From Actinobacteria bacterium IMCC26256 (GTDB lineage: Bacteria > Actinomycetota > Acidimicrobiia > IMCC26256), in the NCBI GenBank assembly GCA_001023575.1, contig CP011489.1:1425001-1489000 (forward strand): a stretch of 64,000 bases of DNA. Reading direction: 5' to 3'. The number at the start of each line of letters is the position of its first letter. Within the stretch, counting starts at the first letter, position 1. The notes beneath the pieces were generated by a model, which was given only the letters and a program-made list of their open reading frames with translations, searched no databases and was not told the origin of the DNA. Position numbers and translations under genes: made by a program. Shown here piece by piece: positions 1-64,000 of this stretch.

Positions 1-791
1 CAGCCGAGGACGCAACACTCAATGCCAAGCTGATCATGGAGCATGCTGGAGTCACAACGGTTGAGGAGCTCCAAGCTCTCCCGGTTCAGTCGCTGCTTGA
101 TGCCCAGATGTTGCTTATGTCTGGCGGTCGACTAGATATGCCATTCACTCCGGTAATCGACAACGACATGCTCCCCGATGCTCCTCTTGTTGGAGTTCGA
201 AAAGGCCTTGGAGATGTAAAACTCCTCACTGGATCCACGCGCGAAGAGTTCGCCCTATTCGCTCTCATGGACCCACGAATAGCAACCATTACGCGCGAAG
301 AAGTGTTAGAGGAAGCCTCAAAGACAGTGGGGAGTAACGCCGAAGCGATGCTCTCCGCATATGAGGCTGCGCGCCCAGAAGCAACTACGACTGACATCTT
401 GATCGCTTACATGACCGATCAAATGTTTCGTCTACCGGTCATTCGTATGGCAGAAGCACAGGCAGCACAGGGACGCGAGGCATGGATGTACTGGTTCACA
501 TGGTCGAGCCCTGCGTTCGGTGGAATTCTCAAGTCTTGCCATGCGCTCGAGATTCCGTTCGTGTTCGACAATCTCGATGCCTTCGAGATGTTGATCGGAA
601 CCGGAGACGACCGTCAAGGCCTTGCGGATTTGATGCAGGCGGCATGGGTTCGCTTTGCTCACGAGGGCAACCCTGGATGGGACTCCTACACGGAGGAGAC
701 TCGCTCCACAATGCGGTTCGACTCAACTGATGCTGGAGTCATAAACGACCCACACAGCAGCGAGCGCGAGATGTGGGCCGGGCGCGCGTAG
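1..791 (+). CDS. Carboxylesterase type B, C-terminal part (5' end outside window)
   Basis: The reading frame is open from the left edge (codons in frame with position 3), so this is the C-terminal half or so of a longer protein; no start is visible. It matches the C-terminal region of type B carboxylesterases (alpha/beta hydrolases). The TGSTREEF segment resembles the region carrying the catalytic acid, and SCHALEIPFVF matches the conserved catalytic-His segment that precedes Glu-hydrophobic-Phe in this family. The tail W.RFAHEGNPGW is also typical. The nucleophile Ser would lie upstream of the window. The likely role is hydrolysis of carboxylic esters; the substrate cannot be inferred. Confidence 0.85.
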   Translation, partial: AEDATLNAKLIMEHAGVTTVEELQALPVQSLLDAQMLLMSGGRLDMPFTPVIDNDMLPDAPLVGVRKGLGDVKLLTGSTREEFALFALMDPRIATITREEVLEEASKTVGSNAEAMLSAYEAARPEATTTDILIAYMTDQMFRLPVIRMAEAQAAQGREAWMYWFTWSSPAFGGILKSCHALEIPFVFDNLDAFEMLIGTGDDRQGLADLMQAAWVRFAHEGNPGWDSYTEETRSTMRFDSTDAGVINDPHSSEREMWAGRA

Positions 792-869
792 GGCTACTAG
801 TAGCGGCAAACTAGCTGAGCTAGGGATTTCATTCCGCTCCTTCTTCCCTGTCACACCCCCCTGTTAGAG

Positions 870-885
870 TCGAACATATGTTCGA
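870..885 (+). promoter_or_regulatory. LexA (SOS) box overlapping start codon of HNH gene
   Basis: TCGAACATATGTTCGA is a perfect 16-bp palindrome matching the actinobacterial/Gram-positive LexA consensus CGAAC-N4-GTTCG. The ATG at 878 is in its centre. A -10-like TAGAGT (865-870) sits exactly 7 nt before that ATG, so the transcript probably begins at the start codon and LexA would cover both the promoter and the translation start. Confidence 0.85.
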
Positions 886-2053
886 TAAACTCAACGAAGC
901 CTTTTCTCACCTAATCGATTGCGTTACTCGCGTTGATGTTGAGACGATTGATGGCAAGGGCGCGGCTCGCCTAGTTGGTATTGCTGACGGGATCCGCCGC
1001 TGTGGAGACTCGCTCCGCACTGTTGCGGTTGGCCAGGTAGAGCGCACGAATGGTTGGAAAGGTGAAGGCGCTAGGAGCATCTCCGAGTGGCTAGCCACCG
1101 AGACAGACTGTGCCCAATATGAAGCCCAGTCTGTAGTGATCCTCGCTAACCAGCTCCAGCATTTGCCGACTACTCAGGCAGCCTTGCTCTCTGGCGTGCT
1201 CTCCAACGCGCAGGCAGTCGAGGTCGCACGAGGTGCGATAGTGGCCCCGAATACGGAGTCTCAGCTCTTAAATCTCGCAAAACATGTAACGGTGCGCGAT
1301 CTGCGCGATGCAACAGCGCGCGTAATTGCAGGGGCCACCGATGAGGCCGCACGCCACAAGCAGATACATAAAACACGTTTCTTAAAATCGTGGAGAGACC
1401 CTGATGGTGCCTTCATCATCAAAGGGCGCATGACGGTTGCTAATGGCGCAATTGTGATGGCTGCACTCAAACCACTCCAAGACGAGATCTTTAACGCAGC
1501 ACGCAAGAGTGGTAATCATGAAAGGCCAGAGGCCTATGCCGCAGACGCGCTACTCGAACTCTGCACTGCAGAAAGCGCGATTGCGGCAAAACCAGCCCGC
1601 GCAAATGCCGTGATGAATATTCGCATCGACATGGCATCTCTCAAGCGTGGACATACCGAGAACGGAGAAGTCTGCGAGATCGCCGGCGTTGGGCCAATAC
1701 CTGTCGCTACCGCTACTGCGCACTTAGGCGAGGCATTCTTAAAGCTGCTCGTGATGGATGGCACAGACATACGAACAATCGCTCACATGGGGCGCTCAAT
1801 ACCAGCAAAACTCCGCACCGGACTCGAGGAGCGCGACCGAGTCTGTCAAGTCCCGACATGCGACATGAACATCGGCCTCGAGATCGATCACATCATCCCC
1901 TTCGCGGAGGGTGGTGCTACAAGCTTTGAGAACCTCGTGCGCCTCTGTAAACGGCATCACCTCCAAAAAACGCATGATGGTTATCGCTTAGAGGCAATCG
2001 ACGCCTCAAAGGGCGCGCCCTGGAGATGGAGGCCACCACCGGATACTTCCTAA
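878..2053 (+). CDS. DUF222 / HNH endonuclease, 13E12 repeat family (copy 1)
   Basis: The protein has 391 aa. The N-terminal two thirds is the DUF222 region of actinobacterial 13E12 proteins and the C-terminus is an HNH nuclease module. It has C323-x4-C328, the DH pair at 337-338, an Asn near 352, and C357 followed by H360-H361. A metal-dependent nuclease is expected; the biological role of this family is unknown. The paralogue at 61352-62608 is closely similar along its length, apart from an insertion near residue 230 and the C-terminal tail. The start is fixed by the -10 box and by the conserved leader shared with the paralogue. A perfect LexA box spans the start, so expression should follow DNA damage, as reported for mycobacterial 13E12 genes. 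Confidence 0.9.
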   Translation: MFDKLNEAFSHLIDCVTRVDVETIDGKGAARLVGIADGIRRCGDSLRTVAVGQVERTNGWKGEGARSISEWLATETDCAQYEAQSVVILANQLQHLPTTQAALLSGVLSNAQAVEVARGAIVAPNTESQLLNLAKHVTVRDLRDATARVIAGATDEAARHKQIHKTRFLKSWRDPDGAFIIKGRMTVANGAIVMAALKPLQDEIFNAARKSGNHERPEAYAADALLELCTAESAIAAKPARANAVMNIRIDMASLKRGHTENGEVCEIAGVGPIPVATATAHLGEAFLKLLVMDGTDIRTIAHMGRSIPAKLRTGLEERDRVCQVPTCDMNIGLEIDHIIPFAEGGATSFENLVRLCKRHHLQKTHDGYRLEAIDASKGAPWRWRPPPDTS

Positions 2054-2073
2054 ATAGCTACTGCACTACCGGA

Positions 2074-2850
2074 CTACTGGACTACTGATCCACCATCTAC
2101 TGCCAGTGCATGCCCAACTACAAAAGAAGAAGCATCACTGCAGAGCCAGAGAATCGCAGCAGCAATCTCCTCAGGGAGCCCTAAGCGCCCTAGCGGAACC
2201 CCTGCCACCATCATCTTCTCAATCTTCGGGCTGCCCTTCATATAAGACTCGAGCATCGCAGTTCGCGTGCTACCCGGGCATACGGCATTGACGCGAACCC
2301 CAACAGGGGCGTACTCGAGAGCAGATGCTTTGGTTAGTCCTACAACTCCATGCTTGCTAGCGACATAGGCAGGGAGACCAGGGAATCCAACTAGGCCTGC
2401 ACCGGATGCAACGTTAACGATTGCGCCTTTACCCGCAGCTTCCATGATCGGCAACTCCGCACGTAGACAGTGGAACACGCCGTCGAGGTTTATCCCGACA
2501 GTCTTATGCCAATCCGCTATGTCGTACTCCCCTGTGCGGCCACCCTTGCCTGTAGTTCCAGCATTATTGACTGCGAAATCAAGCGACCCAAAAGCAGCCA
2601 CACACCCTGAGACCATTGCGCCTACTTGCTCGGGGTTAGTGACGTCCGTTTTTAGAAATAGTGCCTGGCCCCCGACTGATCGAACCAACTCTGCAGTCTC
2701 TTCGCCTGCCTCCTCATCGATATCTGCAAGCACAAGGCTTGCACCTAACTCCGCGAATGCAATTGCTGCTGCGCGCCCTAGCCCCGAGGAGGACCCGGTA
2801 ATTACTCCAGCACGGCTAGAGAACTCACTGGCCATTCCATCGCTGCTCAT
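2074..2850 (-). CDS. Short-chain dehydrogenase/reductase
   Basis: The protein has 258 aa, the usual length for classical SDR enzymes. It shows the Rossmann glycine motif TGSSSGLG (18-25), NNAG (95-98), catalytic S149 and Y162-x3-K166, and the PG motif after the active site. Asp at the end of the second strand (LADID) suggests a preference for NAD(H). The reaction is oxidation or reduction of a hydroxyl/keto group; the substrate is unknown. Its start overlaps the stop of the upstream SDR gene by 4 nt (ATGA type), so the two are translationally coupled. M6 is an alternative start. Confidence 0.9.
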   Translation of the reverse strand: MSSDGMASEFSSRAGVITGSSSGLGRAAAIAFAELGASLVLADIDEEAGEETAELVRSVGGQALFLKTDVTNPEQVGAMVSGCVAAFGSLDFAVNNAGTTGKGGRTGEYDIADWHKTVGINLDGVFHCLRAELPIMEAAGKGAIVNVASGAGLVGFPGLPAYVASKHGVVGLTKASALEYAPVGVRVNAVCPGSTRTAMLESYMKGSPKIEKMMVAGVPLGRLGLPEEIAAAILWLCSDASSFVVGHALAVDGGSVVQ

Positions 2851-3629
2851 CCGAAGTACTCCCCACCGTTTACATCTAGTGATTGTCCAGTAATCATCCG
2901 AGACATCCCGGAGGCAAAGAAGAGAATCGCCTCTGCTATGTCCTCCTGTGGCGGAACCTCACCGAGGGGAATCTCGCGAGTTATCTCTGCGATTACCTCT
3001 TCTTTAGAGATAGATCGGGACTGGCTCTGCCAGTCAACATACATCTGCACGTTTGGTCCCCAGATCCAACCGGGTACCACTGCATTTACACGAATCTTGT
3101 CCACGGCGAACTCTGATGCGAGGGACTTAGTAGCAACCAGAAGCGCGCCCTTAGATGCTGCATAACCGGCCTCTGCATCGCGAATCTTCCTTGCGCTCAT
3201 CGAGGCAACCATTACAACCGAGCCAGCACCGCGTTCACGCATGTACGGAAGTGCAGACTTGGTGAGGTTCATCGCACCAAAGAAATTAACCTCAAAAATT
3301 TTGTGCCAGGTATTCATGTTGGCATCCTCAAAGCGCGTGAATGTATCCCCACGGAATGCGCTGTTAACCACGATATCGATGCCGCCCAAAACGCTCTTAG
3401 CCTCAGCGCAGATTTTTTCGCAGGCCTCAACATCAACCACATCGGTTGGTACTCCGATTGCTTTAACTCCAAGGGCCTCTACCTCTGCGACGATCTCGCT
3501 GAGTCTCTCCTCGTTGCGTGCAGCCAAAGCTAGGGATGCTCCCTCGCGGGCGAAAGCTAGGGCCGTTGCTCGCCCGAGCCCTGGGCCTACTCCAGAGATG
3601 ACTGCTACCTTGCCGTCTAATAAACCCAT
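2847..3629 (-). CDS. Short-chain dehydrogenase/reductase, first gene of SDR pair
   Basis: The protein has 260 aa and a classical SDR fold: glycine motif SGVGPGLG (12-19), S143, Y156-x3-K160. The NNAG motif is altered to NSAF (89-92), so the Asn that stabilises the central sheet is kept while the AG pair is lost. It is followed with a 4-nt overlap by a second SDR, and the two probably act on the same or consecutive substrates. About 210 bp of non-coding DNA lies between this start and the divergent EthD gene and should contain both promoters. Confidence 0.88.
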   Translation of the reverse strand: MGLLDGKVAVISGVGPGLGRATALAFAREGASLALAARNEERLSEIVAEVEALGVKAIGVPTDVVDVEACEKICAEAKSVLGGIDIVVNSAFRGDTFTRFEDANMNTWHKIFEVNFFGAMNLTKSALPYMRERGAGSVVMVASMSARKIRDAEAGYAASKGALLVATKSLASEFAVDKIRVNAVVPGWIWGPNVQMYVDWQSQSRSISKEEVIAEITREIPLGEVPPQEDIAEAILFFASGMSRMITGQSLDVNGGEYFG

Positions 3630-3838
3630 TATCTAAATCCTTATCCCTAGATGGCCTCTCTTCGAGAAGTGCCTCAAAGAAAATCACCAAACATTTAGGC
3701 CACAAACATAGCGTTGGGGCTCCGGTATCTGTCAGGGTGTCAGGCGCAGAGGGTCAGTGCCAACTTTGCCCGTAAAATATTGAGCGCCTTTTACCTAAAG
3801 TCATCTCAAAATCGCAGTCGTTAGATAGGGAGTTATAG

Positions 3839-4555
3839 ATGTTTAAGGTCATTGCCTTTGTAAAACGTGCCGACGGTCTTGAGATTGAGGAGTTTCACGA
3901 GCGCTGGCGCGGCCGCCATGCCGAACTAATCGCAGCAAGCCCAGCAGCCAAGGGTCTGGTTCGATATGAGCAGAGTCACCGCTCACTTCGGGATTATGAG
4001 CGAGAGGACTGCCCCTTTGATGGGATGGCGACACAGTGGTACGAATCCTGGGATGCCTTCATTGATATGTACTCAGATACCGAGTACCAAGCGACGGTCG
4101 GCGCAGACGAGAACGACCTCTTCGATCAGCAGGCGCTCGTAGCTGTCTTTACCGAGGTAGAGGATGTCATCGTGGAACGCCCCGCTGGTCTAACTGCGCC
4201 GTATACGCGCCTCTGCTGCGCAGTGCGGCGCAAGCCTGGTATGGAGATCGAGGAGTTTCATACTTACTGGCTTGAGCAGCACGGTCCGCTCAATCGTGAC
4301 GACGCTGATATTCGTAAGTTCTTTCTGGCATATGAGCAGAACCACCGCATGCGCTCCGATTACGCGCGTAAGGACTGCGATGTAGATGGAGTAACAATCC
4401 AGACCTTCGCGAGTGCTCGCGACTTCTACGCAATGGCGCTCGACCCGATCTATGCAGAGCGCATAAACCCCGACGAGTTGAAGTTCTTGGCACGCGACAA
4501 CCTCATCTGGCTATTGACCGATGCCGAGGAAGTAATCCTTGACCGACGTGGCTAG
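3839..4555 (+). CDS. Tandem EthD-domain protein
   Basis: The protein has 238 aa made of two similar halves, each an EthD-type dimeric alpha-beta barrel unit: IEEFHERWRGRHAELI near residue 17 and IEEFHTYWLEQHGPLN near 140. EthD proteins are small, usually single-domain proteins linked to ether or aromatic degradation. Here one chain carries two units, which may build an intramolecular version of the usual dimer. The start is supported by AGGGAG 7 nt upstream. It converges on the LLM gene with no spacer between the two stop codons. Context is catabolic; no reaction can be assigned. Confidence 0.8.
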   Translation: MFKVIAFVKRADGLEIEEFHERWRGRHAELIAASPAAKGLVRYEQSHRSLRDYEREDCPFDGMATQWYESWDAFIDMYSDTEYQATVGADENDLFDQQALVAVFTEVEDVIVERPAGLTAPYTRLCCAVRRKPGMEIEEFHTYWLEQHGPLNRDDADIRKFFLAYEQNHRMRSDYARKDCDVDGVTIQTFASARDFYAMALDPIYAERINPDELKFLARDNLIWLLTDAEEVILDRRG

Positions 4556-5593
4556 TTAAAGGCAGAGTTCTGCCATAGTGCGGAGCGTGTTCTCGTCTCC
4601 GTATAGAAGAATCTGAGTGACGCATGATTCTCGCCACATCTCAAGGTCGTCGCGAATCTTCTCTTTGGGGCCGATTAGTGCAGTCTCCTCAATAAGCGAG
4701 AGCGGGACCATGGCTGCAGCCTCGTCCTTCTTACCCTCAAGGTAGAGCTCCTGAATCTTCTTCGCTTCACCCTCGTAGCCCATACGCCCAAAGACATTGG
4801 CGTGGAAGTTCATGTCGCGCGCACCCATGCCGCCGATGTAGAGAGCAAGAACTGGCCGAAGGAACGACGCCGCCTCCTCAACATTGTCGTGAATAATTAT
4901 GGGGACTGTCGCGGCAACCTCAAAATTATCGATGCTGCGTCGTGCCCCGGGTCGACTAAACCCTTCGTTCAGCGCTGCGCGATAGAAGTCATCTGCCTTT
5001 GGCGAGAAGTAGATCGAGAGCCAACCATCTGCGATCTCAGCGGTTAGCGCAACATTCTTTGGCCCCTCAGATGCAAGGTAGATCGGTAGGTCCTCGCGAA
5101 GTGGGTGTGTAATAGAGCGCACTGCTTTGCCATAACCAGTACCACCCTCCACAGGCAGTTTGTAGTGCTCACCGTCGTACACAAGGGGCTCATCGCGCTT
5201 GAGAATCTTTCGGATTATCTCTACATACTCACGAGTTCGCGCAAGAGGCTTTGCATACTCCTGCCCATACCAACCCTCAACTACCTGCGGGCCCGATGCA
5301 CCGAGACCAAGAATGAAGCGTCCATTTGTTAAGTGATCCATCGTGATGGCGGCCATAGCCATAGCGGTAGGTGTGCGCGCAGAAATTTGAGCGATTGATG
5401 TACCTAGTTGAAGGCGTTTAGTACCAGCACCCCACCATGCGAGCGGGGTAAGCGCATCCGAGCCGTATGCCTCAGCGGTCCAAGCACTCTCGTAGCCAAG
5501 GTCCTCCGCCAACGCGAGAAGCTCCGGTACTCCTGTGGGCGGACCTGCTCCCCAGTACCCAATCATGAATCCGAGTTTGAGTTGCTTAGACAT
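4556..5593 (-). CDS. LLM-class F420-dependent oxidoreductase
   Basis: The protein has 345 aa with the luciferase-like TIM barrel. Features include the N-terminal strand KLGFMIGYW, the segment LGTSIAQISARTPTAMAMAA with the cofactor-region turn, and FILGLGASGPQVVEGWYG, which is typical of F420-using members of the LLM superfamily. The probable cofactor is F420 rather than FMN, as in most actinobacterial relatives. GAGG-type Shine-Dalgarno sequence lies 8 nt before the ATG. It is followed on the same strand, after a gap, by nothing closely coupled; the second LLM gene lies upstream. Confidence 0.85.
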   Translation of the reverse strand: MSKQLKLGFMIGYWGAGPPTGVPELLALAEDLGYESAWTAEAYGSDALTPLAWWGAGTKRLQLGTSIAQISARTPTAMAMAAITMDHLTNGRFILGLGASGPQVVEGWYGQEYAKPLARTREYVEIIRKILKRDEPLVYDGEHYKLPVEGGTGYGKAVRSITHPLREDLPIYLASEGPKNVALTAEIADGWLSIYFSPKADDFYRAALNEGFSRPGARRSIDNFEVAATVPIIIHDNVEEAASFLRPVLALYIGGMGARDMNFHANVFGRMGYEGEAKKIQELYLEGKKDEAAAMVPLSLIEETALIGPKEKIRDDLEMWRESCVTQILLYGDENTLRTMAELCL

Positions 5594-5687
5594 TATTCAG
5601 GCCTCTTCATTCGTTGGGCGAGTAGTCATGGATAGTGGGGGTTCGGGGGAATTTTAGTTATAGAGAGCGATCGATACAAAAATATTA

Positions 5688-6566
5688 TTAGGCGATGGCA
5701 TCGAGTAGTCGGTCTATCTCAGATGGATCATTAGTAGTGGGAACCAATATGAATTCCTGACACCCAGCCTCTTCGAGCGCTGCCATGCGATCCTTAAGAA
5801 CGCCAGGGTCAGAGAGTATGCAGAGGTCAGCCATTGCAGCGGCAGCCTTGGGGCCGAAAGTAGATAGGTACTCAGAGGCATATGTATGGAGACGCTGAGG
5901 TGCGCCCGGGCCAAGAGCAAACCACGAAGACGTGGTGAGGAAAGGCTTGGTCTCTCGCCCTGCATCGCTCCAAGCTGCACGCACTGCTGCAAAGGTCGTA
6001 GCGACCTCATCTGCATCGGGGCCAAGGCTGAACCCCGCTAGGCCATCTGCCCATCTTGCACTGCGTGCAAGCGACTTTGGCCCCATCGATGCAGTCCACA
6101 GCGGCGGCCCTCCCTCTTGCACAGGAGCGGGGCCTATAGACGGGACTCCATCAATAACTTCCTCGCCTAGCCAGATTCGCTTCATCTGCTCAACCTGCTC
6201 ATCGAGTCGCTCAAAGCGTCGACGGAACGGTGTGCTCAGGGCTTCGTAATCCTGCTCGCGCCCACCTACTCCAACCCCGAGAGTAAACCTTCCGTCTGAG
6301 AGCACATCAATAGTTGCAGCCTGCTTAGCGATACGCACGGTGTCGTGTGTTGGCAATACTGCAATTGTCGCGATGATTCGAACGCGTTCCGTCGCAGCTG
6401 CAGCGAACGCGAGTGTGGCGACCATCTCATGACTATGAAAGGCGGTGCGCTCCCCTACAGCAATGCTTGAGAAAGGACCGTCATCAATTCGACGACACCA
6501 CTCGAGTGTTGTTTCTCGATCAGTCCCTGCAACAAAGGATGGAAGGGTAAGGGCAAGATCCATCAC
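5688..6566 (-). CDS. LLM-class F420-dependent oxidoreductase (second)
   Basis: The protein has 292 aa and a luciferase-like fold: TIAVLPTHDTVRIAKQAATIDVLSDGRFTLGVGVGGREQDYEAL is the hallmark region (shown here only as landmarks TIAVLPTHD and FTLGVGVGG). F420 dependence is inferred from the family. The first codon in the frame is GTG (6566-6564) and the next is ATG (6563-6561); either could start. The start region GTGATGGATCTT is duplicated 17 bp upstream, creating a decoy mini-frame that ends at once. It lies just downstream of an acyl-CoA dehydrogenase on the same strand (33-nt gap), so co-transcription is likely. Confidence 0.85.
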   Translation of the reverse strand: MMDLALTLPSFVAGTDRETTLEWCRRIDDGPFSSIAVGERTAFHSHEMVATLAFAAAATERVRIIATIAVLPTHDTVRIAKQAATIDVLSDGRFTLGVGVGGREQDYEALSTPFRRRFERLDEQVEQMKRIWLGEEVIDGVPSIGPAPVQEGGPPLWTASMGPKSLARSARWADGLAGFSLGPDADEVATTFAAVRAAWSDAGRETKPFLTTSSWFALGPGAPQRLHTYASEYLSTFGPKAAAAMADLCILSDPGVLKDRMAALEEAGCQEFILVPTTNDPSEIDRLLDAIA

Positions 6567-6584
6567 TATTTAAGATCCATCACT
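6555..6584. repeat. 17-bp tandem duplication of an LLM gene start region
   Basis: AAGATCCATCACT occurs at 6555-6567 and again at 6572-6584, a 17-bp period. On the minus strand this duplicates the start GTG-ATG-GAT-CTT, so the upstream copy reads Met-Asp-Leu-Lys then stop. Confidence 0.8.
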
Positions 6585-6599
6585 CTCAAGGGGTCGTCT

Positions 6600-7853
6600 C
6601 TAAGCGTTCTTTGGGGTCTCTTTGAAGGGCTTGCCCTTAAACGGGTCAGGCTCTTTGGGGAGCCCAAGTGCACGCTCGCCAATAATGTTGCGCTGCACTT
6701 GATCAGTGCCTCCGTAGATAGCAGGCCCTGGAGAGAATATGACCTGCTCCTGAACCACTCCGTCTGTGGGCGCATCATCTCCGTAGAGCATCATGTCTGG
6801 CCCCATGATGCTCGTTGCTACATCGCGGTGCAGCCTGAGCATGTCAGACATCATCAACTTTGCGACGTTGGGAAGGCCAATCGATACACCGCGCCCGCGC
6901 ATCCGAAGCGATGTATACCTACCGATCTGCTGAAGGATCCAGAGCTGGGCCAACCCCTGGCGCAGGACCGGGTCAGCATTCTTTTCTTTCTCCTTTGCAA
7001 TCCCAATCAATTGCCCAGCGAGTCCACCTTTACCGCCACCCCCGCCGGATCCACCACCACGCCTATTACCAATGTGATTAGTTACCGGAGTATCAAGATT
7101 CCCTGCGATCGGGCCGGGGAATGCTCCGCCCGCTGCGCCGCTCCCACCGCTACCGAGACCTGCACGCTCTGCGGCAAGAGTTGTGTTCGCAACCGCCCAA
7201 CCATTATTGAGGCCACCAAGGATGTCCGCATCACGAACGCGCGCTCCATCAATAAAGACCTCGTTGAAGAGTGCACGGCCAGTCATCTCTCGAAGGGGCC
7301 GGATCGTTACACCGGGCTGATCCATCTCAAATCGGAAATACGTGATACCCGCGTGCTTAGGCGCATCTGGATCGGTCCGAGCAATCAGCATCCCGAGGTT
7401 GGTTAACTGTGCTGTCGAGGTCCATACCTTCTGACCCTCAATAATCCACTCGTCCCCGTCCTTTGTTGCTTTGCATTGCATGCCGGCAAGGTCTGAGCCA
7501 GCCCCAGGCTCACTGAATAGCTGACACCAAGCGTCTCGTCCATCGAGAATGCGCAGCAACCAATCGTCCTTCTGCTCACGAGTTCCGTGGGAGACGATGG
7601 TTGGGGCGGTCAAGAGGTAGCCGAGACCAGCAGGGGGTCCGATGGCTCCAGCGTTGGCGAGTTCTTCGCTGACGATATTGGCAAGGCCGCGGTGATAGCC
7701 CTTGCCAAAATCCTCAACAGCGAATGTCGGGGCTGCGTAGCCAGAGAGCGCTAGCCGGCTCCACCACTCGGAGACGCTCAAAGTTTCATCCCAGTTATCA
7801 GCAAGCCAAGCGCGAACTTCGCTGCGTACTGAATCTGCTGTAGGTGCGCTCAT
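6600..7853 (-). CDS. Acyl-CoA dehydrogenase with glycine-rich insert
   Basis: The protein has 417 aa and the acyl-CoA dehydrogenase fold: FSEPGAGSDLAG in the substrate/FAD region, WIIEGQKVWTS, and the C-terminal IYGGTDQVQRNIIGER. It should oxidise an acyl-CoA alpha-beta bond with FAD and pass electrons to ETF (a fused EtfBA is at 45353-47203). After LAAERAGLGSG there is an insert of roughly 40 residues very rich in Gly, including RRGGGSGGGGGKGG, in the middle domain region before the C-terminal helical bundle. AGGAG lies 8 nt before the ATG. The LLM gene follows on the same strand. Confidence 0.9.
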   Translation of the reverse strand: MSAPTADSVRSEVRAWLADNWDETLSVSEWWSRLALSGYAAPTFAVEDFGKGYHRGLANIVSEELANAGAIGPPAGLGYLLTAPTIVSHGTREQKDDWLLRILDGRDAWCQLFSEPGAGSDLAGMQCKATKDGDEWIIEGQKVWTSTAQLTNLGMLIARTDPDAPKHAGITYFRFEMDQPGVTIRPLREMTGRALFNEVFIDGARVRDADILGGLNNGWAVANTTLAAERAGLGSGGSGAAGGAFPGPIAGNLDTPVTNHIGNRRGGGSGGGGGKGGLAGQLIGIAKEKEKNADPVLRQGLAQLWILQQIGRYTSLRMRGRGVSIGLPNVAKLMMSDMLRLHRDVATSIMGPDMMLYGDDAPTDGVVQEQVIFSPGPAIYGGTDQVQRNIIGERALGLPKEPDPFKGKPFKETPKNA

Positions 7854-7973
7854 CTGTAAATCTCCTAATTTGTTATCGGTATTTTTAATTGGTGCTGCAT
7901 TGAATTTGTGAAATCGTAAAAATTTAGTGAATCAAGTTTCGCAAGGATTCCCAATTCGATTTACCAAATAGGT

Positions 7974-8414
7974 TTATAGGCCTAGCAACTCAACTCCGCG
8001 CTCGATTGGACGCGCTATTACTGCCTTACTCCCTATTCGTAGGATGGGTCGCTGCATCAGTTCGGGGTGCTGAACCAATAGTCTCGAGATCGACGCCACC
8101 GTGACGTAGTCGTTCTTATCAAGCCCAAGTTCACCGAAGCGTTTGTCTTTTCGAACGACCTCAGATATATCGCCATCGAGCTGGGAAAGGAGCGCCTTGA
8201 TCTGAGGAGCATCGAGAGGGGTCTTCAGGTACTCAATGACCTCCACCTCAACTCCCCGTTCGGCTAAATCAGTGAGGAGGCGGCGAGAGGTACCACACGC
8301 TGGATTATGGAGAACCTCTGTCTTAGCCACAGGGTAAGACGCTACCGTTTCTAGACCATGACCGGCCATGTCAGGGCCAACTATTGACGAGAGTATTGAC
8401 GAGACTTCTGGCAT
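7974..8414 (-). CDS. ArsC/Spx-like, glutaredoxin-type arsenate reductase family protein
   Basis: The protein has 146 aa, against about 115-120 for the family. The redox loop is HNPACGTSRRLL, with the active Cys in the glutaredoxin-coupled ArsC position, and the C-terminus has LMQRPILRIGSKAVIARP with the conserved RP pairs. The family reduces arsenate with glutaredoxin/glutathione, although many actinobacterial members have unknown redox roles. About 30 residues precede the usual N-terminus. The upstream ATG is nevertheless supported by a promoter that puts transcription start at that codon; M16 is an alternative. It stands alone and is not near the arsR operon at 49-50 kb. Confidence 0.75.
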   Translation of the reverse strand: MPEVSSILSSIVGPDMAGHGLETVASYPVAKTEVLHNPACGTSRRLLTDLAERGVEVEVIEYLKTPLDAPQIKALLSQLDGDISEVVRKDKRFGELGLDKNDYVTVASISRLLVQHPELMQRPILRIGSKAVIARPIERGVELLGL

Positions 8415-8421
8415 GGCCTAG

Positions 8422-8450
8422 AAGCTAAGAATCAAGAAGAGAATCCCCAA
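8422..8450 (-). promoter_or_regulatory. Leaderless promoter of the ArsC-like gene
   Basis: On the minus strand TTGGGG (8450-8445) and TAGCTT (8427-8422) are separated by 17 nt, and 7 nt separate the -10 from the ATG at 8414. Transcription should start at or next to the A of the start codon. Confidence 0.6.
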
Positions 8451-8571
8451 GTTAATTCGCGTGAGTCTGAGCGTTAAATGGGATTCTTGTGCCTCTAGTC
8501 ACTAGGTTCGCTCGGCAGGGAGTACCCACGGAGTGGCTAATCTTTGGTTCTCACATACAGAGGAGCGGAAC

Positions 8572-9744
8572 GTGACCACGACCAGCGGCGAGACCAGAAC
8601 TCAGACCTCCAGTGAACTCATTCCAGAGCGACGATTCTTGGGGCGCGACGATGTAAACGACATTGAGTCGATTCTGCGCGATGACGAGACCGACTTTGGC
8701 GATATCTCACACTCGACTGCCACTCGTGGCGATGCTCTATTCACATGGGATTACGAGCGCACCCGACCTGGACTCTCAAAGCTCTACGAAAAAGCAAAAG
8801 TTTCAATGTGGAATGGCGAGACCGATCTTGACTGGTCAACAGATGTTGATGTCGAGAAAGTTGCTAATGAGATGTCTGGGGCAGTCGAGCAATTTCGTAA
8901 CATGATGATCGCGCTCGACGACTCACCTGTTCGACTCTGGGGACCCAAGGAGTGGACCGAGTTTGAGATAGAGGCATTCAACTGGCGCATGAGTCAGTTT
9001 CTTCATGGCGAGCAGGGCGCACTCGTCTGCACCGCAAAAATTGTCGTCACTACTCCGTGGATCGACGCCAAATACTACGCAGCAGCGCAGGTTATGGATG
9101 AGGCCCGACACGTTGAGGTCTTCGCCAAATATCTCGATACAAAACTCGGGGGGGCGTACCCTGTAAATGCAAACCTCCAGATGCTCATCGACGATGTCCT
9201 CGGTGACCCTCGCTGGGACATGACCTACATGGGCATGCAGATAATGATCGAGGGCCTAGCCCTGACTGCGTTTGGTTTCATGCACCAGATAACCCAAGAG
9301 CCTCTGCTTAAAAAACTCCTTCGATACGTCATGTCTGATGAAGCAAGACACGTTGCATTCGGAGTCCTGTCACTTCAGGAGTACTACCAAGGCCTAGATG
9401 GTAGCGAGATTCGTGAGCGCCAAGAGTTTGCATTTGAAGCTGCAATCCGCATGCGCGACCGTCTCATGATGCACGCAGTCTGGGAGAAGATGGGTGTAAG
9501 TAAACGTGCGTATACCGAGATGCTCTTCAAAGTACGGGCGCAGGGAACAAATCCATTCCAAGCAGGCCTCTTCTCAAAGATTGTCCCGAACTGCAAGAAG
9601 CTTGGCCTGCTCGATGCTGGGGATGGTTGGCTTAGAGAGAAGTTTACTGAGATTGGCGTGATCCAGTTTGAGGACTTCACAGACACGGGCGAAGAGTACG
9701 AACTCCTCGATGAACTTGCCAGAGATCGGGCAAACGCTTCGTAG
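8572..9744 (+). CDS. Ferritin-like diiron protein (ribonucleotide-reductase-beta-like fold)
   Basis: The protein has 390 aa from GTG 8572, chosen because AGGAG lies 6 nt upstream; an earlier in-frame GTG at 8533 has no such site. Two DEARH motifs (DEARHVEVF and DEARHVAFG) plus HGEQGAL and MIEGLAL supply the Glu and Glu-x2-His ligands of a carboxylate-bridged diiron centre in a four-helix bundle. This resembles ferritin-like oxygenases and R2-like proteins found in actinobacterial lipid metabolism. The substrate is unknown; hydroxylation or desaturation is plausible. It converges on aat with a 5-nt gap. Confidence 0.8.
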   Translation: MTTTSGETRTQTSSELIPERRFLGRDDVNDIESILRDDETDFGDISHSTATRGDALFTWDYERTRPGLSKLYEKAKVSMWNGETDLDWSTDVDVEKVANEMSGAVEQFRNMMIALDDSPVRLWGPKEWTEFEIEAFNWRMSQFLHGEQGALVCTAKIVVTTPWIDAKYYAAAQVMDEARHVEVFAKYLDTKLGGAYPVNANLQMLIDDVLGDPRWDMTYMGMQIMIEGLALTAFGFMHQITQEPLLKKLLRYVMSDEARHVAFGVLSLQEYYQGLDGSEIRERQEFAFEAAIRMRDRLMMHAVWEKMGVSKRAYTEMLFKVRAQGTNPFQAGLFSKIVPNCKKLGLLDAGDGWLREKFTEIGVIQFEDFTDTGEEYELLDELARDRANAS

Positions 9745-9749
9745 GTTTA

Positions 9750-10421
9750 CTACTCCCAGTAGACAACTGGAGAGGCGATAGCGGTCTCAAGGCTCCGCAA
9801 GTAATGATCTCTATCCATCTCCACTACCCCCATCGACTCGAGATGGGGAGTACTCCATTGAACATCAAAGAGGCTGCCTCCACCTGCCCTTAGCCGCTCC
9901 TCAGTAGCGACCATTGCAGCCTTTGACGCGTCTGTGACGCGATGAAACATTGACTCCCCGGCGAATAGCCCGCCGATCGAGACTCCATAGAGGCCACCAA
10001 CAAGATCGCTCCCCTGCCAAACCTCAATAGAGTGAGCCCATCCCAGTTCGAAGAGGCGTTCGTAAGCGGATACAAAATCGTCATCGATCCAGTTGCCGTC
10101 GTCTCTATTCTCCGCACATGCTCGCATTACCCCGGTGAAATCAGTATCGATCCTTATCTCAAAATCACGAAGAGATCGCTTCAAAGTGCGGCTTATATGC
10201 AGTCCGCCGAGCGGGATGACTGAGCGAGGATCCGGAGAGAACCATGCGAGAACTTTGTCGGGGCCCACACGCATCGGGAATAACCCTGAGCGATACGCAT
10301 CAAGCAGAGTCCCAGCATCAAGATCAGCGCCGTAACCAACAATCTCGTCGAGGGCGGGCGAGCGCGGATCAGGCATCGTCCACCTTGATGGTTCAGGCTC
10401 GATAGGAACCCGCTGCGACAT
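9750..10421 (-). CDS. aat: Leucyl/phenylalanyl-tRNA--protein transferase
   Basis: The protein has 223 aa, usual for Aat. Diagnostic segments are YRSGLFPMR, LAWFSPDPRSVIP, the NWIDDDFVSAYERL region, and GGLYGVSIGGLFAGESMFH. The enzyme transfers Leu or Phe from charged tRNA to N-terminal Arg/Lys of proteins, creating primary N-degrons read by ClpS-ClpAP. It is last in the gltB-gltD-aat gene group, starting 6 nt after gltD, which suggests co-transcription with nitrogen assimilation. Confidence 0.95.
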   Translation of the reverse strand: MSQRVPIEPEPSRWTMPDPRSPALDEIVGYGADLDAGTLLDAYRSGLFPMRVGPDKVLAWFSPDPRSVIPLGGLHISRTLKRSLRDFEIRIDTDFTGVMRACAENRDDGNWIDDDFVSAYERLFELGWAHSIEVWQGSDLVGGLYGVSIGGLFAGESMFHRVTDASKAAMVATEERLRAGGGSLFDVQWSTPHLESMGVVEMDRDHYLRSLETAIASPVVYWE

Positions 10422-10427
10422 TCTGCG

Positions 10428-11873
10428 TTAGATGCTCAGCGGGGCAGGCAGGTCGCTCTCGCCCACCAACCAAGTATCTACAGATGCTGCGCAAGAACGC
10501 CCCTCAGCGATAGCCCAGACAATAAGACTCTGCCCTCTCCCCATGTCTCCGCAGACAAATACTCCATCAACATTTGTGGCCCAGTCGCTATTCCTAGCAA
10601 CGTTTCCGCGTGGGTCGAGAGAGACGCCAAACTGCTCAAGCATCCCAGTACCCTGCGGGCCGGTAAAACCTAGAGCTAAGAGTGCAAGATCGCAGGGCAA
10701 ATCAAAGTCGCTCCCATCAACCTTCTCGAAAGACATCCGGCCATCGGTAAACTTCTGCTCAACCTCGTGTGCGCGCAGTGCTTTTACGTTGCCGTTGTCG
10801 TCGCCGATAAAGCACTCAGTGTTGACGGAGAAGACGCGCTCCCCACCCTCTTCATGGGCAGAGGAGGTACGCATCATTAGTGGCCATTGAGGCCATGGAG
10901 TGCTCTCAGCGCGCTCCTCTGGCGGTCTCGGCATGATCTCGAACTGATGCACGGAGGCAGCGCCGTGTCGATGTGCAGTGCCTAGGCAGTCTGCACCGGT
11001 ATCGCCACCACCGATGATGACCACATGCTTGCCCTTGGCAGAGGTTGGGTGCTCTGAGATGTCGCCAGCCTGAACGCTATTCGCCGGAGGCAAGAACTCC
11101 ATTGCCTGCATTACTCCGTTTAGCTCGCGCCCTGGAACTGGGAGGTCACGTGCGATAGTTGATCCACCCGCAAGCACTATGGCGTCAAAATCAGATTTCA
11201 GTGACTCAACCGAGATGTTCTCACCGACATTTGAATTCACCCGAAACTCTGTGCCCTCGGCATCCATCTGCTCCAAGCGACGGTCTAGGAAGCGCTTCTC
11301 CATCTTGAACTCAGGTATGCCATAGCGCATAAGGCCACCGATGCGATCCGCACGCTCGAATACCACGACGCTGTGCCCTGCGCGCGTGAGTTGCTGAGCC
11401 ACGGCAAGTCCGGCTGGACCAGAACCAACTACACAGACCTTCTTGCCTGTCTTAGTAGTTGCGACAACTGGCTCTATCCAGCCTTCGCTCCAGGCGCGCT
11501 CAATAATTGTCACCTCAACCTGTTTGATGCTCACCGCATCTTCGTTGATTCCGAGCACGCAAGCAGATTCACAAGGTGCTGGGCAGAGGCGCCCCGTGAA
11601 CTCAGGGAAATTATTTGTGGCATGGAGGCGATCGATTGCCTCACGCCAGTCATCGCGATATACAAGATCATTCCACTCGGGGATGAGATTGCCTAGCGGG
11701 CAGCCGTTATGGCAGAACGGAATACCGCAGTCCATGCATCGTGCTGCCTGTTCCTTTAGGTCTGAGACGGCAAAAGGCTCATAGACCTCGCGCCAGTCCT
11801 TTAGACGCAGTTCGACAGGGCGCCGCTTAGGGCCCTCTCGGTCGTACTTCATAAAACCTGTTGCTTCACCCAT
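10428..11873 (-). CDS. gltD: Glutamate synthase small subunit
   Basis: The protein has 481 aa. The N-terminal iron-sulfur domain has ARCMDCGIPFCHNGCPLGN with later Cys residues (LCPAPCESACV). Two Rossmann sites follow, GSGPAGLAVA for FAD and IGGGDTGADC for NADPH. It supplies electrons from NADPH to GltB for conversion of 2-oxoglutarate and glutamine to two glutamates. It starts 15 nt after the gltB stop on the same strand. Confidence 0.96.
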   Translation of the reverse strand: MGEATGFMKYDREGPKRRPVELRLKDWREVYEPFAVSDLKEQAARCMDCGIPFCHNGCPLGNLIPEWNDLVYRDDWREAIDRLHATNNFPEFTGRLCPAPCESACVLGINEDAVSIKQVEVTIIERAWSEGWIEPVVATTKTGKKVCVVGSGPAGLAVAQQLTRAGHSVVVFERADRIGGLMRYGIPEFKMEKRFLDRRLEQMDAEGTEFRVNSNVGENISVESLKSDFDAIVLAGGSTIARDLPVPGRELNGVMQAMEFLPPANSVQAGDISEHPTSAKGKHVVIIGGGDTGADCLGTAHRHGAASVHQFEIMPRPPEERAESTPWPQWPLMMRTSSAHEEGGERVFSVNTECFIGDDNGNVKALRAHEVEQKFTDGRMSFEKVDGSDFDLPCDLALLALGFTGPQGTGMLEQFGVSLDPRGNVARNSDWATNVDGVFVCGDMGRGQSLIVWAIAEGRSCAASVDTWLVGESDLPAPLSI

Positions 11874-11888
11874 ATCAGTTCCGTCCGC

Positions 11889-14800
11889 TCATACGCGCGA
11901 GGCAGCCATAATGGCTTCCTCGACCGTGAGTCCACGCTCTTCTGCGGTTCTAGCCGCATCGAGCACTCGTTTGTAATCCTGAGGCATTACCTTCACAAAG
12001 CACTCAACCTCAGAGTGCCAATCAGCAAGAATCCGCTCCCCGACCGCAGATCCAGTCTCCTCTAGGTGCATTGCAATTGCGTCGCGTAGCCACTCTCGAT
12101 CATCTTCATCGAGGGCGTCAAGGTCAACCATCTCTCGGTTCAGCCGCGTGTAGAAGTTGCCTTCAGGGTCATATACAAAAGCGACTCCGCCGGACATTCC
12201 AGCTCCGAAGTTACGGCCAGTCTTACCGAGCACCACGACTCTTCCGCCGGTCATGTACTCACATGCATGATCGCCGACACCCTCAACCACAGCAGTAGCA
12301 CCTGAGTTGCGCACACAGAAGCGCTCACCTACTACACCACGCAGGTAAGCCTCTCCGCCTGTTGCTCCATAGAGGATTACGTTGCCGGCGATGATGTTCT
12401 CCTCTGCGAGGAACACACTCTCCGAAGAAGGCCTCACAACGATTCTCCCGCCAGAGAGTCCCTTGCCGACGTAGTCATTCGCGTCGCCCTCTAAGCGAAG
12501 CGTTATTCCTCTAGGCACGAATGCACCGAAGGATTGGCCGGCAGAGCCCGTGAAGTCGATGCTGATCGTTCCATCTGGAAGGCCCGCTCCACCGTGACGA
12601 CGAGTTAACTCTGATCCGAGCATTGTCCCAACCGTACGGTTGATATTGCGAACTGCTGAGGGGAAGCGTATTGGCTGACCCGTATCTAATGCACTAGATG
12701 CTTGCTGAATAAGCGAGACGTCTAGTGCCCTATCAAGTCCGTGGTCCTGCGATTTAGTACAGAGTCGATCCTGCGTTGATTCATCAAACTCTGGAACGTA
12801 GAGGATTGGCGATAGGTCTAGGCCCGCAGCCTTCCAATGGTCTACAGCCTTCTGAGTGTCGAGCATCTCGGCATGGCCTACGGCCTCGGCAATACTGGCG
12901 AATCCAAGCTCTGCTAGGAGCGAGCGAACCTCCTCCGCTATGAACTCGAAGAAATTGACAACAAACTCTGGTTTCCCGGTGTACTTCTTGCGCAGTTCGG
13001 GGTTCTGGGTTGCAACGCCAACAGGGCAGGTATCGAGATGACAGACACGCATCATTACGCAACCGCTAACCACTAGTGGTGCTGTTGCAAATCCGAACTC
13101 CTCGGCACCTAGAAGGGCGGCAACAATGACGTCACGCCCCGTCTTTAGCTGCCCATCTGTCTGTACAACGATTCGATCTCGTAGACCATTAAGCAGGAGC
13201 GTCTGCTGTGTCTCTGCAAGTCCAAGCTCCCACGGGCCGCCTGCGTGTTTCACTGAGGTAAGCGGTGAAGCACCAGTCCCACCGTCGTGACCCGAGATCA
13301 GAACAACATCGGCATGAGCTTTTGCTACACCAGCAGCGACCGTACCCACGCCAACCTCAGCAACAAGTTTTACATGAACACGCGCTACTGGGTTCGCGTT
13401 CTTTAAGTCGTGAATTAACTGCGCTAGATCCTCAATTGAATAGATGTCGTGGTGCGGGGGTGGGGAGATTAGGCCCACACCGGCAGTTGAGTGACGGGTC
13501 TTGGCGATCCATGGGTAGACCTTGTGGCCTGGGAGCTGACCGCCCTCCCCTGGTTTTGCACCTTGAGCCATCTTGATCTGAATGTCATCAGCGTTAACTA
13601 AGTACTCACTCGTGACACCGAATCGACCCGACGCAACCTGCTTAATAGCGGAGCGGCGCAGATCGCCATTCGCATCGGGCGTATAGCGCTCAGCGTCTTC
13701 ACCACCTTCACCGGTATTGGACTTCGCTCCAAGTCGATTCATAGCAATCGCCATCGTCTCATGGGCCTCAGCTGAGATCGATCCGTAAGACATTGCACCT
13801 GTGGAGAAACGCTTCACTATCTCTGAGACCGGCTCTACCTCATCGATCGAGATGGGTGGTCGGACTCCATCCTTAAAACTAAAGAGTCCCCGCAGTGTCG
13901 CCAAACGCTCAGACTGATCATCAACAAGGCGCGTGTACTCCTTAAATACATCGAAACGCCCTGTTCGAGTCGCGTGCTGAAGTTTGAAGACCGTCTCTGG
14001 ATTGAAGAGGTGGTACTCGCCCTCACGGCGCCACTGGTAGTCGCCGCCAACCTCAAGTGTTCGGTGTGCACGCTCTTGGGGGCGCGCTGGGTATGCCGAG
14101 GCATGGCGCTGAGCCACCTCCGCAGCGATTACATCAAGATCGATTCCACCTAAACGACTAGTTGTCCCGGTGAAGTATTCATCAATCACCGAGTCGCTAA
14201 TGCCGATCGCCTCAAAGACCTGAGCCCCTGTATACGACGCGACAGTGGAGATGCCCATCTTGGACATGATCTTAAGAATTCCCTTCCCCGCAGCCTTCAC
14301 ATACTGCTTAGAGGCCTTTCGGGGAGTGAGGTCGAGATGCCCATCTGCAATGAGGTCGCGTAGCGCATCAAAGACGAGGTAGGGGTTTACTGCTGCAGCA
14401 CCAAACCCAATTAGGAGCGCAAGGTGATGCACTTCACGCGCGTCGCCCGTCTCAACGATTAGGCCCACTCGCGTTCGCGTCTTCTCTCGAATGAGATGGT
14501 GATGGACCGCAGAGGTTGCAAGGAGAGCGGGAATCGGAGCCTGGTCTTTATCTGCGTATCGGTCTGAAAGGATTACGAGGTTCGCTCCACCTGCAATAGC
14601 GTCACTCGCCATTCGGCGAACATTCTCAATTGCTTCGCCGAGAGCAGCTCCTCCCCCGGCAACCGGATAAAGGATCTCGATAGTGACGGGCTTGAACCCC
14701 TCGACTCCCCCCTCCTCGTCGATGTATCGGAGTTTCGCTAGATCATCGTTGTCGATGATCGGGTGTGGAAGCACAATCTGTCGACACGACTCAGGGCCGG

Positions 14801-16487
14801 GAGAAAGCAGGTTTGACTCCGGGCCGACTGTTGAACCGATAGAGGTAACCAACTCCTCGCGTATTGCATCAAGCGGCGGATTCGTTACCTGTGCGAATAG
14901 TTGCTGGAAGTAGTCGTATAGGGGCCGAGCACGATTGGAGAGAACTGCTATCGGCGTGTCGGTTCCCATTGAGCCAAGTGCCTCGGCACCGGTGCGCGCC
15001 ATTGGGGCAACGAGAACTCGCATCTCTTCTTGCGTATAGCCAAACAGTCTCTGCTGCTGTATCGCAGTCGAATGCACGGGGCTGAGCGCCGCTCGTGAAG
15101 GAACGTCATCTAGGTGAACAAGGCCTGCATCGAGCCAGTCCGCGTAGGGCTGATCACTCGCGAGTCCAGCCTTGATTTCTTCATCCTCAATGATGCGACC
15201 CTGAGCGGTGTCGACGAGGAACATGCGCCCGGGCTCAAGGCGTCGCTTCATCACAATACGCGCTGGGTCTATATCAAGCACCCCTACCTCGGAGGCCATT
15301 ATGACTAGCCCATCATCCGTTACCCAGATACGAGACGGTCGCAGGCCATTGCGATCAAGCACAGCACCAATCACAGTTCCGTCGGTAAATGCAATATCAG
15401 CCGGTCCGTCCCATGGCTCCATTACCGAGGAGTGGAAACGATAGAAGGCTCGCTTCTCTGCGCTCATCGACTCGTGGTTCTCCCATGCCTCTGGGATCAT
15501 CATCAACACTGCATGTGGAAGCGACCTGCCGCCGAGATGTAGCAGTTCTAGAACTTCATCGAACGATGCAGAGTCTGAGCCGTTGGGATCACAGATTGGG
15601 AAGATGCGATCTAGGTCGCCTGGAAGGAGCTCTGAGGCGAGAAGCGCCTCGCGTGCACGCATCCAGTTTCTATTGCCTTTAAGTGTGTTGATCTCTCCGT
15701 TATGTGCAACGAATCGATATGGGTGCGCAAGGGGCCAAGATGGAAATGTGTTCGTTGAGAAACGCGAGTGCACTAGAGCGAGTGAGCTCTCTATTCGCTC
15801 GTCGCTGAGTTCCGGGAAGAACTCTCTGAGTTGCGGAGTGGTGAGCATTCCCTTGTAGACAATTGTTCGCGCCGAGAGGCTCGAGAAGTAGACCTTCTCG
15901 CCAGTGGCTGACAGCACCTCACGCTCAACACGCTTACGAGCGATAAATACTCTGCGATCTAGGTCAATACCGCTCAGGCCACTTGTCTCGCTAAGCGCAG
16001 AGCCGGTGATAAATACCTGGCGAAATGATGGCATCGCTGCGCGGGCAGACGCTCCGATCATCGACGAATTAGTTAGTACTTCTCTCCAGCCAATTACGGC
16101 AAGACCTTCATCTGCGACGATCGCGTTAATTGCTTTCTCCGCAAGGTCAGCCTCGGCGGAGGATGAAGGTAGGAAGCCGATACCGGTCGCGTATGCACCG
16201 GGCTCCGGGAGTTCAAACTCAACAACGGCGCGGTAGTAAGAATCGGGTACCTGAATCAATATCCCGGCACCATCACCGGTATTTGTCTCGCTCCCTGAGG
16301 CTCCGCGGTGCTCAAGGTTGCAGAGAGCATTGATGCCCTTCTCGACGAGGCCGTGAGTTCGGCGACCATGCATATCGACTACAAATGCAACACCGCATGC
16401 GTCGTGCTCAAATGCGGGGTCATAGAGACCTTGACGAGCAGGGTTCTGACGTGCAGGGTTCTGACGTGCTGGATATTGAGGAGCCAT
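11889..16487 (-). CDS. gltB: Glutamate synthase large subunit
   Basis: The protein has 1532 aa, full length for GltB. Order: class II glutamine amidotransferase with catalytic Cys31 (DACGVAF), central domain, FMN-binding synthase barrel ([14 protein letters not shown]), the 3Fe-4S cysteines ([13 protein letters not shown]), and the GXGXG beta-helix at the end (GGRIVVRP...[21 protein letters not shown]). Cys31 must be exposed by removing the first 30 residues. That propeptide contains a tandem PARQN repeat encoded by 15-bp DNA repeats. It heads the gltB-gltD-aat group. Confidence 0.97.
16432..16476. repeat. Three 15-bp tandem repeats in the gltB propeptide
   Basis: Units TGACGAGCAGGGTTC, TGACGTGCAGGGTTC and a diverged TGACGTGCTGGATAT follow one another. 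On the coding strand they give [14 protein letters not shown] just after the start of GltB. The period is a whole number of codons. Confidence 0.85.
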
Positions 16488-16629
16488 GGAGCTGGTTTCG
16501 CTTTCGTCGTTCGTCGGGTCTGAGATACCGCAAGACTCTCTCGAGCCCTAGATAGCAGTTACCTCAGGTATTGGATTCACCGACGGGACGACATTGGCCC
16601 GCTTGGTGCCCACAAGATACACGATGGGC

Positions 16630-16654
16630 CCCTCTAATCCCAAAAATTAGAGGG
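16630..16654 (-). terminator. Hairpin after the acyl-CoA dehydrogenase gene
   Basis: CCCTCTAAT and ATTAGAGGG form a 9-bp perfect stem with a 7-nt loop, 12 nt beyond the stop of the minus-strand gene at 16666. No T-run follows on the minus strand, so termination is likely but not certain; it also lies upstream of gltB. Confidence 0.5.
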
Positions 16655-16665
16655 CTGAGCCCGAA

Positions 16666-17883
16666 TTAACTCAGCAAAGATCGTGCAATCTGGGAGATTT
16701 GAATCTCATCGGTACCGGCGTAGATCTGCAGCACCTTGGCGTCACGCGCCAGCTGCTCTACCTCGTACTCAGCCATATACCCGTTACCTCCGTGCAACTG
16801 CACCGCCTCTAGGGCTACCTCCATGGCAGCTCGGGCAGAGTAGAGCTTCATAACAGATGCCTCAGCGAGTTCAAGACCAACTCCGACTGCAGCTTTCTCG
16901 ATGCTACGGAAGACCATATTCTCCAGGTTGAATCTCGCCATCTCCATTCGGGCCAACTTGTCCTGAATGAGCTGGTGCTCCCCGATCGGCTTACCGAAGC
17001 GCACACACTCCTTGGCGTAGGCGATGCTTAGCTCGAGGCAGCGATCAACAATTCCAAGTGCCATTGCCGCAACACCGACACGCTCAATGGAGAACGCCTG
17101 CTTGGCTCCCTCACGGTAAGGAACATCCTCAGTCTCACCGAGGAGGCGATCCTTGCCTACGCGTACATCCGAGAGAAAGAGCATTCCCGTTGGTGAGGAG
17201 TGCATCCCCATCTTGCGCATTGGCTTGGTCTGCTCGAAACCATCCATACCTTTATCGAGTACGAAGGAGAGGATCTTGCGCTCAGAAGGCGGGTTCCCTT
17301 CATCGAGTTTGCAGATAAATACTGTGGTATCCGCGTATGGGCCATTAGTAATAAATGTCTTCGACCCATTGAGCAGGTACTCATCGCCATCACGACGCGC
17401 CGTCGACTGCATTCTGCCAAAGGCATCAGAGCCTGAGTCGGGCTCAGTGATTGCCCATGCACCGACCTTCTCAAAGGTGAGGAGATCTAGCGCCCAACGC
17501 TCTTTCTGTCGCACTGTTCCGCGACTCATGATTGTGCCAGCACCAAGCCCGGTGCTAACGCCCATTGCAGTGACAAGACCTGGCGAGCATCTGCAGAGTT
17601 CAATTATCGGGATGAGGGTCATACCCGCGTTGTTCCCGGCAGCCTCTCTGCCCTCAAGCGGTGCTGCTGTTCCCGCCTCTACCTCTTTGTCTCGTTTAAT
17701 GCGGCGAGAGAAGGAGTCGCGCGCCATCTGATCCATTCCAAACGTGCGGTAGAAAGATCGAATCACGTCGTATGGAGGGGTATCTCCAAACTCAAGCTCG
17801 TCACGAAGAGGGCGAACCTCTGCCTCGATGAACTGGCGAACCGCATCGCGGATCATCTTGTGCTCTTCGCTCCACTCGTACAT
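16666..17883 (-). CDS. Acyl-CoA dehydrogenase
   Basis: The protein has 405 aa from ATG 17883, chosen because the family begins at MYEWSEEHKMIRDAVRQF and GAGAGGA lies just upstream; a longer frame to 18039 adds non-homologous residues. Landmarks are ITEPDSGSDAFG, LNGSKTFITNG, and the C-terminal LHGGNGYMAEYEVEQLARDAKVLQIYAGTDEIQ. The usual catalytic Glu in Y-E-G-T is Ala here. The Glu in SIERVGVAAMALG lies where isovaleryl-CoA and long-chain dehydrogenases keep theirs, so activity on branched substrates is plausible. It is divergent from the amidohydrolase cluster. Confidence 0.9.
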   Translation of the reverse strand: MYEWSEEHKMIRDAVRQFIEAEVRPLRDELEFGDTPPYDVIRSFYRTFGMDQMARDSFSRRIKRDKEVEAGTAAPLEGREAAGNNAGMTLIPIIELCRCSPGLVTAMGVSTGLGAGTIMSRGTVRQKERWALDLLTFEKVGAWAITEPDSGSDAFGRMQSTARRDGDEYLLNGSKTFITNGPYADTTVFICKLDEGNPPSERKILSFVLDKGMDGFEQTKPMRKMGMHSSPTGMLFLSDVRVGKDRLLGETEDVPYREGAKQAFSIERVGVAAMALGIVDRCLELSIAYAKECVRFGKPIGEHQLIQDKLARMEMARFNLENMVFRSIEKAAVGVGLELAEASVMKLYSARAAMEVALEAVQLHGGNGYMAEYEVEQLARDAKVLQIYAGTDEIQISQIARSLLS

Positions 17884-18045
17884 TTGGGTCCTCTCAGGGC
17901 AAAGGTGGCTGGTCCCATAACGACAGGCCAACACGGTCAGGGGGCAGGCTATAGGCGAGGGCTTCTTTCTTGCGAGCCGGGTGCTTGCGTAATCGGGCAG
18001 AGGCATCGTGGAAATAGGGGCTGCGCGCGATACCGTCACACTCTT

Positions 18046-18921
18046 ATGCCAATGCCATCCTCCCCTAGCGCTATCGACCTCATGATTGCGTTACCCCCCA
18101 AGGGTGACCCAAAGCACTGGTACGACTTCCTGCGCAGTCAACTCCACGATCACGAGAGCCTCGAGGAGTTTGAGTTCCCGGCCCAGTACATGTTCAAGCA
18201 CGTCCCGCATCTAGGGGTCGTTGAGGATCCGATTGGTTACCTCATCGAGCAGATGGACCATCACAGGATTGCAAAGGGAATGCTCGGAGTATCGGCGGAT
18301 GCAGAAGACTCGCTAGAGGCTCTGCGCCTGCACCCAGATCGCTTCTTCGGGTCCTTCGAGGTTGACCCGAATAAGGGCATGGAGGGCGTGCGCGAACTCG
18401 AGTATGCAGTGAAGACTCTCGGCGTCAAAGCAGCGACTGCTTTCCCAGCCGGACTAAATCCCCAAGTTCCTATCAACGACAAGAAGTTCTACCCGATATA
18501 CGCCAAGTGCGTTGAGCTCGATATCCCAATCTGCGTATGCGCTGGTATTCCCGGCCCGCGGGTTCCATTCGCTGTTCAAGACGTTGCTCTCATTGATGAG
18601 GTCTGCTGGTTCTTCCCTGACCTTAAATTCGTTACACGCCATGGATGCGAACCATGGGCTGACCTTGCGGTGAAGTTGATGCTCAAGTGGCCGAACCTCT
18701 ACTACTCCACTAGCGCATTTGCGCCTAAGTTCTACCCGAGAGAGATCATCGATTACGCCAACACGCGAGGAGCCGACAAAATTATGTATGCCGGTTACTT
18801 CCCGATGGGGCTAAGCCTTGATCGCATCTTCGAGGAGTTGCCTGGCGTCGGTTTCCGCGACCACGTCTGGCCAAAGTTTCTCCACGAGAACGCACGGAAG
18901 GTCTTTAAACTCGATGAGTGA
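18046..18921 (+). CDS. Amidohydrolase-2-fold protein, tandem paralogue 1
   Basis: The protein has 291 aa; ATG 18046 (or 18052) is preferred over the longer frame because homology with the two downstream paralogues begins at SAIDLMIALP. The TIM-barrel core matches amidohydrolase-2 (ACMSD-like) proteins: TAFPAGLNPQVP, PGPRVPFAVQDVALIDEVCWFFPDLKFVTRHGCEPW, and YYSTSAFAPKFYPREIIDYANTRG (landmarks quoted in part). The N-terminal DxHxH metal motif is replaced by IDLMIA and the late Asp of GSDYP is replaced in YAGYFPMG, so metal hydrolysis is doubtful. It overlaps the next paralogue by 8 nt. Confidence 0.8.
   Translation: MPMPSSPSAIDLMIALPPKGDPKHWYDFLRSQLHDHESLEEFEFPAQYMFKHVPHLGVVEDPIGYLIEQMDHHRIAKGMLGVSADAEDSLEALRLHPDRFFGSFEVDPNKGMEGVRELEYAVKTLGVKAATAFPAGLNPQVPINDKKFYPIYAKCVELDIPICVCAGIPGPRVPFAVQDVALIDEVCWFFPDLKFVTRHGCEPWADLAVKLMLKWPNLYYSTSAFAPKFYPREIIDYANTRGADKIMYAGYFPMGLSLDRIFEELPGVGFRDHVWPKFLHENARKVFKLDE
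18676..18722. repeat. 47-nt exact repeat shared with 19559-19605
   Basis: The stretch starting TTGATGCTCAAGTGG and ending TAGCGCATTTGC is identical at 18676-18722 and 19559-19605, inside the first two amidohydrolase paralogues. Flanking sequence is diverged at many third positions. Confidence 0.85.
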
Positions 18922-19804
18922 TGCATATTTTGAGGCATGGCGCGGTGGTGTCGTCGACACAATGATCGGCATCCCAGCAACAGCCGCCGATCGCAAGCGG
19001 GATCACTACGACAAGTTCGCTAGTCAGATCCTCGACAAAGAGGCGCGCGAACAGTTCACCTTTCCGGCGCAGTACATGTTCAAAGACGTTCCAGATTTTG
19101 ATTCGATTGAGGACCCCGTGGCGCTCCTTGTTGCCGAGATGGATCTATTCCACGTTAAGTGGGGGCTCCTAAACGTTGGCTCCAATCCGGTTGCTCGCCA
19201 AGCAGTAGCAGACCACCCAGACCGCTTTGTTGGCGGTTGCTCAATCGACCCGAACTCTGGCATGGACGGAGTGCGTCACCTTGAGCGCGCGTATCACGAG
19301 TTCGGTGCGCGCTCGGCTCAGGTATTTCCAGCAGGTCTCGTTCCGCAGGTCGCCATCAACGACAAAAAGATGTACCCGCTCTATGCGAAGTGCGTTGAGT
19401 TAGACATCCCTATCTTTGTAAACGTAGGAGTACCTGGCCCTCGCGTGCCAATGGCATGCCAAGACGTTGCCCATGTCGATGAGGTCTGCTGGTTCTTCCC
19501 CGAACTAAAACTCGTCATGCGCCATGGCGCAGAGCCGTGGGTAGATCTCGCTGTGAAATTGATGCTCAAGTGGCCGAACCTCTACTACTCCACTAGCGCA
19601 TTTGCCCCCAAGCACTACCCGAGAGAGATCATTGACTACGCGAATACACGCGGTGCCGACAAGATCATCTACGCGGGTTATTACCCAATGGGGCTCAGCC
19701 TCGAGCGCATCTTCGCTGAGATGCCCGATGTCCCCTTTCGTGACCACGTATGGCCAAAGTTCCTGAGGGAGAATGCACTGCGAGTTCTAGGAATAGATCT
19801 CTGA
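18914..19804 (+). CDS. Amidohydrolase-2-fold protein, tandem paralogue 2
   Basis: The protein has 296 aa from ATG 18914, which overlaps the end of paralogue 1 by 8 nt; an upstream in-frame ATG lies deep inside that gene and is unlikely. It shares the whole C-terminal half with its neighbours, including LKLVMRHGAEPWVDLAVKL and HYPREIIDYANTRGADKI. The DxHxH position reads VDTMIG and the later Asp position reads YAGYYPMG. The N-terminal third is the most divergent part between paralogues and probably sets substrate or partner specificity. Confidence 0.8.
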   Translation: MSDAYFEAWRGGVVDTMIGIPATAADRKRDHYDKFASQILDKEAREQFTFPAQYMFKDVPDFDSIEDPVALLVAEMDLFHVKWGLLNVGSNPVARQAVADHPDRFVGGCSIDPNSGMDGVRHLERAYHEFGARSAQVFPAGLVPQVAINDKKMYPLYAKCVELDIPIFVNVGVPGPRVPMACQDVAHVDEVCWFFPELKLVMRHGAEPWVDLAVKLMLKWPNLYYSTSAFAPKHYPREIIDYANTRGADKIIYAGYYPMGLSLERIFAEMPDVPFRDHVWPKFLRENALRVLGIDL

Positions 19805-19805
19805 G

Positions 19806-20735
19806 ATGGCTAGCGGCGTCGAGAACCCTAAAGCGGTAAATGAAGCGTTTGCCGCAGCACTCGCTGGTGGTGTTGTAGATACTGCGGTTGGCGTCCCGAA
19901 ATCTCGTGAAGAGATGTTCGCCTTCTACGAATTCATTCGCAGAGGAACCCATGACTCTGAGAGTAAAGAGGGCAGCGGCGGGCTCGAGTTCCCAGCCGGT
20001 TACATGTTCAAAGAGGCCCCAAAGTGGGAGGCAGATGACATGGCTGACCCAGTGGACATGCTCTGCGCCGAGTTAGAGGCCGTTGGAATTCACCACGCAA
20101 TAGTAAATGTCGACGACGAGGCCGCTGCCGCAGCAGTGCGCCAACACCCTGGGCGATTCTCTGCACAGATCAATGTTGACCCGAACGAAGGCATGGATGC
20201 AGTTCGGAGGATTGTTCGATTCAACGACGAGTTTGGCCTCAAGGCGGTAGGTGCATTCCCCGCTGGACTAACCCCACAGGTACCACTCAACGACAAAAAG
20301 TTCTACCCGATCTATGCAAAGTGTGTTGAGTTAGGGATTCCTTTCTGCTCAACAGTTGGAGTACCAGGGCCGCGAATCCCATTTGGCGTGCAAGATGTAG
20401 CCCTAATAGACGAGATCTGCTGGTTCTTCCCAGAACTCACATTTGTCATGCGTCATGGAGCCGAGCCTTGGGCCGACCTCGCAGTGAAGTTGATGCTTAA
20501 GTGGCCAAACCTCTACTACTCGACTACTGCATTCGCCCCTAAGTACTACCCCAGAGAAATTATTGACTACGCGAATACGCGCGGTGCCGAGAAAATTATC
20601 TGGAGCGGCTACTTCCCAGCCGGGCTCTCCTACCAACGAATCTTTAGTGAATTACCAGACGTGCCATTTCGTGACCACGTCTGGCCCAAGTTCCTCAGAG
20701 AGAATGCTGCACGCGTATTTAACCTAGATATCTAA
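19806..20735 (+). CDS. Amidohydrolase-2-fold protein, tandem paralogue 3
   Basis: The protein has 309 aa and starts 1 nt after the previous stop. It shares the core FPAGLTPQVPLNDKKFYPIY, PGPRIPFGVQDVALIDEICW and TFVMRHGAEPWADLAVKL. The metal motif positions read VDTAVG and WSGYFPAG. All three genes plus the racemase form one transcription unit, so a common pathway is likely, perhaps a heteromeric enzyme given three diverged subunits of equal size. No reaction is known to me for this subgroup. Confidence 0.8.
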   Translation: MASGVENPKAVNEAFAAALAGGVVDTAVGVPKSREEMFAFYEFIRRGTHDSESKEGSGGLEFPAGYMFKEAPKWEADDMADPVDMLCAELEAVGIHHAIVNVDDEAAAAAVRQHPGRFSAQINVDPNEGMDAVRRIVRFNDEFGLKAVGAFPAGLTPQVPLNDKKFYPIYAKCVELGIPFCSTVGVPGPRIPFGVQDVALIDEICWFFPELTFVMRHGAEPWADLAVKLMLKWPNLYYSTTAFAPKYYPREIIDYANTRGAEKIIWSGYFPAGLSYQRIFSELPDVPFRDHVWPKFLRENAARVFNLDI

Positions 20736-20766
20736 TTTGATTTAGAAGAACCAAGGAGAGTGCTCT

Positions 20767-21921
20767 ATGGGCCCGCTATCTGGAATTCGCGTAATTGAGT
20801 TACCCAACATTGGTCCACTTCAATTCGCTGGAATGGCCCTCGCAGATCTGGGCGCCGAGGTACTTCGCCTCGACCGCGCAACGGACGTAGCTAGAGGCTC
20901 CGGAACCTTCCCAGCCTCCCCATTCGCCAGCCTTGACCGAAACCGCCTCTCGGCCGGGATAGATCTCAAACACCCAGAGGCGGCCGAGACGGTTCTACGC
21001 CTATGCGAGCACGCCGATGTGATCCTCGAGGGATTTAGGCCTGGCGTTGCAGAGCGCCTAGGTGTTGGGCCAGATGATGTGGCAAAAAGAAACCCTCGCG
21101 TCGTATACGGACGCATGACTGGATGGGGCCAGGATGGCCCGATGTCGCAGGAGCCTGGGCACGACATCAACTACATCGCTCTCGCTGGAGTACTCGCGCA
21201 TATCGGCACCGAGGGCGGACCTCCAGTTCCACCGATCAACCTCATCGGCGACTTTGGAGGCGGCGGACTACTACTCGCGTTCGGTGTTCTCGCAGCGCTA
21301 CTTGAGCGCGCTACATCGGGAATCGGCCAAGTTGTAGATGCAGCGATGGTCGACGGCTCAGCGATGCTCATGAGCACATTTGTGGGGATGTCTGCAATGG
21401 GGTTCTGGTCAGATGAGCGTGGAACCAACATGCTCGACGGTGGCGCACATTTCTACGGCGTCTACGAAACCGCTGATAAAGCTTGGATATCGATTGCAGC
21501 CTACGAACCTAAGTTCTATGCAGAGTTCGTCTCCTTGATGACACCTCTAGGGATCGACCTTGATGTATCTACGCAGATGGAGCAGGGGCGCTGGCCTGAG
21601 TGGAAGGCGTCGCTGGCTGAGATCTTTGCGACCCGCTCGCGCGATGCATGGGGCGAGTTCTTCGCAGGGCACGAGGTCTGCTTTGCTCCCGTGCTCACTA
21701 TGAACGAGGCTCGCAAGCACCCCCACAATGTGGCTCGCTCAACCTTTGTGGAGGTAGAAGGCGCTCCGCAGCCTGCACCGGCACCGCGCTTTAGCCGCAC
21801 ACCTGGCGAGATACTTCGCACCCCTGTAGTTCCCGGAAAGGACACGCGGGAGGTGCTTACGAAGTGGGGTCTACCTACCGATGAGGTGATACGCCTCCTA
21901 ACGAACGGGACTCTCGCGTAG
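20767..21921 (+). CDS. mcr: Alpha-methylacyl-CoA racemase (CaiB/BaiF family III)
   Basis: The protein has 384 aa. It carries the racemase active site GHDINYIALAG (H132), LIGDFGGGG (D162) and AAYEPKFY (E247). All three are offset by exactly 6 from the catalytic H126, D156 and E241 of the M. tuberculosis enzyme, which supports racemase over CoA-transferase. It interconverts 2R and 2S methyl-branched acyl-CoAs before beta-oxidation, for example of sterol or phytanoyl side chains. AAGGAGAG lies 7 nt before the ATG, 31 nt after the amidohydrolase triplet. Confidence 0.92.
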   Translation: MGPLSGIRVIELPNIGPLQFAGMALADLGAEVLRLDRATDVARGSGTFPASPFASLDRNRLSAGIDLKHPEAAETVLRLCEHADVILEGFRPGVAERLGVGPDDVAKRNPRVVYGRMTGWGQDGPMSQEPGHDINYIALAGVLAHIGTEGGPPVPPINLIGDFGGGGLLLAFGVLAALLERATSGIGQVVDAAMVDGSAMLMSTFVGMSAMGFWSDERGTNMLDGGAHFYGVYETADKAWISIAAYEPKFYAEFVSLMTPLGIDLDVSTQMEQGRWPEWKASLAEIFATRSRDAWGEFFAGHEVCFAPVLTMNEARKHPHNVARSTFVEVEGAPQPAPAPRFSRTPGEILRTPVVPGKDTREVLTKWGLPTDEVIRLLTNGTLA

Positions 21922-21953
21922 TTTTGAGGGTCTGTTTTGAAGGCGTTCGAGGG

Positions 21954-23057
21954 TCACTCGGCGCGATGCAGTTCCCAGAGACTTACAGGCTCTTCAAAAC
22001 CCTTAAGCATTCGGCGACCGGCGGGGACGAAGCTCATTGACCACTTCTCGGCGGCATTAACCAATTCTTCGGTGACAAGAATCTCGTAAGGCACTGCCAT
22101 GTCAGCAACGCGTGAGGCGAGATTGACGACTGAACCGTAATAGTCGCCGGCGCGGGACAACACTGGGCCATAGGTAACCGATCCGCTTGGTCGCACTCCC
22201 CTACCCAGCCCTCGAACCGCGTCGACTATCTCAAGAGCAATCTCGCACGCGGCATTTGGGTCCACTACAACGAACATGACCTCATCACCGATGTGTTTAA
22301 CAACGCGTCCATCATGCGCAGTGGCGATATCTGAGGCACGGCTCTCAAAACCATCCAGCACCTTAGAGAGCTCCGCATCGTCGAGCCGACGCGATAGCGG
22401 CGTAAATCCAACAAGGTCGATAAATCCAATGGCCACCATTGTGTCGTCGGAGTCCTGGCGGGCAAGGCGAGCACGTCGATTGGCAATCTCTACCTGACTA
22501 CGCAGAAGCGCCTCCATAACGATTGGAAGTGTGTCCAAAGAGTAAACAGCTGCGAGATTTGCCTGTGCCAATACAACCGGCGATGCTTCGTCGTCAATTA
22601 ATGGCTGCTCTACCTCTGCAAGAAAAAGCGACGTAGCCGCCTCCGCTACCTTTGCTGCAGCCGCAGAGATAACACGGGCGAACTGCTCAATTGGTTCCTC
22701 ACCGAAAATCTCATTTGCCGTAACAAATGAACGAAGTGCAGTGATGTCCATATCTGTAAGGGCTGCTTCATCCAAATCTCCATTTGGATATCCCGAGGCT
22801 AAAAGCATGCGCTCAAGAGCAGGATCACTTAGCCCCAACAAGCGGGCGCTCTCTCTTCGCGAATGTATTTGTCCTTGGCGAACCGCCTGCTGACTCGCCA
22901 ATGCCTCCAGAGGCAAACCAGGGTCTGCATCTGCCTCAGCGATCTCTACGGCGGTGAATCCTCTGTCGGTGAGCCACCGAAGCAGGGCTAATCGCTCTTT
23001 AGCATCAGGCGACGTTGGGTCGTATAGGCCAGCGGCCACGAACTCAGCAGGATCCAC
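21954..23057 (-). CDS. Class III adenylate cyclase with Rv1264-type regulatory domain
   Basis: The protein has 367 aa. The N-terminal ~190 residues resemble the helical autoinhibitory domain of the pH-sensing mycobacterial cyclase Rv1264. The C-terminal ~165 residues are the cyclase catalytic domain, with metal Asp residues in FIDLVGFT and HIGDEVMFV. The active site needs a dimer and makes cAMP from ATP. Later catalytic Asn/Arg are present in YYGSVVNLASRV. No membrane segment is present, so it is cytosolic. It is 11 nt downstream of the acyl-CoA ligase on the same strand. Confidence 0.88.
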   Translation of the reverse strand: MDPAEFVAAGLYDPTSPDAKERLALLRWLTDRGFTAVEIAEADADPGLPLEALASQQAVRQGQIHSRRESARLLGLSDPALERMLLASGYPNGDLDEAALTDMDITALRSFVTANEIFGEEPIEQFARVISAAAAKVAEAATSLFLAEVEQPLIDDEASPVVLAQANLAAVYSLDTLPIVMEALLRSQVEIANRRARLARQDSDDTMVAIGFIDLVGFTPLSRRLDDAELSKVLDGFESRASDIATAHDGRVVKHIGDEVMFVVVDPNAACEIALEIVDAVRGLGRGVRPSGSVTYGPVLSRAGDYYGSVVNLASRVADMAVPYEILVTEELVNAAEKWSMSFVPAGRRMLKGFEEPVSLWELHRAE

Positions 23058-23068
23058 GATCCTTGACC

Positions 23069-24712
23069 CTACGCCTTATCGCCCTCGGCTGCCTTAAGCG
23101 CGAACTGCTTAGCCCACGGATAATCAGGCTTGCCACTAGGAGCGCGCACAATTGCATCTGTGAGATAGAGGCGCTTGGGAATCTTGTACCCAGCGACATG
23201 TTCTCTAGCGTGAGCAGCCAACTCCTCAAGGGTGGCGCTAGTACCTGTTCGGAACTGAACTACCGCTGCGACTGCCTCTCCCCATCGCTCATCGGGGACA
23301 CCGACAACAAGGCAATCAAACACGGAAGGGTGAGCCTTGAGCGCGCCCTCAACCTCCTCGGGGTAGACCTTCTCCCCGCCAGTATTAATCATGATTGAGC
23401 CGCGACCGAGGAGTGTGATCTGGCCGTCCTCTTCAACCTTCGCGAAATCACCCGGGACCGAGTATCGACGACCATTAACAACTGGGAATACGAGTGCCGT
23501 GCGCTCAGGATCCTTGTAGTACCCGAGAGGGATATTTCCGGTACGAGCAATGCGCCCAACATCCCCAGATCCAGGCACTACCTCGTTGTAATCCTCATCA
23601 ATGACGATCGAGTCGCGAGAGGCCTTCACCGTAGCTGGCCCACCATGAGCCTCCTCGCCGGGGACAGCGATCTTGATTCCGTTCATGCCGGTCTCGGTAG
23701 CCCCAACGGAGTCGACAACAAGGAGATTAGGCAGCAGCGCCATGATCTGCTCCTTGATGGACTGCGAGAAAATGGCCGCGCTGGATCCGATCGAGAAGAG
23801 GGAGGTGAGGTCGTATTTGCTAATGCTCTCTTGAAGCGAGTCTGCGAGCGGACGCGCCATCGCGTCGCCTGTAATGCCTAGAACATTTACGCGTTCACGA
23901 TCCACAATGCTCCACGCCTCGTCCGCGTCAAACTTGCGAACCAACACGGTTGTGTCCCCATGAATAAAACCGCGGATCGTGCTGACTTGCCCGGCACCAT
24001 GCATGAGTGGCGCTATCGGGAAGAAGACGATTGGCCCGGCCCCAGCAGCGCACTTCTCGCTTAGTTCCTCAGGCCTCTCAACCTTCTCATTCGTGTAGGC
24101 GTCGATTCCCCCACAGAGCGAGTAGAAGATGTCCTCTTGGCGCCACATGACGCCCTTAGGCATTCCCGTTGTGCCGCCGGTGTAGATCATGTGTATGTCA
24201 TCACCGCTGCGAGCACCAAAATCGCGTGTAGGCGACTGCGCGTTTCGTGCGGATAGGTAGTCAACGACAACGACACCATCAAGACCCTCGAGGCCATCAA
24301 TAGCGGCACCGCTGCCGTCTTCAGCAATAACAATATGCTTCAAGAGTGGAAGCTCTTTAATAATTGCTGCAACTCGCGGCACAAATTCACGCTGCACAAC
24401 AAGCGCTTTTAGGTCTGCGTTGTCGAATAGGTATCGAAGTTCGTTCTCAACATAACGAAAGTTAATGTTGACCGGAACAGATCGCATTTTGTAGAGAGCC
24501 GCCATTGACTCAACCCACTCCACACCGTTATATGCGTAGATACCTACGTGCTCTCCGTAGTTGATGCCGGCAGCCTGGAAGTGGTGGGCCATCTGGTTAG
24601 AGCGAGCCTCTAGCTCGCCAAAGGTGAGGCGCGTCTCCTCAAAAATAAGCGCAGTCCGATCTGGAACTACATCAACGACGGCCTCGAGCATGTCTGCAAA
24701 GTTAAAATTCAT
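23069..24712 (-). CDS. Acyl-CoA synthetase (FadD-type, AMP-forming)
   Basis: The protein has 547 aa with the ANL adenylation fold: P-loop YTGGTTGMPKGVMW, the ATP-binding region SVGATETG, the hinge region GRGSIMINTGGEKVYPEEVE, and the C-terminal catalytic Lys region APSGKPDYPWAK. It activates a carboxylic acid as acyl-AMP and then acyl-CoA. In context with the racemase and dehydrogenases it probably primes a lipid or sterol-derived acid. The cyclase gene follows 11 nt downstream. Confidence 0.92.
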   Translation of the reverse strand: MNFNFADMLEAVVDVVPDRTALIFEETRLTFGELEARSNQMAHHFQAAGINYGEHVGIYAYNGVEWVESMAALYKMRSVPVNINFRYVENELRYLFDNADLKALVVQREFVPRVAAIIKELPLLKHIVIAEDGSGAAIDGLEGLDGVVVVDYLSARNAQSPTRDFGARSGDDIHMIYTGGTTGMPKGVMWRQEDIFYSLCGGIDAYTNEKVERPEELSEKCAAGAGPIVFFPIAPLMHGAGQVSTIRGFIHGDTTVLVRKFDADEAWSIVDRERVNVLGITGDAMARPLADSLQESISKYDLTSLFSIGSSAAIFSQSIKEQIMALLPNLLVVDSVGATETGMNGIKIAVPGEEAHGGPATVKASRDSIVIDEDYNEVVPGSGDVGRIARTGNIPLGYYKDPERTALVFPVVNGRRYSVPGDFAKVEEDGQITLLGRGSIMINTGGEKVYPEEVEGALKAHPSVFDCLVVGVPDERWGEAVAAVVQFRTGTSATLEELAAHAREHVAGYKIPKRLYLTDAIVRAPSGKPDYPWAKQFALKAAEGDKA

Positions 24713-24877
24713 GGGGCAGACTGTAGAACACGTTCTCCGCTTTGTGGAGTAGCGGAGCCGAGGATGAGGACCTCAAGGGAGCACCGAGCCGCCTCGCCCC
24801 TGCAGTTGGGCTAAGGCAACGTCAATTCACGGTACGATTCCAAGGCTCCATCCGCTTTTTGGGGGATTCTCAAACAC

Positions 24878-25828
24878 ATGGCCATTGCCGATAAGCAAGA
24901 CAGCAACCTAGGGAACGCTCAGAACGCCGCCGTTAACAGCGGTAGCCCAGAGAGGTCTAAAGCATCGGCTTGGCTTAGGGCCGTGCGCCCAAAGCAGTGG
25001 ATCAAGAACCTCCTCGTCTTTGCAGCTCCAGGCGCCGCAGGGGTACTCGCTAATCGCAGAGATCTTCAAGAGGCGCTCATAGCGTTCATTGCCTTCTGTC
25101 TTGCGGCCTCCGGCACCTACTTATTAAATGATGCCTCCGACGTGGAGTCAGACCGATTGCACCCAACCAAGCGCAGGCGCCCCATCGCTGCAGGGGAGAT
25201 CGGCGTAATACCAGCGAAGATCGCCGGAGCACTCCTCCTTGTTGGTGGGGTTGCGTTTGGGGGCCTCACAGGTTGGCGGTTACCGGTTGTTGTAGCCGCT
25301 TATGTGATTCTCACGACTTCGTACTCGCTCTGGGGAAAGCGAGTTGCAGTGCTTGACCTTGCAATGGTCGCTGCAGGCTTTGTACTTAGAACAGTCGCTG
25401 GCGCTGTAGCGGTCGATGTACCGATCTCGGTTTGGTTCTTCATCGTTGCTTCCTTTGGATCTCTGTTTGTAGTAGCCGGTAAGCGCTACTCCGAGATGGT
25501 TGAACTCGGCGACGAGAGCGAGACCGTTCGCAGCACGCTCGGTGTGTATACCGCTTCATATCTTGCATATGTTCGCTCGGTCTCAACCGCAGTTACTTTG
25601 GTCGCATATGCGCTCTGGGCGTTCGAGAAAGTTGGAGACAACGGCGGTTTCCCTTGGTACGAAATCTCAATTATTCCGTTTGTTCTTGTCCTACTCCGCT
25701 ATGCATTTATTATCGACTTAGGTAAGGCGGGAGCCCCCGAGGAGGTCATTCTCCACGACAGGGCCCTTCAGGGATTTGGATTACTCTGGGGTGCGACAAT
25801 CGGCATAGGAGTACTTCTAGGTGGCTAA
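24878..25828 (+). CDS. Decaprenyl-phosphate phosphoribosyltransferase (DPPR synthase), UbiA family
   Basis: The protein has 316 aa and about nine hydrophobic segments. The first Asp motif is NDASDVESDRLHPTKRRRP (from N84), typical of the DPPR synthase branch of UbiA enzymes, and VRPKQWIKNLLVF precedes it. It transfers phosphoribose from PRPP to decaprenyl phosphate at the membrane. DprE1 starts within its last codons, and DprE2 and a HAD phosphatase follow, so this begins the decaprenyl-phosphoryl arabinose pathway. A weak GATTCT -10 lies 7 nt before the ATG, so the transcript may be leaderless. Confidence 0.92.
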   Translation: MAIADKQDSNLGNAQNAAVNSGSPERSKASAWLRAVRPKQWIKNLLVFAAPGAAGVLANRRDLQEALIAFIAFCLAASGTYLLNDASDVESDRLHPTKRRRPIAAGEIGVIPAKIAGALLLVGGVAFGGLTGWRLPVVVAAYVILTTSYSLWGKRVAVLDLAMVAAGFVLRTVAGAVAVDVPISVWFFIVASFGSLFVVAGKRYSEMVELGDESETVRSTLGVYTASYLAYVRSVSTAVTLVAYALWAFEKVGDNGGFPWYEISIIPFVLVLLRYAFIIDLGKAGAPEEVILHDRALQGFGLLWGATIGIGVLLGG

Positions 25829-27188
25829 ATTTAAGCGCGGCGCTGACTCGCTACTCGCAGGTTGGGGCGGCACTGGGGCAACCCGAGCCGAGGTTGTTCA
25901 TCCGCTCTCAGAGATGGGAATCGCTGAGATTCTTAAGCAGCGACCCGAGCGCGGAGTTATAGCACGAGGCCTCGGCCGCGCATATGGAGATGCAGCCTTA
26001 AACTCAGGCGGGATTGTCCTGGATGCAACTGCTTTGAGTGGGGTGCGCAACCTCGACGAAGAGAACGGCGTAGTCACAGTTGCAGCAGGGACGAGCCTTG
26101 AAGATCTAATGCGCTGGCTCCTACCTGCGGGCTGGTTTGTTCCCGTTACGCCGGGCACTCGAGTGGTAACCGTCGGCGGCGCAATAGCGTCAGACATCCA
26201 TGGCAAGAACCACCACGCTGACGGCACTTTTGGTAACCACGTTCTCTCGATGACCCTCATTGACGGAACCGGCACAACGCGCCACCTCTCCCCCGCTGAT
26301 ACCCCCAAAGAATTCTGGGCAACTACCGGCGGGATGGGTCTCACCGGAGTAATCACCGAGGCAACATTTAGGCTTATTCCAGTAGAGACATCATTCATGC
26401 GCGTCGATACAGAGCGAGCCAGCAACCTCGATGATCTAATGGCGCGAATGTCTGATCGCGACGACGAGTACCGATACTCCGTCGCGTGGATCGACTGCCT
26501 CGCCACTGGGAAATCAATGGGGCGAGGAATTCTTGACCGCGGCGAACACGCCCTACTCTCAGACCTGCCCGCGAATAAGCGTCGAAATCCCCTCGCTTTC
26601 TCATCCCATGCGGTCGTCACAGCGCCCCCGATATTCCCGTCCGGGCTCGTGAATCGCTGGACTGTACGCGCATTTAATGAACTCTGGTTTAGAAAAACAA
26701 GGAGCGACCATCAAGGTGCTATCCACTCCATCGGACAGTTCTTTCACCCGCTCGATTTAGTAACCGACTGGAACCGCCTTTATGGGTCAAGAGGATTTGT
26801 TCAGTACCAGTTCTGTGTGCCTTTCGGTGCTGAGCGAGCGGTTCAGACTGCGGTAGAGCGCCTAAGCCTCTCCGGTGCAGCATCATTCCTTGCAGTTCTA
26901 AAGCGATTTGGACCAGCAAACCCTGGGCCGCTCTCATTCCCACAGCCAGGATGGACCCTCGCTCTAGATATCCCGGTTGGAGACCCTGGACTCTCGGGGT
27001 TGCTAGACGGGCTAGATGATCTAGTCCTTGATAATGGGGGCAGCGTATATCTCGCGAAGGATGGACGAGTTCGGAGAGGCCACCTCGAGGGGATGTACCC
27101 TCGCCTGAACGAATGGCGAGAGACAGTCGCAACGATGAACCCGGACGGAGTTATTCAATCCGACCTTGCCCGACGCTTAGGGCTCTAA
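25821..27188 (+). CDS. dprE1: Decaprenylphosphoryl-beta-D-ribose 2'-oxidase
   Basis: The protein has 455 aa from GTG 25821, overlapping the previous stop by 8 nt. The FAD-binding region has RGLGRAYGD and DIHGKNHHADGTFGNHVLS, and the C-terminus LAKDGRVRRG...MYPRLNEW matches DprE1, including the active-site Lys413 that equals Lys418 in M. tuberculosis. It oxidises the 2' position of decaprenylphosphoryl ribose to the keto form. At the benzothiazinone target position (Cys387 in M. tuberculosis) this protein has Ala381 in GWTLALDIP. It acts with DprE2, encoded 35 nt downstream. Confidence 0.95.
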   Translation: MAKFKRGADSLLAGWGGTGATRAEVVHPLSEMGIAEILKQRPERGVIARGLGRAYGDAALNSGGIVLDATALSGVRNLDEENGVVTVAAGTSLEDLMRWLLPAGWFVPVTPGTRVVTVGGAIASDIHGKNHHADGTFGNHVLSMTLIDGTGTTRHLSPADTPKEFWATTGGMGLTGVITEATFRLIPVETSFMRVDTERASNLDDLMARMSDRDDEYRYSVAWIDCLATGKSMGRGILDRGEHALLSDLPANKRRNPLAFSSHAVVTAPPIFPSGLVNRWTVRAFNELWFRKTRSDHQGAIHSIGQFFHPLDLVTDWNRLYGSRGFVQYQFCVPFGAERAVQTAVERLSLSGAASFLAVLKRFGPANPGPLSFPQPGWTLALDIPVGDPGLSGLLDGLDDLVLDNGGSVYLAKDGRVRRGHLEGMYPRLNEWRETVATMNPDGVIQSDLARRLGL

Positions 27189-27190
27189 CC

Positions 27191-27204
27191 CCGACCGCGG
27201 TCGG
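27191..27204. repeat. 14-bp perfect palindrome between dprE1 and dprE2
   Basis: CCGACCGCGGTCGG lies 2 nt after the dprE1 stop and 19 nt before dprE2. It could be a protein site or a short mRNA structure limiting read-through; no consensus is recognised. Confidence 0.4.
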
Positions 27205-27223
27205 CCAGATCGAAAGGCTTTAG

Positions 27224-27985
27224 ATGAAGGACTCACTAGGGGGCGTGCAGACTGTCCTTGTACTCGGAGGCGGATCCGAGATTGGTCTCGCAACCGCAAG
27301 GAGACTTGTAGCGGATCGCACACGAACCGTCATTCTCGCAGGTCGCGACACGGAGGCTCTCCGGAGTGGAGCAGATGAGTTGCGCAGACTCGGAGCGACA
27401 CGCGTTGAGGTAATGCAATTTGATGCGCTTAATCGTGACTCGCACCAGAGCTTTATTGACGAGTGCTGGAGCACAGTCGGAGACATCGACCTAGTGCTCT
27501 TCGCATTCGGAGTACTGGGAGATCAAGATGTAGCGGAGCATGATTCTAAGGAAGCATTGCGAATTATTGACTCCAATTTTACTGGAGCGGTCTCACTTCT
27601 CATCGGCTCAGCTGAGAGACTCAAGGCGCAGGGCCACGGCTCAATTGTGGTGCTCTCGTCAGTCGCAGGAGAGCGCTCTCGCAGATCTAATTTCGTTTAC
27701 GGTGCGAGTAAAGCAGGGCTTGACGCATTCTCCCAAGGACTTGGAGATTCGTTGATCGGAACCGGTGTGCATGTACTCATCGTTAGGCCTGGGTTTGTTC
27801 ACACCAAGATGACCGAAGGCTTAGATGCAGCACCACTCTCCACGACTCCAGAGGCTGTTGCAGAGGCAATCTTTGATGGCATAGCAAAAGGCCGAGAGAT
27901 CGTATGGGTACCCGCTGCACTGCGCGGAGTGATGTCCGGGCTACGCCACGTTCCCCGCCCCTTGTTTCGCCGCCTCCCGATCTAG
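27224..27985 (+). CDS. dprE2: Decaprenylphosphoryl-2-keto-erythro-pentose reductase
   Basis: The protein has 253 aa and an SDR fold. VLGGGSEIGLATARR is the nucleotide loop, and VYGASKAGLD holds the catalytic Tyr and Lys. The C-terminus MSGLRHVPRPLFRRLPI matches the distinctive end of mycobacterial DprE2, separating it from ordinary SDR enzymes. It reduces the keto intermediate from DprE1 to decaprenylphosphoryl arabinose, the arabinose donor for cell-wall arabinan. AAAGG lies just before the ATG. Confidence 0.94.
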   Translation: MKDSLGGVQTVLVLGGGSEIGLATARRLVADRTRTVILAGRDTEALRSGADELRRLGATRVEVMQFDALNRDSHQSFIDECWSTVGDIDLVLFAFGVLGDQDVAEHDSKEALRIIDSNFTGAVSLLIGSAERLKAQGHGSIVVLSSVAGERSRRSNFVYGASKAGLDAFSQGLGDSLIGTGVHVLIVRPGFVHTKMTEGLDAAPLSTTPEAVAEAIFDGIAKGREIVWVPAALRGVMSGLRHVPRPLFRRLPI

Positions 27986-28026
27986 CGGCGCTTGGTGGCA
28001 CCTAACGATCCCGAGGATGACTGAGG

Positions 28027-28656
28027 ATGAGTGAGGACGGTAAGAGAAATATCGCTGTCTTTGACTTCGATGGAACGATTACGAAACGCGACACCCTTGC
28101 TCCATTCCTCCTAAAGTTCGGTGGATTGACTCGCTCGCTTACTTCGGCACTACGCCACGCACCAGGGATGGTAAGCGCTGCAATTGGAGTCGGTGATCGT
28201 GATGCGGCGAAAGAGAAATACCTCATCTCTCTCATCGGAGGGAGAGCTGAAAGCAACCTTATTGTTGCTGGCATTGAGTATGCGGAGTTGGTTCTGCGCG
28301 AGGAGAGGTTCAACGCTGCAGTAATTCAGAGGATCGCTTGGCATAGAGCAGAGGGCCACGAAATAGTTGTGATTAGCGCTTCTCTCGACGTCTACATCCA
28401 GAGCATTGCAGCAGCCCTCGGAGCAACAAAGGCATTCGGAACCGAGATTGAGGTTGAGGCTGGGCTCTTGACCGGGAGACTCCGTGGAGGCAATGTGCGC
28501 GCAGCCAACAAAGTCCAGAGACTCGATCAATGGCTTAGTGGCGACCAGAGCGAAATTTGGGCATACGGAGACTCTTCAGGCGACGACGAACTACTAGAGC
28601 GATCCGACCACCCTCACCGCGTTAAGAACGGTGAAATCATTAAAATAAAAGGCTAA
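28027..28656 (+). CDS. HAD-IB phosphatase, candidate DPPR 5-phosphatase
   Basis: The protein has 209 aa. Motif I is FDFDGTITKRD (D13 and D15), motif II Ser lies in VVISAS, and motif III is YGDSSGDDELL, as in the SerB/HAD-IB group. It starts 41 nt after dprE2 on the same strand. The pathway needs a phosphatase to turn decaprenylphosphoryl-phosphoribose into decaprenylphosphoryl-ribose. In mycobacteria a PAP2 protein next to the synthase is proposed. No PAP2 gene is present here, so this enzyme may do the step. That is inference from position; a generic phosphatase is possible. Confidence 0.8.
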   Translation: MSEDGKRNIAVFDFDGTITKRDTLAPFLLKFGGLTRSLTSALRHAPGMVSAAIGVGDRDAAKEKYLISLIGGRAESNLIVAGIEYAELVLREERFNAAVIQRIAWHRAEGHEIVVISASLDVYIQSIAAALGATKAFGTEIEVEAGLLTGRLRGGNVRAANKVQRLDQWLSGDQSEIWAYGDSSGDDELLERSDHPHRVKNGEIIKIKG

Positions 28657-28666
28657 ATAGAGATAA

Positions 28667-30013
28667 TCACAGACTGGGGACCCAGAGAAGATGATGACCG
28701 ATTGGCAGCATCTGCGGGAGCTTGATCTCGGCGACCGGCGCCTCCCCAAAAGCCTGGGGGTCAAGCACAACAACGCTGCTCTTAGCATTTTTCGTGTCTG
28801 TAGTTATCGCAAGAATCCAAGCATCATCCTCGCCGGTGCTACCTCGACGAGGGACAACTACTGGTTCACCGACAATGATCCCTTCCTCAAACGAGTGATC
28901 AATCGCCTGATCTGACCTGAAGTCATATCGAACCAGCGCATCGAACTCACCTATGTGATCATTGAATCGAGATGACGCGAGGGCTGCGTACGCAAACCTG
29001 TGGCGTAGACCCTGTCGCCGGTTATCTATCGCTGGATACTCCACTGCTCGATCATCAAGTATCTCATCGGTAGTCTCACCGGTAAGAGTGTTGATCTGCG
29101 TGCGCCTAAGTTGCGGCGCTGTTACACCAGGTAACAAAGCCGATTTCCCGGCCGTTGCGATAGGGGCACGATGGGCAACGTGATCAACAACAATCTGCAC
29201 ACCGTCTCGATAGGAGTTCATGAAGTGCCAGACAACTCTCGGAGAGACCTCATGCCAACGAATATCGGAGGCCTCGCCATCTCTTGGCAACACCCCAAAG
29301 TAGGCAGGTGCTGTCGGATTCCAAGAAACCCCTCCGTCGGTCATCTCGGCGCCTGATGCAAGGATCACGATCTCGGTATCAGTAAACGAAAAGTCATGAA
29401 TGAAGATCGGAGTATCGGTCGCGATCTCCACGACGCGCCGCATGCGCCCCTTGACATCCAACGTTCCTACGTGGAACGTAGATGATCTCGGAGATGCTCC
29501 AATCACGAACATCTCGTCCCACACCGGGTCAACATGAGCATGAGCACCGATACCAAACGGCATCGACCCGGCTAAATCGTCTATGGATTCGACCTCTAAG
29601 CCGGAATTTATAATGACAGGGTTCGAGAGCGCACCCAAGGCACGAACATGGCCGCCATGGAGTACTAATCCACTATTAGGTCCGCCACGAAGACTCTGAA
29701 TCCCAACTCCAGATTCCGCGCCATTACCAAAGGCCGCATTAGCCAATATGCGTCGGCTTCGATAATCGGCGCGCCCCGAAGCGATAGAGATCTGGTGGAG
29801 CATTGCGCTACTGCTGCGCTGCACCCCGTCCTGAGACAGGGAGTCTCCTAACGGCTCGGGGCCGTTTCGTATAAGTCGCCCTGAGAGGCTCTCTGGAATT
29901 CGCCCAAGAATCTCAAGGTTCGATGTAGCCATCTCTGCGCTAGAGGTGGCAGTTTCACGGCTCTGAGTTTGAGCGCGAAGCTTCCCATGGCTAGTGGATA
30001 CAACCTCTGTCAT
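28667..30013 (-). CDS. Carotenoid cleavage oxygenase family protein
   Basis: The protein has 448 aa from ATG 30013, preferred because GGGAGG lies about 7 nt upstream; an ATG at 30052 would add 13 residues. It is a seven-bladed beta-propeller of the RPE65/CCO family with four Fe(II) His ligands: GIGAHAHVDP, FIHDFSFTD, VVWHFMNSY and the C-terminal GHHLLWVP. RNGPEPLG near the N-terminus also fits. It should cleave a carotenoid, apocarotenoid or stilbene double bond with O2. No carotenoid genes are nearby, so the substrate is open. Confidence 0.88.
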   Translation of the reverse strand: MTEVVSTSHGKLRAQTQSRETATSSAEMATSNLEILGRIPESLSGRLIRNGPEPLGDSLSQDGVQRSSSAMLHQISIASGRADYRSRRILANAAFGNGAESGVGIQSLRGGPNSGLVLHGGHVRALGALSNPVIINSGLEVESIDDLAGSMPFGIGAHAHVDPVWDEMFVIGASPRSSTFHVGTLDVKGRMRRVVEIATDTPIFIHDFSFTDTEIVILASGAEMTDGGVSWNPTAPAYFGVLPRDGEASDIRWHEVSPRVVWHFMNSYRDGVQIVVDHVAHRAPIATAGKSALLPGVTAPQLRRTQINTLTGETTDEILDDRAVEYPAIDNRRQGLRHRFAYAALASSRFNDHIGEFDALVRYDFRSDQAIDHSFEEGIIVGEPVVVPRRGSTGEDDAWILAITTDTKNAKSSVVVLDPQAFGEAPVAEIKLPQMLPIGHHLLWVPSL

Positions 30014-30109
30014 ACAGATGACCTCCCGAGAATGCCGGCAGGGCGCCAGCAACTGAGGAGTTCATCGGCCCGTTATCAGGCCTACTTAAGCGAAAAACAG
30101 GCCCAAAAA

Positions 30110-32338
30110 TTAGGCAGCGGTGACTGTGACTGGCACCCCATTGAGCACTGCGTTACCCGAGAGTGGGTCAATCTGCTTGGCGTCAGTGAGGATGTTCGTA
30201 TTAACCCCAGCGTAAGCAGCAGCGATCGACATAGAGGTTCCCTCCACCCCATGGCCCCAGCCGTGAGGAATGCTCACAACCCCGGGCATAATTCCATCAG
30301 TCACCTCAACGGGTATCACTACCTCGCCTACACGAGACTTCACGATCGCATTTGAACCATCTAGAAGCCCGAGAGTCGTCGCATCGTCTGGGTGTACATG
30401 AAGAGTGCAGCGCGGCTTGCCCTTCACGAGAACCTTGATGTTGTGCATCCATGAATTATTTGATCGAAGATCACGACGCCCGACTAGTACGTAGCCGTCG
30501 CGCTTCTTGGAGAGCGATGGAATGAGTCGAGACTCGACATCAGCGACAATCGCCTCTGGGGCGATATCGATCCTCCCTGTTGGAGTACGAAGCACCTCAG
30601 GAAGGCGTGGAGATAGTGGTCCTAGGTCAACTCCGTGCGGATGCGCAATTAGGTAATCGAGGCTGATCCCATCAGGTTTCGCTCCAAAGCGATCACCGTA
30701 TGGACCAGTACGCAGCATGAAATCAAGAACCCGCTCGGAGCCCCTGCGTATAGAGAGCTCCGAGAGCATCCCCTCTGCATCTGGGAGGTCGTCATCGCGT
30801 CCTGCGGCCTTCTCTACGAGTGTTCTAATCACGAAGTCGTCGAGAGCAGATGCCTCTTCAGCGGTTCCGGCTCCCCCGCCTGCGATTACGGCCAAGCGAA
30901 GCAGAATCTCCCACTCATGCATCTCGTGAGGCTGAAGGTCAAGCAACGGTGGTGAGTAGTTCGCAACGTTCCTAATTGCTAACGAGTAGAGCGCAAGGTC
31001 GTAATGGCCCTTGGTGAGCAGACCCCCCGGGGGAAGAATCACATCAGCATGTCGCGTTGTCTCATTACGATAGATGTCTACAGAGACCATGAACTCAAGC
31101 GAGGCGAACGAGGCGTCAAGCCGACCAGAGTCTGGAGTCGAGACGACCGGGTTACCAGCGACTGTCAGCATCGCGCGAATCTGCCCATCGCCTGGTGTGT
31201 CAATCTCAGGACCAAGCGTCGATACCGGGAACTCTCCGAGCACCTCCGGAAGGCCTTCGACGCGACTCGTGCGACGCCCTGTGCGGAATCCACGACCCTT
31301 TCCTGGGGCACCGCCAGTATTAGCGCTACCTGCGGCTGGCTTGTTGAAGAGCGCGCCGCCTGGCTTATCTAGATTTCCAGTCAAAATGTTGACGACATCA
31401 ACGAGCCAAGACGCAACAGTTCCATACTCCTGAGTACAGGTACCGATCCGGCCGTAGACAGCTGCTGTCGGTGCATCTAGCAGCTCATTAGTTATGCGCA
31501 GAATTGTCTCTGCTGAGATGCCACAGATCGGGGCAACTGCCTCTGGAGTAAAACTCTCGGCGAGGCGCCTCAGGTCTTCAATACCGTCAGTCAGGCCGTC
31601 GGCACGACCGAGGTTCTCGCGTCCACTTGCAAAAATTGTGTTAACGATTCCAAATAGAAAGTGAGCGTCCGTACCCGGTCGGATAAAGAGATGCTCATCT
31701 GCCTCCTCCGCGCTCTTCGAACGCCTTGGATCCACGACTACAAAGCGAGCCCCACGATCCTTCATGGCCCTAAGACGCCCTGGCATATCTGGTGCTGTCA
31801 TGAGACTGCCGTTGGAGGCAAATGGATTAGCTCCGAGCATTAACAAATAATCAGTGTGATCAATATCTGGGATCGGCACTGAGATTGGAGTACCAAACAT
31901 CAACCCCGAGGAGACGTGCTTTGGCATCTGGTCGACCGTGCTCGCGGAGAATACGTTCGTCGAGCCGATTGCTTGAAGCAAGACTCTGTTGTAGATAATC
32001 GGTGCCAAGTTATGGGCGCATGGGTTACCGAGATAAGCACCAATCGACTGCCTACCGTGACGGTCAATTACACCCTTGAATCCCTCTGCGATAACTGCGA
32101 AAGCCTCATCCCACGAGACCTCATGCCACTCACTTCCGCGTCGCACGATCGGGCGGGTGAGGCGATCGGGGTCGCTATTGAGATCCTTTATGGCCGCGCC
32201 CTTGGGGCAGATGTATCCGTTCGAGAAGACGTCCTCTTTATCTCCACGCACCAGGGCGATATCACGCCCCTCCATGTGGAGTTCAAGTCCACATGTGGCC
32301 TCACACAACGGACAGGTGCGGTACTCAATCTGACGCAT
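30110..32338 (-). CDS. Molybdopterin-dependent oxidoreductase with 4Fe-4S site (FDH/DMSO-reductase superfamily)
   Basis: The protein has 742 aa from ATG 32338, where C9-x2-C12-x3-C16-x27-C44 forms the N-terminal 4Fe-4S site; an ATG at 32413 would add 25 unrelated residues. GGAG precedes the chosen start. MGD-binding segments include LMLGANPFASNGS, VVDPRRSKSAEEAD, and C-terminal GRRDLRSNNSWMHN and VSIPHGWGHG. The substrate is unknown; actinobacterial relatives are annotated as formate dehydrogenase-like. No partner subunit is adjacent. A Cys in GNPCAHN falls in the loop where the Mo ligand is expected. Confidence 0.88.
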   Translation of the reverse strand: MRQIEYRTCPLCEATCGLELHMEGRDIALVRGDKEDVFSNGYICPKGAAIKDLNSDPDRLTRPIVRRGSEWHEVSWDEAFAVIAEGFKGVIDRHGRQSIGAYLGNPCAHNLAPIIYNRVLLQAIGSTNVFSASTVDQMPKHVSSGLMFGTPISVPIPDIDHTDYLLMLGANPFASNGSLMTAPDMPGRLRAMKDRGARFVVVDPRRSKSAEEADEHLFIRPGTDAHFLFGIVNTIFASGRENLGRADGLTDGIEDLRRLAESFTPEAVAPICGISAETILRITNELLDAPTAAVYGRIGTCTQEYGTVASWLVDVVNILTGNLDKPGGALFNKPAAGSANTGGAPGKGRGFRTGRRTSRVEGLPEVLGEFPVSTLGPEIDTPGDGQIRAMLTVAGNPVVSTPDSGRLDASFASLEFMVSVDIYRNETTRHADVILPPGGLLTKGHYDLALYSLAIRNVANYSPPLLDLQPHEMHEWEILLRLAVIAGGGAGTAEEASALDDFVIRTLVEKAAGRDDDLPDAEGMLSELSIRRGSERVLDFMLRTGPYGDRFGAKPDGISLDYLIAHPHGVDLGPLSPRLPEVLRTPTGRIDIAPEAIVADVESRLIPSLSKKRDGYVLVGRRDLRSNNSWMHNIKVLVKGKPRCTLHVHPDDATTLGLLDGSNAIVKSRVGEVVIPVEVTDGIMPGVVSIPHGWGHGVEGTSMSIAAAYAGVNTNILTDAKQIDPLSGNAVLNGVPVTVTAA

Positions 32339-32445
32339 ATTTCTGGCTCCATCGGCTTGTCTGAAGAAGGTTGTGGAGGCTCGATCTAAAACCTCTCCCC
32401 TCAGGTTAGGCAACTTGCAGGCCTCGCGCCGGTACGCTCGTGTCT

Positions 32446-33168
32446 ATGACTCAGAATCGCCTTTATTTTCGACAGCTCCTAGCCGGGCGTGACTTTGCGG
32501 TAGATAACGAGATCGCACGCCAGATGGTCAACTTCGTCTACTTAGTCGGCGATCGGGAGACCGGCGAGGCGATGATCATTGACCCAGCGTATGGAGTTCA
32601 GGAACTGGTCGAGATTGCCGGTATAGATGGCATGAAGATCACAGGAGCCCTCGCAACCCACTACCACCCGGATCATGTCGGCGGATCGATGATGGGTTGG
32701 GAGATCGAAGGAGCAGCGCAACTTTTAGCATTGGATGGAGTCGAGGCGAAGCTCCATGTCCAGCGAGAAGAAGCATGGGGAGTCAAGCGAATGACCGGGC
32801 TATCCGACTCAGATCTAATCGAGCATGATGGCGGCGACGTGGTCACCATCGGAGCAATCGAGGTATCTCTTCTGCATACCCCAGGCCACACTCCAGGGAG
32901 TCAGTGCTTCCTAGTTGATGGCTGCTTACTCGCCGGCGACACTCTCTTTCTAGATGGCTGTGGGCGCACCGATCTTCCCGGAGGAGACTCCGATGCTCTC
33001 TACGAAAGCCTCACACAGCGCCTCGCCAAACTCCCAGATGAGACCGTTCTATACCCGGGCCACATGTACTCATCCGATTCTTACGCCACCATGGGGCAGA
33101 CCCGAGGCTCAAATTACGTATTTCGGCTCCCAACGCTCGAACAGTGGCGAACAATGTTCGGCGGCTGA
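32446..33168 (+). CDS. MBL-fold metallohydrolase (glyoxalase II/persulfide dioxygenase-like)
   Basis: The protein has 240 aa from ATG 32446. Metal ligands are THYHPDHVGG, HTPGHTPGS, the Asp of LAGDTLF, and a late His in YPGHMY. The family includes hydroxyacylglutathione hydrolases and persulfide dioxygenases; the substrate is not clear. TACGCT lies exactly 7 nt before the ATG, pointing to a leaderless transcript. An in-frame GTG lies 6 nt upstream. It is divergent from the molybdoenzyme. Confidence 0.85.
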   Translation: MTQNRLYFRQLLAGRDFAVDNEIARQMVNFVYLVGDRETGEAMIIDPAYGVQELVEIAGIDGMKITGALATHYHPDHVGGSMMGWEIEGAAQLLALDGVEAKLHVQREEAWGVKRMTGLSDSDLIEHDGGDVVTIGAIEVSLLHTPGHTPGSQCFLVDGCLLAGDTLFLDGCGRTDLPGGDSDALYESLTQRLAKLPDETVLYPGHMYSSDSYATMGQTRGSNYVFRLPTLEQWRTMFGG

Positions 33169-33172
33169 GCCC

Positions 33173-33217
33173 CTCTAATTATCTGGCCTCTACTTATCTG
33201 GACTCTAATTATCTGGC
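33173..33217. repeat. Three 15-bp tandem repeats upstream of the amidase gene
   Basis: Units CTCTAATTATCTGGC, CTCTACTTATCTGGA and CTCTAATTATCTGGC are adjacent, directly after the MBL gene stop. They are in the 89-bp gap before the amidase start. Confidence 0.85.
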
Positions 33218-33257
33218 CTTAAGCATCAGGTTGAGGTTTCGGAATAACATCCGCCGC

Positions 33258-34652
33258 ATGACAGATGCACCGTGGTCCGGAGATACATGTTCGCTAGTTG
33301 ATGCATTCCGCTCGGGGGATCACTCCCCTAGTGCTGAGCTCGAGTCGACGCTCGCTGCAGTTGCAGCATCGTCTCTCAATGCATTCTCATTCTTAGATGC
33401 TGACGCCGCTCGCGCCGCAGCATCAGATGCTGACGTGTCTCTCCCCTTTGGTGGCGTACCGATCGGCGTCAAAGAGTTGGACGCCGTTAAGGGCTGGCCA
33501 ATGACAGAGGCAAGCGTGCCGCTGCGAGATGAAGTGGCCGATTACGACTCGACGAAGGTCGCGAGACTTCGTGACGCAGGAGCAATTCCATTCGGGCTCA
33601 CAACCTCCAGTGAGTTTGGTGGCGTGAACCTCACCTACACAAAACTTAATGGCGCTACAAATAACCCATGGAATACAGATCACACTCCTGGAGGATCCTC
33701 AGGTGGATCCGCTGCAGCGGTTGCAGGGGGAATAGTCACGATGGCGACAGGCGGAGACGGCGGCGGTTCGATTCGAATCCCTGCAGGATTTACTGGTCTC
33801 CCCGGGCTCAAGGGAACCTACGGGCGTATCCCCAAAGGCCCGAACATGGTTATGGCTTCGTTGACTGCAGTTAGCGGATGCCTCTCGCGCTCCGTGCGCG
33901 ACATAGCGAGGTTCTTCGACGTTACAAATGGCTTTGATTCGCGTGACCCGTACAGTCTTTTACGTGTCGAGGGATGGGAGTCAGGTCTAGGTTCACACCT
34001 TGAGTCTCTTCGCGGCAAGAAGTGTGCAATCTCCATCGATCTAGGCCGCGCCAGCGTCGCTAGCGATGTCTCGGATCAAGTTCAGGAAGCAGCAGAGTGG
34101 CTCGCCTCCGAAATTGGCCTTGAGATTGTTGATATTGATTTTAGGGTCCCAGAACTCTCATACGAATGGGCGCTCTCAGGAATGGGCGAGCTTCTAATGC
34201 GCCTAGGGGATAAATACCCTGCATGCGCCGAAGATCTAACACCGCAGATTGCCTTTGGTCTCGAAATGGGTAAGTCGATGTACAACATCGAGACACGCGG
34301 GCGCATTGAGTCGCAGCGGGTCCGGATGAACGAATGCATGGCCGATGTATTTGATCAAGTCGATTTTGTATTCGCCTCGACAAACCCAGATGTTGCATTC
34401 GGGTCTCACGGCCCGCTACCCGAGATTGTTGACGGCAAGCCCGTCGGTCTAGGCAACAACGGTGCGCTTACTATCCCAGCCAACATCTATGGAAACCCCG
34501 CAGTGAGCATCCCGACTGGCCTCGTAAGAGGGCTACCAGTTGGTCTACAAGTTCTCTCACCGCACCATCGCGAGCAGTGGCTCCTCGATATGGCGCTCGC
34601 ATTCGAACGCGCTCGCCCGTGGCCACTAACCGCACCCGGCAGCCCGTCGTAG
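33258..34652 (+). CDS. Amidase (amidase-signature family)
   Basis: The protein has 464 aa from ATG 33258; a longer frame from 33144 would run through the 15-bp repeats. The Ser-cisSer-Lys triad is visible: Lys in VPIGVKELDAV, cis-Ser in TPGGSSGGSAAAVAGG and nucleophile Ser in GDGGGSIRIPAGF. It hydrolyses an amide bond; the substrate is unknown. TAACAT ends 7 nt before the ATG, again a leaderless arrangement. The C-terminal segment NIYGNPAVSIPTGLVRGLPVGLQ is typical of the family. Confidence 0.9.
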   Translation: MTDAPWSGDTCSLVDAFRSGDHSPSAELESTLAAVAASSLNAFSFLDADAARAAASDADVSLPFGGVPIGVKELDAVKGWPMTEASVPLRDEVADYDSTKVARLRDAGAIPFGLTTSSEFGGVNLTYTKLNGATNNPWNTDHTPGGSSGGSAAAVAGGIVTMATGGDGGGSIRIPAGFTGLPGLKGTYGRIPKGPNMVMASLTAVSGCLSRSVRDIARFFDVTNGFDSRDPYSLLRVEGWESGLGSHLESLRGKKCAISIDLGRASVASDVSDQVQEAAEWLASEIGLEIVDIDFRVPELSYEWALSGMGELLMRLGDKYPACAEDLTPQIAFGLEMGKSMYNIETRGRIESQRVRMNECMADVFDQVDFVFASTNPDVAFGSHGPLPEIVDGKPVGLGNNGALTIPANIYGNPAVSIPTGLVRGLPVGLQVLSPHHREQWLLDMALAFERARPWPLTAPGSPS

Positions 34653-34746
34653 CGACCACTCTCTCCTGATCGCTACCCGCGCGCAGCTGTGCCGCAGTAG
34701 CCCAATACCTCTCACTCTGGGGAGCATCTCGGCATAAGGTGTATCT

Positions 34747-34941
34747 ATGCAACCTGTAGAGATCATTGTCTGTGTCGAGTGCGGTGGCCGCGCCCATCTT
34801 CTCTACATTCCTGACCCTGAGTCTCCATATGTTGAGGGCGACTATGCGGCATACCGATGTGAGGAATGCATGGATCGTTTCGATCTAGAGGTAACTGCCG
34901 AGGATGTCGCTGACGAGGAGCGCGGCGCCCCCGAGTTCTAG
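34747..34941 (+). CDS. Small zinc-ribbon protein
   Basis: The protein has 64 aa with CVECGG (C9, C12) and CEEC (C38, C41), a four-Cys zinc site, and an acidic C-terminus. The function is unknown. A TAAGGT box lies 6 nt before the ATG. Its stop codon shares the CTAG with the stop of the convergent aldehyde dehydrogenase gene (3-nt overlap). Confidence 0.7.
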
Positions 34942-36365
34942 CCAGGGATTTGTATTGACTTTGTCTCGAGGAACTCGGCAAGTCCAAATGTTCCATACTC
35001 CCGGCCAAGCCCAGACTCCTTGTAACCACCAAAGGGAGCAGCAAGGTTGAACTGGGGCCCATTGATATCAACAAGCCCAGAATCAATCCGTCTAGCGACG
35101 CGAAGTGCGCGATCCTTGTCTGCGGAGTAAACGCCTGCACTAAGTCCGTAAAGAGTGTCATTGGCAATGCGAACGGCATCGTCCTCATCCTCATAGGTGA
35201 TGATGGAGAGAACCGGACCAAAGATCTCTTCGCGGGCAATGGTCATGTCATTGGTTACATCAGCGAAGACAGTCGGCTTGATGTAGAAGCCCTTCTCGAA
35301 CTCCTCGGGCTGCTCAACTCCACCGGTAACAAGGGTTGCCCCCTCATCAATTCCCTTCTGAATGTAAGCACGCACACGCTCCTGCTGCACTTTGGATGCC
35401 ATCGGCCCAACTCCAACAAAAGTGTCGCCGGTCGGATCACAAGGGGCGTAAGACTCTGCTACCTCTTTTGCCTTGGCTACGAACTCGTCCTTACGACTTG
35501 CGGGTACAAGCATGCGGGTCCATGCAATGCAGGTCTGCCCGCCGTTCATGTATGCAGACTGGAAACCGGCATTAACCGCCTCGTCCACCGGCGAGTCATC
35601 AAGAATAATGAACGGTGACTTTCCACCGAGTTCAAGTGTGACCTTCTTAACGTGCTCAGAGGCAAGCGCCATGATGCGCTTACCTGCACGCGTTGAGCCT
35701 GTGAACGAGACCTTTGCGACATCAGGATGGGTAACGAGAGCCTCACCAACAGTTGTTCCATGCCCTGACACGAGGTTGAAGACGCCAGCAGGCAGGTCAA
35801 TCTCGTCAAGAATCTCAGCGAGAATAAATGCCGTAATAGGTGCAACCTCGCTGGGCTTCAATACCACCGTGCAACCTGCAGCAAATGCGGGTGCGATCTT
35901 TGCAACTACTTGATGCAGCGGGTAGTTCCAAGGGGTAATGCAAGCGACTACCCCGATCGGCTCATGCACCACGAGTGACGAGCCGACCTGCTCCTCAAAC
36001 GCGTAGGTCTGGGCAATCTCAACAAAGGAGTGAGCCATCGCGGCAGGGAGCCCTGCTTGAGCGATCTGGCTCATAAATTTAATCGTTCCAACCTCGTCGG
36101 TAACCGAAGCCGCAATCTCTTCAAGGCGGGCGTTGAGTCCCTCGGAGAGGCGCTGCAGATACTTTGCGCGCTCATCCCGTGACGTCGCAGCCCAGGCCGG
36201 GAACGCAGCCTTAGCGGCAGCCACGGCCTTATCAACATCAGCGGCAGTTCCCTCAGGGATAGTCGCCATGACCTCCTCAGTTGAGGAGTTAATAACGTCG
36301 TGTGTCTCGCTGCTCGAGGATGACACCCATGAACCATTGATATAGATCTTGTCGTAGACGCGCAT
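34938..36365 (-). CDS. Aldehyde dehydrogenase, NAD(P)-dependent
   Basis: The protein has 475 aa from ATG 36365, preferred over an open frame reaching 36809 because the family begins at [14 protein letters not shown] and GGGGG lies 5 nt upstream. Landmarks are [19 protein letters not shown], the [12 protein letters not shown] coenzyme loop, catalytic Glu in LELGGKSP and catalytic Cys in [10 protein letters not shown]. It oxidises an aldehyde to the acid. The extra upstream frame overlaps the C-terminus of the next gene and is not expected to be translated. Confidence 0.93.
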
Positions 36366-36477
36366 TGTTACCCCCGAGGTTGGAAAATTATTGGATTCAT
36401 TACTTAGATCTGCTTGCCTCGTGCCATCGTAATACTCAGCGCACTCATTTGCCCAGCCGGCTGATCCCCTAGAGCAT

Positions 36478-37518
36478 TCAGAATTGAGCTTCCTCGCCGG
36501 TGCCATTTGATGCGGCTTCATCGCCCACCTCACCTGGGTCATTCGCGCCGATAGCCCATGCCTCGCCCGTATCGGGGTCATCGACTGCGAGATAGAGAGA
36601 CCAGCCCGATACTGGCTGACTCGGCTCCCAGCACCACCAGTCGAATCCGCTGAGGGCCGCCCCAATCTCGTCAGGCTCCACCGGCCACTCCTCAAAACCG
36701 GCCAGTGCAGCGACTGCAACCCATGCATCGAGGCGCCCGATTGCGCCACCCCGCCTGCGACCAGTAGCACCGCCAGAGGATGCCGCCCACGCCATCCATG
36801 CCATTGCATCAGAACCCGCTATTTGGGCCATGCGAGTAACTTCTGGATCAATCACAGCGACGCAGGATGCTGCGTCTCCATCAACCGCAACTGCCTGTGC
36901 CACCGTTCGCGAACTGTTCCGCCAACCCTGCACAAGAGCGAGCAATGCACCTGTTGACTCCGGATCCTCGAAAGTCTTAGAGGGTGCCGCTATTGGTTGG
37001 CTCCGAAAATTTGGGGGTGGAGGCGAGGGAAAACTCGCTCCGTCGGACTTGTACTCAGCTAGCGCGTACCTAGGCTCCCAATGCTGGAGCACCCGCGGCA
37101 GTTCGAGTGGGTCCGGCTCATCGAGCACGTATTCGGTGAGATCCTCTCCCCTCAAAACTCGCTCGTACATTGCGAAAGCACCTGCGGGCCCCTCTGGAAT
37201 AAAGGGTGCTAGTTCAGCCCATTCATGGAACTGAGCAACGACCTCAGAGAGCGGGCCTGGGGCGAACTTCGCCGCACCGTCTATAACAACCTCACCTGCC
37301 CACTCACTCGGCGCCTCGAGAGCAAGCCGGTAAGCCGCATGGTGAGCAGCAGGCCAGAGTTGAAACCCGCGCTCAATTGCTCGCTCACACCTCTCACCGA
37401 TCTCGACGAGCGCATCCCAGTCAGAGCGAGCACAGGCCGCATTGATTGCTCGGAGTAACTCATTGAGATCATTTCCGGCGACAATCTCTGCAATTGATTT
37501 ATTTGAGCCGCTATCCAT
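36478..37518 (-). CDS. Uncharacterised Trp/Ala-rich protein
   Basis: The protein has 346 aa that I do not recognise with certainty. The N-terminal ~110 residues are helical and rich in Ala and Glu. The middle has a proline run ([13 protein letters not shown]), followed by a conserved-looking block [27 protein letters not shown] and a Trp-rich [21 protein letters not shown] segment that seems to end in a beta domain ([17 protein letters not shown]). No signal peptide or transmembrane segment is visible. Start ATG 37518 has AAGGGG close upstream. It lies alone between the aldehyde dehydrogenase and citrate synthase genes. Confidence 0.7.
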
Positions 37519-37756
37519 GCCCCTTGCGTATCAGATACTCGGCTGCTTTGCCCGCACCTAGCGGATGCTCGGAACTGTTGAGCGGAAACGGAGAAGGGAT
37601 GTAGGAGCCTAAATTTTTGTTGCGCGTGCGTGAACAACCGAGGCAGAGTCCCACACTTCAGGGCCATTTTCGGTAGATTCACTTATAGGTCTAAGAATGA
37701 GTAGTAAATCACGAGACCCTCAATAGTCCGAGATAAACCCAAAAGAGGAGCGCATC

Positions 37757-39058
37757 GTGACCGATGCCGAACAGTTTGCCATCCTTCGCTTCGGCGATAA
37801 AGAAGTAAAACTCCCGATCGTTCGAGGTAGCGAGAACGAACTCGGAATCGACATCGCAAAATTGCGAGCAGAGACCGGGCTCATAACTCTCGATTATGGG
37901 TTCGTGAACACCGGAGCCACTGAGTCTGCGATTACCTACATCGATGGAGATGCCGGGATCCTGCGTTACCGCGGCATCCCGATTGAGCAGCTCGTTGAGC
38001 GCCCATCCCCAAGTTTCCTAGAGACCGCATACCTTCTTATATATGGCGAACTTCCTTCGTCCTCAGAGCTAGAAGATTTTCGTTTCGGCATCCGCCGGCA
38101 CACCCTGCTCCACGAGGATGCAAAGCGATTCTTTGATGGTTTCCCTCGTGATGCCCACCCGATGGCGATTCTCTCTAGCGTTGTGAGCTCGCTCTCGGCC
38201 TTCTACCAAGACTCAGACGATCCTCACGACCCTGAGCAGGTTCAAGTCTCCATCATGCGCTTAATGGCAAAAATGCCTACAATTGCAGCATATTCCTATA
38301 AGAAATCGATAGGACAGCCATTCCTATACCCAGATAACAGACTGGATCTCGTAGAGAACTTCCTCACGATGATGTTTGCGGTTCCCTCCGAGCCGTATCA
38401 CGCCAGCCCGACTGTGGTTCACGCTCTGAAGCAACTACTTATCCTGCACGCCGACCATGAGCAAAACTGCTCAACGTCAACAGTGCGCATGGTCGGTTCG
38501 AGCGATGCCAATCTCTTTGCGTCGATCACTGCGGGAATCAATGCTCTCTGGGGGCCGCTACACGGCGGGGCTAACCAGGCCGTAATCGAGATGCTCGAGG
38601 GAATTCAGGCCAATGGCGGGGACATCACCTCTGCCGTAAAACGCGCCAAGGACCCCAATGACTCCTTCCGACTCTCAGGTTTTGGGCATCGCGTCTACAA
38701 AAATTACGACCCGCGTGCGCGCATCCTCAAGACTGCGGCCGAGGGTGTGCTCTCAGAACTAGGGCGCCACGACCCCTTGCTGGATCTCGCAATGAGGCTT
38801 GAGGAGGTCGCACTTACCGACTCGTACTTCATCGATAAGAAGCTCTACCCAAATGTCGATTTTTACTCGGGCCTCATTTATCGAGCGATGGGCTTCCCAA
38901 CACCGATGTTCCCAGTGCTCTTCGCAATGGGTCGACTCCCGGGCTGGATCGCCCACTGGAAAGAGATGATGGAGAGCCCACGGACCAAAATTGGGCGCCC
39001 TCGCCAGATCTACACCGGCGCCACTGAGCGCCCCTACATCGCTATATCTGACCGCTGA
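37757..39058 (+). CDS. gltA: Citrate synthase
   Basis: The protein has 433 aa, typical of type II (hexameric) citrate synthases. Catalytic residues are the His in LHGGANQAVIEML, the His in GFGHRVYKN and the Asp in NVDFYSGLIY. It condenses acetyl-CoA with oxaloacetate at the head of the TCA cycle. It starts with GTG 37757, fixed by AGAGGAG 6 nt upstream. The 238-bp upstream region presumably holds the promoter, but I see no clear -35/-10 pair. It is monocistronic. Confidence 0.95.
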   Translation: MTDAEQFAILRFGDKEVKLPIVRGSENELGIDIAKLRAETGLITLDYGFVNTGATESAITYIDGDAGILRYRGIPIEQLVERPSPSFLETAYLLIYGELPSSSELEDFRFGIRRHTLLHEDAKRFFDGFPRDAHPMAILSSVVSSLSAFYQDSDDPHDPEQVQVSIMRLMAKMPTIAAYSYKKSIGQPFLYPDNRLDLVENFLTMMFAVPSEPYHASPTVVHALKQLLILHADHEQNCSTSTVRMVGSSDANLFASITAGINALWGPLHGGANQAVIEMLEGIQANGGDITSAVKRAKDPNDSFRLSGFGHRVYKNYDPRARILKTAAEGVLSELGRHDPLLDLAMRLEEVALTDSYFIDKKLYPNVDFYSGLIYRAMGFPTPMFPVLFAMGRLPGWIAHWKEMMESPRTKIGRPRQIYTGATERPYIAISDR

Positions 39059-39126
39059 CCCTGAGGTAAGTCAAGAGCCGGTAAGCGTTACAGTGCGTGG
39101 TTGTAGGGCATAAATTCACCAGTTAC

Positions 39127-39176
39127 TAGGTATAAGTACCTACTTAAACATCTCCGGCTTCAACATCTCCGGTGCT
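39127..39176. repeat. Inverted repeat plus 15-bp direct repeat upstream of the secreted protein gene
   Basis: TAGGTA-TAAG-TACCTA (39127-39142) is a perfect 6-bp-arm inverted repeat. Just after it AACATCTCCGG occurs at 39147 and 39162, a 15-bp period. The rest of the 39059-39325 gap shows nothing else I can name. Confidence 0.5.
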
Positions 39177-39325
39177 CTCTCCAAGCCCTAAGCGAAGTTC
39201 AGCATTTCTGCTTGTAACGAGAATAGGGACTGTGGCATCATCCCAGTAGACCAATGAGTCCATCGGTCGTTATGGGAGTCATCTGCATTCAGATTTATTT
39301 GGTGCAGAATAATCGGGGGGAACCG

Positions 39326-40663
39326 ATGCGCCTTCAAAAAGTACTAATCGTTACCACTATCAGTCTTTTGATCGCAGCAGCTTCACCAGCCGCAGCCGGA
39401 GCAGCGGGGCCAAAAATCTCGCCGTCCTCCAATCTCGCTCGGGGGGCCGGAACATACTCGTCGTTTATCTCAGCGAGTAAGGGTGCTTTTCCACAGGTGC
39501 CGAGCCCAGCCTCATCAGGTTGGACTGGCGCCACTATTGCAGGGGTTGCTGGAAGCACCAAAATTACCTCTGCCCCCGGAACCTTTTCGAACACCTCTAT
39601 CGGCTCTTTTGTTGATGATGGTATCGGCGGGATCGTAAGCGATGGAGTCTCCGTTACAGAGATGAATGCGCTAATCCCCGTATACCCGCGCCAAGGCCTC
39701 TCTAAAATAAAAGCCGTCTCGTTAGATGGGGTCACTGCAACGCTCACTATTGCCGCAATTAACTCTGGTACCGGCGGCCTCTACATAGTCGCCCCGGCTG
39801 CAGCGGTAGTTGCAGTCGTTGAGGGACTTGGCGGGCTGGCATATCTGTTGGATGTATCAACACCTGTGACTAGCGGCCTCTGCCTAGGTACTCTCTGGGC
39901 GGGGTCTGTATGCCCATACAACTCGAACTATCTCTCATTTTTCAGCACCATGGCGCTCCAGGCTGCCTCTGCGGATGGAGGCTTCCCCGCCGCTGGTTTC
40001 ACCCTCAAAGAAGGCCAACCGGACTCTAACTCCACATTTGCCATTGTAAGCCCGGGGACCATTTGGGCGAAGTACTACGACCCCGACGGCGCCGGCCCAC
40101 TCCCCCTTGCCCCATGGGCAGTGCCCAGCGCGACTGCCGGAGCGATTGCTCGAGAATGCAGGCCAGATGACCTCGATCGACGAATACCTAATGCCGGAGG
40201 AGTCGATTACTGCGCAGTTAATTTTGTTGCTCTAAATGCAGGCCAGAGCTCACTCACCGGCAGGCCTTATAACTACTACTCCCTCCCCATAACGTGGGCA
40301 GCAGCGATCTCGGGAAGTATCTCCGGGGCTGACATTGCAATCAGTGGAGATGAGTTTGCTAATGGCGATGTAATCACCAAACTGCAGGTAAAGAACTCAA
40401 AGGCAAAACTCACCGGGACTGCCCTACCATGCCCCGCCCTCAATAGGATCTACACATCCTCAGAGGTTGGGCCCGCTAATGACGTCGGAGATTTCGACCT
40501 CACCATTAGCAACTACGCCTCAGGGTGCAATGTGCCTGCTGGATCCTCCACCAAGATTCAGGCGACCGGCTCAAAAGATACGCAGTTGTCGCAGATTCCT
40601 GGCGAACCCGCACTTGGAACAAACCTGGCGAAGAAGGCTTCATTTACGCTGATAATGCCGTAA
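39326..40663 (+). CDS. Secreted protein of unknown function
   Basis: The protein has 445 aa from ATG 39326, preceded by a GGGGGG run at 5 nt; the frame extends 24 codons further up but that would bury the signal peptide. Residues 1-28 form a Sec signal peptide (MRLQKVLIV, a hydrophobic core, then ASPAAAGAAG). The mature protein is rich in Ala, Gly, Ser and Thr, with about six Cys (CLGTLW..VC, EC, YC, PC, GC), so disulfides are possible. It looks beta-rich and resembles no family I can name. A strong terminator follows. Confidence 0.75.
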   Translation: MRLQKVLIVTTISLLIAAASPAAAGAAGPKISPSSNLARGAGTYSSFISASKGAFPQVPSPASSGWTGATIAGVAGSTKITSAPGTFSNTSIGSFVDDGIGGIVSDGVSVTEMNALIPVYPRQGLSKIKAVSLDGVTATLTIAAINSGTGGLYIVAPAAAVVAVVEGLGGLAYLLDVSTPVTSGLCLGTLWAGSVCPYNSNYLSFFSTMALQAASADGGFPAAGFTLKEGQPDSNSTFAIVSPGTIWAKYYDPDGAGPLPLAPWAVPSATAGAIARECRPDDLDRRIPNAGGVDYCAVNFVALNAGQSSLTGRPYNYYSLPITWAAAISGSISGADIAISGDEFANGDVITKLQVKNSKAKLTGTALPCPALNRIYTSSEVGPANDVGDFDLTISNYASGCNVPAGSSTKIQATGSKDTQLSQIPGEPALGTNLAKKASFTLIMP

Positions 40664-40721
40664 TTTAGGAGTGGTCTCAAACGGGCGAGCAGAGACTGCT
40701 TTTTCAAAATAGAGGTGTATG

Positions 40722-40765
40722 CAAATGGCGATGCCTCGGGGATCACCCCGAGGCATCGCCATTTG
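40722..40765. terminator. Strong bidirectional hairpin terminator
   Basis: A 20-bp perfect stem (40722-40741 with 40746-40765) closes on a 4-nt loop ATCA, including GATGCCTCGGGG and its complement. It lies between two convergent genes, the secreted protein (+) and the ABC binding protein (-), and can serve both. T-tracts are short. Confidence 0.85.
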
Positions 40766-40776
40766 ATTCGCTCTAC

Positions 40777-42225
40777 TTATCCACCGATTCGCAGGTTGTA
40801 TTCCTCGATCGCTGCATCGGCACCAGACTTAGCTTCTTTCAGTGCCTTGGCCGGGGAGAGCCCCTCTAGAAATAGTCTCTCCTGCGCTTTGAGTACCGCA
40901 TCTCGCACTGCTTGATAGGCACCGATTACAGGTCCAGCAGTAGCAGAGTTATTAGCACCGCTGATGAGTTGGTCGTATGCAACTTTGAACTCAGGGTCTG
41001 CAATCCACTTGTTCTTCAAGATCGCTACGTTTATTGCGGATTTACGTGTAGGAACGTAGCCCGTAGATGCAGACCAGTCGGCCTGAATCTCGGGTGAGTT
41101 CAACCACTTTGCGAACTCAAACGATGCGAGTTGCTGCGCCGGAGTGCTCCCCTTCTTCACTATGTAGAGAGCACCACCACCGACAAGCACTCCACCCTTG
41201 CCAGAGGGCCCAGGCATTGGCCCAACGCCTACCTCAGCGCCGCCGGACTCACCCGACTCGATTACCTGCTGGATTGTTCCAAGAGCCGCAGAGGTATCAA
41301 TCGTCATACCTACATCCTTGCTGCGAATACCTAGAAGGTTGTTAAAACCAGCGGTGCCGCTGGCAGAGTTTGTAACAGCCAATCCGTCTTTAACCATCGC
41401 CTGCATCCAGGTGAAAATCTCTAGTCCCGTTGAGTTATCGAAGGTAACCGCTGATGCTCGCGATGCGCGACCGTTGTCGTTATTCGCATAGAGCACGCCA
41501 GCCTTAGCAGACCACTGCTCTAGATACCAAGGGTCAAGTTTCTGCCCCCATCCGTACTTATATCCAACAGCCTGAAGTTTGACCGCCACAGCACGCACCT
41601 CTTCGAGAGTCTTAGGCGGGTTTTCCGGGTCTAGCCCTGCTTGACGAAAACCATTCTTGTCAAAGTACAGAACTGGATTAGAGACGTTGAAGGGCATCGG
41701 CTGCAACTCGTCCTTGACGGAGTAATAGCCGAGCACGCGCGGAATAAAATCAGAGGTGTCGTACTTGGTCGCATCGATACATACCTGAGCAGGGAGAATT
41801 GCCTGAGTATCGATCATCTGTTGCGTACCAGAGTCTTCAATCTGGACGAGGTTGGGCAGGTCACCACTGGTGAGTCCTGCTCGGAACTTCTCAAGAGACT
41901 CGCGATAGCCGGTCTGATTGATGAGGGTCACCTCAACTTTTGACTGAGACTCGTTGTACTGCTTCGTCAATCGCACCAAGGCCTCTTCGTTGGCCCTGTT
42001 CATCGCATGCCACATCGTTATCTTGACCGGAGCGGTTACCTTGTCTAGAGCAGTAGTCGGGCAGGATGCGCTAGAGCCTCCTCCTCCATCACCACCACTC
42101 GACCCGCCACCGCAAGCCGCAAGGCTGATGGCGAGCACGAGTCCTGTTGCTAATGCAATTGAGGTCCTAAGTGAATATCTCTTTGATGAATAGCGCACTC
42201 TTGCTCCTGAGTTTTGGGGGTACAT
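40777..42225 (-). CDS. ABC transporter substrate-binding lipoprotein (UgpB-like)
   Basis: The protein has 482 aa from ATG 42225, with GAAAGG 6 nt upstream; a longer frame to 42441 runs back into the permease gene. A lipoprotein signal ends in SLAACGGG with Cys38, followed by a Gly/Ser linker. The mature part is a family 1 extracellular solute-binding protein, with KITMWHAMNRANEEALVRL resembling glycerol-3-phosphate binding protein UgpB. It would deliver a sugar or glycerol phosphodiester to the permease pair. It starts 2 nt after the permease stop, last gene of the operon. Confidence 0.88.
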   Translation of the reverse strand: MYPQNSGARVRYSSKRYSLRTSIALATGLVLAISLAACGGGSSGGDGGGGSSASCPTTALDKVTAPVKITMWHAMNRANEEALVRLTKQYNESQSKVEVTLINQTGYRESLEKFRAGLTSGDLPNLVQIEDSGTQQMIDTQAILPAQVCIDATKYDTSDFIPRVLGYYSVKDELQPMPFNVSNPVLYFDKNGFRQAGLDPENPPKTLEEVRAVAVKLQAVGYKYGWGQKLDPWYLEQWSAKAGVLYANNDNGRASRASAVTFDNSTGLEIFTWMQAMVKDGLAVTNSASGTAGFNNLLGIRSKDVGMTIDTSAALGTIQQVIESGESGGAEVGVGPMPGPSGKGGVLVGGGALYIVKKGSTPAQQLASFEFAKWLNSPEIQADWSASTGYVPTRKSAINVAILKNKWIADPEFKVAYDQLISGANNSATAGPVIGAYQAVRDAVLKAQERLFLEGLSPAKALKEAKSGADAAIEEYNLRIGG

Positions 42226-42227
42226 GG

Positions 42228-43148
42228 TTAGCCTTTCACAGCACCGGCGGTTAGACCGCGCACTAACTGCTTCTGGAAGATAACTAAGAGAATTATTAGT
42301 GGCAGAGCGGCTATGACAACACCGGCAAACGTCACATTTACCTGATCGAGGCTCGTGGCACGCAGTTGACGAAGCCCAATCTGGAGAGTGCGGTATCGCG
42401 AGTCTTTGGTGACGATTAATGGCCAAAGATACTGATTCCATGCCCCTAGGAATGAGAAGACCGCCAATGCAGCCATTGCGGGTCTCGCTAGAGGTACAGC
42501 GACTCGCACCATAAATCTCCAGTGACCATACCCATCAAGCGCAGCTGCGTCCCTTAGGTCTCGAGGTACGCCCAAAAAGGCCTGACGCAGAAGGAATGCA
42601 CCGAATCCGGTGGCCATAAATGGAGCAGCTAACCCGGCGTATGAGTTATACCAACCGAGGTTCACGACGGTGGTGAGGTTCGTAATTACTGTCACTTCAA
42701 ATGGCACCATCAGCGTGGCGAGGAAAATAATGAAGAGCGTCCTCTTTAATGGAAACTCTAGAAAAGCAAATGCATACGCAGCGCAGGTCGCTGTCACGAT
42801 CTGGCCGGTCACGATCAAGACAGTCACGATGACTGAGTTCATTAGATAGAGCGACATATGCCCGGCGTTCCATGCATCGGAGTATGCACCCCAAGTTGGC
42901 TTTGTGGGGAAGAAGAACGGCGGTCGTGCTGCGATTTGGAGTGGCGTTAGCAATGAGTTCACGATTGTGATGTAAATCGGAAAGAGAATGATCGCCGCTA
43001 GGAATGTAAGGAATACATAACGAATAGCGATAGAGGTTCGGCGCCTCCTGTGCCGTTTTGCAATAGCGACCCTGTCTTCCTCACTCACGACGAGATCGAT
43101 TATTGGAACAGCAGGCTTTGAGATACTGCCAACGAACTCAGTTGCCAT
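42228..43148 (-). CDS. ABC transporter permease (UgpE/MalG type)
   Basis: The protein has 306 aa, with a cytoplasmic N-terminal stretch and six membrane segments. The EAA loop is DAAALDGYGHWRFMVRVAVPLARPA, which contacts the ATPase. It pairs with the permease encoded just upstream. Its start overlaps that gene by 11 nt. Operon order on the minus strand is ATPase, permease A, permease E, binding protein. Confidence 0.92.
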   Translation of the reverse strand: MATEFVGSISKPAVPIIDLVVSEEDRVAIAKRHRRRRTSIAIRYVFLTFLAAIILFPIYITIVNSLLTPLQIAARPPFFFPTKPTWGAYSDAWNAGHMSLYLMNSVIVTVLIVTGQIVTATCAAYAFAFLEFPLKRTLFIIFLATLMVPFEVTVITNLTTVVNLGWYNSYAGLAAPFMATGFGAFLLRQAFLGVPRDLRDAAALDGYGHWRFMVRVAVPLARPAMAALAVFSFLGAWNQYLWPLIVTKDSRYRTLQIGLRQLRATSLDQVNVTFAGVVIAALPLIILLVIFQKQLVRGLTAGAVKG

Positions 43149-44070
43149 AGTGAACTCTCCTCTCGAGGATGCGCATCTGAGCAGTCGTCAATAAAAGTGT
43201 TACGCCAAACAAGGCGACAGCGAGTACCGCAGCCTTGCCCTCATTTTGGTCACGAAGAGCTTTATATATCGCATAAGTCAATACATTTGTCTTATCGATC
43301 GGTCCACCCTGAGTCAGTAAATCAATCTGCCCGAAAGTTTGGAATGCGACAATCGATCCGACCACGAACGCAAAGAAAACGGTAGGCGAGAGCAGCGGAA
43401 GCGTGACGCGCCAGAAGCGAGTCCACGGGCGTGCTCCGTCTACCTCGGTTGCCTCAATGATCTCATCAGGTATTGCTTGAAGCCCTGACGACATGACAAT
43501 GAATGAAAGGCCAAGGTTCTGCCAGATAGTCGTAACCGCCACCGCAAATAACGCGTACTTCGGGTTCTCAAGAATTGCGGGGTTGGTAGTTAAACCAAGC
43601 CATGGAAGTAACCCGACCTGCGGATTTAAGAGCGTCCCAAAAATTACAGATGCAACCGCTACTGAGGTTGCGACTGTCGACGAGAAGATTGTTCTATATG
43701 CACCTATTCCTCTTAGGCGTTGATTAGCAACCATTGCGAGGAGTAACCCAAGGATTATTCCTGCAGGCACTGTTAAGAGAGCGAAAACAATGGTGACGCG
43801 GAAACTGTTCGTGAAGTAGTCAGAGGTCAATACCTCACGAAATTGATCGAGCCCTACGTAACGCGCTGGTAGGCCCGGGAAAGGAGGAGTTCTGAAGAAT
43901 CCGAGGTAGAAGTTCTTGAAAAACGGATAGAAGACGAAGACTGAGAAGATCAGCAAAGACGGAGCGAGCATGAGATAGCCGAGACCAGTCTCTCGGCGTC
44001 GGCGGTTTAGAAAACGCTTACTCTGCCCTACATCCCCCATTAAGTCCGTCGTCGCAGTATCCGATGTCAC
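43138..44070 (-). CDS. ABC transporter permease (UgpA/MalF type)
   Basis: The protein has 310 aa and six membrane segments after a basic N-terminus (KRFLNRRRRETGLGYLML). The EAA loop is EATEVDGARPWTRFWRVTLPLLSP. It forms the translocation pore with the second permease. Its start overlaps the end of the ATPase gene by 4 nt, indicating translational coupling. Confidence 0.92.
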   Translation of the reverse strand: MTSDTATTDLMGDVGQSKRFLNRRRRETGLGYLMLAPSLLIFSVFVFYPFFKNFYLGFFRTPPFPGLPARYVGLDQFREVLTSDYFTNSFRVTIVFALLTVPAGIILGLLLAMVANQRLRGIGAYRTIFSSTVATSVAVASVIFGTLLNPQVGLLPWLGLTTNPAILENPKYALFAVAVTTIWQNLGLSFIVMSSGLQAIPDEIIEATEVDGARPWTRFWRVTLPLLSPTVFFAFVVGSIVAFQTFGQIDLLTQGGPIDKTNVLTYAIYKALRDQNEGKAAVLAVALFGVTLLLTTAQMRILERRVHYGN

Positions 44071-45200
44071 TCGCCGTCCCCAACTAATTGAGGGTCAGGT
44101 GCATCAAGGCGCAGACCGGTGGCTGCGTCAAAAAGATGCAGTCCTACGGGGTCGGCGCTGAGCCTCACAGCCGTTCCCTCTAACGGGCGCTGCGTCTCTA
44201 CCGTCTGGCGCACTATTACCATCTGCTCATCAGCGAGCCTGCATACAACATGGCGTTCATGCCCAAGCGACTCAATCACCGCAACAGTTGCGTCAAGAGC
44301 AAATTGAGTCTCGCTATCGTGAGGGAGAATTCGTACGTGCTCAGGGCGAACTCCAAGGACAACCTCTAGGCCGGTTGCATTACGCGCTGCCCCCGATACC
44401 TCGCTCGGGAGTGCAATCGCTCCCCCGGCGGTAACCAATATATGCGACCCACCCTCTGAGGCGATTGTGCCGGTAATTGTGTTCATTGGCGGAGCACCGA
44501 TAAAACGTGCAACGAATAGATTCGCCGGGCGCTCGTATACGTCCTGCGGAGGCCCAACTTGCTGGAGCACACCATCACTCATAATTGCGATTCGATGCCC
44601 CATCGTCATGGCCTCAACCTGGTCATGCGTTACGTAGACAACAGTCGCATCGAGGCGCCTTTGTAACTCAATCAACTCGGCACGTGTCTGAACCCTCAAT
44701 TTGGCGTCGAGATTGCTCAATGGCTCATCCATTAGAAATACCGAAGGCTTACGAACGATGGCTCGAGCTAGAGCAACACGTTGACGCTGTCCTCCGGATA
44801 ATTGGGCAGGCTTCCTGTCTAGTAGGTCGCTCAGCCCTAGAGCTCGTGCTGCCTCCTCAACAAGTGGTCCGCGCTCATTCTCTGGAACTTTGCGAGATCG
44901 AAGTGGGAACTCAATATTGCGCGCAACCGTCATATGCGGATAGAGCGCATACGACTGGAACACCATTGCAATATCTCTATCTTTTGGCTCCACATCGTTT
45001 ACGACGCGATCGCCAATAGCAATTTGCCCGCCACTCAGATCCTCGAGCCCTGCGATCATCCTCAGGGCAGTAGATTTGCCGCATCCCGAGGGGCCTAGGA
45101 GTACTAGGAATTCGCGGTCTCGAATCTCAAGGCTGAGGTCGTTCACAGCCACAACATCGCCGTACCGCTTGGTTACATGATCGAGAACAACTCGTGCCAT
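44067..45200 (-). CDS. ABC transporter ATPase (UgpC/MsmK/MalK type)
   Basis: The protein has 377 aa. Walker A is GPSGCGKST, the signature is LSGGQRQRVALARA, Walker B is VFLMDEPLSNLDAKLR, and the switch His is in VYVTHDQVEA. The C-terminal ~140 residues form the regulatory OB-type domain of MalK-like ATPases (VRPEHVRI). It energises uptake through the adjacent permeases. AGGAGG lies 8 nt before the ATG, and it is the first gene of the four-gene operon. Confidence 0.94.
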   Translation of the reverse strand: MARVVLDHVTKRYGDVVAVNDLSLEIRDREFLVLLGPSGCGKSTALRMIAGLEDLSGGQIAIGDRVVNDVEPKDRDIAMVFQSYALYPHMTVARNIEFPLRSRKVPENERGPLVEEAARALGLSDLLDRKPAQLSGGQRQRVALARAIVRKPSVFLMDEPLSNLDAKLRVQTRAELIELQRRLDATVVYVTHDQVEAMTMGHRIAIMSDGVLQQVGPPQDVYERPANLFVARFIGAPPMNTITGTIASEGGSHILVTAGGAIALPSEVSGAARNATGLEVVLGVRPEHVRILPHDSETQFALDATVAVIESLGHERHVVCRLADEQMVIVRQTVETQRPLEGTAVRLSADPVGLHLFDAATGLRLDAPDPQLVGDGE

Positions 45201-45352
45201 CTGGGTTGCCTCCTAAGGCTTGACGCGGAGACTAACCGCGAGGAGCAGCACCGGCGTGGTGATTGAAGTGAACTTCGAAGAACATTCTGCCAAAAAATTC
45301 GTGAGTCACATTTATTTGGCCCTCTAAGGCAATTGCCCGGTATGGTCTAGCT

Positions 45353-47203
45353 GTGACGCTCCGCATTGCGACCCTCGTCAAGCAGATACCCGCACTTGAG
45401 GAGATGCGTATCGGGCCAGATGGCCGCCTAGACCGATCAAACTGTGCCCTTGAGATGAATCCGTACTGCAGACGAGCAGTCTCCGCTTCTGTTGAAGCAG
45501 TTCGTGAGCATGGAGGCTCTGTAACTGTCATCACCCTTGGGCCCCCTAGCGCTGCAGACGTGCTTCGTGAGGCGATCGCATGGGGAATGCAGAGGGGCGT
45601 AGAGATCTCCGGTATTCATATTGTTGGCCCCGAGTTCGCAGGTTCTGACACTCTTGCTACAGCGCGAGCTCTCGTTGCATCAATGGATACGGTACTTCGA
45701 AGTGCTGCTTCTGCGAATGGTGCCGCTAGATCCAGCATGGCGTTTGACATTGTTATTGCCGGCAAAAACTCAGTTGACTCAGATACTGGGCAGGTTCCAC
45801 CAGCAGTCGCAGAGTTACTAGACCTCCCACTCCTCGCCGGAGTTCGACGGTGGTCGATTAAGAATGACGAGTTGCATGCGCACCTTGAGCACGGCGAGTC
45901 GTTAGTTGAGGTGGTAGTTGAATTACCTGCATTTATCACCACAGCGGAGCGACTTATTGAGCCAGCAAAGGTCGATCCGGTCGGGCGTGCGGAAGTACCG
46001 GAGCATTTAATAACAGAGTTAAACGCTTCCCAGATTGGTGCTGGTCCGTGGGGTGATGCCGGATCGCTGACTTGGGTAGGCGAGCCCTTGGCAATTGACC
46101 TGACACGCAAGGGCGAGAAGAACCCCGAGGCACCTCTGGAGGCACAAGTATTACGCGCTCTTGAGTTCCTGCTGCAGAGCAACGCTCTCAGCGATGAAGC
46201 CTCGATTCAGAAGCCCCAGACAGTCTCAGGGCCGGTAGCGCTTGATGGACCGTCGATAGCCGTGCTCGTGGAGCCAGGGTTTGAGGCGCAGTGCCGCAAT
46301 CTCATAGCGAAAGCTGCCAACCTCGCTGATCAGATTGACGGATACTGCACAGCGATTACCTTCGACGGAACTCCTTTTGGTCTCGGCCAGGCGCTAGGTC
46401 GCTGGGGAGTCGGGCAGAGCATCGAGGTGAGTAATGCTCTAGTAGAAGAGGACGCCGCAGCCGCGGTAATCGCATGGGCGTTAGATGCGCAGCCATGGGC
46501 AATTCTGGCTTTATCTACATCTTGGGGGCGCGAGGTTGGAGCACGCGCCGGTGCAGCACTAAATGCTGGAATGATCGGCGATGCCGTCTCCCTAGCGGTC
46601 TCGGACGAAGGTCGCTTGATAGCTACCAAGTCAGCTCTCGGAGGGGCATTCGTTGTGCCTATCGGGTGCCGATCGGATATTCAGATTGCGACGGTTCGTG
46701 CTGGCCTGCTTCCAAGCGCCTCGCCTCGACCACTCTTCTCACCGCCTCGAAATGTTCATATCGGCGTCGCAGCGCGCCATCGTATGAAGATTCTGAGTCG
46801 CTCCCGCGATGAGTCAATCGACCTGCTTGCGACATCCCATCGCATAGTCGGGATTGGGCAAGGAGTTGCGCCGGACGAGTACCCCCAACTCGATGCGCTT
46901 ACTTCGCTACTCGGTGCCCCTATCGGCGCCACAAGAAAGGTAACGGACGCTGGGTGGCAGCCGCGTGGGCGCCAGATCGGTATCACGGGAAGCGCAGTTA
47001 CTCCGCGACTATTTATATCTATAGGTGCCCAAGGAAAACTAAATCACTCGGTAGGTTTTCGCGGGGCTGGGACCGTACTTGCTATTAACTCTGACCCAAG
47101 TGCCGCAATCTTTGACTATGCAGACATTGGCATCGTTGGAGACTGGCGCGAGGTTGTGCCGTTACTCGTCGAGGCACTCAGACCCCATGTGGAGTCGGAC
47201 TAA
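45353..47203 (+). CDS. Fused electron transfer flavoprotein, beta plus alpha subunits
   Basis: The protein has 616 aa. Residues 1-250 are EtfB-like (IATLVKQIP, FDIVIAGKNSVDSDTGQVPPAVAELL), and from about 290 onward it is EtfA-like. The latter has the FAD-binding C-terminus RQIGITGSAVTPRLFISIGAQGKLNHSVGF, AINSDPSAAIFDYADIGIVGDW. It would take electrons from acyl-CoA dehydrogenases, two of which are encoded in this window, and pass them to ETF-quinone oxidoreductase. The usual SGAIQH reads QGKLNH. The start is GTG 45353, with TATGGT 6 nt upstream and TTGGCC 19 nt further, a leaderless promoter. Confidence 0.9.
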   Translation: MTLRIATLVKQIPALEEMRIGPDGRLDRSNCALEMNPYCRRAVSASVEAVREHGGSVTVITLGPPSAADVLREAIAWGMQRGVEISGIHIVGPEFAGSDTLATARALVASMDTVLRSAASANGAARSSMAFDIVIAGKNSVDSDTGQVPPAVAELLDLPLLAGVRRWSIKNDELHAHLEHGESLVEVVVELPAFITTAERLIEPAKVDPVGRAEVPEHLITELNASQIGAGPWGDAGSLTWVGEPLAIDLTRKGEKNPEAPLEAQVLRALEFLLQSNALSDEASIQKPQTVSGPVALDGPSIAVLVEPGFEAQCRNLIAKAANLADQIDGYCTAITFDGTPFGLGQALGRWGVGQSIEVSNALVEEDAAAAVIAWALDAQPWAILALSTSWGREVGARAGAALNAGMIGDAVSLAVSDEGRLIATKSALGGAFVVPIGCRSDIQIATVRAGLLPSASPRPLFSPPRNVHIGVAARHRMKILSRSRDESIDLLATSHRIVGIGQGVAPDEYPQLDALTSLLGAPIGATRKVTDAGWQPRGRQIGITGSAVTPRLFISIGAQGKLNHSVGFRGAGTVLAINSDPSAAIFDYADIGIVGDWREVVPLLVEALRPHVESD

Positions 47204-47269
47204 ACGCATTAATAGATGGAGTCGTGGGGCGGGCACCTAACGCATCCCTCATACTCGAGGCGATCGCGT

Positions 47270-47812
47270 TCAGTCTTTAACTGGCACCCTGTAGAACACT
47301 GCGAGAAGCGCCAGGGCGCCACCGCCTCCTAGTCCTGCAGAGATCGCAAGACCGCGCCATCCAAGCATCTCGTCAGCGATGCCAAGCGCATGGTCAATGG
47401 ACCAGTTCCCCGCCCCTAGTCCGCCGATAGCAATCCCTACCAGCAGAAGAGTGAGGACGTACTCATAGCCTTCTCCTGGGCGAAAGATAAAGAAGCCGTT
47501 CTTGCGGTGGTTCGTTATGAAGGCCACGAGCATTACGCCGACGACCCCAGCAGCGGCTAGCGGAGTTGCGATCCCGAGGATCAGCATTGCACCTGCCGCC
47601 AACTCAGTGATACTCGCGGTCCACGCATGGAGAATGCCCGGCTTCATACCAAGACTCTCGAACCAACCGGCGGTCCCTTTGATCTTTCCACCTCGGAAGA
47701 TGTGGTTATACCCGTGAGCGATCATCACGACTCCAAGGGCGATACGAATAATTAACAAAGCAGCATCCACACCGCCATTCGTACCAGTCGATGCATTCTC
47801 AAATGTAAGCAT
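47270..47812 (-). CDS. DoxX-family membrane protein
   Basis: The protein has 180 aa with four to five membrane segments. LLIIRIALGVVMIAHGYNHIFRGG and the following GWFESLGM match the DoxX family. Roles in thiosulfate oxidation or redox/sulfur stress have been reported for relatives; the role here is unknown. The start has GGAGGA 5 nt upstream. Confidence 0.85.
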   Translation of the reverse strand: MLTFENASTGTNGGVDAALLIIRIALGVVMIAHGYNHIFRGGKIKGTAGWFESLGMKPGILHAWTASITELAAGAMLILGIATPLAAAGVVGVMLVAFITNHRKNGFFIFRPGEGYEYVLTLLLVGIAIGGLGAGNWSIDHALGIADEMLGWRGLAISAGLGGGGALALLAVFYRVPVKD

Positions 47813-47980
47813 TTATTCCTCCACGAATTACTCGGTACTGAGCAATGCCCTGCTCAACTACTCCACGACCTAAGCGCTATGAGCGAGCACGCTACCGGCT
47901 CGGCATACCAAAAGCGGGCTTTTACCGATCTCCCTCCCTAATCCACGCGATACCCACGGCTCGCGCCTACGGTCGGTGCC

Positions 47981-48214
47981 ATGAACGCCGCCAACCCCAT
48001 CATCGCCGCCATAGTTCCTAGTGATGTAGTTGCCCAGAGCCGCGAATGCATGCGATGCGGAACTGCGACGGAGATGCGCTTCTATGGTTGCTGCCCCGCG
48101 TGCACCGAGGCTCTGTACTTAAAATTCCCCGGCGAGGGGCGCGCTGTTGAGGCCGAGGCATACGAGCCCAAGATGAATGTCACCCCCAACGCAGTCGCTG
48201 TAAAAGACGACTAA
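47981..48214 (+). CDS. Small Cys-rich protein
   Basis: The protein has 77 aa with C23-x2-C26 and C37-C38-x2-C41, a probable zinc-binding knuckle. No function is known. TACGGT ends exactly 7 nt before the ATG, so it appears leaderless. It converges on the next small gene with a 3-nt gap. Confidence 0.65.
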   Translation: MNAANPIIAAIVPSDVVAQSRECMRCGTATEMRFYGCCPACTEALYLKFPGEGRAVEAEAYEPKMNVTPNAVAVKDD

Positions 48215-48217
48215 CGC

Positions 48218-48562
48218 TCACTCCCCTGCTAAGCGCTTCACGTGGCGAAGACTAGGGAGTAGCCCCGCATTGGTCAGGAGACGAACCGCTCTTGCCTCTG
48301 CGACATCCACGACGAGAGCATCGCCTGGGCTTCTATTAACCACGAAAGACACAACGCAGTCTCCACATACTTCTGTGTGCTGCATTACACACTCGTCGCA
48401 GTCGATACTAAATGCTTGATCATCGCCTGATCTAGAAGGGTGTCGATAACGAGCGCGCTCGGCATCGCCTCCACCCTCAATCAATCGCGGCCCTAAGTAA
48501 GCCACTGACCCATCTAATACATCGCTAATTACTGGTCGCCCGTTGGTGGTCTCATCACTCAT
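48218..48562 (-). CDS. Small CxxC-CxxC protein, uncharacterised
   Basis: The protein has 114 aa. C55-x2-C58-x7-C66-x2-C69 (CDECVMQHTEVCGDC) suggests a bound zinc or iron. The C-terminal helix EARAVRLLTNAGLLPSLRHVKRL is amphipathic. I know no function for it. About 60 nt upstream lies a 17-bp motif shared with the two SOS-controlled HNH genes. Confidence 0.7.
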   Translation of the reverse strand: MSDETTNGRPVISDVLDGSVAYLGPRLIEGGGDAERARYRHPSRSGDDQAFSIDCDECVMQHTEVCGDCVVSFVVNRSPGDALVVDVAEARAVRLLTNAGLLPSLRHVKRLAGE

Positions 48563-48624
48563 GAATCTCTCCCGGTCTGGTTAAGGGCCTATTGGCCCAT
48601 CTCCTCCGCCCAGAGAGCACCCTT

Positions 48625-48641
48625 ACAGGGGGGTGTGACAG
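48625..48641 (-). promoter_or_regulatory. Orphan copy of the 17-bp motif found before the HNH genes
   Basis: On the minus strand CTGTCACACCCCCCTGT is identical to 848-864 before HNH copy 1, and is followed by AAGGGT where copy 1 has TAGAGT. No LexA box follows. The 61323-61336 copy lacks two of the C residues. Confidence 0.5.
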
Positions 48642-48686
48642 TCATCCGAGGGCCGCTCTTACTGACCCACAAGAAACCGTTGCTAA

Positions 48687-49082
48687 TCAGGCAATCTCAG
48701 AGAGCAAAGCCTGAACCCGCCTATCAATCTCATCCCGAATCAGGCGTACCTCCTCGGGAGGGCGACCAGCGGGGTCATCAAGGACCCAATCGAGGTAGCG
48801 CTTCCCCGGGAAGATTGGGCATGCATCTCCACACCCCATCGTGATCACAACATCGCTGGCTTTAACCGCTGCCTCGGTGAGCTTCTTGGGCTCCGCATCG
48901 ACGAGATCAATCCCCATCTCTGCCATCACGCTTCGGACCGCCGGATTGATCTGATCAGCCGGAGCAGAGCCGGCCGATCGAACCCGCACCCGATCCCCTG
49001 CGTGGTGGGCTAAGAGAGCGGCTGCCATCTGGCTTCGCCCGGCATTATGGACACAGACAAATAAAACTTCAGGCACATTCAT
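48687..49082 (-). CDS. arsC: Arsenate reductase, low-molecular-weight phosphatase type
   Basis: The protein has 131 aa from ATG 49082, 1 nt after the aquaporin stop, with AGAGGA upstream; ATG 49091 is an alternative. The P-loop FVCVHNAGRSQMA has nucleophile C10 and R16. Further Cys pairs in GCGDACPIF are in the position of the redox cascade of thioredoxin- or mycothiol-coupled enzymes. It reduces arsenate to arsenite, which the neighbouring channel could export. It is third in arsR-aqp-arsC. Confidence 0.88.
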   Translation of the reverse strand: MNVPEVLFVCVHNAGRSQMAAALLAHHAGDRVRVRSAGSAPADQINPAVRSVMAEMGIDLVDAEPKKLTEAAVKASDVVITMGCGDACPIFPGKRYLDWVLDDPAGRPPEEVRLIRDEIDRRVQALLSEIA

Positions 49083-49083
49083 T

Positions 49084-49770
49084 TCAGGCATCCTCTGACT
49101 CCGCCTTCCGGCTATCCATAAATACAAGGAAGACTGCCAACGCCCCAACTGCTCCACCGACTACTTGCGCAATCACAAAACCAGGTGCGGACTCCGGTGC
49201 AATTCCAGCGAATGAATCGGAGAGCGTTCGCGCGATTGTTACTGCAGGGTTCGCAAAAGAAGTCGACGATGTAGCGAAGTATGCGGCAGTGATGTAACCG
49301 GCAACAGCAAAGGGTGCCATCACGTGCCGCCCCGATGTAGCGACACCAAAGACAATCATTAGAAGACCAAATGTCGCCACAATCTCACCTAGCCAGATAC
49401 CTCCACCAGAGCGAACATGTGTCGAGAGATTTACTGCATCAAGCCCAAACATCAGGTTGGCAATAATCGCACCGAGCACACCCCCAACGATCTGGGCAAT
49501 AACGTATCCAACTGCTTCTTTTGTAGACCTAAGCCCACCAAATATGCGGTCAACAATCGTGACTACTGGGTTGAGATGTGCACCTGATACATGCCCGAAC
49601 GCGAGGATGATCGCTACTAGCGCACCCGCTGTAGCGATCGTGTTCTCGAGCAACTGGAGCCCAACATCATCTGGACTAAGTCGCTGAGCCATGATCCCGG
49701 AGCCGATTACTGCGGCAACAAGCATGCCGGTGCCAATTCCTTCAGCAGCTAAACGCCGTCTTAACAGCAT
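49084..49770 (-). CDS. Aquaporin/aquaglyceroporin, probable arsenite channel
   Basis: The protein has 228 aa with six membrane helices. The two half-helix motifs are HLNPVVT (N67; NPV instead of NPA) and FANPAVT. The position between arsR and arsC repeats the arsR-aqpS-arsC arrangement known from Sinorhizobium, where the channel releases arsenite after ArsC has reduced arsenate. No ArsB or Acr3 pump is in this window. It overlaps arsR by 10 nt and nearly abuts arsC. Confidence 0.85.
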   Translation of the reverse strand: MLLRRRLAAEGIGTGMLVAAVIGSGIMAQRLSPDDVGLQLLENTIATAGALVAIILAFGHVSGAHLNPVVTIVDRIFGGLRSTKEAVGYVIAQIVGGVLGAIIANLMFGLDAVNLSTHVRSGGGIWLGEIVATFGLLMIVFGVATSGRHVMAPFAVAGYITAAYFATSSTSFANPAVTIARTLSDSFAGIAPESAPGFVIAQVVGGAVGALAVFLVFMDSRKAESEDA

Positions 49771-50087
49771 GCTCGCCTCGCTCGTTTAGAGACACCTGAA
49801 ACTGACTCGAGTCGGGCGATCTCGTGGCCCACACGATCTAAGGCTCCCGGAGCCAGTGAGTAATAGGTCCAGGGACCCTCCCTCGTTCCAATTATTAGCC
49901 CTGCGTCTTTTAAGACGCGGATGTGATGACTAACTAAAGGCTGTGAAGCACCTAGATCGTCAACAAGGTGGCATACGCAGAGCATTTCTTGGGTAAGGGC
50001 ATTGATGATCCTCCACCTCATTGGCTCAGCAATGGCGCGCAGTGTGTCGGGAACTTCGTATTTAGCGAGAGCTAGGCGTACAGGCAT
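49761..50087 (-). CDS. arsR: ArsR-family arsenic-responsive repressor
   Basis: The protein has 108 aa and a winged helix. MLCVCHLVDDLGASQPLVSHHIRVLKDAGLI holds the metalloid site (C37, C39 in the CVC motif) and the recognition helix. A Cys pair ends the protein (CC 107-108), which may add a third ligand. It should bind the operon promoter and release it on As(III) or Sb(III). It is the first gene of the ars operon and overlaps the aquaporin start by 10 nt. Confidence 0.9.
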   Translation of the reverse strand: MPVRLALAKYEVPDTLRAIAEPMRWRIINALTQEMLCVCHLVDDLGASQPLVSHHIRVLKDAGLIIGTREGPWTYYSLAPGALDRVGHEIARLESVSGVSKRARRACC

Positions 50088-50095
50088 CGCATAAA

Positions 50096-50123
50096 TCTAT
50101 ATTGATATGGACTGCTACCGCAA
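50096..50123 (-). promoter_or_regulatory. Promoter of the ars operon
   Basis: On the minus strand TTGCGG (50123-50118) and TATAGA (50101-50096) are 16 nt apart, and the -10 lies 8 nt before the arsR ATG. An imperfect dyad ATCAATATAGAT overlaps the -10 and is a candidate ArsR operator. Confidence 0.6.
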
Positions 50124-50157
50124 ACTACTGAAGGGCTTCTTTAATCAGGAATTAGGT

Positions 50158-51537
50158 CTACGAACGCAGTGCGGATAGGAAGGGGTCGACTGCAACCACA
50201 GTCGCTCCCTCGCGTTCGGCCTGCCCGGCTACTACACCGTCCGAGGAGATAAGCAACACCGGTAGCGAGGCGGATACCGATGAAACCTCGCGAACGATCG
50301 CAGTCCCGACTGGCTCGCCAACTGCGGAGAAAACCGCTCTAACGCCAGGTCGACCGATTTTTCCGGGAGGCTCAAGGTCGTCGCCTGCAAATACAACGGT
50401 GATGTCGCAGCGAAAACGCGAGTGGAGCGACCGAAGCGAAGCCACTAAATGTCCGCGCTGGTCGCTAACGCGCTCATCTGGCCACGCTCGTGAGGCGATA
50501 TCGGTTCCATCGACCACAACTACAAGTCTTGGAGTGCGCAGAAGTGCATCTACTCCCTCTGACGTATCCGCACGGAGCCCAACAGGGATTCGCGGTGCCG
50601 GGCGTTGAGCAGTCGCGCCGCCCTCGCCGATGCTCGCTCCGGATACCTTCTGTCCTCCGCGCTCACCGACGCGATCCGAGGCGCGATCTGCAGTCGGAGT
50701 CTGAGACTGTTCGGTGGCTCGTGTTGGGCGATTCGGCGCAAGTTCCGGTGCTGTTAGTTCATCTAAGCGTGCACTCAACCTACGCGCTAAAGACGCTGCG
50801 TCTGCAAGAGCAATACGCTCAGGCGCGGGTGCCCGGCCACGTTTGATTCCCTCTACCTCAAACTCTGCTGCGCGTGCTCGGTCGACAGCCACTGCCCGCT
50901 CGCCATCTGCTTGAGCGAGCCGCCTCTCCAGAGCCGCTACATCAGTTGCGAGTTCATCGATGCGCGCATGAGCCTCCTCGATCTCGCGGGCTGGGCCGGC
51001 TGCGCGCAGAAGCGCCTCGGCCTTATCAGCCCGACTTGCATGCTCCGCAGCGTGGAGTCGACGCTCAAAATCATCACGAGCAGCGGTAGCACGACGCGCT
51101 GTCTCTTCAGCCTGCTCCGCTAGTTCGAGTGCTGCACGAATCTCTTCATCTACCGACTCGTCGCGAACCTGGGGCACTACTGCAGCCTCAACTGGCGCTC
51201 GCCTGCCTGCTAGATCAAGAGCGCAGGCCGCTCCTAGTCCGTAGCCCCAACCAGTCGGTCTCTGTGCGTATAGTGCCGATACCAAAGTTGGAAGTTCGCC
51301 CCGCGCGTCAGCCTGATTAATTCGATCAAGCGCTCGCTCCACACTCCAACCAGCAAGTGCACTCTTAGCGGCGTCACTCTCCAAGAACTCCTGGCCCGCG
51401 GTGCGGCGAATCTCCATATCGCTGATGAGCGTCTCTAGAGAGCATCCTGCAACTTCAAGGAGTGGAGCCAGCAAATGCTCTGGAACATGAGGAAGCGACG
51501 GCTCTGTCTTTGCGGTGATCGGAGGATCAATCTGCAT
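50158..51537 (-). CDS. NYN-domain protein with central coiled coil
   Basis: The protein has 459 aa. Residues 1-120 are a helical domain. Residues ~130-265 form a long charged coiled coil rich in Ala, Glu and Arg. A low-complexity linker follows, and the C-terminal ~130 residues are a YacP-like NYN (PIN-type) nuclease domain. The latter includes VVVVDGTDIASRAWPDE, a central ITVVFAGDD and LLISSDGVVAG, which supply the acidic metal ligands. RNA cleavage is plausible. It starts 3 nt after a small zinc-ribbon gene on the same strand. Confidence 0.82.
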   Translation of the reverse strand: MQIDPPITAKTEPSLPHVPEHLLAPLLEVAGCSLETLISDMEIRRTAGQEFLESDAAKSALAGWSVERALDRINQADARGELPTLVSALYAQRPTGWGYGLGAACALDLAGRRAPVEAAVVPQVRDESVDEEIRAALELAEQAEETARRATAARDDFERRLHAAEHASRADKAEALLRAAGPAREIEEAHARIDELATDVAALERRLAQADGERAVAVDRARAAEFEVEGIKRGRAPAPERIALADAASLARRLSARLDELTAPELAPNRPTRATEQSQTPTADRASDRVGERGGQKVSGASIGEGGATAQRPAPRIPVGLRADTSEGVDALLRTPRLVVVVDGTDIASRAWPDERVSDQRGHLVASLRSLHSRFRCDITVVFAGDDLEPPGKIGRPGVRAVFSAVGEPVGTAIVREVSSVSASLPVLLISSDGVVAGQAEREGATVVAVDPFLSALRS

Positions 51538-51540
51538 CCC

Positions 51541-51774
51541 TTACAGACTTCCCTCAGCAGCAACTTCGGGAGCGATGACCTGAATGCGATCGCCCTGAGC
51601 GCCACACCAACGACATTGAACCGACTCGATCTCCTCTTCAACAACCTCGATCGACTCGATCTCTAGATCTCCGCCCACAGTGAAGTGGTGGAACTCGCGA
51701 GTTCGGCGTGAAATAGCGAGATCAAAGCGTGTGAGGTTCCCGCATCCGTCGCATCTATATCTAGTGGTTGTCAT
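51541..51774 (-). CDS. Small zinc-ribbon protein upstream of NYN gene
   Basis: The protein has 77 aa from ATG 51774, with TATCGC exactly 7 nt upstream; the open frame to 51966 would overlap the divergent nuclease gene. C8-x2-C11 and C54-x2-C57 make a zinc ribbon around a short beta-rich stretch with an acidic segment (EVVEEEIESV). The function is unknown. It probably shares its transcript with the NYN gene and may bind nucleic acid or the partner protein. Confidence 0.72.
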   Translation of the reverse strand: MTTTRYRCDGCGNLTRFDLAISRRTREFHHFTVGGDLEIESIEVVEEEIESVQCRWCGAQGDRIQVIAPEVAAEGSL

Positions 51775-51869
51775 AACGAAAGCGATACTACCGATACTCG
51801 CTGCAGTTCTAGGTTTACTTAGCCGCAAAACAATGCAGTTCTGGGGAGGTCTCAACCCTCCACCCGCAA

Positions 51870-51883
51870 CGAACACACGTTCG
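51870..51883 (+). promoter_or_regulatory. LexA (SOS) box of the DnaQ/GIY-YIG nuclease gene
   Basis: CGAAC-ACAC-GTTCG matches the LexA consensus with perfect 5-bp arms. It ends 1 nt before a -10-like TAGGCT (51885-51890), which is 8 nt before the chosen ATG at 51899, so a bound repressor would block the promoter. Confidence 0.78.
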
Positions 51884-51898
51884 CTAGGCTGCATCTCG

Positions 51899-53707
51899 AT
51901 GAAGCCTCCTCCCCCACTGCAGATCGAGAGCCACTCAACGAGTGATCCACTTGCACGCTTACCCATTGCTCAGCAGCGCTCATTCGACCACCTAGGAACC
52001 CCGCTCTCCGAGGTCACCTTTGTCGTCTTAGACCTAGAGACCACGGGGACATCGCCGGATAGTTGCGCCATTACCGAGATTGGTGCAGTGCGCTACTGCG
52101 GAGGCGAGCGCACCGCAACGTTTCAGACTTTCATCAACCCAGGTTTGCCGATTCCTCCTTTCATAACCGTGCTGACTGGAATCACCGAGGCAATGGTCTA
52201 CCCGGCACCACCTATCAATGAGGTCATCCCAGCGCTTCTCGAGTTTATTGGCGGAGCAGTAATAGTTGGGCACAATCTGCGCTTCGATACTTCGTTCATA
52301 GATGCGGCGCTGCTTGCCGACGGACGAGAGCGCCTCCCAAACAGGCGCGTCGATACTCTCGGGTTAGCGCGACGCTTACTACGCGATGAAGTGCCTGATA
52401 TGAAACTCGGAACCCTTGCGCGTCACCTGCGCGTAGAAGAGACTCCTAATCACCGTGCGCTCGCAGATGCTCAAGCAACTGCGGAGGTACTCCATTCGCT
52501 CCTTGAGCGTGCAGCAACTCTTGGGGTCTTAGGGCTAGACGACCTCATAGAACTTCCAAAGATTCGTGCTCATCCATCGGCCTCGAAGCTCAAATTAACT
52601 GCAAAATTGCCTAGGCAACCCGGTGTTTATATATTTCGCAACCGCAAGAACGAGGTGCTTTACGTAGGGAAAGCAACAAACCTGCGCTCAAGAGTTCGAT
52701 CATATTTCGGAGGCGATACTCGATCTAAGGTTCCACAGCTGTTGAAGGAACTTGAGCGAATAGACCACATCGTCTGCGCGGATCCGTTAGAGGCAGAGAT
52801 ACACGAACTCCGACTCATTCGCCGCCACGACCCTCACTACAACCGCGTCGGTAGAGGGTGGAGGCGTTACGCATATGTAAAGCTCACAGTCAACGAGCGC
52901 TTTGCGCGTCTCGTCGTGGCAGCTGAGGCAACCCCTGACGGCTCGGTCTACCTCGGGCCATTTAGATCGCGTGCGATTGCGACTGAGATTAAGGAAGCAA
53001 TTGAGTCGTCGGTTCCGTTGCGGCGATGCACGCAACGTATTCCGCGAAATGCTGTGATATCAGCTGACACGCCATGCTCGCCCGCGCAGTTGGGGGTTGC
53101 TGCATGCCCTTGCACAGCCGAGACTTCGGAAGACGATTACCGAGCAATTGTTGAGCGTGCAGTTCTCGCGCTGTCCTCAGACCACACTGCGCTACTCGAG
53201 CCCATTGAGGCACGCATGGTCTCCTTCGCAGATCAAGAACGATTTGAGGAGGCGACACAGCAAAGAGATCGCCTTGCGGCGCTATCAAAAGCCCTTGGTC
53301 GACTTCGCTCCGTCGAATGGCTAAGGGCCTCGGGGAACCTACGATTCGCTACCCAGGATGGCGTAAGAGAATTCGAGGGTGGGCATTTAGTAACTAGCAG
53401 TACTCCAAGTCTCGCCGATTTTGATCCGAGATTCGAGAGAGCATCCGTGCAGGTGCTTCCGCTAGGGCAGCCTCCAGCACGCGAGGAGATAGACGAACTC
53501 CTAGTAGTTGCACGTTGGCTAGAGCATGCGCTCACTGCGGGTCGGGTTCGACTTCTAAATGCAACTGGGTGTGCTGCTACTGCGTGCTCCGGGCCACTCC
53601 CCGCGTACAAACCAGCGCAGAGCCCAACTGTTATCTCGGAGGAGCGTTATAAATCTGACCGGAGCCGTAACGAGGTTCAGCGCGGCGGAATACGCCGAGG
53701 GCGCTGA
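51899..53707 (+). CDS. DEDDh exonuclease fused to GIY-YIG (UvrC-like) nuclease
   Basis: The protein has 602 aa from ATG 51899, set by the -10 box and LexA site; the frame extends further upstream without homology. The N-terminal DnaQ-type 3'-5' exonuclease has D45/E47 (VVLDLETTG), H125-N126...D130 (GHNLRFD) and H185...D190. A UvrC-like GIY-YIG domain starts near 241 (PGVYIFRNRKNEVLYVGKATNLRSRV). A UVR-like helical pair (FADQERFEEATQQRDRL) follows. The fusion is known in actinobacteria, for example Rv2191, and probably acts in DNA repair. It overlaps the next gene by 31 nt at the 3' end. Confidence 0.92.
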   Translation: MKPPPPLQIESHSTSDPLARLPIAQQRSFDHLGTPLSEVTFVVLDLETTGTSPDSCAITEIGAVRYCGGERTATFQTFINPGLPIPPFITVLTGITEAMVYPAPPINEVIPALLEFIGGAVIVGHNLRFDTSFIDAALLADGRERLPNRRVDTLGLARRLLRDEVPDMKLGTLARHLRVEETPNHRALADAQATAEVLHSLLERAATLGVLGLDDLIELPKIRAHPSASKLKLTAKLPRQPGVYIFRNRKNEVLYVGKATNLRSRVRSYFGGDTRSKVPQLLKELERIDHIVCADPLEAEIHELRLIRRHDPHYNRVGRGWRRYAYVKLTVNERFARLVVAAEATPDGSVYLGPFRSRAIATEIKEAIESSVPLRRCTQRIPRNAVISADTPCSPAQLGVAACPCTAETSEDDYRAIVERAVLALSSDHTALLEPIEARMVSFADQERFEEATQQRDRLAALSKALGRLRSVEWLRASGNLRFATQDGVREFEGGHLVTSSTPSLADFDPRFERASVQVLPLGQPPAREEIDELLVVARWLEHALTAGRVRLLNATGCAATACSGPLPAYKPAQSPTVISEERYKSDRSRNEVQRGGIRRGR

Positions 53708-54372
53708 GGATCAGCTTCATCGGCTGTTGGAGTAGGAGCAGGTCGATCGGGTATCACAGATGCATTCACGCGAGTTCGGTCTTGCCCTTGAGGGGGAGAA
53801 GCATTGGAAGCGCTGGCTACATCTTTAGGGAGATTTCGCGCGCGTGTTGAAGTTGAGCGCTCCGGATTAGCGGAGCTCAAGGTCTTCCCGTAGTTAGCCA
53901 GCAGTCGCTCCCCTACCTCAAGGATCAGCGAGACAACCCCAGCGGTAACAAGCGCCCATAGGGGAATGAAAATCACCATGCGGAGGTAACGCCCGCCACC
54001 AGAGCCAGTGATCAAATCAATTAAGTCATTGGTTGAGAGGAGGCCGATAAGCACTGCGATCTTCAACGAGATAAATCCGGCAACTGGTATCGCGATGACC
54101 CATGAAACAATGCGAGCCGCCAACGGAAGGTCTCCCTCATAAGGCGGTAGATGAATGCGATTAGAACCCTCAGAGGGCTGACGCTGAGTCTCAGGCGGCG
54201 CTGAGATGGATGCAGATGGGGCACTCGCTCCACCATGCTCTACCGAGGTTACGGGAGAACCGGGTACCCGCAGAGTCCGAGCGCACCCCCCACACTTAAA
54301 GGTGCTACCAGGGGCAGCTCCATCAATACGATGGCGTTCTCCGCACGCGGGGCATTGCAGACCGCGAGCCAC
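53677..54372 (-). CDS. Zinc-ribbon membrane protein, uncharacterised
   Basis: The protein has 231 aa and starts with GTG 54372 in a TAGTG overlap with trpD. The N-terminal zinc ribbon has C7-x2-C10 and C27-x2-C30. A Ser/Pro-rich linker follows, then two hydrophobic segments (AARIVSWVIAIPVAGFISLK and a second near 130-150), and a basic, low-complexity C-terminal tail rich in Ser, Arg and Pro. The function is unknown. It converges with the nuclease gene and overlaps its end by 31 nt. Confidence 0.72.
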   Translation of the reverse strand: MARGLQCPACGERHRIDGAAPGSTFKCGGCARTLRVPGSPVTSVEHGGASAPSASISAPPETQRQPSEGSNRIHLPPYEGDLPLAARIVSWVIAIPVAGFISLKIAVLIGLLSTNDLIDLITGSGGGRYLRMVIFIPLWALVTAGVVSLILEVGERLLANYGKTLSSANPERSTSTRARNLPKDVASASNASPPQGQDRTRVNASVIPDRPAPTPTADEADPQRPRRIPPR

Positions 54373-55424
54373 TATGCAGACTCTCCAGCCGCGGCCTCTG
54401 TACTTATTGAGACGAGCCGACTGAGGGCCGTTGCCGCTGCGCCGCTATCGATACTCGCTGCTGCAACGACTAATCCTTCAGGGATATCAGTGACTGAATC
54501 TGCAACTACAAGCGCTGCCGCTGCATTAAGTACAACGATGTCGCGCACCGCTCCGGACTCTCCCGCAAGGACTCTGCGAGACATATCTGCATTATGCGCC
54601 GGATCGCCGCCAACGAGTTGATCATGCGTCGAACGCGCTACCCCAAACTCAGTTGGGTCAAGGAGAAAAGTTGTGTGCTCGCCATTGCGGTATTGGTGAA
54701 CGGTCGCGACATCAGTGGTCGTGAGTTCGTCGAGTCCGTCGTGCCCAAAGAAAACCATGGCGTGCTTTGCGCCGAGAGCAGCTAACCCACGCACAATTCT
54801 GTTCGCCATCGCAGGGTCAGAGACACCTACAACTTGGCGCTTCACGCGTGCAGGGTTTGCGAGCGGCCCTAGGAAGTTAAATGTTGTTGGGATGCCAAGT
54901 TCGCGCCGCGGGGCGGCAGCGAATCTAAGAGCGGGGTGATACCTAGGTGCAAAGAAGAAGCCAATACCTGCCTCTCGCACGCAACGCGAGACTCCTTCTG
55001 GGCCAAGATCGAGAGTGACCCCTAGTGCTTCGAGGAGATCAGCAGAGCCGCATGCCGATGACGCAGCGCGGTTGCCATGCTTTGCAACCTTCACGCCAGC
55101 CCCTGCTACTACGAGCGCTGCGAGCGTTGAGACGTTATAAGTATGCGAACGGTCGCCACCGGTTCCACATGTATCAACCATGACACCATCCGCTCCCTCG
55201 GGGTCAAGGTCAACGGGCGTTGTAAACCTAAGCATCGTGCCAACTAGTGCAGCGATCTCCTCTGGGGTCTCCCCCTTGGCTCGCAGAAGTACAGCGAGTG
55301 CGGAAATCTGTGCATCGGTTGCGTTGCCGGCGAGGATCGTCTCCATGGCCTGAGTAAGTACGCCGGGGTCAAGGTCTTCTCGATGCAGCAATGGCCCTAA
55401 GGCGTCAGCCCAAACAAAAGTCAT
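54372..55424 (-). CDS. trpD: Anthranilate phosphoribosyltransferase
   Basis: The protein has 350 aa, the usual length. PRPP-binding DTCGTGGDRSHTYNVSTLAAL, the KHGNRAASSACGSADLLEALG segment and the anthranilate-site GPLANPARVKRQVVG are all present. It transfers phosphoribose from PRPP to anthranilate, the second step of tryptophan synthesis. No other trp genes are in the window. The following membrane-protein gene overlaps its stop by 1 nt. Confidence 0.95.
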   Translation of the reverse strand: MTFVWADALGPLLHREDLDPGVLTQAMETILAGNATDAQISALAVLLRAKGETPEEIAALVGTMLRFTTPVDLDPEGADGVMVDTCGTGGDRSHTYNVSTLAALVVAGAGVKVAKHGNRAASSACGSADLLEALGVTLDLGPEGVSRCVREAGIGFFFAPRYHPALRFAAAPRRELGIPTTFNFLGPLANPARVKRQVVGVSDPAMANRIVRGLAALGAKHAMVFFGHDGLDELTTTDVATVHQYRNGEHTTFLLDPTEFGVARSTHDQLVGGDPAHNADMSRRVLAGESGAVRDIVVLNAAAALVVADSVTDIPEGLVVAAASIDSGAAATALSRLVSISTEAAAGESA

Positions 55425-55551
55425 GTGAGCCGCGCCGATAGGTCAATCGAGGGAACAGATCCAAGGCCGCCAGTTAGTTCGCAGCCCAAGACTCGGGAGA
55501 GCGGTTTAAACACTTCACTATTGGCTCGCATACCAGCGAGCCTACCGGGCG

Positions 55552-55836
55552 TTATACGCGCTGAGCGGCACGTCGACGGCGGCGCACCATACGGCGACGC
55601 TCAATCTCTGTAAGCCCGCCCCAGACACCCTGCTTCTCACGAACTGCGAGGGCATACTCAAGGCACGGCTCTTGGGCCACACATCCCTGGCAGATTGCCT
55701 TGGCCTCAGCATCTGAGCCCTCGATCTCGGGGTCAGGATGGAATACCTCTGGGTCTACCCCGCGGCACTCGGCATCGAGCCACCAGCTCGACTCGGGCTT
55801 GGTTGCTATTACTACTCGTCGCATTGAAATACTCAT
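55552..55836 (-). CDS. WhiB-family transcriptional regulator
   Basis: The protein has 94 aa. The four iron-sulfur Cys are C24, C49, C52 and C58 (AECRG; ICQGCVAQEPC), followed by the GVWGG turn and a basic ERRRMVRRRRRAAQR DNA-binding tail. WhiB proteins bind 4Fe-4S and control sigma-factor-dependent genes in actinobacteria. A GGGGGT stretch 9 nt before ATG may serve as the ribosome site. It is divergent from the membrane-protein/rnpB region. Confidence 0.93.
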   Translation of the reverse strand: MSISMRRVVIATKPESSWWLDAECRGVDPEVFHPDPEIEGSDAEAKAICQGCVAQEPCLEYALAVREKQGVWGGLTEIERRRMVRRRRRAAQRV

Positions 55837-56005
55837 GATCTCTTGACCCCCAGGTATCTATTTCTCTAATAACTATTCCTACGAGAGATTGTTCGGCCCC
55901 AAATCTGCGCGACCTAAGGGGAAATTTGGGAATCTCAGAAGTCTGTCATCAAAACTCTTCGGAGAACAGGCAGCCAAGAGCGCTCGGGGCCGATACCGTG
56001 GGGGC

Positions 56006-56497
56006 ATGCAGTTACTAAAGAAAGAGGCCTTCGGGCGTGGAATCCTTGTAGGTACCGGGATTCTCATACCGCTAGCAGCCTTGGTGCTGATACTTGAGCG
56101 TGCTGGAGTGGAGCCAGATTCACTCGGTGTATGGGTATTTCTTGTCGCAATTATTGCCTTCGCCGCTGCCGGTTTCGTCTCGGCAAAGGAGTCCAAAGGC
56201 GCGCCGTTGAGTAACGGATTAGTAGCCGGGGCAGGATCTTTTGTCCTCTGGTCGCTCCTATATGCATGTATCTGGGTCGTGAGAAAAGCCATTGGAACCT
56301 CAACAGGCGAGCACTCCGGCGGCGAGGTCGCCCTCTCTTTTCTGGCTTACCTAATAGTTGCTGGCGCCTGCGGTTTACTTGGCGCAGCGATAGGTGCGAA
56401 GATGCGGGCTCGCGATAGCAAGACGGCCGGGCGGCCGCGTGCGGACCTAGATCCGACCGAGGAACGTCCGGACTCCATAGAGCAAGGTGCTGGGTAA
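56006..56497 (+). CDS. Four-helix membrane protein overlapping rnpB
   Basis: The protein has 163 aa from ATG 56006, preferred over ATG 55889 because TACCGT ends 6 nt upstream of it and the membrane part starts soon after. Four hydrophobic segments can be seen (GILIPLAALVLIL, WVFLVAIIAFAAAGFV, LVLWSLLYACIWVV-like and LSFLAYLIVAGACGLLGAAIG). The last 26 codons run into the 5' end of rnpB, encoding a hydrophilic tail. The function is unknown; it resembles small TIGR04086-like membrane proteins only loosely. Confidence 0.68.
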   Translation: MQLLKKEAFGRGILVGTGILIPLAALVLILERAGVEPDSLGVWVFLVAIIAFAAAGFVSAKESKGAPLSNGLVAGAGSFVLWSLLYACIWVVRKAIGTSTGEHSGGEVALSFLAYLIVAGACGLLGAAIGAKMRARDSKTAGRPRADLDPTEERPDSIEQGAG

Positions 56498-56798
56498 CAC
56501 CCAGTCGGGGGAACCCGCAGGAAAGTGCCACAGAGATTAAACCGCCGATGACGGGGGCAACCTCGAACAGGTAAGGGTGCAACGGTGCGGTAAGAGCGCA
56601 CCAGCGCTCGGGGTGACCCGAGCGGCTAGGCAAACCCCACCGGGAGCAAGGTCATACAGGGAGAGGGCTGCTCGCCCGACGAACTTTGGTTCATAATCCC
56701 GGGTAGACCGCAAGAGTTGGCTGGTAACAGTCAGCCGAGATGGATGGTCGCCCCAGGCGTGCAAACGCTTGGACAGAATCCGGCGTACAGGCCGTCTT
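56420..56798 (+). ncRNA. rnpB: RNase P RNA (bacterial type A)
   Basis: The 379-nt RNA is the catalytic subunit of RNase P, which trims tRNA 5' ends. P1 is a perfect 9-bp pairing of AAGACGGCC (56420-56428) with GGCCGTCTT (56790-56798). Conserved blocks include GAGGAACGTCCGGACTCCAT, GTGCCACAGAGA with AAACCGCCGATG, TAAGGGTGCAACGGTGCGGT, AAACCCCACCGGGAGCAAGG and ACAGAATCCGGCGTACAGGCC. It is the most secure RNA gene in the window. Its first 78 nt are shared with the end of the membrane-protein gene. Confidence 0.96.
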
Positions 56799-56916
56799 GC
56801 TATCGCGAACCCTCGACGGGGTTGTAGATGCTGGGTTTTGAGTCTACTCAACCTGAGAAGTCGTCCTACCCCGACCGGCCTTGAGACGGAGATCCAGCCA
56901 ACTCCCGCGTTGAGGG

Positions 56917-57354
56917 CTACTGGACGTTTAGTCGCGTGTGCGGGAGTCCAACTTTCTGTCCGTTTGTCAGGCACCACATCGTGTAAGAACCCGAGGTCAC
57001 GGAGATGGTCAGCGACTTGGTGCCGCCGTTGAAGGCCGGAATCTGGCCGACCACTTCGCCTGACGGCGCGTCGACCTCAAGGCCGTATGCCGCACCGGTG
57101 TCATTGGTGAAGGCAATGGTGACGTTTCCGGGCTTAGCGGTAAAGACTTCCGTAGATGTTGGCGGGGTGGACGAGGCGACGAGTGCGACGCGCTGGGTGT
57201 TGCTCCTCGAGTGGGTCGTGCTCGTTGTGCTCCCTGTGCTGGCACTCGAGCATCCTCCTGCAATCAGCAGAGCCGTTACTGCGGCGACAGCGGCGCCGAA
57301 TCGGACCGACCGTGGTTGCGTAGCCCTGAGGGATGGTGTTGAGTGTCTGAACAC
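56917..57354 (-). CDS. Cupredoxin-like lipoprotein with incomplete copper site
   Basis: The protein has 145 aa from GTG 57354, placed 7 nt after a TAGCGT box; an ATG at 57420 would put 22 extra residues before the signal peptide. A lipoprotein signal ends in LLIAGGCSS with Cys35. A Ser/Thr-rich linker and a plastocyanin-like beta sandwich follow (PGNVTIAFTNDTGAAYGLEV, SGSYTMWCLTNGQ). The ligand Cys (YTMWC) is present, but the usual His after it reads N-G-Q and the Met is absent, so type 1 copper binding is doubtful. It lies downstream of rnpB in reverse orientation. Confidence 0.65.
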   Translation of the reverse strand: MFRHSTPSLRATQPRSVRFGAAVAAVTALLIAGGCSSASTGSTTSTTHSRSNTQRVALVASSTPPTSTEVFTAKPGNVTIAFTNDTGAAYGLEVDAPSGEVVGQIPAFNGGTKSLTISVTSGSYTMWCLTNGQKVGLPHTRLNVQ

Positions 57355-57575
57355 GTACCGAACGCTACAGGACGCTGAACTCCCCTCTCCGGATTTGGCC
57401 AGAACGAAGGCCCAAGTCATAGACCTCGGTCTTCTTTCGTCGAGCTGCCGAGTGCTCCGCCACCGTCAGACGGAGGCTTCACTCCCTCCCCTTAGACTGC
57501 GCTAAGGACCATTCTGGGGCCCGTAACATCAAGTTTCAATGCGAAACAGCGCGAACTAGCGAGGCTGTCGCGGGG

Positions 57576-57612
57576 TTGACCCACTGCCCAATATGACTAT
57601 AATTATGGTCAT
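57576..57612 (+). promoter_or_regulatory. Leaderless promoter with palindromic operator of the toxin-antitoxin operon
   Basis: TTGACC (57576-57581) and TATAAT (57598-57603) are 16 nt apart, predicting transcription start at 57610-57611, the A of ATG 57611. ATGACTATAATTATGGTCAT (57593-57612) is a palindrome with 18 of 20 symmetric positions enclosing the -10, a likely antitoxin operator. Confidence 0.72.
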
Positions 57613-57886
57613 GTCTGATTCCACGTTGCCGCTCGCCGAAATCAAGAAGCGTCTGTCGGAGATAATTGACGGTGTTGAGACGCACCATGATCGCGTAGTG
57701 CTCACACGCAATGGCCGGCCGGCCGCGGTAATTCTCTCACCAGATGATCTGGAGTCGCTCGAAGAGACGGTGGAGATACTCTCGAATCCGGTAGCGGTGC
57801 GCGCTATCCGTAAAGCCGAGACGGAGATTGACAAAGGCAAATCGTTTAACGCTGAGGATCTCCGGGCCAAGTACCTCAAACGATGA
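57611..57886 (+). CDS. Antitoxin, Phd/YefM family
   Basis: The protein has 91 aa from ATG 57611, set by the promoter; two upstream in-frame ATG codons lie inside the operator and would be upstream of the predicted transcript start. The N-terminal half (LPLAEIKKRLSEIIDGVETHHDRVVLTRNGRPAAVILSPDDL, landmarks only) is the Phd/YefM DNA-binding fold. The C-terminal half is a charged helix that should wrap the toxin. It overlaps the toxin gene by 4 nt and is expected to autoregulate the operon. Confidence 0.88.
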   Translation: MSDSTLPLAEIKKRLSEIIDGVETHHDRVVLTRNGRPAAVILSPDDLESLEETVEILSNPVAVRAIRKAETEIDKGKSFNAEDLRAKYLKR

Positions 57887-58149
57887 CGTGGGATCTTCGG
57901 GTGGCTGCCTCTGCTGCACGATCGCTTTCTCGGTTGCCAGAAGGTGTCGCGGCTGCGATTGTTGAGTTCATGACCGGGCCGTTGTGCGCAGAACCTGTTC
58001 GGGTCGGTAAACCGTTACAACGCGAACTTGCTGGGTATCGATCCGCTCGACGAGGTGCTTACCGCATCGTCTACCGCCTCGACGAGGATGCTCACGTGGT
58101 TCGCGTCCTTCGAATCGAACACCGATCCGACGTTTATCGTGCGCGCTGA
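57883..58149 (+). CDS. Toxin, RelE/ParE family
   Basis: The protein has 88 aa. WDLRVAASAARSLSRLPEGVAAAIVEFM and KPLQRELAGYRSARRGAYRIVYRLD are typical of RelE/YoeB-type toxins, with the conserved Arg-rich strand and YRIVYR. It is likely a ribosome-dependent mRNA interferase neutralised by the adjacent antitoxin. Start overlaps the antitoxin stop (ATGA), coupling their translation. The pair sits in the GC-richer patch after rnpB. Confidence 0.9.
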   Translation: MTWDLRVAASAARSLSRLPEGVAAAIVEFMTGPLCAEPVRVGKPLQRELAGYRSARRGAYRIVYRLDEDAHVVRVLRIEHRSDVYRAR

Positions 58150-58224
58150 TGGGCCCATGGAGACTCGCTTGTCACTTCAGCAGTACCTCTCGAATGAAAT
58201 CCGCTTCAAGATCTAGGCACTGAC

Positions 58225-59253
58225 TTAGTGCGTATGCCGATGATGAATGTCGGGCAGATGTTCGTGCTCGTGACTGAAACTTAAATGTCGGTGTCCTCCG
58301 CCATCTAGCACCTCGATGACATCAGCGCGATGGTGAATGTCGTCGGCTTGAATCGGATGCACGTGCTCTATTCCCCCATGCATGTGTTCATGGCCGTGTT
58401 TCGCCGTCGTTACCACCACGACACCAGCCAACGTAACCACAAAAGCGATCGCAATGCGTGTAGTGGGTTGCTCACCCACGAGTGGCCATGCAGCGAGCGC
58501 TCCGATGAACGGCGCGAGTGCGAATATCACTTGGCCGCGCGCTGCACCAACTAAGCGCGCACCAGATATCCACAACGTGATCGAGACTCCGTAGCCAATA
58601 GAGCCGATCAACAATACGACGATGATCGTTTTAAGACTCGGGGCGTTTTCAAACAGCAGGCCAATCGCCAAGTTGGCCGTACCAGCGAAGAGTCCTTTCG
58701 CGAACGTCACCGAGACGGGACTATACGCATCAAGGCTTGCGGTAATAGCGTTGTCGACACCCCAACACACGCATGCCGCTATAACGAATAGCGCACCGAT
58801 CTCGATACCCGCTCCTGCTATCCCGGTCAATACGAGGCCACCCGCGCACACAATCGAGATCCCGATCCAGGCACGACGACCGATCTGTTCGCGGAGGAAA
58901 AGCCCTCCCACGCATGCTGTTGCTATCAACTCGAAATTCAGGAGCAACGAGACTGTGGATGCCGAGGTTCGTTCCAACCCCATCATCAGTAAGACCGGAG
59001 CGATACCACCACCTACCAGAACGGTAAAGAAAAGGAGGGTTCTTTGCTTTCGGGTCGTCGTGCGGCGTTGCTCACGAGCGCGCAGTGGCGCAACCGCTAT
59101 CGCAGCCCCGAGATACAAGAGTCCGGCAAGAATGAAGGGCCCGGCATTATCAACGAGGAGCTTCGTCGTTGGCGTCGCTAAACCAAAACAGACTGCAGCG
59201 AACCCGCAGAACAACCAGCCCTGACGAGCATTCACGGAGACTCGATTGATCAC
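58225..59253 (-). CDS. EamA/DMT-family transporter with His-rich cytoplasmic tail
   Basis: The protein has 342 aa with about ten membrane segments in two EamA repeats (FATPTTKLLVDNAGPF-like first half; AYSPVSVTFAKGLFAG second half). The last 58 residues contain 17 His (for example KHGHEHMHGG and SHEHEHLPDIHHRHTH), a feature of Ni, Co or Zn binding proteins. Export of a metal or metal chelate is inferred. DMT relatives carry metabolites. It is a single gene in the GC-richer patch. Confidence 0.85.
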   Translation of the reverse strand: MINRVSVNARQGWLFCGFAAVCFGLATPTTKLLVDNAGPFILAGLLYLGAAIAVAPLRAREQRRTTTRKQRTLLFFTVLVGGGIAPVLLMMGLERTSASTVSLLLNFELIATACVGGLFLREQIGRRAWIGISIVCAGGLVLTGIAGAGIEIGALFVIAACVCWGVDNAITASLDAYSPVSVTFAKGLFAGTANLAIGLLFENAPSLKTIIVVLLIGSIGYGVSITLWISGARLVGAARGQVIFALAPFIGALAAWPLVGEQPTTRIAIAFVVTLAGVVVVTTAKHGHEHMHGGIEHVHPIQADDIHHRADVIEVLDGGGHRHLSFSHEHEHLPDIHHRHTH

Positions 59254-59322
59254 AGACTCTTTACCTTAGCGGTTGCCACAATGCATCCCAATGTGCCGCA
59301 GAAGGTCTGCGTTTGCTCCTCA

Positions 59323-59532
59323 TTAGGGCCGCTCAGTCATCTCCTCTTGCATTTCATCGTCAAGCTCGAACTCAGTGTCATCGTCGCTGTCATCGTCGGT
59401 GTCACCATTCGCTGTCGTGTCACCATCGTTCGATACTGGCGCACCACAACCCTGACAGAAGTCGGTTCCAAAAAGAGTCTCTCCACATACTTCGCACATC
59501 ATCTCTCCGCCCTCTCTACGGCCGCTACTCAT
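59323..59532 (-). CDS. Small zinc-ribbon protein with acidic tail
   Basis: The protein has 69 aa. C13-x2-C16 and C26-x2-C29 form a zinc ribbon (CEVCGETLFGTDFCQGCG). The remainder is a strongly acidic tail with DDDSDDD and DDEMQEEM. AGGGGG lies a few bases before the ATG, supporting translation. The function is unknown. Confidence 0.68.
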   Translation of the reverse strand: MSSGRREGGEMMCEVCGETLFGTDFCQGCGAPVSNDGDTTANGDTDDDSDDDTEFELDDEMQEEMTERP

Positions 59533-59710
59533 TCCTACCCCCTGCCCTCGAGTGATCCTTAAATAAAAGCTGATGGTTCAATCCAACGCGCGAATTGCCT
59601 TACCTGTTGAAGATTAATGAGCAGGTAGGACATGGTAAAGGGGTAGCAGTCTCACCAACCTGCTAGACCTCACCAGATACTTAGATAACAAAACAAATAG
59701 GGCAGGTTTC

Positions 59711-60472
59711 ATGACCATTAAGTGCATCACCGCGAATCTCCAGGGCGGTCAAGATGATTGGCTCAGAGAGCTCGCCTCCGAAAAGATCGACATCGCGTTC
59801 TTACAGGAGGCACCTCATGAACTCCCGAAAGAATTTGCTGATGCGTATGACATCTGTAAGTACAACGAGACTGCTGCCCACCCGGCATATCGCTGCCGAA
59901 CACTCATTGCAGTCCGCAGAGAGACGCGTCTCCGCCCAATTCCCCTCGAGGTGCCGACCGCTACTTACCACCGCTCTTATGTTGCAGGAGCTCGGGTTGA
60001 CCTTCCTGAAATCGGCGAGACCATCTTGCTCAGCATCCACGCAAGCCCACGGGAGATACCGGAAGACTCGCCCTACCGAGAAGACTGGAGTGGCAAATCC
60101 CCAACAGATCGTCCGATTGCTAAGGGCGTGCTCTGGGACTCCGATTATGTGCTTGAGACGATTCGAAGCGTAAAGGACTCAAACAAGGATCGGATAATCG
60201 TTGCAGGCGATTTCAACGAAGCTCGCGGCCCGAACTTGCTTAATCCTGAATGGGAGATTTGGGGAACCCAATATTTTGAGAACGCAGAGTCCGAGCTTGG
60301 GCTATTCGACGTCACATGGAGCGAGTGGAGCAAGGAGGTCCCAACCCATGGTGACGCTCAACTCGATCACATCCTCGCAACTGAAGATCTACGTAGCCAC
60401 CTTTTGAATTCAACAGTTCAGGAACATGCGAATAAAAGCGACCACGATCCCATTACTTGGTCAATTACCTAA
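59711..60472 (+). CDS. Endonuclease/exonuclease/phosphatase family protein
   Basis: The protein has 253 aa and all main EEP motifs: TANLQGG (Asn), FLQEAP (Glu), SIHASP (His), VAGDFNEA (Asp, Asn), LDHILAT (Asp, His) and SDHDPI (catalytic His). It is a Mg-dependent phosphodiesterase acting on DNA, RNA, or phospholipid headgroups. No signal peptide is visible. It converges with the beta-repeat gene; 75 nt separate them. Confidence 0.85.
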   Translation: MTIKCITANLQGGQDDWLRELASEKIDIAFLQEAPHELPKEFADAYDICKYNETAAHPAYRCRTLIAVRRETRLRPIPLEVPTATYHRSYVAGARVDLPEIGETILLSIHASPREIPEDSPYREDWSGKSPTDRPIAKGVLWDSDYVLETIRSVKDSNKDRIIVAGDFNEARGPNLLNPEWEIWGTQYFENAESELGLFDVTWSEWSKEVPTHGDAQLDHILATEDLRSHLLNSTVQEHANKSDHDPITWSIT

Positions 60473-60547
60473 CCCTGCAGCAGAATTTCAGTGATTCCTT
60501 AAACGGCCAGGCGACGGAAAGCCTCTATCCCTCCGGCGCCTAGTGGG

Positions 60548-61114
60548 CTACCACTCCTCGAGACTGGCCTCGTAAAGTCTGTCATCTAAGGATTCGATCG
60601 GAGAATCCCATCGATCGAGAGAAATTTTTCCATCCTCGTGTATCCATGACCTGCGTCCGTTTGGAGAATCAACACTCACGGTCCCGTCTACGCACATCCA
60701 TGCTTCGGTCCCGTAGGAGTCGCGAATACTCTCGTATGCGTTGCCGGCAATCCAGACTCGGCGTCCGTCTCCAAAGTCGATAGTCGTCGTGCCGTCCTCA
60801 CCTACCCGTGCGATGCGTCCATCTGGGAACTCAACACTTGTAGCGGAGCTATCCGTCGTCTTCAGCGTCGCCCTAGGACTGAAAAAAACAAGGCTCGTCT
60901 CGCCTCCATTGACCGTCGTTTTCCTACCATCCGGGAAGTTGACCGTGGTTGTGCCGTCCTTAGCGATACCAGCTCGGCGTCCATCTGGGAACTCAACGGC
61001 GGTAGTGCCGTCTGAGCGGATCGAGACGCGCGGCCCGTTTGGGAACTCAACTCTTATCAAGCCACCCTTTTGTATGGTGATCGAGCCCCCCTTTGGTAAC
61101 GAAACTTTCGCCAC
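60548..61114 (-). CDS. 18-residue beta-repeat protein (Tcp10/CPAP G-box-like)
   Basis: The protein has 188 aa from GTG 61114, with AAGGAGG 5 nt upstream, a near-perfect ribosome site. Repeats of the form VEFPDGRRxxIxxDGTTT start at residues 22, 40, 58, 76, 94, 112, 130, 148 and 166, an exact 18-residue period, with some units degenerate (76 and 130). The alternating VEF, NGR/DGR and DGT turns resemble the single-layer beta sheet of the G-box (Tcp10_C) of centriole protein CPAP. No signal peptide is present. The function is unknown; a scaffold or binding surface is possible. Confidence 0.8.
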   Translation of the reverse strand: MAKVSLPKGGSITIQKGGLIRVEFPNGPRVSIRSDGTTAVEFPDGRRAGIAKDGTTTVNFPDGRKTTVNGGETSLVFFSPRATLKTTDSSATSVEFPDGRIARVGEDGTTTIDFGDGRRVWIAGNAYESIRDSYGTEAWMCVDGTVSVDSPNGRRSWIHEDGKISLDRWDSPIESLDDRLYEASLEEW

Positions 61115-61343
61115 GAAAACCTCCTTCCGAGTGAGCGCTATAAATGTCTCAGCAGAGCAGTACTAGTGGAGGGGTGGGACAACGTGAATAGTGGCAGCGC
61201 AATCGAGAGCTCTTTCGGGGTACCTCGCCTAGTCATGGAGCCAGGCATGATGCCCACGGAGGAGATCAAACTCTCGATCAATCAAAGACAATCTTTCGAA
61301 CCAGGAAGAAATCTCTTGTAGTTGTCACACCCCTGTATTAGAG

Positions 61344-61359
61344 TCGAACATATGTTCGA
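61344..61359 (+). promoter_or_regulatory. LexA (SOS) box overlapping start codon of second HNH gene
   Basis: TCGAACATATGTTCGA, identical to 870-885, is a perfect LexA palindrome and contains the ATG at 61352. TTGTAG (61316-61321), 17 nt and TAGAGT (61339-61344) form the promoter, with the -10 7 nt before the ATG. Confidence 0.87.
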
Positions 61360-62608
61360 TAAACTTAAAAACGCAGTCACCCACTTGCGAGAGGTCTCCT
61401 CACGTATTGAAATCGATGTAGTCGCCGGTAAGGACGCGGCCGAGCTCGTTGGTATCGCCGATGAGATTCGCAGAGCCGGCGATTCGCTGCGCACTGTGGC
61501 TGTTGGACAGGTAGAGCGTACGAATAGTTGGAGAGGTGAGGGCGCGAAGAGCATCACCGAGTGGCTCGCTATTGAGACAGATTGCCCGCAGTACGAAGCC
61601 CAAGCAGTAGTACTTCTCGCCGCCCAACTCCAGCACCTGCCTGTTACCCAAGCAGCACTGCGCTCCGGGGTGCTCTCCAATGCTCAGGCTGTCGAGGTAG
61701 CACGCGGTGCGATCGTCGCGCCGAATACTGAGACACAGCTCTTAAACCTCGCAAAACACGTGACAGTGCGCGATCTACGCGACGCAACCTCGCGTGTCGT
61801 AGCCGGTGCAACCGATGAGGCAGAGCGCCACCGTCAGGTCCATAAGAGTCGCTACTTCAGGTCCTGGACAGATTTCGATGGCTCATTCAACGTAAGAGGT
61901 CGAATGACTGCTGCTAACGGCGCTCTCGTAATGGCAGCACTCAAACCAATACAGGACGAGATTTTCAAGGTGGCGCGTAAGAGTGGTGTGCATGAACGAC
62001 CAGAGGCTTACGCTGCTGACGCACTCATGGTGCTCTGTGAGAAGGCGAGCACGAAGCACTCGAGCGAGAGTGGCGGGAAAGCGACTCGACCTAACGCCGT
62101 GATGAATATTCGCATCGACATAGATGCCCTCAAGCGTGGGCGCACGGTAGGTGGCGAGGTATGTGAGATCGCAGGCGTTGGTCCGATACCAGTCGCGACT
62201 GCGACAGCGTATTTAGGAGAAGCATTCTTAAAGCTCCTCATTCTCGATGGCACGGAGATAAAGACAATCGCTCACATGGGGCGCGCATTACCAGCAAAAC
62301 TGCGCACCGCCATCGAGGAGCGAGACCGTCTCTGCCAAGTACCAACATGCGACGTCACGCTTGGCCTGGAGATAGACCACATCGTGCCCTTCGCTGAGGG
62401 TGGGCCAACCACTTTTGAGAACCTTGTACGCCTCTGCAAACGTCATCACCTCCAAAAAACACATGACGGGTACAGACTCCTAGAACGGGTACCCGGAGCA
62501 AGTAGCGGAGTGGGTGAACTCGCCTCAGAACCACGGTGGGAATGGCGACCACCGAGATGCAACGATCCTGCACCAGACCGAGATATTGACCTAAGTGATA
62601 CAGGTTGA
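61352..62608 (+). CDS. DUF222 / HNH endonuclease, 13E12 repeat family (copy 2)
   Basis: The protein has 418 aa from ATG 61352; the frame opens 10 codons earlier but those lie upstream of the predicted transcript start. It is paralogous to the gene at 878-2053, with an added stretch near residue 230 (STKHSSESGGK) and a different C-terminal tail. HNH elements are C328-x4-C333, DH, and C362-x2-H365. A perfect LexA box overlies the start codon, so the gene should be induced by DNA damage. Confidence 0.9.
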   Translation: MFDKLKNAVTHLREVSSRIEIDVVAGKDAAELVGIADEIRRAGDSLRTVAVGQVERTNSWRGEGAKSITEWLAIETDCPQYEAQAVVLLAAQLQHLPVTQAALRSGVLSNAQAVEVARGAIVAPNTETQLLNLAKHVTVRDLRDATSRVVAGATDEAERHRQVHKSRYFRSWTDFDGSFNVRGRMTAANGALVMAALKPIQDEIFKVARKSGVHERPEAYAADALMVLCEKASTKHSSESGGKATRPNAVMNIRIDIDALKRGRTVGGEVCEIAGVGPIPVATATAYLGEAFLKLLILDGTEIKTIAHMGRALPAKLRTAIEERDRLCQVPTCDVTLGLEIDHIVPFAEGGPTTFENLVRLCKRHHLQKTHDGYRLLERVPGASSGVGELASEPRWEWRPPRCNDPAPDRDIDLSDTG

Positions 62609-62645
62609 GAGCGCTCGGGACTTTTACTCCTAGTCTGTAATACAC

Positions 62646-64000
62646 ATGCCTTCTAACTTGACTGCCGATCTGCTTCCATCTAAGCCTGCTGCTGCTTTAA
62701 GTGGAGCCGTCGGAGTTGGGGTCGCAATTGCTGTTGGAGAAATAGCCTCCAAGGCTCTTAATGCTGACCCATCCCCTCTCTACGCCGTCGGCGGTGCATT
62801 TATTGATCGCTTTGCCGGGAGCCTCAAAGATATTGCGATACAGCTATTCGGCAAGAACGACAAGACCGCACTAATTGTTGGAACGGTCATCATCTCGCTC
62901 TGCATCGGAGCATTAATCGGACTCGGCGCACGCCGTCGGCAGTGGCTTCCTTTGTTGGCCTTTAGCGCCTTTGGAGTATTCGGCGCCTGGGCACAGACCG
63001 TGCGCGCAGACGTAGGGATACTCGATGCCTGCCTAACCGCTATCTACGCAGTGGCGATCGGTCTCGCCTGTACTCATTTACTGCTCCGCCTAGCAACGCC
63101 GAGACCTCGAACGAATCTCTCGGGATCGACCTCACAAATCTCACCAGCGCTACCAGCACAACCAGACCGGGAGGAGAGACAAGACGTCTCACTCCCATCG
63201 CGCCGACACTTCTTAGGTACAGCAGGAGGGTTAATCGTCCTGGCCTACGCGGGAGTGAAAGTAGCCGGAGCGTTAGCAGGCGAGGACGTGATAGCCGCGG
63301 TAAAGAACATTCGCATTCCTCGTCCGTTTCGCAGACGAGCACTCCCCGCCCTCCAACCCTTCAAGGTAAGCGGTGTCGCAGAGTATGTAACTCCAACATC
63401 TGAGTTTTATAGGATCGATACATCCCTGCGCACACCAAACGTCGACGCATCTACATGGCGCCTCAAGATAAGAGGCTTGGTCGATACCCCGTTCGAGGTC
63501 ACCTACGCCGAGCTACTCGCAATGCCGAGCATTGAAGAGGTCGTAACGCTTAGTTGTGTATCGAACGAGGTCGGAGGCGACCTAGTTGGAAATGCAGTAT
63601 GGCAAGGAGTGCCGTTATCAGCTCTCCTAGAGCGTGCTGGAGTACAAGCAGAGGCTGAGCAACTCTTCTCCCGCTCTGTAGATGGCTGGACATGCGGCTT
63701 CCCGATTGAGGCAGCAGCAGATGGACGCGTCGCCATGGTCGCCTATGCAATGAACGGAGCTCGCCTCCCAACCGCCCACGGATTCCCTGCGCGACTAGTG
63801 GTCTCCGGACTCTACGGCTACGTCTCTGCAACCAAGTGGCTCGAGAGTATTGAACTTACGACTTGGCAAGGCGCCAACGGTTTCTGGGTGCCTCGTGGCT
63901 GGTCTAAAGAAGGCCCCGTAAAACTGAGTTCGCGAATTGATGTCCCGCGCTCCGGTTCACGTGTCAAAGAAGGCATGTTTGCTCTCGGTGGTGTTGCATG
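62646..64000 (+). CDS. Sulfite-oxidase-type molybdopterin enzyme with membrane anchor (3' end outside window)
   Basis: The reading frame is open to the right edge (451 codons seen). The N-terminal ~165 residues contain three hydrophobic segments. Residues from about 190 carry SRRHFLGTAGG, a twin-arginine-like motif, then the molybdopterin domain: VTLSCVSNEVGGDLVGNAVWQGVPL holds the Mo-ligating Cys, and GFPARLVVSGLYGYVSATKWLES is the conserved sulfite-oxidase-family block. Substrate unknown; relatives include MsrP- and SorA-type proteins. It begins 37 nt after HNH copy 2. Confidence 0.88.
   Translation, partial: MPSNLTADLLPSKPAAALSGAVGVGVAIAVGEIASKALNADPSPLYAVGGAFIDRFAGSLKDIAIQLFGKNDKTALIVGTVIISLCIGALIGLGARRRQWLPLLAFSAFGVFGAWAQTVRADVGILDACLTAIYAVAIGLACTHLLLRLATPRPRTNLSGSTSQISPALPAQPDREERQDVSLPSRRHFLGTAGGLIVLAYAGVKVAGALAGEDVIAAVKNIRIPRPFRRRALPALQPFKVSGVAEYVTPTSEFYRIDTSLRTPNVDASTWRLKIRGLVDTPFEVTYAELLAMPSIEEVVTLSCVSNEVGGDLVGNAVWQGVPLSALLERAGVQAEAEQLFSRSVDGWTCGFPIEAAADGRVAMVAYAMNGARLPTAHGFPARLVVSGLYGYVSATKWLESIELTTWQGANGFWVPRGWSKEGPVKLSSRIDVPRSGSRVKEGMFALGGVA

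Follow-up and report, generated by a model that had tools for sequence, protein, structure and literature searches.

A short gene in the window (the whole 64,000-nucleotide stretch of DNA that was analysed) encodes a protein built on a ladder of nine-residue strand-turn steps, which is rather probably a single-layer beta-meander of the cytosol with an edge of phenylalanines on which a partner peptide docks. This small protein would fold as a free-standing antiparallel sheet resembling the G-box of CPAP/Sas-4, with one strand per nine residues and tight [P]DG turns joining the strands, and one long edge of the sheet would present a Phe-Pro ladder to which each hairpin contributes one Phe, at intervals of ∼10 angstroms if standard sheet geometry applies. 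On the opposite edge and on the faces of the sheet, polar residues would prevail. The rigid docking strip formed in this way could hold an extended partner peptide, perhaps a proline-rich one, along the Phe edge, and the decayed repeats and acidic tail at the end of the protein may cap the end of the sheet. Bacterial matches to the Tcp10_C profile are already known, from Legionella (lmi0496) and from the AAWKG proteins of Streptomyces; what is new here is a specific candidate binding edge, recognized in the sequence by six hairpins in a row that carry Phe on this side, with Phe absent from the opposite side.

The repeat gene and its register

The protein has a pI of 4.9 and a mass of 20.4 kDa and is without a membrane segment (Table 1). 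When it was compared with itself, 42 positions were identical at an offset of 18 residues, whereas 5000 shuffles averaged 11.7 and at no offset went above 28, and because the offsets 54, 36 and 9 came next, the basic step is nine residues. Read in an 18-residue register from residue 6, the turns are LPKG, FPNG, FPDG, FPDG, FSPR, FPDG, FGDG, DSYG and SPNG, and within the units an [F]PDG turn alternates with a [K/E/S]DG turn. At least two of the nine frames in register (78 and 132) are degenerate, the DG turn being largely lost and the spacing kept. The initial annotation had described just such an 18-residue unit with nine in-register frames, degenerate ones included, and no shuffle came near it; its sequence observation is confirmed as a whole and its coordinates are exact. 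It had also called the repeats 'exact', which is too strong, as the six units compared have 4–13 of 18 residues in common. Their DNA identity is 35–76% and common residues often use different codons, and hence the array is old and not a product of recent slippage; a DNA-level slippage array was rejected, no tandem array being reported at the gene. The claim of strong translation signals is borne out by a strong Shine-Dalgarno sequence, GGAAGGAGG, that ends 5 nt upstream of the GTG codon.

Table 1. Positions in the window of the repeat gene, its parts and the adjoining genes
Feature	Position	Strand	Description
EEP-family enzyme gene	59711..60472	+	PF03372, 4.3e-9; convergent with the repeat gene, 75 bp between stops
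Repeat gene	60548..61114	-	188 aa, GTG start, nine-residue strand-turn ladder (18-residue double unit)
Residues 123-188	60551..60748	-	decayed repeats CVDGTVSVD, SPNGRRSWI, HEDGKISLD and acidic C-terminal tail
Regular ladder, residues 1-122	60749..61114	-	14 predicted strands, ∼9-residue steps
Phe ladder, within residues 1-122			F24, F42, F60, F78, F96, F114
Ribosome-binding site GGAAGGAGG and 5-nt spacer before GTG	61115..61128	-	
HNH endonuclease gene	61322..62608	+	divergent neighbour; same arrangement in L008

The gene is present in two further genomes of the same genus (L008 and L009), with protein identities of 98% and 92% and no gap, and its ribosome-binding region is largely kept in both. 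Substitutions relative to L009 number 12, 4 and 28 at codon positions 1, 2 and 3, and dN/dS is 0.16–0.21 without indels across the three genomes; the repeat frame is under purifying selection in two sister genomes. The codon-position pattern of the changes also speaks against the antisense frame 60741–61166 as the true gene, and that reading was rejected. The repeat gene was found in one genus only, and beyond it look-alikes alone were found: the weak matches in G043, G046 and G070 are a surface-type protein, a low-complexity frame and an NHL-like repeat kinase. The L008 sequence, CAMDSG010000188.1, is the same locus at 97% identity, and its title, Bifidobacterium breve, is probably wrong.

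Similarity to the CPAP/Sas-4 G-box

The best Pfam match of the whole repeat protein is Tcp10_C (PF07202), the profile that the initial annotation had proposed for comparison, with 62.1 bits, well above the curated cut-off of 36, and with about 28 bits for the best single stretch. None of nine scrambled controls (four shuffles and five sequences in which one permutation was applied to every nine-residue step) matched this profile, which indicates that the match rests on the order of the motif and not on composition or periodicity alone. Moreover, a PDB sequence search placed CPAP/Sas-4 at the top (CPAP at 3.6e-8), followed by weaker matches to the designed propellers Cake and Scone. AlphaFold2 gave a pLDDT of 48.9 for the whole protein, with the lowest confidence in residues 123–188, and of 65.5 for residues 1–122, rising to about 73–80 in residues 21–70; these low-confidence models hold 14–16 strands of 4–5 residues in nine-residue steps, compared with about 20 antiparallel strands in the CPAP sheet. 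For either model the top 11 Foldseek matches were CPAP/Sas-4 chains and CPAP stood above every propeller, although the Foldseek score includes sequence and is thus not independent of the Tcp10_C match. TM-scores to CPAP/Sas-4 were 0.24–0.51 with a large rmsd, from models of low overall confidence, and because scores of at most 0.51 are expected of long flexible sheets yet also of poor models, we take the protein as likely, and not more than likely, to fold like the CPAP/Sas-4 G-box sheet. The G-box comparison made in the initial annotation is therefore right as to pattern and probably right as to fold: the leads in the Tcp10_C, PDB and Foldseek searches speak for it, and the low confidence of the models and the cross-matches to aRib, MiiA and AAWKG temper it.

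The G-box (TCP domain, PF07202; PDB 4BXP, 4LD1 and 4BY2) shares with the repeat protein the nine-residue strand-turn step, the [FY]PDG turns and an aromatic residue at the pre-turn position of one edge. Unlike CPAP/Sas-4, the repeat protein is bacterial and stand-alone, has Phe on one edge only and is found where there is no centriole. Because its strict nine-residue hairpin ladder is that of the CPAP G-box, it is probably a cytosolic binding scaffold, and a scaffold role is reasonably inferred. The V-x-[FY]-P-D-G hairpin motif is widespread, so convergence is a serious alternative to descent from a CPAP ancestor; with repeats this short, and with the bacterial AAWKG repeats matching about as well as CPAP, descent and convergence are not separable. 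The authors of the CPAP structure knew of no other natural protein with a free-standing single-layer sheet (PMC3776556). With a short stand-alone bacterial sheet, the minimal rules of the fold could be put to the test, namely what keeps an open sheet in solution and whether an edge ladder of aromatics suffices to bind proline-rich peptides.

A probable phenylalanine edge

The structure of zebrafish CPAP bound to STIL has STIL prolines stacked against F978, Y996 and F1015 at one edge of the sheet (PMC3776556). These three residues, 18 and 19 positions apart, all stand directly before a turn, and the repeat protein has Phe at the same pre-turn position in six successive hairpins. Six of its seven Phe share a single register (hypergeometric p = 5.6e-8, or ∼1e-6 when corrected for the 18 registers), and the opposite edge reads Q, R, A, N, T, G, A, C, H, with no Phe. 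F78 is kept despite the loss of FPDG in its unit, which suggests that this edge has a function beyond turn formation; a pre-turn Phe may, on the other hand, merely stabilise the FPDG hairpin. The same genome encodes a paralogue of 129 residues (G000:C1:55767–56153, in L007; 55767–56156 as L036:5268–5657), found in this genome only, in which a nearly flawless nine-residue ladder follows two N-terminal CxxC pairs that are zinc-ribbon-like. This protein scores 43.6 bits on Tcp10_C and is closer to CPAP (1.8e-12) than the 188-aa protein is, and its Y45 and F63 align with CPAP Y996 and F1015; the ladder is the same in the two proteins, whereas the first half of the paralogue bears aromatics on both edges. 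The CPAP contacts Y994, H1003, T1005, Q1019 and E1021 correspond in the paralogue to T, a gap, A, R and R, and since these other STIL contacts are not kept there, the ligand should differ from STIL; the repeat protein itself gives no unambiguous alignment at the STIL-specific contact sites of CPAP. The motifs PRxxPxP and PRxxxPxP are too short to single out a partner among the neighbours (PRxxxPxP occurs in 2 of 72 long frames of the window). We raise as a tentative possibility, perhaps a doubtful one, that the genus has a native intracellular peptide-docking sheet with a one-edge aromatic ladder of the CPAP-STIL type, plus a zinc-ribbon version of it; such a sheet might have arisen independently or else be an ancient common module. 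Near the paralogue, L036:3891–4958 encodes a protein without a Pfam match whose stretch VVIESKWDK resembles a PD-(D/E)XK nuclease site by eye; genes for EEP, DSPc phosphatase and PemK-like proteins lie close by, and the region may be an accessory island.

Alternative readings of the fold

The protein might be G-box-like in sequence only and fold as a closed beta-propeller or as a beta-solenoid whose coils span 18 residues, which is a usual coil length for solenoids too. Cake and Scone do appear, with weaker scores, among both the sequence and the fold matches, but the DG turns recur every nine residues with none of the longer loops required by a propeller, CPAP scored ahead of all propellers in the two fold searches and solenoids were missing from the best 50 Foldseek matches, all of which makes either fold improbable. 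The same open sheet might instead serve as a structural or self-assembling strip, stacked end to end or by its faces, and not as a module for docking peptides. Such a role would suit a protein that is repeats and tail and nothing else, and the G-box can form supramolecular assemblies as MORN1 forms large oligomers (PMC7725318); we hold it unlikely, however, as the TCP domain of zebrafish is mostly a monomer in solution (PMC3776556), strongly charged residues run along the strands at a low pI, and one end would be closed off by the acidic tail at the C-terminus. MORN repeats also form a single-layer sheet, as is predicted for the repeat protein, and the nearest solved fold to MORN1 by DALI is the CPAP G-box (PMC7725318). 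MORN proteins lead the viral fold search, but the MORN unit has 23 residues with a conserved GxG against 18 here, and no MORN model matched the repeat protein at E up to 1.

A relationship to secreted or surface DG-repeat proteins (aRib, MiiA, AAWKG), whether the protein is still exported or has lost its export parts, seems to us quite unlikely. The aRib and MiiA profiles do pass their cut-offs on the same hairpins, and atypical Rib (PF18938) reaches 44 against a cut-off of 27; the best stretch, however, spans profile positions 44–66 of 71, so that what was found is partial coverage without an export signal and not a whole 71-position domain on an exported surface protein. No export or membrane segment was seen even when upstream codons were added, in agreement with the cytosolic location first proposed. 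AAWKG proteins (NF038047 'not_Tcp10', from type VII secretion loci of Streptomyces) have a similarly long PDG/DGT repeat stretch, which matches over 78–93% of the query and scores 64–98 bits on Tcp10_C, above the cut-off, and large proteins of the class with a surface-protein-like appearance match as well. Unlike the repeat protein, the AAWKG proteins are 1000–1100 aa long and carry an N-terminal domain of their own (334 bits on NF038047 for a Streptomyces protein), which is absent from the NCBIfam matches of the repeat protein, and their genes sit beside eccB/eccC/eccD and WXG100 genes. In two of them (L016:5895–9200 and L017:3895–6975) G-box-like arrays lie between this domain and a conserved C-terminal end. 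The name 'not_Tcp10' suggests that curators had met such matches and did not trust them as Tcp10; no mention of AAWKG was found in the literature searched. Tcp10_C labels on bacterial proteins are best read as a type of repeat or fold, not as a link to centrioles. A T-complex protein 10 motif is also listed for a bacterial protein of Legionella micdadei, lmi0496 (PMC4256840), which appears there among the eukaryotic-like proteins of an intracellular pathogen and is likened to the repeat protein by this listing and not by sequence; beyond that listing, the literature searched yielded no work on bacterial PF07202 proteins. Membership of a phage or toxin repeat family, against which the G-box idea had also been set, found no support: no relatives turned up in phages or IMG/VR, PHROG matches were weak and partial (8.5e-4 or worse), and a phage or viral origin was rejected. 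A 542-aa protein elsewhere (L010:812–2440) scores on Tcp10_C through a stretch of PDG repeats and has a weak match to a minor tail protein PHROG; it adjoins a small membrane-type protein and may belong to a filamentous phage-like element.

The neighbouring EEP-family gene

The EEP-family (endonuclease/exonuclease/phosphatase) neighbour named in the initial annotation is real, and it is tempting to see the repeat protein as its partner or inhibitor. The two genes adjoin in all three genomes that have the repeat gene and are both missing from the fourth genome of the genus, which is 79% complete; L008 shows this gene order too (HNH, repeat gene, EEP enzyme), and the L009 contig stops short of the HNH gene. 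Moreover, the paralogue also lies ∼2 kb from an EEP gene in a genome with six in total, and both proximities would arise by chance at 9.5e-5 if placement is assumed uniform. However, this test was chosen after the data were seen, and three of the six EEP genes cluster at 28–105 kb, in the paralogue's part of the chromosome, where a random gene has a 10% chance of such proximity. Thus the coincidence of paralogue and EEP gene is weak once the clustering is allowed for. The two EEP proteins are, besides, distant from each other, and at the repeat locus the genes are convergent and hence not one operon, so that we give this partnership little credence. A defence system was likewise rejected, as PADLOC returned nothing but a weak HNH match. 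Also near the repeat gene are a Phd/YefM antitoxin and ParE toxin pair (57593–58149) and a small zinc-ribbon-like protein with an acidic tail (59323–59532), the latter encoded just upstream, on the same strand, of a gene that by eye is DMT-type transporter-like.
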